From the NCBI GenBank assembly GCA_012514645.1, contig JAAYZW010000022.1:1-38279 (forward strand): a stretch of DNA of 38,279 nucleotides, written 5' to 3'. The stretch's first letter is position 1. Each line of letters starts with the position of its first letter. The notes under the pieces are model-generated. The model made no database searches and was not told the DNA's origin. It saw only the letters and a list, made by a program, of their open reading frames with translations. Below, piece by piece: positions 1 through 38,279 of this stretch. The stretch comes from Chloroflexota bacterium (GTDB lineage Bacteria; Chloroflexota; Anaerolineae; Anaerolineales; Anaerolineaceae). Both the position numbers and the translations under genes were made by a program.

Positions 1-42
1 AGTTTGTGGCATAATTGGAGCGATTCATCAAATTGGAGCATT

Positions 43-1584
43 ATGAAAAAATTAAGCAGACTTACCAGGGTTTCTCTTTTATTGGCGGTGTTATTCGGGA
101 TTGACAAGGTGCTTGGCATCGCCAGGCAGATGATCATTTCCCGCCAATTTGGGCTTTCGGCAGAGCTGGATGTTTTTAACGCAGCCAACAACCTGCCTGA
201 CATGCTTTTCATGCTTATCTCGGGCGGAGCGCTGGCAATTGCTTTCATCCCTGTTTTAAGCGAAGTGCTGACCAAGAAAGGACAGGACAAAGCCTGGGCA
301 TTGTTTTCGAACATTCTAAACATTGCTTTCATCGTTACCGCGATCGCGGCAATTGTGGTTGCAATTTTTGCCAGACCACTGATAACAAATGAGCTCGGTA
401 TCGCGCCCGGTTTTACCGATGCCCAAACTGACGCGACGGTGCGACTTCTGCGGTTGAATTTGATTTCAACACTAATCTTTTCGTTGAGTGGGTTGGTGAT
501 GGCTGGTTTGCAGGCGAACCAGCATTTCCTGCTGCCCGCATTGGCGCCGGTGCTTTACGATCTCGGTCAGATTTTCGGTGCACTCTTTTTGGCGCCAACG
601 GAAGGCTACCAAATTGGTGGAATCACTTTGCCAGCAGCCGGGCTGGGAATTGACGGGCTGGTATACGGTGTGATCATTGGCGCTGCGCTGCATTTGCTGA
701 TCCAAATACCTGGCTTGGTCAAATACCACTTCAAGTGGAGTCCAAAAATCGACCTACGCGACCCGGAAACCCGGAAGGTCTTACGGTTGATGGCACCCCG
801 CTTGGTCAGCATGTTTTGCGTTCAAATGATCTTTTTGGCACAAGATAATTTCGCCTCGCGGCTGGAGATCGGCTCGGTGTCGGCGCTAACATACGGCTGG
901 TGGATAATGCAGGTGCCGCAGACTTTGCTGGGCACCTCGATCGCGACGGCGATATTACCGACTCTCTCGGAATTTTTTGTTGACGAAAAGTTTTTCGAAT
1001 TCAAAGAAAAAATCGAGCGGGCAGTACAGGTGATGCTGGGGTTGACCATCCCTGTGGCGATTATCGCCGGCGTGGTGCTGCAACCAGCGATCCAGGTATT
1101 TTTAGGACTGGAACCGGTGGAAACTGCCCGGGTTGTTGAGGTTTCGAGGATTTTCCTAATCGGGATTGTCGGACATTCTGTGGTGGAATTATTTGTTCGT
1201 AGTTTTTACGCAATGCAGAAACCAAAATATCCGCTCATTGGCGCTGTGTCTACACTGATTTTGTTTATCATCTTTAGTCTCATTTTGTCCCCGATTTTCC
1301 AGGTAAGCGGAATCGCAGCGGCAAATACGTTGTCCTATTCGCTTCAGGCGGTGCTTTTATTAGTTTTACTTACACCATATCTGGTATCAAAACTAAAACT
1401 CACCAAATCGCTTGTTCGGGGAATTCTGGGGGCGGTTATTGGCGGAGCGGTTGCCTACGCGGTATTGACCTTTGCGCCGGTAATTTCAGGCTCGCTGATC
1501 GGCGCGGCGGCTGGCGGCGTATTTGGTCTGGTAGTCGCGGCGGTGATCATCCGCCCGGAATTGGTGCAGTTGAGACAATTGTAA
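43..1584 (+). CDS. murJ: Lipid II flippase MurJ (MviN family)
   Basis: Integral membrane protein of 513 residues that by family moves lipid II across the cytoplasmic membrane for peptidoglycan synthesis. It is hydrophobic throughout, consistent with about 14 transmembrane segments. The N-terminus carries the MviN signature: LGIARQMIISRQFG, then AELDVFNAANNLPD, then SGGALAIAFIPVLSE. The start at 43 is chosen because GGAG lies 4 bases upstream and MKKLSRL matches the usual start of the family; an upstream TTG at 4 is open but adds an unconvincing Trp/Ser-rich leader. The length is normal for the family. It converges on rimO, separated by 95 bases that hold a hairpin-forming repeat. Confidence 0.93.
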   Translation: MKKLSRLTRVSLLLAVLFGIDKVLGIARQMIISRQFGLSAELDVFNAANNLPDMLFMLISGGALAIAFIPVLSEVLTKKGQDKAWALFSNILNIAFIVTAIAAIVVAIFARPLITNELGIAPGFTDAQTDATVRLLRLNLISTLIFSLSGLVMAGLQANQHFLLPALAPVLYDLGQIFGALFLAPTEGYQIGGITLPAAGLGIDGLVYGVIIGAALHLLIQIPGLVKYHFKWSPKIDLRDPETRKVLRLMAPRLVSMFCVQMIFLAQDNFASRLEIGSVSALTYGWWIMQVPQTLLGTSIATAILPTLSEFFVDEKFFEFKEKIERAVQVMLGLTIPVAIIAGVVLQPAIQVFLGLEPVETARVVEVSRIFLIGIVGHSVVELFVRSFYAMQKPKYPLIGAVSTLILFIIFSLILSPIFQVSGIAAANTLSYSLQAVLLLVLLTPYLVSKLKLTKSLVRGILGAVIGGAVAYAVLTFAPVISGSLIGAAAGGVFGLVVAAVIIRPELVQLRQL

Positions 1585-1605
1585 ACATTCACATGTGTTA
1601 TCAAA

Positions 1606-1655
1606 CTGAGGAACGAAGGGTCTTGTTAGAACCAGGTTAAGATCCTTCGAATTGC
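1606..1655. repeat. Dispersed intergenic repeat, copy 1 (hairpin between convergent genes)
   Basis: An imperfect inverted repeat, CGAAGGGTCTT (1614-1624) and AAGATCCTTCG (1639-1649), has one G-T mismatch and a 14-base loop, and is followed by CTCAGGATG. The right half (AGATCCTTCG..CTCAGGATG) matches copies at 5233-5259 and, reversed, at 23491-23516. It sits between the convergent ends of murJ and rimO and might act as a bidirectional transcription stop, though there is no T-run. Confidence 0.55.
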
Positions 1656-1679
1656 TCAGGATGCGTACAATAAACGCGC

Positions 1680-3002
1680 TCAAACCTGGCTTCCGAAGAG
1701 GTCGTACGGACCAACGCCTTCGATTTCGACCTCAACCATCTCGCCGACTTCGGCAATTCCATTGGCAACGACGAGACCATCGATCTCGGGCGCGTCGCGG
1801 TACGAGCGACCAATCAGCACTTCCTGCTCTTCGTCCACTCCCTCAATCAGGACATTGAGGGTTGTGCCGATCAGAGCTTGTTTCTTCTCGAACGCCAGTC
1901 GTGACTGGAGCTCCATCACCTTCTCCCGCCGGGTTTCTTTTACTTCCTGGCTGGTTGGGTCACCGAGACTCTCGGCAAACGTGCCAACTTCGGGCGAGTA
2001 AGTGAAAACGCCAATATGGTCGAAGCCGAGCTCTCCAACAAAATCGTAAAGCTGCTGGAAGTGATTTTCCGTCTCAGTGGGGAAGCCAACGATGAAGGTC
2101 GTGCGCACAACCAGGTTCGGAATACGGTCGCGCATGGTTTGGATCGTGCGGCGAACCGATTCGATGTCCGATGGGCGGCGCATGCTCTTCAAAACTTCCG
2201 GGCTGGCGTGTTGCAAAGGGATATCAAGATATGGCAGCAACTGCTCCGTGTTTGCCATCAGCTCGATCAGGTTTTCGGTGATCATGCCGGGGTAGGTGTA
2301 AAGAAGACGCACCCAGGGCACCGCCGGTATTTGCGGCAGCATTCGCGCTAATAGATTTGCCAATCCATCCGACTCGCCACGATCCGCGCCATAAGCGGTT
2401 ACATCCTGGGCGATCAGGTTAATCTCACTGACGCCGACATCCTGCAAAAAGTGGGCGTCAAGAAGAATATCATCGACATCACGGCTGACCAGGCTGCCTT
2501 TGATGCCCGGAATCGCACAAAAAGCACAGGAGCGGTGGCAGCCATCGGCAACCTTGAGATAACTGCTGCCCCCCTGAATGGCGGTGTATGAGGCACCCGG
2601 GGCATACTGAAGGACGGGATAATCGTGGTAGCGGCTAACCTTGCCTTCAACACCCAGTTCACGCAAGAGCGGGATGATATCCTCCAACCGGCGGGTGCCG
2701 ATCAGTCCATCAATACCGGGGTGCTCTTTGATGAGGTCGTCACGCCAGCGTTCAGCAAGGCAGCCGGTGACGATCAGCTTTTGGTTAGAAGCTTTCAAGC
2801 CAGCAAATTCCCGGATGGCTTCCTGCGATTCCTGGCGGGCATCGTGAATGAAACCACAGGTGTTGATGAGCACAAATTCAGCGTCCTCGGGAGATTCGGT
2901 GTAGGTCAGGTTTTCAGCTTCGAGCAATTGAGCCAATACATTCGAATCGACCAGATTTTTGGCACAGCCCAGGCTGACCAGGTGGAAGGTGTTCTTTTTC
3001 AT
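1680..3002 (-). CDS. rimO: Ribosomal protein uS12 methylthiotransferase RimO
   Basis: Radical SAM enzyme of 440 residues that methylthiolates an aspartate of ribosomal protein S12. The N-terminal UPF0004 domain supplies three cluster cysteines (C13 in LGCAKN, C49 in NTCGF, C81 in TGCLAERW). The radical SAM triad CxxxCxxC is C155, C159 and C162 (CHRSCAFCAIPGIKG), and a TRAM domain occupies about the last 65 residues. The SLGCAKNLVDS start and GSLVSR context separate RimO from MiaB. AGGA lies 6 bases before the ATG. It starts 7 bases after the rodZ-like gene and is probably co-transcribed with it. Confidence 0.94.
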   Translation of the reverse strand: MKKNTFHLVSLGCAKNLVDSNVLAQLLEAENLTYTESPEDAEFVLINTCGFIHDARQESQEAIREFAGLKASNQKLIVTGCLAERWRDDLIKEHPGIDGLIGTRRLEDIIPLLRELGVEGKVSRYHDYPVLQYAPGASYTAIQGGSSYLKVADGCHRSCAFCAIPGIKGSLVSRDVDDILLDAHFLQDVGVSEINLIAQDVTAYGADRGESDGLANLLARMLPQIPAVPWVRLLYTYPGMITENLIELMANTEQLLPYLDIPLQHASPEVLKSMRRPSDIESVRRTIQTMRDRIPNLVVRTTFIVGFPTETENHFQQLYDFVGELGFDHIGVFTYSPEVGTFAESLGDPTSQEVKETRREKVMELQSRLAFEKKQALIGTTLNVLIEGVDEEQEVLIGRSYRDAPEIDGLVVANGIAEVGEMVEVEIEGVGPYDLFGSQV

Positions 3003-3009
3003 ATTTTTC

Positions 3010-4284
3010 CTAAGGGTTTTCCGGCAGATCGATCAGCGATAATTGCTGCATGCCATCTGCTGTGAAAAGCAGGCGGGCGGCGGTGCCGATGACTTCAGTG
3101 ATTGGGTCGATGGTCTGTCGATTAAATATGATTTCTATGGCGGCGATGTTGCCGGTTTCCAGCGTGATCGCGTCTTCACCGGTATAGGTGAGCACATTGC
3201 CGGCTACTTGTCGACCCTGGAAGAGGGTATCGCCGTCGGAGGTCACCTTTAACCAAACATTTTGGCGGATCAGCAAAACGATTTCGAGATTCGATTCGAT
3301 CTCCGAGGCAGTGTAGAAGGGGGTCATGGTTGGGATCAATTGTGGTGTTTCTTCTACAATCACTTCTGCGATTTCGGTCGCTTGCGGAGTGGCTTCAGAA
3401 AGTAAAACTTCGGCAACCGCCGGGAGAGTGCCAGTGGCTTCCTGCTCGTTATCCGAAAAAGTCATCCGCGAGATACCCCAGATCAGAAAACCGACAATTC
3501 CGAGAATCATCAGGGTGCCAAAAAACAAATCCAGCGTAAAAAAACGTTTTAGATTGACCAGGAAAGGCGGCAAAACCTTGAAAGGCTGCGGAAGCTTCAG
3601 ACGGGTGCCGCTTTTTTCGAGCCTGCGTTTTTGGACGGCATCCGCATAGCGGATCATTATGGCAGCGACATCAAGATTAAGAAAACGCGCGTAAGCTTGC
3701 AGCAAGCCTTTGAACTGCATCGGGTTGATGAAAGCGTCCAGATCGCCGCGTTCGAGGTTGCGCAACTGATCTTTCGGTATGTGTGTTTCTTCTTCGATCA
3801 CAACCCAGGTGATGTTGAGGTAGCGCCTTCGTGCCGAGAGCTCTCGCCCAATCGCGATCAGGTCTTCCTGTGATTCTGAGGTGGTATCTTCCGGCAGTTC
3901 GCTTTTCGGAGATGCCGCGACTGACTCTGGTTTTGGGGCAGGTTTAGGCTTGGGAAGAACCTCAGGTTTGGGTTCCTCCGAATCAGGTTCTTTTTTCTTT
4001 AGCAGTAATTGGATTGGCTTACGGAGCTTACTTTTTTCGAGTGGTTCCGGCGTGACTGGCTCTTCTTCAACCAGCTCAGATTCTGGCTCTGCCGCTAACC
4101 CAAGAAATTCAGCATAGAGCCGCAAAAAACCGCGGGTTTGGGTGGTTGAACTGAGTTCCGAGTATTCCTCGTCCTCGAGATCCTGCAGAATCGAGAGGCG
4201 AATACGCGTGACAGAAGCCACCTGTTCGAGCGGAATATTGCGCTCTTCGCGGATTTTCTTAAGTTGAGACCCTGAATATGCCAT
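3010..4284 (-). CDS. rodZ: RodZ-like membrane protein with two HTH domains
   Basis: A 424-residue bitopic protein. Residues 5-63 form a RodZ-type helix-turn-helix (GSQLKKIREERNIPLEQVAS) and residues 143-222 form a second related HTH (GRELSARRRYLNITW..). A Lys/Pro/Glu-rich linker (70-140) joins them. A basic stretch and one transmembrane segment (about 253-275) follow, then a Thr/Glu-rich spacer and a C-terminal DUF4115-like domain (about 333-412, NVWLKVTSDG). In the family, RodZ links MreB to the wall-synthesis machinery. The start at 4284 gives MAYSGSQL; an upstream ATG at 4317 lies inside the rplI terminator and was rejected. The duplicated HTH is unusual, since classic RodZ has one. No mreBCD genes are in view. 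Confidence 0.78.
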   Translation of the reverse strand: MAYSGSQLKKIREERNIPLEQVASVTRIRLSILQDLEDEEYSELSSTTQTRGFLRLYAEFLGLAAEPESELVEEEPVTPEPLEKSKLRKPIQLLLKKKEPDSEEPKPEVLPKPKPAPKPESVAASPKSELPEDTTSESQEDLIAIGRELSARRRYLNITWVVIEEETHIPKDQLRNLERGDLDAFINPMQFKGLLQAYARFLNLDVAAIMIRYADAVQKRRLEKSGTRLKLPQPFKVLPPFLVNLKRFFTLDLFFGTLMILGIVGFLIWGISRMTFSDNEQEATGTLPAVAEVLLSEATPQATEIAEVIVEETPQLIPTMTPFYTASEIESNLEIVLLIRQNVWLKVTSDGDTLFQGRQVAGNVLTYTGEDAITLETGNIAAIEIIFNRQTIDPITEVIGTAARLLFTADGMQQLSLIDLPENP

Positions 4285-4299
4285 GCTGCTGATTCTAAC

Positions 4300-4334
4300 A
4301 AAAAAACAGCCTGCCAAATTAATTCAGCAGGCTG
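4300..4334 (-). terminator. Rho-independent terminator of rplI
   Basis: Read on the minus strand, an 8-bp stem (GCAGGCTG complement at 4327-4334 with CAGCCTGC at 4307-4314), a 12-base loop and a run of seven Ts (As at 4300-4306 on the plus strand) follow the rplI stop by about 22 bases. It lies directly upstream of the rodZ-like start, so rodZ-rimO need read-through or a promoter of their own. Confidence 0.85.
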
Positions 4335-4356
4335 CTACCCTTTTTCATCGACAATT

Positions 4357-4896
4357 TTATTCTTCGGTCTCTTCAACTGATTCGAATTTGGATTCTTCGA
4401 CGATCTCTTCGATTTCCACAATCACTTCTTCGACTTGAGCGACAAAGACTTCGCCTTCACGATGAACGACGACGCGAATCTCGGGGACCAGGTCGAGTGT
4501 CAGGCTGACGGGGATGAAGTATTCGCCAACTCTGCGGATCGGTTCGGTGACCAGTTGGTGTCGATCCAGCTCAATGCCTTTTTCAGCTTTGATGCGATCG
4601 ATCATGTTTTGGGCAGAGACGGAGCCGTAGAGCTTACCGGTTTCGCCAGCTTTGACCGGGAAGAAGAGTTCAAGCTTTTCGAGCACATCTGCAACGCTTT
4701 TCAACTCTTCGTTGAGAGCAGCGCGGCGTTCGGTGGCTTTTTGGGCGATTGCTTCAGCGACTTTGTGGGAATTTTCGGTGGCGGGAATTGCGAGTCCCTG
4801 GGGGATCAGGTAGTTTCGTCCGAAACCGTTGGCGACTTTCTTAATATCGCCGGCACGACCTAATTTGTAAACATCTTTGATGAGTAGTACTTTCAT
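4357..4896 (-). CDS. rplI: 50S ribosomal protein bL9
   Basis: Large-subunit ribosomal protein L9 of 179 residues. The N-terminal domain MKVLLIKDVYKLGRAGDIKK with RNYLIPQGLA is diagnostic for the family; a long helix and the C-terminal rRNA-binding domain follow. The ATG at 4896 is preceded by AAGGG; an in-frame upstream start at 4947 was rejected because it displaces the canonical N-terminus. The protein is about 30 residues longer than typical L9 because of a very acidic tail (VEEVIVEIEEIVEE.. to the end). The usual rpsF-ssb-rpsR neighbours are absent. Confidence 0.95.
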   Translation of the reverse strand: MKVLLIKDVYKLGRAGDIKKVANGFGRNYLIPQGLAIPATENSHKVAEAIAQKATERRAALNEELKSVADVLEKLELFFPVKAGETGKLYGSVSAQNMIDRIKAEKGIELDRHQLVTEPIRRVGEYFIPVSLTLDLVPEIRVVVHREGEVFVAQVEEVIVEIEEIVEESKFESVEETEE

Positions 4897-5232
4897 TTCT
4901 AGCCCTTTCTGTGCTAAGTTTTTTCTGTTGGATGAAGGGTACAACATCCAAGCCGGTCAATATTACCACAAATTTGGCTTTGCGAGAGGATTTTTGGTTT
5001 TTACATTAGCAATTCTAAGTTCTGAAGTTTTAATGTCTAAAACACATAATGCAGGGTTAATCGAACTCTGAAGTTGAGTCTACTACGAAGCTATAGCAAC
5101 AATGGCAGGGGTGGGTTCAGAACGTGAGCAAAGAAGAATTTCTTAATCTGTCAAACCCACCTCCGTTGAAATCACGGTTAATTTCCGGTTTTAATCGCAG
5201 CAACAGAGATGAATGGTATTGGAAGAAGGGTT

Positions 5233-5259
5233 GGATCCTTCGTTTCACTCAGGATGACA
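5233..5259. repeat. Dispersed intergenic repeat, copy 2
   Basis: GGATCCTTCGTTTCACTCAG followed by GATGACA matches the copy at 1641-1655 and the reverse complement of 23491-23516. It is followed by a second partial unit (CATACTGAATGACAGATTCT). It lies wholly in intergenic DNA. Confidence 0.6.
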
Positions 5260-5334
5260 AATTTCATACTGAATGACAGATTCTATACCTTCGCGGACTG
5301 GTGGCAGTCATGGGCACTTGAAACGGGTTTATTT

Positions 5335-5365
5335 TTCACCGGTTGTAAACGCTATCAGGTATACT
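5335..5365 (+). promoter_or_regulatory. Possible promoter of the methylmalonyl-CoA/F420/Mo operon
   Basis: A -10-like TATACT (5360-5365) is preceded at a long 19-base spacing by TTCACC (5335-5340). It lies 38 bases before the mutase start. The -10 element is good and the -35 is weak. Confidence 0.35.
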
Positions 5366-5402
5366 TAGCTTGGTAACCAATAACCGATTTTCGAGGAGAG
5401 GT

Positions 5403-7058
5403 ATGACAGACCAGACACAATTTGAAAACTGGCAGGAGACAGTCTACGATCCTGCCATCAAGCGGTTCCCTGAACGAAAAGAACAATTTAAATCATCGTC
5501 CAACATCACAATCCCTGCGGTTGTGCCCCCAGATCAGATCAACCCCAACTTGTCGGAAGAGCTCGGGCTGCCCGGTTGTTTCCCCTACACGCGCGGTGTT
5601 CAACCGACCATGTATCGCGGGCGACTGTGGACCATGCGCCAATATGCCGGCTTTTCCAGCGCCGAAGAATCGAACAAACGCTACCGTTTCCTGCTGGAAC
5701 AAGGGCAGACTGGATTGAGCGTCGCTTTTGATCTGCCTACGCAAATTGGATATGATGCCGATGATCCGATCGCGTTGGGTGAGGTTGGCAAGGTGGGAGT
5801 TTCGATTTCCTCAATCGAAGACATGGAAACCCTTTTCAAGGATATTCCGCTTGACAAGGTCTCAACAAGCATGACCATCAACGCACCAGCGGCTGTCTTG
5901 CTGGCGATGTACATTGCCGTCGCGAAAAAACAAGGCGTACCCTCAACAGCGCTGCGAGGCACGATTCAGAACGACATCCTCAAAGAATATATTGCTCGTG
6001 GGACCTACATTTACCCACCCAAGAGCAGCATGCGCCTGATTACGGACATTTTCCAATATTGCAAACAGGAAGTGCCGAACTGGAACACAATCAGCATTTC
6101 TGGTTATCACATTCGTGAAGCCGGCTCGACTGCTGCCCAGGAAGTGGCGTTTACATTGGCAAACGCGATCGCTTATATTGAAGCAGCGATTAATGCCGGC
6201 ATGGACGTGGATGAATTTGCCGATCAACTGTCATTCTTCTTCAATTCTCATAACAACTTCCTGGAAGAAGTTGCCAAGTTCCGGGCAGCACGCAGATTGT
6301 ACGCCAAAATTATTCGCGAGCGGTTTGCCGCAAAGAACACTAAATCTGAAAGATTGCGTTTTCACACTCAGACTGCTGGTTCTACCCTAACTGCACAGCA
6401 ACCCGAAAACAACGTTGTTAGGGTTACTCTGCAAGCCCTGGCAGCGGTTTTGGGCGGCACGCAATCGCTGCACACCAACAGCATGGACGAAGCGCTGTGG
6501 CTGCCAACTGAGAAATCAGTTCAGGTGGCGCTGCGCACGCAGCAAATAATCGGGTACGAATCGGGTGTGGCTGATTCGGTTGACCCATTGGCAGGTTCTT
6601 TCATGGTTGAGTACCTTACAGACCAAATTGAGCAGCAGGCGGCTGAATATATTGAGAAAATTGACGCGGTTGGCGGAGCGCTGGCGGCGATTGAACAAGG
6701 TTACATTCAAAATGAAATCCAAGAAGCAGCCTTTCAGGCACAGCGCGCCTTGGAAAACAAGGAAGAAATCGTCGTGGGCGTTAACAAATTCCAGGTGAAA
6801 GAAAACATCACCCTGGAATCGCTCAAGATTGATCCGAAAATCGAGCAAGACCAGCACGAACGCCTGGCAGCCTTGCGAGCGTCACGTGACCCGCAGATGG
6901 TGGAGAGTCTTTTGGATCAACTTGAGGCAACAGCCAACAGCGCCGCCAATATGATGCCGATAATCGTGGAATGTGTTGAAAACAAACTCACGCTGGGTGA
7001 GATCTGCAATCGTTTGCGAAAAGTTTGGGGTGAATACACTGCCCCAAATTACATCTAA
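5403..7058 (+). CDS. Methylmalonyl-CoA mutase, large (catalytic) subunit
   Basis: A 551-residue substrate-binding TIM-barrel subunit of a B12-dependent acyl-CoA mutase, interconverting methylmalonyl-CoA and succinyl-CoA. Key residues agree with methylmalonyl rather than isobutyryl specificity: Tyr81 in RQYAGF and Arg199 in [10 protein letters not shown] match Tyr89/Arg207 of the Propionibacterium enzyme (IcmA has Phe/Gln), and His236 in SGYHIREAG matches its His244. The equal offset of 8 supports the alignment. The B12-binding domain (DxHxxG) is missing, so this is the split type whose small subunit is encoded elsewhere. The ATG at 5403 follows GAGGAGAG; an in-frame TTG at 5370 is less likely. 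First gene of the long operon, with mce starting 9 bases later. Confidence 0.92.
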
Positions 7059-7067
7059 AGGAGAAGA

Positions 7068-7475
7068 ATGGCAAGAATTAAGAAACTAAACCACGTCGCG
7101 ATCGTTGTGCGCGACATTGAAGAATCATTGAAATTCTGGGAAGACAGCCTGGGGTTGAAACTGGACCATATCGAAGTTGTGCCATCACAGCATTCCCGGG
7201 TGGCATTTTTTCCGATTGGAGACAGCGAAGTCGAATTGGTACAGCCCACCAGCACTGAAACAGGCTTGTATGCTTACCTCGAAAAACGCGGTGAAGGCAT
7301 GCATCACCTGTGCATGGAAGTTGACGATATTGATGCCAAGCTGGCTGATTTGAAGGAAAAGGGCGTTCGCCTGATCAACGAGACTGCTGAGGTATTGCCC
7401 GGAAGAAAAATGGCTTTTATTCACCCCAAAGCCGGCAACGGCGTTTTGATTGAACTCTACGAACTTACCGACTAA
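7068..7475 (+). CDS. mce: Methylmalonyl-CoA epimerase
   Basis: A 135-residue VOC/glyoxalase-fold enzyme that interconverts the (R) and (S) epimers of methylmalonyl-CoA, feeding the mutase. Two betaalphabetabetabeta modules are visible: LNHVAIVVRDIEESLKFW with a metal-ligand His, the central HHLCMEVDDIDA, and the final GVLIELYEL with a metal-ligand Glu. The ATG follows AAAGGAGAAGA, and the spacing from the mutase stop (9 bases) makes co-translation likely. The length and pairing with the mutase are standard. Confidence 0.93.
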   Translation: MARIKKLNHVAIVVRDIEESLKFWEDSLGLKLDHIEVVPSQHSRVAFFPIGDSEVELVQPTSTETGLYAYLEKRGEGMHHLCMEVDDIDAKLADLKEKGVRLINETAEVLPGRKMAFIHPKAGNGVLIELYELTD

Positions 7476-7497
7476 CAACCCCCACAAGGAGACCTGC

Positions 7498-8838
7498 ATG
7501 ATTATTCGCAATGGAACAATTATTACCTGGACAGAGCCTAACCAGCTTTTGGAAGGGCACGAGATCCTGGTTCAGGATTGCGCGATCGTATCGATCGAGC
7601 CGCAGGGAGTATTGACAAAAAGATATCCGGAAGAAGAAGTGCTGGACGCGCAGGGTCAGTTGATTATGCCCGGAAACATATGCGCGCATACGCATTTTTA
7701 CGGCGCTTTTTCGCGCGGTATGGCTATTCCGGGAGAGCCGGCTGAGAACTTCCAACAAATCCTTGAGAAACTCTGGTGGAAACTGGACAAAGCGCTGGAT
7801 GAGGAAGGTACGCGCTATTCTGCCTTGACCTTGCTGATTGACGCAATCAAATATGGCACAACTACGATTATCGATCACCACGCTTCGCCTAATTTCATTG
7901 ACGGATCGCTTGATGTAGTCTACGAAGCGGTCAGACAGTCAGGCTTGCGCTCGGCGTTGTGTTATGAAGTCACTGACCGGGATGGTCCTGAGCGTGCGCT
8001 GGCTGGAATCAATGAAAACAGCCGCTTCATCAGCAGGGTGGAAGCTGGTGAGATTGACCCGATGGTCAAAGCACACTTCGGGCTGCACGCCAGTTTGACG
8101 GTTTCTGCTGCGACACTGGCAAAGTGCGTTGAAGCAAACGGAAACCGGGTTGGTTTTCATGTCCATGCTGCTGAGGGCACGGTCGACCAGGAAGACTCCC
8201 TGGCGAAATATGGCAAGCGTGTGATTGAACGCTTCTGGGATGAGCACATTTTGAGCGACCGCAGCATTTTGGCACACGGTGTTCACGTTTCGGACGATGA
8301 GATCAGGCTGCTGGCGGAAAGCCAGAGCTGGCTAACCCACCAACCGCGGTCAAATATGAACAACGCGGTCGGGGTAGCCCCGGTGGAGAAGTTGCTGGAA
8401 AGCGGCGTCAACCTGTGTATGGGTAATGACGGATTTTCGAATGCCATGTGGCAGGAATGGTTCTTTGCTTATTTGCTGCAAAAGGACCATAAAGGTGATC
8501 CCAGAGCGATGAACGGATACGATGTGATCAAGATCGCAGTGGAAAACAATTCCAGGCTTGCTACTCAAATTTGGGATGGCATGCGCGTAGGTAAGATAGA
8601 ACCGGGCGCGGCGGCTGACATAATTTTTGTTGATTACCACGCAATTACACCGATGACTGCCGGTAATTTGCCCTGGCATATTTTGTTCGGTTTCCGTGAT
8701 GGCATGGTGACGATGACGATGGCAGGAGGAAAGGTGCTGATGAAAGACCGGCAGCTGCTCTTCCTGGATGAAGTTGAAATAGCAGCAAGATCACGCGAGG
8801 TTGCCGCCCAAAGCTGGGCGCGCGTTGCGGAAATGTAA
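7498..8838 (+). CDS. ssnA: SsnA-type aminohydrolase (amidohydrolase superfamily)
   Basis: A 446-residue cytosolic metal-dependent hydrolase. The metal-site motifs of the chlorohydrolase/deaminase group are present: H64 and H66 (CAHTHFYG), H221/H223 (GFHVHAAEG), H260 (LAHGVHVS) and D311 (NDGFSN). The middle section (LWWKLDKALDEE, TTIIDHHASP, GLRSALCYEVTDRD) resembles E. coli SsnA, which is encoded with YgfK, YgfM and XdhD in molybdenum hydroxylase loci. The true substrate of SsnA is unknown; deamination or ring opening of an N-heterocycle is an inference. The ATG at 7498 follows AAGGAGACCTGC. Confidence 0.82.
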   Translation: MIIRNGTIITWTEPNQLLEGHEILVQDCAIVSIEPQGVLTKRYPEEEVLDAQGQLIMPGNICAHTHFYGAFSRGMAIPGEPAENFQQILEKLWWKLDKALDEEGTRYSALTLLIDAIKYGTTTIIDHHASPNFIDGSLDVVYEAVRQSGLRSALCYEVTDRDGPERALAGINENSRFISRVEAGEIDPMVKAHFGLHASLTVSAATLAKCVEANGNRVGFHVHAAEGTVDQEDSLAKYGKRVIERFWDEHILSDRSILAHGVHVSDDEIRLLAESQSWLTHQPRSNMNNAVGVAPVEKLLESGVNLCMGNDGFSNAMWQEWFFAYLLQKDHKGDPRAMNGYDVIKIAVENNSRLATQIWDGMRVGKIEPGAAADIIFVDYHAITPMTAGNLPWHILFGFRDGMVTMTMAGGKVLMKDRQLLFLDEVEIAARSREVAAQSWARVAEM

Positions 8839-8847
8839 AGGATTCAG

Positions 8848-9507
8848 ATGAAAAATACGCTTGGGATTATTGGCGGTACAGGAAAAGAAGGCAGCGGCTT
8901 AGCCTATCGTTGGGCATTGGCTGGTCATAAGGTGATTATTGGCTCACGAAACGAAGAAAAAGCGCTCCAGGCGGTGGCAGCCTTGCGTGAACGGATTGGC
9001 GACCAGAAAGTGGAACTCTCTGGATCGACAAACGCAGAAGCAGTAAATGCCTGCGATATCGCTGTTTTGACGGTGCCATTCAGCGCGCATGCCAGCACGC
9101 TGGAAGGTTTGAAGGCAGAATTGCAGGGAAAACTGCTGATTGATGTTTGTGTTCCCCTGATGCCGCCTAAGGTCACAAAAGTGCAAATGCCGCCCGAAGG
9201 CAGCGCGGCACTGCAAGCCAAGGCGATCCTCGGACCAGATGTGCAGGTAGTGGACGCGTTTCAGACGATATCGTTTGAACACCTGCTTTCTGGCGAAGAG
9301 ATCGACTGCGATGTGCTCGTTGCTGGAGGGAACAAAGCAGCCCGCGAGACCGTGATCAGCCTGGCAGAAGATATTGGGTTGAAAGCCTGGGATGCTGGTG
9401 TGATTGAAAACACCGTTGTGGTTGAAGGGTTGACTTCGATTTTGATCGGTCTCAACCTTAAATACAAGGTGCCTTCCGCTGGAATTCGCATTACTGGAAT
9501 TGAATGA
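8848..9507 (+). CDS. npdG: F420H2:NADP oxidoreductase (Fno/NpdG)
   Basis: A 219-residue Rossmann enzyme that exchanges hydride between NADP(H) and coenzyme F420. The N-terminal dinucleotide-binding loop IIGGTGKEGSGLAYRWALAG is followed by IIGSRNEEKA, whose Arg fits recognition of the NADP 2'-phosphate. The later DVCVPLMPP and AFQTISFEHL segments are typical of Fno. The ATG follows AAAGGATTC. The stop overlaps the cofE start (ATGA, 9504-9507), indicating translational coupling with F420 synthesis. Confidence 0.9.
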   Translation: MKNTLGIIGGTGKEGSGLAYRWALAGHKVIIGSRNEEKALQAVAALRERIGDQKVELSGSTNAEAVNACDIAVLTVPFSAHASTLEGLKAELQGKLLIDVCVPLMPPKVTKVQMPPEGSAALQAKAILGPDVQVVDAFQTISFEHLLSGEEIDCDVLVAGGNKAARETVISLAEDIGLKAWDAGVIENTVVVEGLTSILIGLNLKYKVPSAGIRITGIE

Positions 9508-10283
9508 AACGACCAAACCAACTGACGCTCAGCACCCTGCCAGGAATCCCATTAATTAACAAAGGTGACGACCTGGCTGAAATCATTTACCGGGCGGCTC
9601 TGGAAAATGAATTCACTTTTGAAGATGGTGATGTGCTTGTTTTGGCACAAAAAATCGTCTCCAAGGCTGAAGGGCGCCTCGTAAACCTGACCACGGTGAC
9701 GCCTTCGGTCGAAGCGGTGGAGCTGGCTGAATATTTAGGCAAGCGGTCAGAATTGGTGGAATTAATCCTGAATGAAAGTTCTGAGATTTTACGAACACGA
9801 CCTGGCACGATCATTGTCCAGCACAAAGCCGGGCACGTTTGCGCGAATGCTGGCATTGACCATTCCAATGTCAAGGGCGATTGGGGTGAAGACGCAGATT
9901 GGGTTTTGCTTCTGCCGGAGGATTCAGACAAATCTGCCGCACAGATTCGCAAAGCGCTGGAAGAAAAAACCGGCAAGCAGCTCGCAGTGTTGATCATCGA
10001 CTCACTTGGGCGTGCCTGGAGGAACGGCGTTTTAGGCACTGCCATCGGATTGGCGGGCATGCCCGGGTTGATTGACATGCGCGGCGCACATGATATGAAC
10101 AATTACCAATTGCGCGTTACCACGATCGCGGCGGCAGACGAATTGGCTGCTGCCGCGTCGCTGATGATGGGGCAGGCAAACGAAGGTACCCCGGTTGTGC
10201 ACGTGCGCGGCTTCCCGTATGAGTTAAGAGAAGGCACTGTAACAGAATTGATTCGCGACAAGGAAAAAGACTTATTCCGATGA
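9504..10283 (+). CDS. cofE: Coenzyme F420-0:L-glutamate ligase
   Basis: A 259-residue GTP- and Mn-dependent ligase that adds gamma-linked glutamates to F420-0. Family sequence is visible at GIPLINKGDDLAEII, VLVLAQKIVSKAEGR, NAGIDHSN and IDSLGRAWRNGVLGTAIG. It is the single-domain archaeal-like form; the C-terminal FMN-dependent dehydro-F420-0 reductase domain of mycobacterial FbiB is absent. It overlaps npdG upstream and cofD downstream (ATGA, 10280-10283). Confidence 0.93.
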   Translation: MKRPNQLTLSTLPGIPLINKGDDLAEIIYRAALENEFTFEDGDVLVLAQKIVSKAEGRLVNLTTVTPSVEAVELAEYLGKRSELVELILNESSEILRTRPGTIIVQHKAGHVCANAGIDHSNVKGDWGEDADWVLLLPEDSDKSAAQIRKALEEKTGKQLAVLIIDSLGRAWRNGVLGTAIGLAGMPGLIDMRGAHDMNNYQLRVTTIAAADELAAAASLMMGQANEGTPVVHVRGFPYELREGTVTELIRDKEKDLFR

Positions 10284-11254
10284 GCAATATTCCTCCATCA
10301 CATTTTTCAAGCCTGAAAGTTGCAATGCTGGCAGGCGGTATTGGCGGGGCGAAACTGGTGTTGGGTTTTGACCGCATCATGGCACCCGGTCACCTGACCG
10401 CCATTGTCAACACTGGTGACGATTTCACTCACTTTGGTCTGAAGATCTGTCCTGATATTGACTCGGTCGCGTATGCGCTGGCAGGGTTGGCGAATAAGAC
10501 CTATGGTTGGGGGTTGGAAGGCGAAACCTGGAAAGTTTCCGACGCGCTGGAAGTGTTCGGTGCGCCTACCTGGTTCCAGCTGGGCGACCGCGATTTAGCG
10601 ACACACCTGGAGCGAACGCGATTGCTACGCCATGGCAAGAAACTAAGCGAGGTTGTCGACGATTTTTCCGAACGTTGGGGCATCGCCAGCCGGATTTTGC
10701 CAATGAGCAATGATGAAGCTCCTACGTTGATCGAAACAAAAGCCGGTGTAGCCTTACCCTTCCAGGATTATTTGGTGAGGGAAAAGGCGCAACCGGTAAT
10801 TAGCCGTATCCTGCTGCACGGAGGATATGAGCCAGAGGTGCTGCCTGAAGCTCTCATGGCGATTGAAGAAGCTGATCTGGTTGTGATTGCCCCTTCCAAC
10901 CCGTGGGTGAGTATAGACCCCATATTGGCTCTGCCTGGCGTCCGCGAAGCGTTGGCAGAAAAATATGTGACGGCGGTTTCGCCGATCATCCAGGGTAAAG
11001 CGATCAAGGGTCCGGCTGCGAAGATGTTTGCAGAACTTGGTGTGCAACCCTCCAGCCTGGCAGTCATGCGCCATTACGCTGATATCCTGAACATGTTCGT
11101 TTACGATTCCAGCGAGAAAGCCTATGCTGCAGCTGAGATTCCATTGCGCGTGCTGCCGGTTCAAATGCCTACAATCATGACCGACGAAGCTGACAAAGTT
11201 GGGCTGGCTCAATCAATCCTGGGGCAATTCGCCGACCAAATCGGTGCGTTATGA
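10280..11254 (+). CDS. cofD: 2-phospho-L-lactate transferase CofD (FbiA)
   Basis: A 324-residue enzyme that transfers the phospholactyl (or phosphoenolpyruvyl) group from its GDP-activated form to Fo, giving F420-0 or dehydro-F420-0. Signature segments are LAGGIGGAKLVLGFDRI, VNTGDDFTHFGLKICPDIDS, GDRDLATHLERT, PSNPWVSIDPILALPGV and SPIIQGKAIKGPA. It is coupled by ATGA overlaps to cofE upstream and cofC downstream (11251-11254). The length is normal. Confidence 0.94.
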   Translation: MSNIPPSHFSSLKVAMLAGGIGGAKLVLGFDRIMAPGHLTAIVNTGDDFTHFGLKICPDIDSVAYALAGLANKTYGWGLEGETWKVSDALEVFGAPTWFQLGDRDLATHLERTRLLRHGKKLSEVVDDFSERWGIASRILPMSNDEAPTLIETKAGVALPFQDYLVREKAQPVISRILLHGGYEPEVLPEALMAIEEADLVVIAPSNPWVSIDPILALPGVREALAEKYVTAVSPIIQGKAIKGPAAKMFAELGVQPSSLAVMRHYADILNMFVYDSSEKAYAAAEIPLRVLPVQMPTIMTDEADKVGLAQSILGQFADQIGAL

Positions 11255-11874
11255 CCACCTGGGCGGTTTTGCCAGTTAAACCTTTTTGTCGAGGCAAGTC
11301 GCGCTTGCGTGAGTGCCTGGCAGAAGACGAAATGATCGAGCTCAATCGAGTTTTGTTCGAGCAAACCTTCCATAAATTGCGAGCCTCTAATAGCCTTGAT
11401 AAGGTCCTGGTGGTGAGCCAGGATGACCAGGCGCTGGATTTCGCACGGTTAAACGGCGGTATCGCCCTGCAGGAAAACGCGGAAAGCAGCTTAAACGCAG
11501 CTGTGGCGCAAGCGCTCCAGTTTATTATGACCACAGGTCCTGGCAGGGTGCTGATCTTGCCGGCAGATTTGCCTTATATGACCGCAGAGGACCTTGAGGC
11601 GTTGTTAACCATTAAGACGGCTGAGCGCGCCATGGTGATCGTCCCGGATACACGCCAATTGGGCACTAACGCGATTCTGCTCAGCTATGCAGACATGCTA
11701 AAACCACAGTTTGGACGGCGTTCGTTCCAAAAGCATATCCGGCAAGCTACAAGCAGCGGTGCTGAACTAATTGTTTGGTTAAATGAAAATATACAGCAAG
11801 ACTTGGATACCCCTCAAGATTTTTCATTCTATAATAAAATTATCCTTCAACAGACCCATATTATGAAAGAATAG
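11251..11874 (+). CDS. cofC: 2-phospho-L-lactate/PEP guanylyltransferase CofC (FbiD)
   Basis: A 207-residue nucleotidyltransferase that makes the GDP-activated three-carbon donor for CofD and releases pyrophosphate. It has the MobA-like fold markers [18 protein letters not shown] (GTP site), [14 protein letters not shown] (metal-binding Asp) and [11 protein letters not shown]. Whether it uses phospholactate, PEP or 3-phosphoglycerate cannot be decided by eye. It completes the consecutive cofE-cofD-cofC set; Fo synthase is not in the window. Confidence 0.9.
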
Positions 11875-11888
11875 AAAGGATTTTCACC

Positions 11889-12890
11889 ATGTTCGAAAAT
11901 GTTGCTTTATACCTGCAAGACGCGCACGATCTGCGTGAAGGCTTAGATATCGTTAAATATGCTGAAGAAAAAGGGTTTCATTCTGTTTGGCAGGCAGAAA
12001 GCCGGCTGGTGCGCGACGCGATCGTGCCTATGGCTGCCTACGCGGCTGTGACCGAAAGAATCAAAATTGGCTCTGCCGTAATTAACAACTGGACCCGCAA
12101 CATCGGGCTGCTTGCATCGACCTTTTTGACCCTCGATGACCTTGCGCCGAACCGTATCATTTGTGGGATAGGCGCCTGGTGGGACCCCCTGGCAAAGAAT
12201 GTTGGGATTGACCGTAAAAAGCCGCTGAAAGCGATGGAAGAAACCATTATCATCCTGCGCAGGCTATTGAACATGGAGAATGTAACCTTTGAAGGTGAAT
12301 TCCATCAGGTCAATGGCATTGAGCTGGACGTTGTGCACGGTCGGCGAGAGCCGCGCAACCTTCCGATTTACATCGGAGCGACTGGCGGCAAGATGATTGA
12401 GATGACCGGACGAATCGCGGACGGCATTGTGCTGAATTATTGTGTGCCGGTTGAATATAACGATTATGCCCTCGAACAGCTTGATAAAGGCTTGCGCCAA
12501 TCGGGTCGAAAGATGGAAGATTTTGACCGACCGCAACTGGTGGTATGCTCAGTAGATGAAGACCACGACAAAGCCATCGACACAACGCGGGAACTGCTGA
12601 CTCAATATCTGGCGCAGCAGCCGCATATCGCGCATGCATCCGGGGTTTCCATGGACGTGGTTGAGAGCATCCAGGCGATTTTAGGTTGGCCAGCTACCCA
12701 CGAGCAAATCCAGGCTGCCAAGCACCTGGTACCGGAAGATTTGATCCATCGGATTACTGCCAGTGGTACGCCCGACGAAGCCCGTGCGAAAGTACAGGAA
12801 TATATCGATCACGGTTGTACCACCCCGATCCTTTATGGTGTTGGTGGGAACACCAAACTTTTGATCGATACCTTCTCAACAGAGGTGTAA
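11889..12890 (+). CDS. Luciferase-like F420- (or flavin-) dependent oxidoreductase
   Basis: A 333-residue TIM-barrel enzyme of the LLM superfamily, related to methylene-H4MPT reductase and F420-dependent dehydrogenases. Seen are [45 protein letters not shown], and [17 protein letters not shown], the typical cofactor phosphate-binding stretch. The position 14 bases after cofC makes F420 the likely cofactor. The substrate is unknown. The SD GAAAGGA lies 9 bases before the ATG. Its stop overlaps the next start (TAATG, 12888-12892). Confidence 0.85.
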
Positions 12891-13354
12891 TGCAAAAATT
12901 GCCAAGTAGCAGCAGCTGTTATGTCTGCGGGAGAGAAAACCCGATCTCGTTGAAACTTGAGTTTTACGTCAATGATGACGGAAATGTGGTTTCCGAGTTT
13001 TGCCTTGAGGAAAATTATGCCGGTTACCCCGGCATGGTGCACGGTGGGAATATCGCTGCGATATTGGATGAGATTGCCGGGCGTGCGCTGACTACCGATG
13101 ACCCGAACCGGTTCATGGTCACAAGCCAATTGAGAGTCAAATATTTCAAACCGGTCCCGACCAACATGCCGCTGCTGGCAATTGGCAAAGCAGTAAAAAA
13201 ACGCGGCAGGACGGCAGTGGGAGCGAGCGAAATCCGTACAAAGGGCGGTGTCGTTTTGGCGAGTTGCGAAGCATTTTTCGTTGAGGTGCAAGACGAATTT
13301 AGCAACCAAGACAGCCTGGAGGAATCCGGGTGGAAGGTGTATCCAGATGACTGA
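12890..13354 (+). CDS. PaaI-type hotdog thioesterase
   Basis: A 154-residue hotdog-fold protein. The N-terminal CYVCGRENPISLKLEF and central YPGMVHGGNIAAILDEIAGRA are family hallmarks, the latter holding the substrate-binding HGG and catalytic acidic residue region. A C-terminal Asp/Glu-rich tail extends to SGWKVYPDD. The ATG at 12890 overlaps the upstream stop, so coupled translation is likely; an earlier in-frame start (12686) would lie inside the LLM gene. A CoA ester as substrate is inferred from the family. It overlaps the next gene by 8 bases. Confidence 0.82.
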   Translation: MQKLPSSSSCYVCGRENPISLKLEFYVNDDGNVVSEFCLEENYAGYPGMVHGGNIAAILDEIAGRALTTDDPNRFMVTSQLRVKYFKPVPTNMPLLAIGKAVKKRGRTAVGASEIRTKGGVVLASCEAFFVEVQDEFSNQDSLEESGWKVYPDD

Positions 13355-14105
13355 AAAAATGCAATATTTTCGTCCCCAATCGCCTGAGGAAGCACTGGCG
13401 CTGAAGCAGAAATTTGGCGAGAGGGCACAATTCCTCCTGGGGGGAGATTTCAAACCGACACTGCGAGAAGACCTGGAAGCCTTGATTGACTTGCAGGACA
13501 CGAATTTTGACGATGTCGAATCAACGGATCCTGGTTTGAGAATTGGCGGGTTGACCACATTGAGATTCCTGGATGAAGTTTTGGACCTGCCAGAATTTAG
13601 CAAAGCGCTCAGCGTTGAATATGGACTCAACGTGCGCAACAGCCTTAGTTTGAGCAATTTTCTCAAACAGACTAACGGGCGCTCGTCGGTTTTGATCTGC
13701 CTGCTGGCGCTGAATCCGACTGTGACCACTTTCGCTTCATTCGATAAAATTTCACTGCAAACATACCTCACGCAACGCGACCCTGATGACCAGGTCGCAG
13801 ACATCTTCTTCACGGAACCGATCGACCTGGCTTTTGAAAGTGTTGGACGGAGCCCTAAAGATCTCCCGATTGTCTGTGTGGCGGCTGCAAAAACCGCAGA
13901 AGGAAAGCTCAATCTGGCTTTTGGTGGCTGTGAAAGAACCGATTTCATAAGGTTGGAGCCAAACCAAACAGACGTTTCTGAATTGGTTTCAAAAATTTAT
14001 TCAGGGGCAACCGACCAGTGGGCAAGCGAAGAATATCGGGTTTCTGCTGGCGAAGTGCTACTACGCAGGGCTCTGCAGAAAATCAGCTTGACATCTGAAT
14101 CATAG
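13347..14105 (+). CDS. YgfM-like FAD-subunit homologue of a molybdenum hydroxylase
   Basis: A 252-residue protein related to the FAD-binding (CoxM/XdhB) subunit. The N-terminus (YFRPQSPEEALALKQKF) and length resemble E. coli YgfM, partner of XdhD. The flavin-binding motifs are degraded: the usual AGGTDL loop reads LGGDFKP (31-37), and the second loop, normally RN.ATIGGN, reads VRNSLSLSNFLKQ (96-108) without the glycines. It may bind FAD weakly, bind another cofactor, or be structural. The ATG at 13347 overlaps the thioesterase stop. The [2Fe-2S]-Mo fusion begins 8 bases after it. Confidence 0.78.
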   Translation: MTEKMQYFRPQSPEEALALKQKFGERAQFLLGGDFKPTLREDLEALIDLQDTNFDDVESTDPGLRIGGLTTLRFLDEVLDLPEFSKALSVEYGLNVRNSLSLSNFLKQTNGRSSVLICLLALNPTVTTFASFDKISLQTYLTQRDPDDQVADIFFTEPIDLAFESVGRSPKDLPIVCVAAAKTAEGKLNLAFGGCERTDFIRLEPNQTDVSELVSKIYSGATDQWASEEYRVSAGEVLLRRALQKISLTSES

Positions 14106-14113
14106 GAGACGAT

Positions 14114-17020
14114 ATGAACCTAATTCTTCAGATTAACAAGAAAACACACGAGGTAGAGATCCGACCTGAGGAGAGGCTGCTTGGTGTATTAAGGCGGCTG
14201 GGCTTTTTGGGAGCAAAATCGGGCGGCTGCGTCAAAGGTGAGTGTGGTGCCTGTACGGTTTTGATGGACGGAAAAGCGATCAACAGCTGTATGTTTTTCG
14301 CCCTTCAGGCGCAAGGTCACGAAATTGAGACGATTGAGAGCGCCGGTCAACACCCACAACAGGGCTGGAAACAAACCTATGGCTACTCGGTTTTACAGCA
14401 AGCTTTTATTGAAAGTGGTTCGGTGCAGTGTGGCTATTGCACCCCGGCGATGATCCTGGCAGCAAAAGCGCTGCTGGATAACAACCCCGACCCAAGTGAG
14501 GCTGAGGTGCGTGAAGCACTTTCAGGCGTGCTCTGTCGTTGTACCGCTTATGTCAAACCAGTTCAGGCTGTTTTGGCTGTTGCTAAAAAGATCAGGGAGG
14601 ATGCTGAAGGCGCGACTGCAAAGCATTCTCTATATGAACCGGCAATATTTGTGCTTGACCAGCGAGAACCAACCGAGGTTATTGGTAAATCCGAAATAAA
14701 AGTGGACGCTGCCAAGCTGGTTCAGGGTAAGCCAGCTTTTACTGCCGACTGGAGCATGCCAGGCTTGCTGCATGCCAAAGTTCTGGCATCGCCTCACGCC
14801 CATGCCAACATAAAGAGCATTGATACCAGCAAGGCAAAGGCTTTAAAAGGCGTGGCTGCGGTTCTGACCTGGGAGGACCTCCCACGGGTCGTGCATTCGA
14901 CTGCCGGTCAGTCGGACCCGATCCCCGGACCGCTGGACACTTTTTCGCTGGATAACAAGGTGCGCTTCGTGGGCGACCGGGTGGCTATGGTTGCCGCTGA
15001 AACCCTCGAAATAGCTGAAAAAGCGCTGACCTTGATTGATGTGGAATACGAAGTACTTGACCCCATCATCGACCTGCACGATGCCATGTCTGAGGACGCT
15101 GTGGTGATTCACGATGAGCCCGAATATGTCAATTTCGCTGATTCTGACCCTTCAATCAACCTTGCGGCAAAGATCCGTATAGATATTAATGATGTCGATA
15201 AAGGTTTTGCGGAGGCTGACCGCATTTTCGAGCAAGATTATTTTGTACCGAAAGTGCAGCAGGCTCATATCGAACCACATGTGACCATGACCTGGTGGGA
15301 TGAAGATGACCGCCTGGTAGTTCGCACGAGCACGCAGGTGCCTTTCCACGTGCGCCGAATGATCGCACCAGTAATCGGACTGCCGGTCAAGCGTATCCGG
15401 GTGATTAAACCACGTATCGGGGGCGGATTTGGGAACAAACAGGAAGTTTTGATTGAAGATGTGGCTGCCCACCTGACGATCGCGACTGGCAGACCAGTGC
15501 TATATGAGATGACCCGGGAAGAAGAGTTTATCGCTTCACGTTCCAGGCACCCGATGCATGTTCGCATGAAGACTGGTGTGAAGTACGATGGCACAATGAC
15601 TGCCAATGAGATGTACGCACTCTCAGACACCGGAGCCTATGGCTGCCACGCGCTAACGGTAACCGGTAATACCGGGCAGAAGTCAATGGGTCTGTACGTT
15701 GGCGATGGAAAATATCGTGAGAAACCGAATATTCGCTTTTATGCTGACATCGTGTATACCAACACTCCTCCCGCGGGAGCGTATCGCGGATATGGTGTCC
15801 CACAAGGCTATTGGCCCCTGGACCGCCATTTTGAGATGATTGCCAGGGAAATGGGCATTGACCCAATCGATTTCCGCCTGAAGAACGCTTTGCGTCCGGG
15901 CGAGTACCAACCATTTAGTACAGCATGGAACGAAGGGCGCGAACCTGTACCCGAAATCATCAGCACAGTCGGATTGGAAGAATGTGTGCGGCAGGGTAAG
16001 GCAGCAATTGGTTGGGATGAGAAATTTGGCAACGAAGATTGGCAAAGCGTACCGGGAAAACCGCACCTGAGGCGCGGCATTGGCATGGCAACAGTCATGC
16101 AAGGCACCGCGATCCCCTACCTGGATATGGGCGGCGCGCACATTAAGATCAACGATGATGGCAGTTTCAACCTGATGGTTGGCGCCACCGACCTGGGTAC
16201 TGGCAGCGATACTGCCCTTGCTCAGATTACCGCGGAGGTTTTGGGTGTCAGGGTTGAGGATGTGATTGTGACTTCTTCAGATACCGACACGACCCCCTTC
16301 GATGTGGGTGCTTACGCCTCCTCCACCACTTACATTTCAGGCACGGCGGTTAAACGGGCTGCTGAGCAAGTGGCTGAGCGGATCAAGCAGCGTGCCCAGG
16401 AAATTTTCTCTGAACGCGGGCTGGAGTTTGATACAGACGAGATTGTTTTGCGAAATAATCACGCTTCTGTGCCGGGCGGTGAAAGCGTTAGTATTGCCGA
16501 AATCGCGCTGGACTCGCTCCACTGGCGAAAGCAGGAGCAGATTATGGCGAGCGCTTCTTACGTATCGCCAAACTCACCACCACCGTTTGCGGCGCAGTTC
16601 GCGACGGTTATGGTGGATACCGAAACCGGGCAGGTGACGGTTGAAGACTTGGTTATGGCGGTGGATTCCGGCGTGATCATAAACCCAATTGCCGCTTCGG
16701 GTCAGATTGAAGGCGGTGTCGCCCAGGCGCTTGGTTACGGTGTGTGTGAGGAAATGGTCTACGATGCCCACGGTCAGCCCAGGGAGACCGACCTTGTGGA
16801 TTATCATATCTTTCGGGCTGACGAAATGCCCAATATCCGCGCCATTTTCGTGGAAACTTACGAAGAAACCGGACCTTTTGGTGCCAAGGCTGTAGCGGAG
16901 ATTCCCCTGGATGGTGCCGCGCCGGCGATTGGCAACGCGGTGCTGGACGCCTGCGGAGCAAGCATTTTTGATAACCCCGTCACCCCCGAAAAAGTTTGGC
17001 GAGATTTGAAAAACAGGTGA
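14114..17020 (+). CDS. XdhD-like molybdenum hydroxylase, fused [2Fe-2S] and Mo subunits
   Basis: A 968-residue fusion. Residues 1-150 hold two [2Fe-2S] clusters: the ferredoxin-like C39, C44, C47, C59 (GGCVKGECGACTVL) and the helical C106, C109, C141, C143 (CGYCTPAM, CRCTAY). From about 185 the Mo-binding part follows (VQGKPAFTADW, SPHAHANIKSID, IGGGFGNKQE, AYRGYGVPQGYW, DVGAYASSTTYISG). The C-terminal GPFGAKAVAEIPLDG places the likely catalytic Glu. Layout and length match E. coli XdhD, but here all eight cluster cysteines are present. Some XdhD relatives are selenium-dependent; nothing here decides that. The ATG follows AGGAGACGAT. Confidence 0.9.
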   Translation: MNLILQINKKTHEVEIRPEERLLGVLRRLGFLGAKSGGCVKGECGACTVLMDGKAINSCMFFALQAQGHEIETIESAGQHPQQGWKQTYGYSVLQQAFIESGSVQCGYCTPAMILAAKALLDNNPDPSEAEVREALSGVLCRCTAYVKPVQAVLAVAKKIREDAEGATAKHSLYEPAIFVLDQREPTEVIGKSEIKVDAAKLVQGKPAFTADWSMPGLLHAKVLASPHAHANIKSIDTSKAKALKGVAAVLTWEDLPRVVHSTAGQSDPIPGPLDTFSLDNKVRFVGDRVAMVAAETLEIAEKALTLIDVEYEVLDPIIDLHDAMSEDAVVIHDEPEYVNFADSDPSINLAAKIRIDINDVDKGFAEADRIFEQDYFVPKVQQAHIEPHVTMTWWDEDDRLVVRTSTQVPFHVRRMIAPVIGLPVKRIRVIKPRIGGGFGNKQEVLIEDVAAHLTIATGRPVLYEMTREEEFIASRSRHPMHVRMKTGVKYDGTMTANEMYALSDTGAYGCHALTVTGNTGQKSMGLYVGDGKYREKPNIRFYADIVYTNTPPAGAYRGYGVPQGYWPLDRHFEMIAREMGIDPIDFRLKNALRPGEYQPFSTAWNEGREPVPEIISTVGLEECVRQGKAAIGWDEKFGNEDWQSVPGKPHLRRGIGMATVMQGTAIPYLDMGGAHIKINDDGSFNLMVGATDLGTGSDTALAQITAEVLGVRVEDVIVTSSDTDTTPFDVGAYASSTTYISGTAVKRAAEQVAERIKQRAQEIFSERGLEFDTDEIVLRNNHASVPGGESVSIAEIALDSLHWRKQEQIMASASYVSPNSPPPFAAQFATVMVDTETGQVTVEDLVMAVDSGVIINPIAASGQIEGGVAQALGYGVCEEMVYDAHGQPRETDLVDYHIFRADEMPNIRAIFVETYEETGPFGAKAVAEIPLDGAAPAIGNAVLDACGASIFDNPVTPEKVWRDLKNR

Positions 17021-17024
17021 TTGA

Positions 17025-18398
17025 ATGGAAAAAGGGATTTATCGGAAAAAATCATCGGAGCAAATTTATGTAACCGGGCACATCAACCCCGACACTGACT
17101 CGATCGCTTCAGCGGTCGGCTATGCCTGGCTGCTCAACGAGCGTGATGGCGAGCCAACCATGCCAACCAGAGCGGGTGCGATCAACATGCAAACATCGTT
17201 TGTGCTGCGAACGCTCGGAATCGAGCCACCGCTTTTGATGACCGATGCCAGCCCCAGGTTCGAATCGGTTATGCGAAGGCTCGACGTGGTCACGCCTGAA
17301 AAATCGTTGAACGAAGCCTGGACGATTCTTTCGCGTACCGGCGGCATTGCCCCGGTCGTCAATGACGACGGCACGCCCTATGGTATGGTCACTGGCAGCA
17401 GCATGTTTGATTTTCTGCGAAAAATTATCGGTCCGCACCCCAAATTTCGGGACATGACCATCTCAGAGATGCTGGATATCCAGTGCCGGGAGGCTGCGAC
17501 CCGAAACATTCCGAAATTTCAACCACAAACACGCATCAAAGATGTGATCAACCGGCTGCTCAGACAGGAATTCAATGAATATTGGGTGGTTGATGAAAAC
17601 AATCGCTACCTGGGCATCACCAGGCAGCGCGATATTGTTAATCCGCCCCGAATCAAGGTGATTTTAGTTGACCATAATGAGCCCCAGCAATCGATCGCAT
17701 CGCTCGAAGAAGCAGATTTGCTGGAAATCCTCGACCATCATCGACTGGGAAACCAATCTACCCATAATCCGATCAAATTTACCGTCGACATTGTCGGCAG
17801 CACTTCCACGCTGGTATCCGAGCAAATATCGGAAGCCGGGCTCAGCGCGCCGCCGGATATTGCCGGCTTGCTTTTGGCTGGTTTACTTTCTGACACGCTA
17901 ATTTTGACATCACCGACAACAACTCTTCGGGACAAGGCTATCGCAGATGTTTTGGCGCGCTGGGCGTTCGTGCCTGGATCACCGCTCGAAAATGAGACCA
18001 TACAAACCTGGGGTGAACAAATTGTCCGTGCTGGTGCTGGCTTGCTGACGCAGGAACCGGAATTGATCGTCCGTACTGACATGAAGGTTTATGAAAACGG
18101 CGGCTATAATTTTGCGATTGCCCAGGTTGAAACCACCGATCTGTATCAAATTGGTGACTATGTTGGTCCGCTGCGACAGGCTTTGGTAGGGCTGATCAAG
18201 GAAAAAGGACTCGACTTCGCCGGTTTGATGGTCACCGACGTGGTGGAAGGCTCCAGCCGGCTGATCTTTGAAGACGCACCACCTGCGCTGGATGAACTGC
18301 CCTACGAACCGCTGCCCGATGGCACCGAACTGGCTGTTGGGGTGGTTTCGCGTAAGAAACAACTGCTGCCAATTATTCTATCTTTACTTGAGGTGTAA
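17025..18398 (+). CDS. CBS-domain family II (Mn/Co) inorganic pyrophosphatase
   Basis: A 457-residue DHH-superfamily enzyme that hydrolyses pyrophosphate. Motifs are GHINPDTDSIASA (H19, D23, D25), VDHNEP (D216, H217) and DHHR (D237-H239), with the DHHA2 domain in the C-terminal half (LLLAGLLSDTLILTSPTTT). Two CBS modules (about 75-205) are inserted between the first and second motifs; in the family they bind adenine nucleotides and control activity. No DRTGG domain is present. It starts 4 bases after the Mo-hydroxylase stop and overlaps xdhC (TAATG). Removal of pyrophosphate made by CofC and MocA is a plausible role. Confidence 0.87.
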   Translation: MEKGIYRKKSSEQIYVTGHINPDTDSIASAVGYAWLLNERDGEPTMPTRAGAINMQTSFVLRTLGIEPPLLMTDASPRFESVMRRLDVVTPEKSLNEAWTILSRTGGIAPVVNDDGTPYGMVTGSSMFDFLRKIIGPHPKFRDMTISEMLDIQCREAATRNIPKFQPQTRIKDVINRLLRQEFNEYWVVDENNRYLGITRQRDIVNPPRIKVILVDHNEPQQSIASLEEADLLEILDHHRLGNQSTHNPIKFTVDIVGSTSTLVSEQISEAGLSAPPDIAGLLLAGLLSDTLILTSPTTTLRDKAIADVLARWAFVPGSPLENETIQTWGEQIVRAGAGLLTQEPELIVRTDMKVYENGGYNFAIAQVETTDLYQIGDYVGPLRQALVGLIKEKGLDFAGLMVTDVVEGSSRLIFEDAPPALDELPYEPLPDGTELAVGVVSRKKQLLPIILSLLEV

Positions 18399-19165
18399 TG
18401 ATCGATCTATACGAAAGGCTCTATGATGCAGCCAAAACAGGGCAGCCTGTCTGTCTTTGTATTGTCATTGAAACAAAAGGAGCTGTCCCCCGGCATGCCG
18501 GCAGCAAGATGCTGGTCTACCCAAACGCGCTGACGTTTGGTTCGGTTGGCGGCGGGCAGGTGGAAAACGAGACTGTTGATGCCGCCCTGAGAGCGCTGAA
18601 AACCGGACAACCGGAGATTTTGCGCTACACACTTGACCCACGAGAAAAAAACGCGGTGGGGGTTTGCGGTGGTGACGTAACCGTATATATTGAGCCCCAA
18701 TCGGTCAGACCGGTTTTACTGGTGCTGGGCGCGGGGCATGTGGGACGGGCGGTGGCGAAATTCGCGCAAATGCTCGATTTCAGAGTGATCGTTTCCGATG
18801 ACCGTGTTGAACTTTGCACCAGCGAGCAAATCCCTGGCGAGGTCGATTTTTTACCTATTCTGATGAGTGAGGTCCCAGAGCATCTGGACATCAACCAGCA
18901 GGTTTATATCGTTGGCGTCACCCGTGGAAGCGATGTGGATGTGGAAGGACTCCCGGTAATTCTTGAGCATACTCCAGCATACATCGGACTGATCGGATCA
19001 CTTAAGCGATGGGGAACCACCAAGCGGGGGCTCCTGGATAAAGGGGTAGCAAGCGAGAGGATTGGTTTAATCAAATCGCCGATTGGGATAGACATCGAAG
19101 CTGAAACGCCGGATGAGATCGCGATCAGTATCCTGGCAGAAGTAATTGCTGCTCGTAACAGCTAA
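18398..19165 (+). CDS. xdhC: XdhC-type molybdenum hydroxylase maturation factor
   Basis: A 255-residue protein of the XdhC/CoxI family, which binds sulfurated molybdenum cofactor and inserts it into xanthine dehydrogenase-like enzymes. The XdhC_CoxI domain (VIETKGAVPRHAGSKML, FGSVGGGQVE) is followed by a Rossmann domain (LVLGAGHVGRAVAKFA) and the C-terminal YIGLIGSLKRWGTTKRGL and SPIGIDIEAETPDEIAISI. It sits between the two Mo hydroxylases and could serve both. Its start overlaps the pyrophosphatase stop. Confidence 0.92.
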   Translation: MIDLYERLYDAAKTGQPVCLCIVIETKGAVPRHAGSKMLVYPNALTFGSVGGGQVENETVDAALRALKTGQPEILRYTLDPREKNAVGVCGGDVTVYIEPQSVRPVLLVLGAGHVGRAVAKFAQMLDFRVIVSDDRVELCTSEQIPGEVDFLPILMSEVPEHLDINQQVYIVGVTRGSDVDVEGLPVILEHTPAYIGLIGSLKRWGTTKRGLLDKGVASERIGLIKSPIGIDIEAETPDEIAISILAEVIAARNS

Positions 19166-19179
19166 AATCAGGAGGCAAT

Positions 19180-20595
19180 ATGTGGAACAACTATCACTTG
19201 CCTGAAACGATTGAACAGGTGCTGGAATTGCTGCGCAGTGCCAGCAGTAACACCAAGATTATCGCTGGGGGCACCGATCTGATGGTTGAGATTCGTGATG
19301 GCAAATGGGGACAGCTGGAAGATGTGATCGACATCACACGCGTCGGCGGGCTGGACGCAATTTACCAGGATGTGGATGGGATGCTGCATATCCAGGCGAA
19401 TGTCACCCACAACGATGTGCTCAGATCAGAGCTTTTACGGGAGCTCGCATATCCGTTGTACCAAGCTTGCTACCGGGTATCTTCACCGCAATTGCGCAAC
19501 CGCGCGACTGTGGTCGGCAATTTGATCACTGCATCACCGGCTAATGACAGCATCCCGGCGCTGATGGCGATGGACGCGAGCCTTGAATTGGTATCGGCAG
19601 AGCGAGGAGAGCGGCAGGTTCGGCTGAACGAGTTTTATACCGGCTTACGCCAGACCGTAAAGCAACCCGACGAACTGGTACGCGAGATCGTTGTCAAGCC
19701 GTTGAAGGATAGCCAGCGGGGCAGTTTTATCAAGCAAGCCTTGCGGAAAACCCAGGCGATTGCCACCTTGAATTGCTGTGTGGTGCTCGACCTGTACGAT
19801 GGAGTGATTGTGGATGCCGCTGTGACTATGGGTTCTGTAGCTCCGACGGTGATCCATTCTGCTGGGGCAGAAGAATTCCTTAGAGGAAAACGCCTCAACG
19901 CAGATGTGGCAAAAAGTGCCTCTGAGTTGGCAGCGAGAGATACCAAGCCAATCACTGATTTTAGGGGTGGAGCGGATTACCGCCAGTATATGATGCAGGT
20001 AATCATCGAAGATGCCCTGCTGGAAATTCTTGAAGAAAAACTGGAGCAGAAGGTGCCCAAGAATCCGGTCACGCTGAGCCAGGGAGCTGGCTGGCAGCCG
20101 GTGCCCGAAGGCAAGTGGGACCAAGAACATATTGAAACAACCATTAATGGACAAGCGTATATGTTTGGTGGTGACTTCAGGTATACGCTGCTAAATTTAG
20201 TCCGGGAGCGCGTAGGTTACACCGGTTCGAAGCCTGGATGCGAAGAAGGCGAGTGTGGTGCCTGCACCATGTACCTGGATGGCAAGGCGGTGGTGAGCTG
20301 TCTGGTGCCTGCGCCGAGGGCGCATATGGCGAAAATTACGACAATTGAAGGGCTGGCACCAACGGGCGAGCTGCACCCGGTTCAGCGTGAATTCATCAAC
20401 CACGGCGCCGTACAGTGCGGATATTGTACGCCCGGATTTATTATGGCTGGCGCAAAATTATTGGAAGAGAAAGCTCAGCCAACAGTAGATGAAATCAAAG
20501 ACGGCATCTCTGGTAACCTGTGCCGCTGTACGGGTTATTACAAGATTGTCCAGGCGATTGAGGCAGCCTGCCGTGGTGACGGAGGTGAACAATGA
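19180..20595 (+). CDS. Fused FAD and [2Fe-2S] subunit of second molybdenum hydroxylase
   Basis: A 471-residue electron-transfer subunit. The FAD_binding_5 domain is N-terminal, with intact loops AGGTDLM (29-35) and LRNRATVVGNLITASP (105-120). From about 315 a [2Fe-2S] domain follows with C354, C359, C362, C374 (GCEEGECGACT) and C413, C416, C448, C450 (CGYCTPG, CRCTGYY). The order FAD then FeS is the reverse of XdhA-type subunits (FeS then FAD). The ATG follows AGGAGG. The stop overlaps the Mo subunit start (ATGA, 20592-20595). Confidence 0.9.
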   Translation: MWNNYHLPETIEQVLELLRSASSNTKIIAGGTDLMVEIRDGKWGQLEDVIDITRVGGLDAIYQDVDGMLHIQANVTHNDVLRSELLRELAYPLYQACYRVSSPQLRNRATVVGNLITASPANDSIPALMAMDASLELVSAERGERQVRLNEFYTGLRQTVKQPDELVREIVVKPLKDSQRGSFIKQALRKTQAIATLNCCVVLDLYDGVIVDAAVTMGSVAPTVIHSAGAEEFLRGKRLNADVAKSASELAARDTKPITDFRGGADYRQYMMQVIIEDALLEILEEKLEQKVPKNPVTLSQGAGWQPVPEGKWDQEHIETTINGQAYMFGGDFRYTLLNLVRERVGYTGSKPGCEEGECGACTMYLDGKAVVSCLVPAPRAHMAKITTIEGLAPTGELHPVQREFINHGAVQCGYCTPGFIMAGAKLLEEKAQPTVDEIKDGISGNLCRCTGYYKIVQAIEAACRGDGGEQ

Positions 20596-22835
20596 AAGCA
20601 GTCGGAAAATCAACCAACCGGATTGACGCGCATGCCAAGGTAAGCGGAACTGCGAAATACCCGGGCGACTTCGCCTTTGCCGATCAATTGGTAATGAAAG
20701 TTTTATTCTCAGGCAGGGCTCACGCCCGCATACTTTCAATTGACACCGCCGAAGCCGAAGCGCTGGAAGGTGTGGTGATGGTATTGACCGCCAAAGACGT
20801 TCCGGTGAACGAATTTGGACTCTCGATGTATGACCAGCCTGTGCTCAGCGGTCCGGGATCGGCCAAGGAAGGCGCCGAGATTGTGCGCTTTGAAGGCGAC
20901 CAGGTTTGCCTGGTGATCGCTGAGACGAAAGAAATTGCCGAGAAAGCGCTATCGTTAATTAAAGTTGAATACGAAGATCTGCCGGTAGTTAAAACCTTAG
21001 GTGAAGCACTTCAAGAGAACGCGACTATCCTGCATCCTGGCAGAGATTCGAACATTTTTCACCATAACAAGGTCAGATTTGGCAATGTAGATGATGGTTT
21101 TGAACAGTGTGATGTGATCGTCGAAGGAGAATACCAGACGCCGGTGCAAGAGCATGCCTACCTTCAACCAGAAGCAGGCGTGGCTTTTATGGATGAGGAA
21201 GAGCGAATCACGATCATCGTTGCTGGGCAATGGACGCACAAAGACCAGGCTCAGACCGCCCACGCATTGGGACTGCCACCTGAGAAGATCAGGGTAATTT
21301 ATCCGGCAATCGGCGGTGCTTTTGGGGGGCGGGAAGATATGTCAGTCCAGATCATTCTGGGCTTGGCGGTGATGCGTCTGCATGAAAAGGGCATCGACCG
21401 ACCTGTGAAGGTGGTTTGGAGCAGGGAAGAGTCGATCGTCGGGCATGCCAAACGCCACGCCTATACGATGAAAGCGAAATGGGGAGCCACGCGCGAGGGC
21501 AAGATTTTGGCTGCACAATGTACCATTTGGGCGAATGGCGGCGCTTATGCCTTTACCTCCAACAAGGTGCTCGGCAATGCAACGCTGCTGGCGAGCGGAC
21601 CCTACGAAATTCCCAATGTTTCCACTGATGCCTACGCAGTTTACACCAATGATGTGCCAGCGGGGGCATTTAGAGGCTTTGGCGGACCACAGGCGAACTT
21701 CATGGCTGAAATGCAAGTGAACAAGCTGGCAGCCGCGCTGGAGATGGACCCGGTGGAATTGCGCATGCGCAACCTCTTTCAAGAGGGTTCAACCATCTCA
21801 ATGGGGTCGGTTTTACCTGAAGGTGTGACCATTAGGGAGGTGACTGAACGCTGCGCCCTGGAAGCCGGCTGGACGAAAACCGAAAAGGGCTGGAAAATGC
21901 CCATAGTACCGCAATCTGAAAACCCTGCCATAAAATCTGCCTGGAGCCTGACCTGCGGGTTCAAGAATGTTGGTTTTTCTTATGGAGCGCCAGAGAATTG
22001 CGGCGCGACCATCATTCTCGAGGGCGATGAAGAAATCGAAGTTGCCAAACTTTACCACTCCGGAGCTGAAGTTGGGCAGGGCGCGCATACGGTTTTTGCG
22101 CAATTCGCCGCAGAAGCGCTGGAACTGTCATTGGAAAAAATCCATACTTTTTACTCTGACACTGCGACATCGCTTGATGCGGGCAGTGTTTCTGCTTCTC
22201 GCATGACTCACATGGCTGGCAACTCCATTATTGGCGCTGCTCATATCGCCAAGCAAAAATGGGCAGAAGGCAACCGACCTGCCATGGGATCTTTTGTTTA
22301 TCGACCGCCTCAAACCACGCCGTTAAACCCGGATGACGGGCATTGCTACCCAAACTTTACTTACGGCTATGTTGCCCAGGCGTTTCTGGTCGATGTCGAC
22401 ACCCGCACCGGTAACGTGGAGCTGAGGGAAGTGATCAGTGTCGATGACGTCGGTAAGGCGATCAACCCCCAGTTGGTCGAAGGGCAGATCGAGGGAGCGG
22501 TTGTCCAGGCAGCAGGTTATGTTTTAATCGAAGACTGGAAAAAGAAGGACACCCTTGTGATCAGCGACCGGCTCTCGAAATATCTGATTCCGACGGTCAA
22601 AGACATTCCGATAAAAACGCGCTCGGTGATCCTGGAACTGGCAGACCCTCTCGGTCCTTATGGTGCCCGGGGTATGGGAGAAATGCCCTACCTGCCATTT
22701 GCTGCGGGTGTGCTCGAAGCTGTCTACCAGGCGACTGGTCTTTGGTTTGAACGGTTTCCGCTGACCGATGAGACGGTCTTGCGCGGGCTGGGCAAATTGC
22801 CAAAGCATGAAGTTGGCTTCTGGGATTACGAGTAA
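20592..22835 (+). CDS. Molybdenum-binding subunit of second molybdenum hydroxylase
   Basis: A 747-residue large subunit of the xanthine dehydrogenase/CO dehydrogenase family. The a/b hammerhead domain comes first (VSGTAKYPGDFAF, GRAHARILSID), then Mo-cofactor motifs GGAFGGREDMS, PAGAFRGFGGPQ, GAEVGQGAHTVFAQ and the C-terminal GPYGARGMGEMPYLP with the expected catalytic Glu. No CO-dehydrogenase VAYRCSFR-type loop is seen, so a hydroxylase of a heterocycle or aldehyde is more likely; the substrate is open. It pairs with the FAD-FeS subunit upstream, and mocA begins inside its last codons. Confidence 0.9.
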   Translation: MKAVGKSTNRIDAHAKVSGTAKYPGDFAFADQLVMKVLFSGRAHARILSIDTAEAEALEGVVMVLTAKDVPVNEFGLSMYDQPVLSGPGSAKEGAEIVRFEGDQVCLVIAETKEIAEKALSLIKVEYEDLPVVKTLGEALQENATILHPGRDSNIFHHNKVRFGNVDDGFEQCDVIVEGEYQTPVQEHAYLQPEAGVAFMDEEERITIIVAGQWTHKDQAQTAHALGLPPEKIRVIYPAIGGAFGGREDMSVQIILGLAVMRLHEKGIDRPVKVVWSREESIVGHAKRHAYTMKAKWGATREGKILAAQCTIWANGGAYAFTSNKVLGNATLLASGPYEIPNVSTDAYAVYTNDVPAGAFRGFGGPQANFMAEMQVNKLAAALEMDPVELRMRNLFQEGSTISMGSVLPEGVTIREVTERCALEAGWTKTEKGWKMPIVPQSENPAIKSAWSLTCGFKNVGFSYGAPENCGATIILEGDEEIEVAKLYHSGAEVGQGAHTVFAQFAAEALELSLEKIHTFYSDTATSLDAGSVSASRMTHMAGNSIIGAAHIAKQKWAEGNRPAMGSFVYRPPQTTPLNPDDGHCYPNFTYGYVAQAFLVDVDTRTGNVELREVISVDDVGKAINPQLVEGQIEGAVVQAAGYVLIEDWKKKDTLVISDRLSKYLIPTVKDIPIKTRSVILELADPLGPYGARGMGEMPYLPFAAGVLEAVYQATGLWFERFPLTDETVLRGLGKLPKHEVGFWDYE

Positions 22836-23433
22836 AAAATTGGGAGCAAAAAAAGTTGCTGCCGTCATTTTGGCGGCTGGCAGATCGAGCCGTTTTGGAG
22901 ATGTAAAGCAAGTTCTTCCCTGGCGGAATAAGAATTTAGTAAATACCGTGGTCGAGATTGCTTTGCTGGCTGGGTTCAAGCCGGTAGTTGTTGTTTTGGG
23001 GGCGAATGCCGCGATCATTCGAGAGACTTTGGACGAAAGCCAGGCTATCGTCGTGGTTAACCATGACTGGGAGCAGGGGCAGAGCACCTCTTTGAAAAAA
23101 GGCATGGCAGCGATTAAGGAAGCGGTTGAAGGGGTGTTGTTTTTGTTATCAGACCAACCGCAATTGTCGGTCAACTTGGTTGGCAGCGTCGCGGAGGAAG
23201 GCTTGAGATCCGGAAAAGTGGTCGTGCCGGTGATTAACGACCGCAGAACCAACCCGGTTTACTTCCCAGCAAGTTGTTTTCCGCTCTTTGATGAATTGAA
23301 AGGCGATGCAGGAGGCAGGCAGATCATCTCCTCTTGCCCGCACACCACACTGCCCTGGCTGGACGACTGGATGGCGAGGGATATCGACACGCCGGAGGAT
23401 TACGAAGAGCTGAAAAAGCATTATGGTGTGTAA
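22807..23433 (+). CDS. mocA: Molybdenum cofactor cytidylyltransferase MocA
   Basis: A 208-residue nucleotidyltransferase that makes the MCD cofactor from Mo-molybdopterin and CTP, releasing pyrophosphate. Motifs are AAVILAAGRSSRFGDVKQVLPW, VNHDWEQGQSTSLKKG, LLSDQPQL and the terminal DIDTPEDYEEL. The ATG at 22807 overlaps the Mo subunit by 29 bases; a TTG at 22840 is an alternative that would leave the catalytic N-terminus intact. MCD is the cofactor form used by bacterial xanthine-dehydrogenase-like enzymes, which fits the two hydroxylases upstream. It ends the long operon; YgfJ of E. coli is the related gene in the SsnA/XdhD locus. Confidence 0.88.
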   Translation: MKLASGITSKKLGAKKVAAVILAAGRSSRFGDVKQVLPWRNKNLVNTVVEIALLAGFKPVVVVLGANAAIIRETLDESQAIVVVNHDWEQGQSTSLKKGMAAIKEAVEGVLFLLSDQPQLSVNLVGSVAEEGLRSGKVVVPVINDRRTNPVYFPASCFPLFDELKGDAGGRQIISSCPHTTLPWLDDWMARDIDTPEDYEELKKHYGV

Positions 23434-23439
23434 ATTGAT

Positions 23440-23516
23440 GTCATTCTAAAGACTGTTATTCTGGACGCAAATATTGTCATTCTAGAGACTGTCATTCTGA
23501 ACGCAGTGAAGAATCT
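23440..23516. repeat. Tandem/dispersed TCATTCTGA repeat, copy 3
   Basis: Four degenerate units follow one another: GTCATTCTAAAGACTG (23440-23455), TTATTCTGGACGCAA (23456-23470), GTCATTCTAGAGACTG (23476-23491) and GTCATTCTGAACGCAGTGAA with GAATCT (23491-23516). The last unit is the reverse complement of the repeats at 1641 and 5233. It lies just after mocA in non-coding DNA. Confidence 0.65.
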
Positions 23517-23605
23517 ACCATCTTCGGAGTCCGATCACCCTGCATTTTGCGTCCTTGATCTACACGCATTCACATTTCGAATTGCTGGAACTGCTGGGCT
23601 GGAAG

Positions 23606-23634
23606 CACTAACTCAAAGCTAACAGGGGTATAAT
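23606..23634 (+). promoter_or_regulatory. Possible promoter of the secreted repeat protein
   Basis: A perfect -10 hexamer TATAAT (23629-23634) lies 90 bases before the start of the repeat-protein gene, after GGGG. The -35 position (CACTAA, 23606-23611) is weak, so an activator or another sigma factor may be involved. Confidence 0.4.
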
Positions 23635-23724
23635 CGGACAGGAATGTTCGGTTGTTGGGCACAAGGACATACATTGAAATTTAAAAATGGAATGAATCAA
23701 ATACAAGTCAACGGATAGAGATTA

Positions 23725-25653
23725 ATGAAACGATTTACACTGGCAATGATGATTTTTATCCTTTTGTTTAGCTTAATTCCCAGTGGAGCGGTTGAAGCTG
23801 ATGACCAAATTACTTGGAAAAAGTCTGATAATGGTATCAACGCAGCGTGGGTTTATTCCATCGTAATTGACCCTATCCTTCCGAACAATCTCTATGTTGG
23901 CACAGCTTATGCGGGTGTGTTCAAATCAAAGGACGGGGGTTTGACCTGGCAGGCTGTCAACGATGGACTATCATCTCTTCAAATCAGAGTTTTGACGATT
24001 GACCCTGCAAATCCACAAATTCTTTACACCGCCACCTCGGGTGCAGGACTTTTTAAAAGCATCAATGGAGGAACAAGTTGGCAACTCCTGGATACTCCGT
24101 TTAGCGAGGTTTCTGCCCTGGCGATTGACCCGACCAAACCGACTACGATTTATGCTGGCACGATCGATGATGGCATCTACAAAAGCACCAACTCAGGAGT
24201 TAGCTGGAATGCGATTGGCTTGACCAGCGACTCGATAAGTTCCATTGCGATTGACCCAATAGACCCCGATATCATTTACGCTGGCACCCACTATGATGGA
24301 ATTTACAAAAGTATAAACGGTGGCGAGGGTTGGGTAAAGAAAATTGATTACCTTGAAGTTGAAATTGTAGTCATCGACCCTCAAAACCCTGATATTGTTT
24401 ATGTTGGCACCTGGAGTTCCAGGATCTATAAAAGTATTGACGGCGGTGAGAACTGGGGTCAGTTGACCAATGGGCTGACCACCTCGAGCGTATTATCGCT
24501 GGCAGTCTCCCAAAGTAACCCTTTAATATTATTTGCCGGAACGGACGTTGGCGTCTTTAAGAGTGTCGATAAGGGGGAAAACTGGACCGCGGTTAATGCA
24601 GGTCTCGGTGAAGCACGGATATATTCTCTCGCAATCGACCCGAGTTCAGCAGAAACCGTTTATATCGGATCATACGATCCTGGTTTGTTCAAGACAGTCA
24701 ACAGCGGCTCGAGTTGGACGGTAATCAATGATGGAATCACCGGAGAATACATAAAAACTATGGCGATCAATCCGAGCAATTCGAATGTTATATTTGCCGG
24801 AACATTCAATGGTGTCTACAGGAGCCTTGATGCAGCAGCGAGCTGGAGCCTTTCCTCTGTTGGTTTGGATAATAAGGATACGGATGTCATCGTGATTAAT
24901 CCTCTTCAACCTACCACGGTCTACGCGGGCACAAATTCCGGGGTTTACAAAAGCACTGATTCAGGCGATACCTGGAAAATCGCCGACCAAGCATTTCAGG
25001 AAACAATTTTCTCAATGGCAATAAACCCAATAAATCCCAATATTGTTTACGCGGGAGTGATGTATGGAGTTTACAAAAGTGAAAACGCTGGTGAAACCTG
25101 GACATATACTTCAAGCTCGATGAATAACGAGACTGTACGTGCGCTGGTGGTAGACCCACTTAATCCGACGACGATCTATTCCGGCACCGCAGGCATGGGA
25201 GGAGTCTATAAGAGTAACAATGAAGGAGGCAATTGGATCCGAATTGGTTCTGGAATTAATACAGACATTGTGTCATTAGTGGTCGACCCATCAGACAGTA
25301 ACGTTATCTACGCCGGGACATACGGTGGAGTACATAAAAGCATCGATGCTGGAATGAATTGGGAGTGGCTGAAAATTGGGTTAACCTACGGTGCAATTGA
25401 GGATTTGACGATAGACCCTACGGACACAAATGTTATTTTTGCTGCTACTTTCATGGATGGTGTATTTAAGAGCGTGAACATGGCAGAGAGTTGGGAACCG
25501 GTAAATTCAGGGCTGCAAACTAAAATGATCATGTCCCTGGCAATTGACCCGAATGACACCAGCACGATGTATGCCGGGACGTATCGGGGAGGGTTGTATA
25601 AGGCAACAAGCAGCAATCATGGTATATATTTGCCGTTGGTGTTGAGCCCGTAA
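23725..25653 (+). CDS. Secreted BNR/VPS10-like beta-propeller repeat protein
   Basis: A 642-residue protein with an N-terminal signal peptide (basic MKR, hydrophobic core to about residue 22, likely cleavage near AVEA). The rest is about 14 repeats of roughly 43-45 residues following the pattern IDP..P..IYAGT..GVYKS.D.G..W, as in sialidase-type BNR, Ycf48 and sortilin propellers. It ends HGIYLPLVLSP, a short hydrophobic C-terminal motif frequent on exported proteins of this phylum. No catalytic domain is visible. Binding of a ligand or the cell surface is inferred. It is monocistronic with its own leader. Confidence 0.85.
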   Translation: MKRFTLAMMIFILLFSLIPSGAVEADDQITWKKSDNGINAAWVYSIVIDPILPNNLYVGTAYAGVFKSKDGGLTWQAVNDGLSSLQIRVLTIDPANPQILYTATSGAGLFKSINGGTSWQLLDTPFSEVSALAIDPTKPTTIYAGTIDDGIYKSTNSGVSWNAIGLTSDSISSIAIDPIDPDIIYAGTHYDGIYKSINGGEGWVKKIDYLEVEIVVIDPQNPDIVYVGTWSSRIYKSIDGGENWGQLTNGLTTSSVLSLAVSQSNPLILFAGTDVGVFKSVDKGENWTAVNAGLGEARIYSLAIDPSSAETVYIGSYDPGLFKTVNSGSSWTVINDGITGEYIKTMAINPSNSNVIFAGTFNGVYRSLDAAASWSLSSVGLDNKDTDVIVINPLQPTTVYAGTNSGVYKSTDSGDTWKIADQAFQETIFSMAINPINPNIVYAGVMYGVYKSENAGETWTYTSSSMNNETVRALVVDPLNPTTIYSGTAGMGGVYKSNNEGGNWIRIGSGINTDIVSLVVDPSDSNVIYAGTYGGVHKSIDAGMNWEWLKIGLTYGAIEDLTIDPTDTNVIFAATFMDGVFKSVNMAESWEPVNSGLQTKMIMSLAIDPNDTSTMYAGTYRGGLYKATSSNHGIYLPLVLSP

Positions 25654-25727
25654 AACAATGATTAAGTCGTAATCCGACAGAATTTTAAATGTCGGGGTGT
25701 AAAATGGCAGGATTGTAGGGCAGACTC

Positions 25728-25749
25728 ATGCCGAGTTTTGGCTCGGCAT
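25728..25749. other. Hairpin upstream of the glmS promoter
   Basis: A perfect 8-bp inverted repeat ATGCCGAG (25728-25735) and CTCGGCAT (25742-25749) with a 6-base loop. There is no following T-run, so a terminator for the repeat-protein gene is possible but not shown. A second hairpin, CCGACA (25674-25679) and TGTCGG (25690-25695), lies nearer the stop codon. Confidence 0.5.
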
Positions 25750-25768
25750 ACATATTGCAGCCTTATTG

Positions 25769-25774
25769 TATAAT
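25769..25774 (+). promoter_or_regulatory. glmS promoter -10 element
   Basis: TATAAT, with a start point expected near 25781, about 15 bases before the ribozyme cleavage site. No good -35 is visible at 16-18 bases. Confidence 0.5.
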
Positions 25775-25794
25775 AGTACCAACTTGGAAAACTA

Positions 25795-25905
25795 AGCGCC
25801 TGACCCGCAGCAGCGGGTGACGAGGTGGGAGGTTTCTCCTCTCAAGAGGAGACTAACCATGGCAACATGGGAAAATCGAAAATTCGGCGGAAGCCTCCAG
25901 GGTTC
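25795..25905 (+). ncRNA. glmS self-cleaving ribozyme (glucosamine-6-phosphate riboswitch)
   Basis: Conserved glmS ribozyme blocks occur in order ahead of glmS. They are AAGCGCC (cleavage expected between A25795 and G25796), P1 ACCCGC/GCGGGT (25803-25808 with 25813-25818), GACGAGG (25819-25825), the P2 strand GGAGG (25828-25832) pairing CCTCC (25894-25898), and ATCGAAAATTCGGCGGAAGCC just before the second P2 strand. Between the P2 strands are two extra hairpins: TCTCCTC/GAGGAGA (25835-25841 with 25846-25852) and CCATG/CATGG (25857-25861 with 25866-25870) closed by a GCAA tetraloop. No P3-P4 domain is seen after P2. In the family, glucosamine-6-phosphate triggers cleavage and lowers glmS mRNA. 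Confidence 0.9.
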
Positions 25906-25941
25906 CCCTTTTTCCAAGAACAAGTAATCAAAGGAGCACTT

Positions 25942-27783
25942 ATGTGTGGAATTGTTGCCTACATTGGCTGGCAGGATGCCATGCCGATTGTCTTGGATGG
26001 ATTAAAAAAGCTGGAATACCGGGGTTATGACTCTGCCGGGCTGGCTATCCTTGAAGATAAAAAGATTGAGATAAGGCGAGTTGCCGGTAAAGTGGCAGCG
26101 TTGGAAAACCTGGTTTGCGAAAACCCCCTGGTTGGAAGTATAGGCATTGGTCATACCCGTTGGGCGACGCATGGCGTTCCAAATGAGCAAAACGCCCACC
26201 CGCATATGGGAGTGTCTGACCGGATTGTGGTTGTGCATAACGGCATTGTTGAAAACTTCCTGGAACTGCGTGAAGAGCTGGTGGCGAAAGGGGTTGAATT
26301 TAAATCTGAGACTGATACGGAGACGATCGCCCACCTGGTTGAGATTTATTATCGCGAAACGAATGACCTGGTTCTGGCAGTGCGCAAAACCCTGAAAAAA
26401 CTAAAAGGCGCGCATGGTTTGGTGGTGATGTCTACGGTTGAGCCGGAAAAACTGATTGCCGCGAGGCTGGGGAATGCCGGCGGGGTGGCATTGGGTGTCG
26501 GGGAAAATGAGATGTTCATTGCCAGCGACATCCCGGCGATTGTTAATCACACCCGCATGATGACCTTTCTGGAATCCGCGCATTTGGCAGTGGTGACACG
26601 GGATGGGTTTATGCTCCAGGACTTGGAAGGAGATTCGGTTAACGGGGTTGTGGAGGAGGTTCCCTGGGACGCGGTGGCAGCTGAGAAGGGGAAATACCGC
26701 CATTTTATGCAAAAAGAGATCCACGAGCAGGTTCGGTCGCTGGCAGATACACTCAGCGGCAGGATTGATTATGAAAGCCATCGAATATGGTTGCCCGGGT
26801 TGAATCTTAGCGCCGCGAAGGCGAAAAAAATCAAGAAAATCTTCATCACAGCATGCGGTACGGCGGCGTATACCGGTATGGTTGGCAAAACGCTGATCGA
26901 ACAAATTGCCCGCGTACCGGTTGAGGTAATGGTCGCTTCTGAGTTTCGTTATGCCGACCCAATTTTGGAAGAGGGCACAGTGGTCCTGGTAATCTCACAA
27001 TCTGGCGAGACAGCGGATACTCTGGCGGCAATGGAGGAGGCTCGCAGCAAAGGCACTGAAGTGTGGTCGATTGTCAACGCGATCGGCTCCCAGGCGATGC
27101 GCGTAGCTGATGGATCGATCTCGATGCAGGTTGGTCCTGAGATTGGGGTAGCCTCCACCAAGGCGTTTACCGCGCCAGTCTTGGATCTATATATGCTGGC
27201 GGTCTATCTTGCAGACCTGCGCGGCGGGCTGGAGGAAGCACGGAGAATCGAATTAATCGAAGATCTGCTGTCAGTCCCTTCGTTCGTAGAGAGAGCGCTG
27301 GCACGGGAGGATCAGGTCAGGGAAGTGGCGGAGCGCTATAAGGATATGCAAGGTGCGCTCTATCTAGGGCGTGGTATCAATATGCCAATTGCCTATGAGG
27401 GGGCGCTTAAGCTCAAGGAGATTTCTTATAAGCATGCTGAAGGGTATCCGGCTGGCGAGATGAAACACGGACCGATTGCGTTGGTTGATGAACACATGCC
27501 GGTGATTGTGATCGCGTCGCAGGATCCCTGGTATGACAAAATGGTCAGCCAGATTGAGCAGACAAAGGCGCGCAATGGTAAAGTGATCGCCATAGCGACA
27601 GACGGGGACGAGAGGATTGGAGAGCTTGCCGATGAAGTGTTGTGGATTCCGGCGGTTCCCTGGCTGCTGAGTCCTGTTGTGACGGTGATCCCGCTGCAGC
27701 TGTTTGCTTATCATGTGGCGGCTTTGAATGGTTTGGATATTGATCAACCGCGAAATTTGGCAAAGTCGGTGACCGTGGAATGA
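25942..27783 (+). CDS. glmS: Glutamine--fructose-6-phosphate aminotransferase GlmS
   Basis: A 613-residue enzyme that makes glucosamine-6-phosphate from fructose-6-phosphate and glutamine, the first step towards UDP-GlcNAc. The start is fixed by the catalytic Cys after Met (MCGIVAYIGWQ); an earlier in-frame start lies inside the ribozyme. The glutaminase domain has LEYRGYDSAGLA, IGHTRWATHG and HNGIVENF. Two SIS domains follow (ITACGTAAYTG, ISQSGETADTLAA, STKAFTAPV, EGYPAGEMKHGPIAL), and it ends in the characteristic PRNLAKSVTVE. SD AAAGGAGC. Regulation is by the upstream ribozyme. Confidence 0.97.
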   Translation: MCGIVAYIGWQDAMPIVLDGLKKLEYRGYDSAGLAILEDKKIEIRRVAGKVAALENLVCENPLVGSIGIGHTRWATHGVPNEQNAHPHMGVSDRIVVVHNGIVENFLELREELVAKGVEFKSETDTETIAHLVEIYYRETNDLVLAVRKTLKKLKGAHGLVVMSTVEPEKLIAARLGNAGGVALGVGENEMFIASDIPAIVNHTRMMTFLESAHLAVVTRDGFMLQDLEGDSVNGVVEEVPWDAVAAEKGKYRHFMQKEIHEQVRSLADTLSGRIDYESHRIWLPGLNLSAAKAKKIKKIFITACGTAAYTGMVGKTLIEQIARVPVEVMVASEFRYADPILEEGTVVLVISQSGETADTLAAMEEARSKGTEVWSIVNAIGSQAMRVADGSISMQVGPEIGVASTKAFTAPVLDLYMLAVYLADLRGGLEEARRIELIEDLLSVPSFVERALAREDQVREVAERYKDMQGALYLGRGINMPIAYEGALKLKEISYKHAEGYPAGEMKHGPIALVDEHMPVIVIASQDPWYDKMVSQIEQTKARNGKVIAIATDGDERIGELADEVLWIPAVPWLLSPVVTVIPLQLFAYHVAALNGLDIDQPRNLAKSVTVE

Positions 27784-27842
27784 TTTTGTTTTACCATCGC
27801 AGCGGTTTGAGGGCATTTCAAACAAAAAGGGGCAGAGGTGAC

Positions 27843-27859
27843 CGGCACGAGGAGTGCCG
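27843..27859. other. Hairpin between glmS and mrp
   Basis: Perfect 6-bp stem CGGCAC (27843-27848) and GTGCCG (27854-27859) with loop GAGGA. There is no T-run. The right arm and its continuation (GTGCCGCTAA, then TTGATAAAAGTG) recur in similar form at 37592-37619. Confidence 0.4.
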
Positions 27860-27878
27860 CTAAGATTGCCTGCTTTCC

Positions 27879-27907
27879 TTGATAAAAGTGCGTTCTCCCC
27901 GTAGAAT
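27879..27907 (+). promoter_or_regulatory. Promoter of the mrp-ricT-tat operon
   Basis: TTGATA (27879-27884), a 17-base spacer and TAGAAT (27902-27907) match the sigma-70 consensus well. The mrp start is 31 bases further on. Confidence 0.7.
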
Positions 27908-27938
27908 AAGCCTAATAAAAAACAAGTAGGAGAACACC

Positions 27939-28991
27939 TTGATAACTGAACAACAAGTACTTAATGCCCTCAGCCATGTCATGGACCCGGATTTACACCG
28001 TGATCTGGTGAGTTTGAAAATGATTGAAAATATTAAAATCGATGGCGAGAAGATCAGTTTTTCGATCGTTCTGACCACACCAAGCTGTCCACTAAAACAC
28101 CAAATTGAAGCTGATGCCCGGGATGCTGTTTTGACCATGACCTCAGCGAGCGAGGTTGATATTGAAATGACATCACGGATCAATGCTCCCAAAGGTTTGG
28201 ATTTGGGTGGCAATTGCTTCAAGCATGTCATCGCGATTGGATCGGGTAAAGGTGGGGTTGGCAAGAGCACAGTTTCGTTAAATATTGCCCTCGCTTTAGC
28301 CAAAGACGGCGCCAGGGTGGGTTTGCTGGATGCCGACATTTACGGTCCCAACATTCCACGCATGTTAGGTTTGGATCGTTTGCCTGACTCACCTGAAGGT
28401 GGCAAAATCAAACCTTCTGAAATTCATGGAATCAAAGTTGTTTCAATCGGCTTCATGGTTCAGCCCGGACAGCCATTAATCTGGCGGGGACCGATGCTTC
28501 ACTCTGCCATTCAGCAATTTCTCACTGATTTCGATTGGGGCGACCTGGATTACCTGGTTGTCGACCTGCCGCCTGGAACCGGCGATGTGCAGCTTTCGCT
28601 GACGCAATCGATGCCTGTCAGTGGTGCTGTCATTGTGACCACACCGCAGCAAGTGGCGGTGGATGACGCTTACCGGGCAGTGAATATGTTTGCCAAACTG
28701 GAAACGCCCTTGTTTGGAATCATCGAAAATATGGCTTATCTTGAGATGCCCGATGGCAGCCACCAATTTCTCTTCGGTGAAAAAGGCGGCGAACGCCTGG
28801 CAGCGCAGGTTGGCGTGCCTTTTCTTGGACGTATTCCGATCGACGCGAGAATCGGTTTAGGCGGGGACATCGGTAGCCCGGAGGTTCTGCAGGAATCACT
28901 GAGCCCGGCTGGCGAAGCGTTGATTGAAATCGCCAGAAATGTCGCTGCTGAAGCCAGCAAAGAGGCATATAGGAAGATCCAAGCCAGGTGA
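27939..28991 (+). CDS. mrp: Mrp/ApbC/NBP35-type iron-sulfur cluster carrier ATPase
   Basis: A 350-residue P-loop protein that holds and transfers Fe-S clusters. An N-terminal MIP18/DUF59 domain (1-85, VLNALSHVMDPDLHRDLVSL) precedes the deviant Walker A motif GSGKGGVGKSTVSLN, DADIYGPNIPRM, and VVDLPPGTGDVQL. The CxxC that bridges a cluster in many homologues is absent: the segment reads ENMAYLEMPDGSHQFLFG. The start is a TTG supported by AGGAG 6 bases upstream. First gene of an operon that continues to the tat genes. Supply of clusters to the many Fe-S proteins of the window is plausible but not shown. Confidence 0.92.
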   Translation: MITEQQVLNALSHVMDPDLHRDLVSLKMIENIKIDGEKISFSIVLTTPSCPLKHQIEADARDAVLTMTSASEVDIEMTSRINAPKGLDLGGNCFKHVIAIGSGKGGVGKSTVSLNIALALAKDGARVGLLDADIYGPNIPRMLGLDRLPDSPEGGKIKPSEIHGIKVVSIGFMVQPGQPLIWRGPMLHSAIQQFLTDFDWGDLDYLVVDLPPGTGDVQLSLTQSMPVSGAVIVTTPQQVAVDDAYRAVNMFAKLETPLFGIIENMAYLEMPDGSHQFLFGEKGGERLAAQVGVPFLGRIPIDARIGLGGDIGSPEVLQESLSPAGEALIEIARNVAAEASKEAYRKIQAR

Positions 28992-29005
28992 TATAATTAT
29001 TGACT

Positions 29006-30136
29006 ATGTCTGAACAAAAACTCATAAGAGTTCAATTTAAACGTATCGGCAAAACTTACTACTTTTCCGCCCCTGAAGATATGGAATTGCAGGTCGGAGA
29101 ATTTGTTATTGTTAACACAGCTCGCGGTAAGCAGATCGCTAAGGTCGCCAGCATTGAACAACATCCACCTGACCACGACCAGGAAGTGCAAGGCGTCGAA
29201 CGAAAAGCGACCCCGCGTGACCTGATTCTTCGGGATATGATCAAAGAAAAGGAAGCGGAAGCGCTTGAAAAAGCACGCGATTTCCTGAACAAACCGGAAT
29301 ACAAGGGTGTTAAGGCGATTGATGCCGAATATTCATTTGACTCAACACGCCTGACCTTATTCTTGACCTATGAAGATTTGCCAAATTTTAACATGCGCAA
29401 TTTTATCCGTGAGGCTGCGCCGATGTATACTGACACACGGCTTGAGATCCGCCAGGTTGGTCCCCGCGATATGGCAAAAGAAGTATCCGGGCTGGGCGCG
29501 TGCGGCATAGAAAAACGCTGCTGCTCCCGTTTCCTGACCGAATTTAGCTCGATTTCCATCCGGATGGCAAAGTCACAAAATGTCTCGCTGACACCAACAG
29601 AAATCACTGGTATTTGCGGAAGATTACGCTGTTGTTTGGCTTACGAACATGATATGTATGAAGAAGCCCGTAAATTGCTGCCCAAACGCAAGAAAAGTAT
29701 CCAGACACCATTAGGTGAAGGCAAGGTCATCCAGGTTTTACCGTTGAGCGATTCGGTAATTGTCAGCATCCCCGAGGTCGGTTCCCGCGAAATAACGCGG
29801 ACGGAGCTGGAAACCGGTGTGATGGAAGAGAAGAAACCTGTGCTGGCTGCCATCCAGTCTGAAGATACGAGCGATGACCATGATGTTGAAATGGTGCGGT
29901 TTGACCAGATCGGTCGACCGCCCAAGGGAGAAGAAAGCCGACCAGGCAGTACCAGCAAGACCCGCCAACGACGAGACCGTAGCATGCAGACGAGAACCGA
30001 AACCTTTGAAGAGCAAAGCGGGCAAGACCCCAAGATAGCTCAACCCAAAAGCAGCAAAGACAGTGCATCTTCCCGCAAAAAACGCGGTCGCAGGCCAGGA
30101 AAACGAGTCAGCCACGATGGAAGTAAAAGCAAATAG
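29006..30136 (+). CDS. ricT: PSP1-domain protein (RicT/YaaT family)
   Basis: A 376-residue protein. The PSP1 core has paired cysteines in CGIEKRCC (C166, C172, C173) and ICGRLRCCLAYE (C204, C209, C210), with the family stretch SISIRMAKSQNVSLTPTEI. In Bacillus, RicT/YaaT works with RicA and RicF in an Fe-S complex affecting RNA processing and development. A basic, Ser/Arg/Lys-rich disordered tail of about 90 residues follows the conserved part. A TTG at 29000 with better SD spacing (AGGTGA, 8 bases) is an alternative start. The tail end overlaps the next gene by 20 bases. Confidence 0.85.
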   Translation: MSEQKLIRVQFKRIGKTYYFSAPEDMELQVGEFVIVNTARGKQIAKVASIEQHPPDHDQEVQGVERKATPRDLILRDMIKEKEAEALEKARDFLNKPEYKGVKAIDAEYSFDSTRLTLFLTYEDLPNFNMRNFIREAAPMYTDTRLEIRQVGPRDMAKEVSGLGACGIEKRCCSRFLTEFSSISIRMAKSQNVSLTPTEITGICGRLRCCLAYEHDMYEEARKLLPKRKKSIQTPLGEGKVIQVLPLSDSVIVSIPEVGSREITRTELETGVMEEKKPVLAAIQSEDTSDDHDVEMVRFDQIGRPPKGEESRPGSTSKTRQRRDRSMQTRTETFEEQSGQDPKIAQPKSSKDSASSRKKRGRRPGKRVSHDGSKSK

Positions 30137-30854
30137 TCCGATAAAGTTCGATGAATGGCAGGAACCACAAAGAATCCTTGTGATCCTCGCTCATCCTGAC
30201 GACCCGGAGTTCTTTATGGGTGCCACTATCGCAATGTGGATTCAACAGGGGCACAAGATCGATTATTTGCTGCTTACAAAGGGCGAGCGAGGGCTGAGCG
30301 AAGAATACCCCAATGGGGAGGAGCTCAAGCTGGTTCGCCAGCGTGAGCAGCGCAGCGCTGCCGATGTTTTGGGGGTGGGCGAGGTCGATTATTTTGATCT
30401 CCCGGATGGCTTCATCGAACCAAGTTTCGAAAACAGGAAGCGCTTAACCGCTGAATTGCGTAAGCGCCAGCCTGATATCGTTGTCAGCAGTGATCCTCAA
30501 ACTTTTTTTCACCGCTTTTACATCAACCATCCCGACCATCGCGCGGCGGGCTTGCTGACCATGGAGGCTGTCTTCCCTGGTGCTGGAAACGCAGGATTCT
30601 ACCCGGAACAGTTGGCACGAGGGTTAAAAACCACCCGAATCTGCGAACTGTGGATGAGCCTGACGGTTGATCCAAATATCACACTGGATGTCTCAGATTA
30701 CTGGCAGATTCGTTTTGACGCCCTAAAAAAGCATGCATCACAGATCGGAGATCCCGCTTCCTTTGAGCAAAAATGGAACGAACGCCGCCAGGAAACGGCT
30801 GAGAGCGATGGGCTTTATTACGAGCACTTCAGACGGGTAATTTTGAGGGTCTGA
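30117..30854 (+). CDS. PIG-L/LmbE-type deacetylase
   Basis: A 245-residue zinc-dependent deacetylase of the LmbE/PIG-L family, acting on N-acetylglucosamine-type or related amides. The metal motif is AHPDDPE (H26, D28, D29) with a second His in NHPDHRAAG (H138, H141). LTKGERGLSEEYPNGEELKLVRQREQ is typical of the family. The start at 30117 is chosen because it lies near the domain; earlier in-frame codons are within ricT. Its stop overlaps the next start (TGATG). The substrate cannot be assigned. Confidence 0.85.
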   Translation: MEVKANSPIKFDEWQEPQRILVILAHPDDPEFFMGATIAMWIQQGHKIDYLLLTKGERGLSEEYPNGEELKLVRQREQRSAADVLGVGEVDYFDLPDGFIEPSFENRKRLTAELRKRQPDIVVSSDPQTFFHRFYINHPDHRAAGLLTMEAVFPGAGNAGFYPEQLARGLKTTRICELWMSLTVDPNITLDVSDYWQIRFDALKKHASQIGDPASFEQKWNERRQETAESDGLYYEHFRRVILRV

Positions 30855-32050
30855 TGGACCTGTTAGAACTGGCACTTAGTTATTTTCCGCAAACACAGAC
30901 AGACCGCAGGGTTTTACACCAACACCCTGAGTTGTCGTTTGAGGAGTACAAGACCTCCGAGTATGCTGCGACCCGGCTGAAGCAGCAGGGTTTCACTATA
31001 GGGGCATCCCTGGCTGAGACTGGTTTTGTCGCCAGTTTTGATACTGGCAGGCGGGGACCTTCCTTTTTGTTCCGCTTCGATATGGACGCGCTTCCTGTTT
31101 ACGAAGAAAATGAAGTCGATTATTGTTCCACCGTTCCCGGAAAAATGCACGCCTGCGGGCATGACGGACATGTTGCCATCGGTTTGACTATTGGCTGGAT
31201 GATCAATCAACTTCGCGATCAATTGGTAGGGTCGTATCATTTGCTATTCCAGCCTGCCGAAGAAATTGGACAGGGAGCGCTGAGAATGCTTGATGAGGGC
31301 GCTCTTGCTGGGCTTGGGCTGGACTATCTACTGAGCGCGCATTTGTGGAATGAGAAACCGTTCGGGTGGGTGGGTGTTACTCCTGGTGCGGTCATGGCGG
31401 CTTCGGGGAAATTTGAGATTATTGTGATGGGCAAAGGTGGGCATGGTGGGCAGCCACAGTCATCGATTGACCCGATCGTCGCTGCTGCCCAGATTGTCAA
31501 CGAGATCCAGACAATCGTAAGCCGAAATTTGAATCCACTAAACCCTGCGGTGATCAGTGTCTGCAGTATCAGCGGGGGAAAGACCTTTAACATCACGCCT
31601 TCGAAGGTTGAGATGGGCGGGACAATTCGGTATTTCTCGGATGAAAGTTACCAGGTTATAGCAAGAAGACTTAAGGATATCTGTGAGCATAGCGGTTATG
31701 CGATGGGCTGCCAGGTTCAATTGACGCTTGAACCCAAAACGAAAGCGACCATCAACGACCCGCAGGTTGCGGATGCTGTCAGGCAGGCAGCGATAAGAAT
31801 CGGGAATGAGACGGCATGGAAGCCAATTGCACCAATGAAGCTGGACACGACTTATAAAACCATGCTTTCTGAGGATGTTGGCGTGTTCCTGGAGCAGGTG
31901 CCGGGTTGTTTTGTTTTGGTAGGCGCAGGCGACTCGCCGGATGGCAATCAATTTCCGCACCATCACCCACGCTTTAATTTTGATGAACGAGCAATGCCGC
32001 TAACAGCTGCCCTGCTCTTACAGACCTGCCTTCAGCTGGCTGCGAGTTAG
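30854..32050 (+). CDS. M20-family amidohydrolase/carboxypeptidase
   Basis: A 398-residue metallo-hydrolase of the M20D group (hippurate hydrolase, IAA-amino acid hydrolase, N-acyl amino acid or N-acetyl-diaminopimelate deacetylase type). The motif HACGHDGHVAIGL supplies C101, H103 and H106; the acidic pair E136-E137 lies in FQPAEEIGQG, and H163 is in SAHLWNEKP. A dimerisation domain follows (GKGGHGGQPQSSIDPI). It is coupled to the PIG-L gene by a stop/start overlap, hinting that the two act on the same acylated amino compound. tatC begins 4 bases after its stop. Confidence 0.88.
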   Translation: MDLLELALSYFPQTQTDRRVLHQHPELSFEEYKTSEYAATRLKQQGFTIGASLAETGFVASFDTGRRGPSFLFRFDMDALPVYEENEVDYCSTVPGKMHACGHDGHVAIGLTIGWMINQLRDQLVGSYHLLFQPAEEIGQGALRMLDEGALAGLGLDYLLSAHLWNEKPFGWVGVTPGAVMAASGKFEIIVMGKGGHGGQPQSSIDPIVAAAQIVNEIQTIVSRNLNPLNPAVISVCSISGGKTFNITPSKVEMGGTIRYFSDESYQVIARRLKDICEHSGYAMGCQVQLTLEPKTKATINDPQVADAVRQAAIRIGNETAWKPIAPMKLDTTYKTMLSEDVGVFLEQVPGCFVLVGAGDSPDGNQFPHHHPRFNFDERAMPLTAALLLQTCLQLAAS

Positions 32051-32054
32051 TATC

Positions 32055-32783
32055 ATGGATGAGGAAACCGAGAAGTTACCGATTGTTACCCACCTGGACG
32101 AACTGCGAAAAACGCTGCTGTGGTCATTGGTTGGACTGCTTGCAGGCGTGATTGTGGCTGTTTTTTTCGTCAACCCGGTGCTGGCTTTTCTGACCCGACC
32201 AATCGGTGGCATGCAAAACCTTTACGCAATTGAGGTGACCGAGACGATGTCGGTTTACATGCGCGTGGCGCTGTTGGGTGGTCTGATTATTGCGTTACCA
32301 TGGATCACCTATCAATTGCTCAGCTTTGTCGGCAAGGGCTTAAAGATTAACGAGCGTAAAGGCATTTTTATTGCGCTGCCGTTTGCCGTTTTACTGTTCA
32401 TAGCAGGAGTGGCTTTTGCTTATTTTGTGATGCTGCCGACATCGCTTGCATTTTTCCAGGAAATCCTGGACGTCACCACAAGCATCCGCTTAAAGTCTTA
32501 CATCGGTTTTGCGACCAACCTTTTATTTTGGATCGGGATTAGTTTTCAGCTGCCGTTGATTTTCTTTGTGCTTACGAAGGTGGGGCTGGTTAACCCTAAA
32601 ATGCTGCTGAAAGGTTGGCGGGTTGCCATTATACTAATTGCGGTTTTGGCGGCGGTGATCACCCCTACTGGTGACCCGATCAATATGTTAATTTTCATGT
32701 TGCCGCTTTCTGTATTATATTTGTTAAGCATTTTGCTCTCCGCGCTGGCTGTCAAGCCTGCAAAGACGGAGGGAAAGGAGTAA
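32055..32783 (+). CDS. tatC: Twin-arginine translocase subunit TatC
   Basis: A 242-residue polytopic protein with six predicted transmembrane segments that recognises twin-arginine signal peptides. The N-terminal HLDELRKTLLWS is the family mark, followed by the ITYQLLSFVGKGLKINERK loop with its conserved Glu and ITPTGDPINMLIFMLPL near the end. Order is tatC-tatA-tatB-like, each within 4 bases of the next. The cofactor-loaded Mo hydroxylases of this window lack Tat signals, so they are not obvious cargo. Confidence 0.94.
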   Translation: MDEETEKLPIVTHLDELRKTLLWSLVGLLAGVIVAVFFVNPVLAFLTRPIGGMQNLYAIEVTETMSVYMRVALLGGLIIALPWITYQLLSFVGKGLKINERKGIFIALPFAVLLFIAGVAFAYFVMLPTSLAFFQEILDVTTSIRLKSYIGFATNLLFWIGISFQLPLIFFVLTKVGLVNPKMLLKGWRVAIILIAVLAAVITPTGDPINMLIFMLPLSVLYLLSILLSALAVKPAKTEGKE

Positions 32784-32785
32784 CT

Positions 32786-32983
32786 ATGGGTAGTCTGCAA
32801 TTACCAGAAATACTGTTGATCGCCTTCATTTTGCTGCTGATTTTTGGGGTTGGAAAAATTTCCAAAATTGGCGGCGAGCTTGGTCAAGGTATTAAAGCTT
32901 TTAAAGACGGCATGAGTGGTAAATCTGAAACTGATGTAACCGACCAGGAAAAGAAAGAAACCGACAATCAAAATCAGGATTAA
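32786..32983 (+). CDS. tatA: Twin-arginine translocase subunit TatA
   Basis: A 65-residue protein: one N-terminal transmembrane helix (LPEILLIAFILLLIFG), the FG hinge, then an amphipathic helix (GKISKIGGELGQGIKAFKDG) and a short charged tail. This is the standard TatA layout. It starts 2 bases after tatC and probably forms the protein-conducting oligomer. Confidence 0.92.
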   Translation: MGSLQLPEILLIAFILLLIFGVGKISKIGGELGQGIKAFKDGMSGKSETDVTDQEKKETDNQNQD

Positions 32984-32986
32984 TGG

Positions 32987-33319
32987 ATGGACTTCTTAAA
33001 TTTAAGCTGGATGGAGATCGCCTTGATCCTGGTTTTGGCATTTATCGTACTTGGACCCGGAAAACTGGTGAAAACCGGTAAGGACCTGGGAACCTGGATC
33101 AGGAAATTGAGCCGTGACCAGTTGTTCCGGGATGTGGTTCAGACGACTGACGAGATCCGGCGGTATCCACGCAAGATATTTGATGAAAGCTTGCTGGACC
33201 TACCGCCGCATGTCCAGTTGCAAGAAACGCAAGCGTCCGACCTGGAAACACAATCGGACGCTGCCACAGGGGCGCAAGAGGAGTCAGAACCTCCCTCAGC
33301 CAGTTCTCAAATTCCGTAA
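32987..33319 (+). CDS. tatB: TatA/TatB-family translocase subunit
   Basis: A 110-residue second TatA/B homologue: transmembrane helix WMEIALILVLAFIVLG, hinge LGPGKLVKTGKDLGTW, an amphipathic helix and an acidic, low-complexity tail. The Glu early in the membrane helix and the longer cytoplasmic part favour TatB, but TatA/TatB assignment by eye is not firm. Its last 24 bases overlap the end of the convergent GH31 gene. Confidence 0.8.
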   Translation: MDFLNLSWMEIALILVLAFIVLGPGKLVKTGKDLGTWIRKLSRDQLFRDVVQTTDEIRRYPRKIFDESLLDLPPHVQLQETQASDLETQSDAATGAQEESEPPSASSQIP

Positions 33320-35764
33320 ATTCACCATCATTGTTTCATATGCACTGTTCACATCTTCGGAAGGTTTGTCAAGGCTTGCAGGGACAACGTTTTCATAGAG
33401 CGCCAATAACTGGCTTCGTGTGAAGGTGTGGGCGATATCGAAGATTATTATGGGGTCAGCCAGGATATCCGGGAGCCTGCGCATAAATTGCTGCTTTGCC
33501 AGGGAGGGCAATTGCGCCGAGCGAATGAACCTGCCTATGCGCTCGACTGGCGTGGAGGTGAAACGGTCGATGGTTACACCTTCAAGCGTTATTTCAAAGT
33601 CTACGGTGTTTGCGCAGGTTATCCCTGAGAGCGCCAGCGTTTTGCTGACCGGGTTATAAACAGATTCTATCGCGATCGCGGTGTTGTCAGCGGTTACCTG
33701 GATGGCTTTTGGTTGGGTGATGCCAATGATTTCGAATTGCCAGGTTCGTTCTGCAGGCAACTTGTCTGTGAAGTCACCGTGCGTGGCATGCTTTCTAATT
33801 TGGAGCGTGCCGTTTTGCAGCTTTTGGGTTAGTAAAGTGTGGCAAAATTTGCCGTCAAGGTATGACTGCCCTTCGCCGGCATCTTCGTATAGTTCATATT
33901 GACCTTGCTGCCCGGCGAAAAGCTTAACTTTGAAGCTTGTCGGTAGATCGACACCATTGGAAGATTTATCGGCATCCAGGGGGATGATGGTGCCTTCTTG
34001 AACAAAGACCGGGATATCCGTTTGATCGCAATACAGGCTGTACCAGGCGCCGCCCTCGAAAGTCTCATGGGTAAAGATATTGGTCCAGATGCCTTCCGGC
34101 AGCCAGACGACCTTGCGTGCGAAGCCAGTCTCCTGGTTGGTTGGACTTGTGACCGGGGCAACCAGCAGCTTCTGACCAAAGAAATATTGCCCCGGCGAGG
34201 CATAGGCTTCTTCCTTGTCGGGATAAGCATAGTACATCGGCAGAATCAGCGGCTCACCAGTGCGGGCGTTGCGCTCGTTGGCTGTGTAGATGAAAGGAAT
34301 TAGCTGCCGGCGCAGCTGCATGGCTGACCGCGTCAATTGGAAGATGTCGAGACCACAACTCCAGGGCAAACGATCGATGTATTCATTGTTGGTTGAATGC
34401 AGCCTGAAGATTGGGCTGAAAATGCCAAATTGCACCCAACGCAGAAATAGTTCGGGCTCTTCGACCCCTTCGCAGTGCCCACCGATGTCGTGGCTCCACC
34501 AGCCATAAGCGACATTGGAGGCAGTAGTGGTCATGTGGGGCTGGAAATGCAGGGTCGACCAATCGACCACGGTGTCACCGGAAAAGCCGATTGGGTAACG
34601 CTGACCACCCAACCCGGGCCAACGCGAGAAGATGAACGGACGTTTCTCTTGAGTTTTGCCCTGGTCATAAAAGTGAAGGTGATTCAGCCAGAAGAGTGGG
34701 TCAAGCCCATCGATTTTGGATCGGCTGCCTTGCTGCCAGTCCAGCCACCAAAAGTCGACACCTTGCTGCTCAAGCGGGTGGTGGAGAACTTCGAAGTATG
34801 CCTGGGCAAAACGAGGATCAGCGATATCGAAGTGGATCGGGGTGCCCATAGCTGGGTCGAATCCCATGCGAGCAGCCATCTGGGCGTAGCGGTCTTCATG
34901 GTTGTGCACCCCTTCAGCAGGGTGCAAGTTGAGAGCAGTTTTCAGGTTTAGCTTGTGCAGACCAGCGATGAAATTTTCGGGGTTTGGGAAGAGCTTGCGA
35001 TTCCAGGAATATCCTGTCCAACCAGAGGAAGCGTTGTCCGTTTCGGTTTTGTGCCAATCCATATCGACAATGCAGACTGAGAGCGGCACTTTTTGCTGCT
35101 CGAACTGATCCATTAGCGCGGTCAGTTCGTCCGCCGAATATGCCCAATAGCGGCTCCACCAATTTCCGAGAGACCAGCGCGGAAGCAGGCTTGGCATCCC
35201 GGAGATTAGCTGGTGGTCCTGGATGGCGGCAAGGTAGTCCTGTCCATAACCATAAAAGTAAAGATCTTTGTATTCAACTGATTTCTCCCGCGAAGCAGGC
35301 CATTGGTTCTGATCCAACACCAGGTTTTTACTGTCATCAAGCAGTGCCCAGCCAGAGCGAGAAACCACTCCCTGACCAAGTGAAACTGGTCCGCGGGTAC
35401 TGTCGAGTGTGCGGATGGTGCCGCCAAGGTTGCTGAAATCAGGGTCGCCGTAACGCCATTGCTGTCCGGTTTTCTTGAGCTCAATCCAGAGATCACGCCA
35501 GTGGAAACGATTGTTTTCATAAAAATGGAGTTTAAGTTCATCGGTTTCGATCGTCAGCCACCCATCTGCGCGGGTGACTGTAAAAGCGGGAACTGGCTGG
35601 CGGCGATACCAATAGGCGAGGCTGGCACGGTCTTCAAAGTGCCCATTGGGGTCAAATTCCATGCGGATCATCCGGTCAGTCAGAACTGTAAAACGAGCCT
35701 GGTCGGAATTAACGATCGCTTCCGGGGCAGCTATAGGATTAAAATGTGGTGCGATTTTGCTCAT
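33296..35764 (-). CDS. Glycoside hydrolase family 31 enzyme
   Basis: An 822-residue retaining alpha-glycosidase with no signal peptide, so probably cytosolic. An N-terminal beta-sandwich (about 1-190) precedes the barrel (PRWSLGNWWSRYWAYS, CIVDMDWHKT). The nucleophile should be D342 in FWWLDWQQG and the acid/base D397 in GFSGDTVVDW. The DWQQG context differs from the usual W.DMNE of alpha-glucosidases, so specificity is open (glucoside, xyloside or another alpha-sugar). After the C-terminal beta domains a helical tail of about 75 residues extends the protein. SD AAAGGA precedes the ATG. Divergent from an MFS transporter that may import its substrate. Confidence 0.9.
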   Translation of the reverse strand: MSKIAPHFNPIAAPEAIVNSDQARFTVLTDRMIRMEFDPNGHFEDRASLAYWYRRQPVPAFTVTRADGWLTIETDELKLHFYENNRFHWRDLWIELKKTGQQWRYGDPDFSNLGGTIRTLDSTRGPVSLGQGVVSRSGWALLDDSKNLVLDQNQWPASREKSVEYKDLYFYGYGQDYLAAIQDHQLISGMPSLLPRWSLGNWWSRYWAYSADELTALMDQFEQQKVPLSVCIVDMDWHKTETDNASSGWTGYSWNRKLFPNPENFIAGLHKLNLKTALNLHPAEGVHNHEDRYAQMAARMGFDPAMGTPIHFDIADPRFAQAYFEVLHHPLEQQGVDFWWLDWQQGSRSKIDGLDPLFWLNHLHFYDQGKTQEKRPFIFSRWPGLGGQRYPIGFSGDTVVDWSTLHFQPHMTTTASNVAYGWWSHDIGGHCEGVEEPELFLRWVQFGIFSPIFRLHSTNNEYIDRLPWSCGLDIFQLTRSAMQLRRQLIPFIYTANERNARTGEPLILPMYYAYPDKEEAYASPGQYFFGQKLLVAPVTSPTNQETGFARKVVWLPEGIWTNIFTHETFEGGAWYSLYCDQTDIPVFVQEGTIIPLDADKSSNGVDLPTSFKVKLFAGQQGQYELYEDAGEGQSYLDGKFCHTLLTQKLQNGTLQIRKHATHGDFTDKLPAERTWQFEIIGITQPKAIQVTADNTAIAIESVYNPVSKTLALSGITCANTVDFEITLEGVTIDRFTSTPVERIGRFIRSAQLPSLAKQQFMRRLPDILADPIIIFDIAHTFTRSQLLALYENVVPASLDKPSEDVNSAYETMMVNLRNLRTG

Positions 35765-35892
35765 ACCAATTCCTTTATGTTTGATTTCACAATTTTACCG
35801 GAATTCGAACCTGGTAATAACGAAATTATCGGATTCGCCCCACTAAGTCAGAATTGCGGGTAGAATCAAACAAAATCTCTGAAGGAAGCCTC

Positions 35893-37239
35893 ATGCAACA
35901 GACGGATCTTCAACCTCCCACTAAAAAGCAAAATAAAGTTAAAAACCTGCTCGCTCTGGCATCTGGTTATTTTGTTGACCAGGGTGAAAACCAGGCAATG
36001 TCTATTTTCAGCCCCGTATTGCGTCAGCTTTGGGGTCTGAGCTTTAGCAATCTTTCGCTGATCACCTTTATTCGCAGCTTGCTCCAGGCGCTGAGCTCTC
36101 CGTTTTGGGGCTACCTGGCTGATAAATATTCTCGCAAAAAGGTGCTCTTTTGGGGTACCGGCTTTTGGGGAATTTGGACGATTGCGGTCGGTTTGACTCA
36201 AAACTTCAGCCAACTGCTGGTTGTGCGGGTGATTTCGGGGATCGGTCTGGGCTGCCTGATGCCGGCGACTTTCTCGATCATGGCAGACTCATTCGCGCCA
36301 AAAATTCGCGGGCGCATGCTCGGGTACTTGGAAGCGATCGGCGTGCTCGGCATCATCATTTTTACCGTTGGGCTGGGTCAGCTGGCAACCCCAGAACTTT
36401 GGCGGTGGGGCTTTATTATCCTTGGCGCTGCCAGCATCATTTCGGGCATTATCATCCTGATCTTCGTGGACGAACCGATTCGGGGGCAATCGGAACCTGA
36501 AATGAAGGGAAAACTGACCTTCGAACAGGCAGAACGATTCAAGGTAAATTTTAGCGACCTGCGCAAAGTGTTGGAAATTCCAACCATTCGTATTGCGATT
36601 TTGCAGGGGCTGGCTGGTTCGATGCCCTGGGTAATTATGGGCGGGTTCTTAATCTTGTGGCTGGTCGAAGAACGCGGACTGACCACCCAGCAAGCGCCGC
36701 TGGTTTTTGGCATAATGCTGATAGGGACAGCATTGAGCAACGTTTTAGGCGGTTATATTGGCGATTTGGCAGAACAGAAGAGCCCCAGGTATGGGCGCAC
36801 TTTTATCGGTCAAATCTCGGTAATTTTTGGCATACCACTGACTGTCATCCTGCTGACCGCATCCAATAACTGGAACCTCTGGCAATTGACCGCTTTTTGT
36901 TTTGGTACAGCCCTGCTGATTAGCTGGCCAGGAAAAGGCTCGAAAGAACCGATGATGGCGGCTGTGCTGCCGCCAGAGCTGCGCTCGACCGGTTTCGCGA
37001 TGACAGTCTTTGTTGAGAATGGCTTTGCCGCAATTATCGCGTTAATTTTTGGCTTGATAGCCGACCGCGTCGACCTGACAACGGCAATGCTCTGGACAAT
37101 CCCGGTGCCGTGGATTTTGTGCGCGATCTTTTTCACAGGCTTTTATTTCACTTATCCTAAAGACCGGCAGAAACAACACCTGCTTTTAAAAGAACGCGCA
37201 GAGCAATTTGGGATAGATAGAGATAATAACGGGGGTTAA
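35893..37239 (+). CDS. Major facilitator superfamily transporter
   Basis: A 448-residue membrane protein with about 12 transmembrane segments. MFS marks are GYLADKYSRKKVLFWG between helices 2 and 3, RVISGIGLGCLMPATFSIMADSFAPKIRGRMLG, and a matching GGYIGDLAEQKSPRYGR in the second half. The ATG at 35893 follows AAGGA by 6 bases; an in-frame TTG at 35854 is less likely. It is divergent from the GH31 gene, so a sugar or glycoside substrate is conceivable, but the sequence also resembles organic-anion and sphingolipid-type (Spns) carriers. Confidence 0.88.
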   Translation: MQQTDLQPPTKKQNKVKNLLALASGYFVDQGENQAMSIFSPVLRQLWGLSFSNLSLITFIRSLLQALSSPFWGYLADKYSRKKVLFWGTGFWGIWTIAVGLTQNFSQLLVVRVISGIGLGCLMPATFSIMADSFAPKIRGRMLGYLEAIGVLGIIIFTVGLGQLATPELWRWGFIILGAASIISGIIILIFVDEPIRGQSEPEMKGKLTFEQAERFKVNFSDLRKVLEIPTIRIAILQGLAGSMPWVIMGGFLILWLVEERGLTTQQAPLVFGIMLIGTALSNVLGGYIGDLAEQKSPRYGRTFIGQISVIFGIPLTVILLTASNNWNLWQLTAFCFGTALLISWPGKGSKEPMMAAVLPPELRSTGFAMTVFVENGFAAIIALIFGLIADRVDLTTAMLWTIPVPWILCAIFFTGFYFTYPKDRQKQHLLLKERAEQFGIDRDNNGG

Positions 37240-37271
37240 GCCTGGGATAGGCAGGCTTACGCTGATTATTG

Positions 37272-37300
37272 AAACGGACAAGCTTAGTTTGTCCGTTTTT
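37272..37300 (+). terminator. Rho-independent terminator of the MFS gene
   Basis: A perfect 10-bp stem AAACGGACAA (37272-37281) and TTGTCCGTTT (37289-37298), a 7-base loop and a T-run overlapping the stem end. It lies 33 bases after the stop. Confidence 0.88.
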
Positions 37301-37315
37301 CATTTATGACTGGTT

Positions 37316-37345
37316 AAAAAAGAAACTCCTCGTTCGAGGAGTTTC
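37316..37345 (-). terminator. Rho-independent terminator of tRNA-Asp
   Basis: On the minus strand an inverted repeat GAAACTCCTCG/CGAGGAGTTTC (37335-37345 and 37322-37332) is followed by six Ts (As at 37316-37321). It starts 8 bases beyond the tRNA 3' end. Confidence 0.9.
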
Positions 37346-37352
37346 CTGTGAG

Positions 37353-37426
37353 CGGGAGCGACGGGATTTGAACCCGCGGTCTCGGCCTTGACAGGGCCGC
37401 ATGTTGGACCACTACACCACGCCCCC
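37353..37426 (-). tRNA. tRNA-Asp (anticodon GTC)
   Basis: A 74-base cloverleaf. The acceptor GGGGGCG pairs CGCTCCC with one G-T pair and discriminator G73, as expected for tRNA-Asp. The D stem is GTGT/ACAT, the anticodon stem CGGCC/GGCCG with loop CTGTCAA (anticodon GTC), and the T stem GCGGG/CCCGT with loop TTCAAAT. The 3' CCA is not encoded (CTC follows). Confidence 0.97.
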
Positions 37427-37437
37427 ACAGAAACAAA

Positions 37438-37466
37438 AGTTTATCACGACCATTTAGGTTCGTCAA
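37438..37466 (-). promoter_or_regulatory. Promoter of tRNA-Asp
   Basis: On the minus strand TTGACG (37461-37466), a 17-base spacer and TAAACT (37438-37443), followed about 11 bases later by the tRNA 5' end. Confidence 0.75.
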
Positions 37467-37574
37467 GGAAAAATTGGAAAGAGTTTGTGTGGGGCTCAGC
37501 ACCGTGCGAATGGAGATAAAACAGTCAGAAAGAAAGAGGAAGGCAGCAGTCGCCACGCCGTCCCGGGAACAGCC

Positions 37575-37727
37575 GTAGGGCGAGTTTGGAGGTGCCGCTA
37601 ATCTCATTGACAAGAGTGTGTTGCGCCTCCAATCCGCCAATGGGTGTGTAATTATAGATTCCGGCGGATTGAGGAGGGACAATATCACCGGTATACCAAC
37701 GCCACAACCTCCTCAATCTCGCCCTAC
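37575..37727. repeat. Palindromic structured element, possible non-autonomous repeat
   Basis: The ends are a perfect 10-bp inverted repeat GTAGGGCGAG (37575-37584) and CTCGCCCTAC (37718-37727). The helix resumes inside with GGAGGT (37588-37593) and ACCTCC (37707-37712). A second internal hairpin pairs AATCCGCC (37631-37638) with GGCGGATT (37663-37670) and extends, after a 2-base bulge, with CCTCC and GGAGG. It could be a miniature repeat or a structured RNA; no transposase or target duplication is visible. Confidence 0.6.
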
Positions 37728-38084
37728 AGCTAATACTGACAACATATGGTCTACTTTCCCTGTCTTTCAACCCCGTATAAACCAGCAATTCTCAATGTGA
37801 CCACTGAATTCTTCTCACCTATAATTAATACCCAATATTCGCCTAAGATTTGAGAAAAACGAACGGGTTTTGAATAGGATTTGTTTTTTTCTTTCCATAT
37901 CAAGAATTGCTGAAGACTGCGTTTGTTGTTGGAGATGCATTTTTTAAACTGATATACTTGTTTATGTTACAGGTTACAAGAAAATTGACCATGCCTACCC
38001 AGCACTGGCGGGATATCCTGACACAGCGCATGATTTTTTACGGTGATCGTGTTTCAGTGCCGTTGTGAATGATAAGATAAGAAA

Positions 38085-38279
38085 ATGGGTTTACACAAAA
38101 TATTCAACACAACCAATTTTCTCGACCCACCGCTGCCAATAACCGAAGGAGACAACCCGGTTGACAGCCAGCCAGGAACTGAGCCAACCCCAACTCCGGT
38201 CAAACCTGTTGGTGAGGTCTCATATTACTATGCCGGCAGTCAACGAATCGCCATGAGGATTGGTAATGAAACATATCTC
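38085..38279 (+). CDS. RHS-repeat-like protein, partial (runs off window end)
   Basis: An open frame of 65 codons from ATG 38085 to the last base. After a Pro/Thr linker (QPGTEPTPTPVKPVGEV) comes VSYYYAGSQRIAMRIGNETY, which resembles the YYYA.GQRVAMR segment preceding the DHLGSTS core of RHS/YD-repeat proteins. In full RHS proteins this lies near the C-terminal end of a chain of over 1000 residues, whereas here a stop in the same frame lies at 38073 and no signal peptide or YD repeats precede it. It may therefore be a 5'-truncated or displaced RHS tip. Confidence 0.55.
   Translation, partial: MGLHKIFNTTNFLDPPLPITEGDNPVDSQPGTEPTPTPVKPVGEVSYYYAGSQRIAMRIGNETYL

Follow-up and report, generated by a model that had tools for sequence, protein, structure and literature searches.

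The glmS ribozyme is the textbook metabolite-activated ribozyme. In the window (the whole stretch of DNA analysed here, 38,279 nucleotides, contig 220 of a 2.03-Mb draft genome), an RNA with the core of this class and a remodelled periphery lies directly 5' of glmS. The core parts named in the initial annotation (AGCGCC, P1, GACGAGG, P2 and CGGCGG) are all present, and a further helix, P0, makes the element span 25783-25918. The pairing scheme for the core positions was taken from PMC7125110; the features of the locus are as follows.

25769-25774, forward strand: candidate -10 box (TATAAT), from the sequence; the transcript start would be near 25780.
25783-25791, forward strand: 5' strand of P0 (CUUGGAAAA), part of the leader that precedes the cleavage site; it is present in the minimum free energy (MFE) fold.
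25795-25796, forward strand: predicted cleavage site between A(-1) and G1, by homology with the AGCGCC core (25795-25800).
25797-25802, forward strand: 5' strand of P2.2 (C2, G3, C4, C5, the bulged U6, which is U25801, and G7), pairing with 25885-25889.
25803-25818, forward strand: P1 hairpin of 6 bp, with compensatory changes at five of six pairs.
25819-25825, forward strand: core strand GACGAGG, invariant in 60 of 60 relatives.
25828-25833, forward strand: 5' strand of P2, pairing with 25893-25898 in 100% of cells, two of the pairs showing double changes.
25835-25852, forward strand: extra hairpin 1, 7 bp with a UCAA loop and compensatory changes at all seven pairs.
25853-25856, forward strand: linker C-UAA, which with GAA at 25871-25873 flanks hairpin 2 as an internal loop.
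25857-25870, forward strand: extra hairpin 2, 5 bp with a GCAA loop (not conserved) and compensatory changes at all five pairs.
25875-25878, forward strand: A-U-C-G, strand of the GlcN6P pocket and 3' strand of P2.1, conserved in 59-60 of 60 relatives; role from PMC7125110.
25885-25890, forward strand: CGGCGG, 3' strand of P2.2 and active-site G, conserved in relatives except that G53 is G or A.
25893-25898, forward strand: 3' strand of P2, pairing with 25828-25833.
25899-25909, forward strand: mini-P3 hairpin (AGGG-UUC-CCCU), 4 bp; the helix position has double changes at seven of seven pairs across the family.
25910-25918, forward strand: 3' strand of P0 (UUUUCCAAG), directly abutting P3 and pairing with CUUGGAAAA.
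25930-25936, forward strand: Shine-Dalgarno-like AAAGGAG, from the sequence.
25942-27783, forward strand: glmS (glutamine--fructose-6-phosphate transaminase, 613 aa; TIGR01135, 767 bits, cut-off 418).

No matching -35 box was called for the TATAAT at 25769-25774, and a -10 spacing of 19-20 nt before A(-1) recurs in 17 of 58 family relatives; if this box is used, it might give a leader of about 15 nt upstream of the cut, nearly all of it P0. Between the upstream ORF and this box lies an inverted repeat (ATGCCGAG-TTTTGG-CTCGGCAT, 25729-25750) lacking a clear T-run. The 642-aa repeat protein that adjoins glmS (23725-25653) matches NF045728 (F510_1955 family glycosylhydrolase) and has no evident link to it.

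An Infernal search with the Rfam glmS model (RF00234), as proposed in the initial annotation, yielded an alignment at 25784-25931 that covers the full model, though with 27.8 bits (E 1.3e-4). Because this score lies under the gathering score of 37, which is a search threshold and no biological feature, default scanning misses the ribozyme, and the gathering-threshold Rfam scan of the window reported a tRNA alone. The score is low because the architecture is remodelled; siblings from the same family reach 53.1 and 49.8 bits, far over the cut-off. RF00234 matches are found in 114 of 147 genomes of the family, many with two matches, and 42 of the 147 pass the gathering cut-off. In a sample of the phylum Chloroflexota, the ribozyme occurs in 125 of 400 genomes, and its presence here, which had been thought of distributional interest, is ordinary. 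The remodelled form is itself widespread, with 234 of 396 same-class genomes matching the model built in this analysis. Five matches to plain glmS ribozymes on viral contigs were rejected as none was ribozyme-like and all were apparently due to chance. Pattern matches labelled Spirochaetaceae, Paludibacter, Clostridiales, Gracilibacteria and Bryobacterales (loci L139, L163, L195, L199 and L208) represent mis-binned contigs, transfer or, for L195, chance.

For comparative analysis, 111 loci were extracted from the family and 119 from named genomes. With 39 glmS leaders aligned by MAFFT alone, both sides change at 35 of 48 pairs, including double changes at every pair in both extra hairpins, P3 and P0; the initial annotation had seen the two hairpins as clean, and they are. 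The covariation score is 0.520 compared with 0.209 in shuffles and at most 0.146 when the structure is slid, and the whole-structure score was matched by none of 500 shuffles. An alignment of 60 relatives fitted to the model contains 681 double-change cells versus 203 in shuffles (0/500), and the plain MAFFT alignment gives the same picture.

Among the 60 relatives, which were picked by Infernal and are free of AGCG selection bias, every position of the core and the active site is invariant or almost invariant, with G1 in 60 and A(-1) in 59; the regular expression used for larger sets required AGCG, and the invariance of those four letters there is partly selected. P2.1 is formed by C25821-A25823 (CGA) with 25876-25878 (UCG), conserved in 59-60 of 60, and G25822 is the equivalent of the catalytic guanine. 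P2.2 is invariant save for C5/G53, a C-G pair in 21 of 39 leaders and unpaired in that register in the rest; the glmS relatives lacking this pair likely have a shifted P2.2 bulge, and a bulge at position 5 fits many glmS copies (AGCGCAUG/CAGCGG). In the MFE fold the GCGCC and GAGG strands pair with each other instead of forming the active pseudoknot, which counts against activity, though the program cannot predict pseudoknots.

The two extra hairpins had been assigned to the loop between the P2 strands. More exactly, the insert follows P2 and ends just before A-U-C-G, the strand that makes P2.1. Hairpin 1 has a folding energy of -10.1 kcal/mol (9 of 200 shuffles equally stable) and hairpin 2 of -7.1 kcal/mol (2 of 200). 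It had been proposed that hairpin 2 might dock within the core through its GCAA loop and take over the stabilising role of P3-P4. The window does carry this GCAA tetraloop, but hairpin 2 loops vary freely among relatives, with GNRA in just 9 of 203, and both hairpins occur in P4-retaining ribozymes as well, which makes such docking very unlikely. Hairpin 2 had been chosen because in the window it carries GCAA and hairpin 1 carries UCAA. Since P4-retaining relatives have both hairpins too, the insert did not arise as a P4 replacement.

A different contact is conceivable, in which hairpin 1, through its conserved GCRA loop, and the UAA/GAA internal loop at the base of hairpin 2 make tertiary contacts with the core, forming an A-rich stack like the classic P4 internal loop. 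Hairpin 1 has a near-constant 7 bp, and 130 of 204 relatives carry GCGA or GCAA as its loop (GNRA in 132), and the UAA before hairpin 2 and the GAAAA after it are invariant or nearly so in the 60 relatives, as strongly conserved as the active site. The arrangement around hairpin 2 resembles a UAA/GAN internal loop. On the other hand, the window itself departs from the GCRA consensus with its UCAA loop, and P4-bearing relatives share the motifs, so that the contact would be additional to that of P4 and no copy of it. We regard it as a serious possibility, if a little less than an even one, and it is compatible with a functional ribozyme.

The strand downstream of P2 had been read as running into a T-run with no room for the usual P3-P4 stacks. 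This T-run is the 3' strand of P0, a 9-bp helix between the part of the leader 5' of the cut and the sequence that follows P3. The leader is unpaired in the RF00234 consensus and P0 is absent from that model. Across the family, double changes occur at seven of seven main pairs of P0. Its main helix is 80% paired in the model-fitted alignment of 60, an alignment that leans towards structure, and it is out of register in some rows of the plain MAFFT alignment. When each leader strand was compared with its own and with swapped 3' partners, the own partner was favoured with z values, somewhat inflated by the relatedness of the sequences, of 11.7 for the glmS type of the family, 8.1 for glmS leaders with P4 from other Anaerolineae and 4.6 for the type found before glnA (see below). 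Nine plain glmS ribozymes from other classes of the Chloroflexota gave no P0 signal in the same comparison (own 11.6, swapped 11.7). The predicted P0 helix covaries throughout Anaerolineae.

The identity of the T-run also bears on whether GGGTTCCCC and the T-run could be an intrinsic terminator acting as a transcription attenuator. Such a reading would draw on the short G+C stem followed by T, but no terminator was called in the window, the stem is worth -3.4 kcal/mol with 61 of 200 shuffles equally stable, and in relatives the position of the T-run shifts in concert with the leader, as expected for a P0 strand. We therefore consider a terminator extremely improbable.

That P3-P4 are missing, as the initial annotation had stated, holds for part of the region. 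P3 survives as the covarying 4-bp hairpin at 25899-25909, which is weak when folded alone; P3.1 and P4 are truly absent from the window element. A strict P4 signature (a GNRA-capped stem flanked by A-rich strands), which the window lacks, was found in one of 59 glmS leaders of the family, a single case that looks like a chance match. It was also found in 37 of 50 glnA leaders of the same family, and the wider scan gave 39 glmS leaders with it out of 75. Because the latter two groups often keep P4, its loss is, judged from sequence comparison, in all likelihood a derived trait and one typical of glmS copies in the family of the window. The loss is compatible with activity since a 66-nt core lacking P3-P4 cleaves (PMC7125110), and P3.1 and P4, being peripheral, do not define the class. 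In Bacillus subtilis P4 contacts P2.1 through its internal loop and P1 through its tetraloop, and these contacts reinforce the ligand pocket (PMC11602151); for this reason the window RNA may be slow or Mg-hungry.

Characterised members have their pocket reinforced by P3.1 and P4 (PMC11602151); the lack of both here and the low Rfam score could also be taken to mean that the RNA is a ligand-binding scaffold or a relic, still with the GlcN6P fold but past useful cleavage. This is very improbable: the letters of the cleavage site and active site stay conserved in 60 family members as the helices drift, and with no terminator downstream in the window there would be no visible output without cleavage.

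On the evidence of sequence, position, conservation and covariation, from which we infer cleavage, ligand and decay, the element at 25783-25918 is very probably a glmS ribozyme that depends on GlcN6P for self-cleavage and represses the glmS gene downstream, and the window RNA would almost certainly cleave itself. GlcN6P, the product of GlmS, would bind beside P2.1 and P2.2 and serve as the cofactor for cleavage between A25795 and G25796, and the mRNA with its 5'-OH end would then be degraded. The Anaerolineae version has retained the P2-P2.1-P2.2 double pseudoknot and the active site, gained two hairpins between P2 and the ligand-pocket strand that are joined by the nearly invariant UAA/GAA internal loop, and lost P3.1 and P4 in the family of the window. 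P0 acts as a clamp between the leader and the sequence that follows P3, and together with the insert it would help to hold the core in place.

The search for relatives showed that the same ribozyme precedes type I glutamine synthetase (glnA) at about 60 distinct loci (59 in one count), for example L016 (1494-1760) and L084. The glnA assignment is based on PF03951 at one locus and on a sequence motif at the remainder. The loci L002-L111 include glnA loci, which are spread through much of the family; L084 is from Longilinea arvoryzae (NZ_DF967972.1). In addition, at least three copies (L116, L142 and L173), and possibly L129 and L196, precede a glutamate-synthase-like gene, with the PF01645 match checked on the L116 and L129 genes. 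That nitrogen-assimilation genes stand under the same RNA is the most interesting outcome of the analysis, and with these copies the glmS ribozyme class would have a broader regulatory reach. We found no report linking the glmS ribozyme to glnA in the literature searched. The L016 leader scores 42.9 bits with RF00234, and because it passes the Rfam cut-off, matches like it may already stand in databases.

The glnA-linked relatives from Anaerolineaceae share with the window the insert, P0, P1, P2, P2.1 and the active-site letters. They differ in preceding glutamine synthetase, in keeping P3.1 and P4, in a relaxed G26 and in a moved P2.2 bulge. Their P3.1 and P4 show covariation in a column-based count; a free-window swap test for P3.1 gave no signal (z -0.3), probably because it took in letters of the P3 stem. 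In their P2.2 the bulge is at position 4 (C2-G56, G3-C55, R4 unpaired, C5-G54, U6-A53 and G7-C52; 38 of 38 in the alignment). An identical shift was inferred from the rescue of C4A by A6C in laboratory double mutants (PMC7125110), a migration that the glnA type thus reproduces in nature. Because the active-site letters are unchanged, GlcN6P would be the likeliest ligand of the glnA type; a changed ligand is also possible.

Two genomes of the window's genus carry both kinds of copy. The gene order in G075 (L284, contig C41) is ribozyme-glnA-ribozyme-glmS, and in G084 (L285, contig C2) glnA is followed by glmS with a model match before each gene. A PF00120 search found no glutamine synthetase in the window's own genome (G000) or in G074 and G080 of the same genus, which is why no paired glnA copy can be demonstrated in the genome of the window; this absence reflects either assembly gaps or real loss in part of the genus. 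A further glnA-type RNA (L220, Longilinea arvoryzae, G070:C1:2897102-2897239) stands before a short reading frame for about 46 aa (MAEENALPIEFNEIEDEY...), with matches in six family genomes. Upstream of glnA-type leaders, an (A)CAATTGAATA-like motif recurs 10-12 nt before the cleavage site and is perhaps a promoter element.

Terminator-like hairpins, often GGCAUGCC...GGCAUGCC with a U-rich tail, are present in 31 of 62 glnA-type leaders, and 32 of the 62 have CCCUUCC or a variant in J3/4 together with GGAAGGG-like letters downstream, a generous count since a few of the GGAAGGG-like matches lie inside the gene. In glnA/gltB leaders such as L084, L142 and L173, a GGAAGGG complementary to the J3/4 CCCUUCC is followed by GGCAUGCC-type hairpins with a U-rich tail. 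From their sequences, the glnA/gltB leaders are a possible terminator/antiterminator platform; the complements are short, and GGAAGGG could instead extend into the 5' half of the terminator. We tentatively suggest, as a speculative scenario, that duplicates of the glmS ribozyme in Anaerolineae were recruited by the genes for glutamine synthetase and glutamate synthase. A single amino-sugar signal, either GlcN6P or, if the ligand has drifted, a related amine, would then control the supply of glutamine as well as its use. In the recruited copies, cleavage would release the P0 leader strand, freeing the J3/4 CCCUUCC to bind the downstream GGAAGGG and decide on terminator formation. If true, this would be a self-cleaving ribozyme read out through transcription termination.

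The glmS ribozyme has been described as a GlcN6P sensor controlling the genes for GlcN6P synthesis (PMC10043782). With the classic RF00234 members of Bacillus and Thermoanaerobacter, the window RNA has in common the position 5' of glmS, the A(-1)/G1 site, P1, P2, P2.1, P2.2, P3 and the core letters; unlike these, it has two hairpins before the AUCG strand, an added P0, a shrunken P3 and neither P3.1 nor P4. The nine plain glmS ribozymes of other Chloroflexota classes (L266-L274) belong to the same phylum, stand before glmS and have the same core, but they possess P4 and lack both the insert and the P0 signal. Variants from Deinococcus-Thermus, in an account by McCown et al. 2011 (RNA 17:728), reportedly have extra stems in the catalytic core and altered peripheral parts. 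The window RNA may resemble them in its extra core stems and changed periphery. A natural lineage with a rebuilt periphery (P0 and two hairpins in, P4 out) offers ready-made test cases of what the periphery does. Set against these systems, the window RNA is a real member of the glmS ribozyme class with a lineage-specific architecture of P0 and a two-hairpin insert in the absence of P4.
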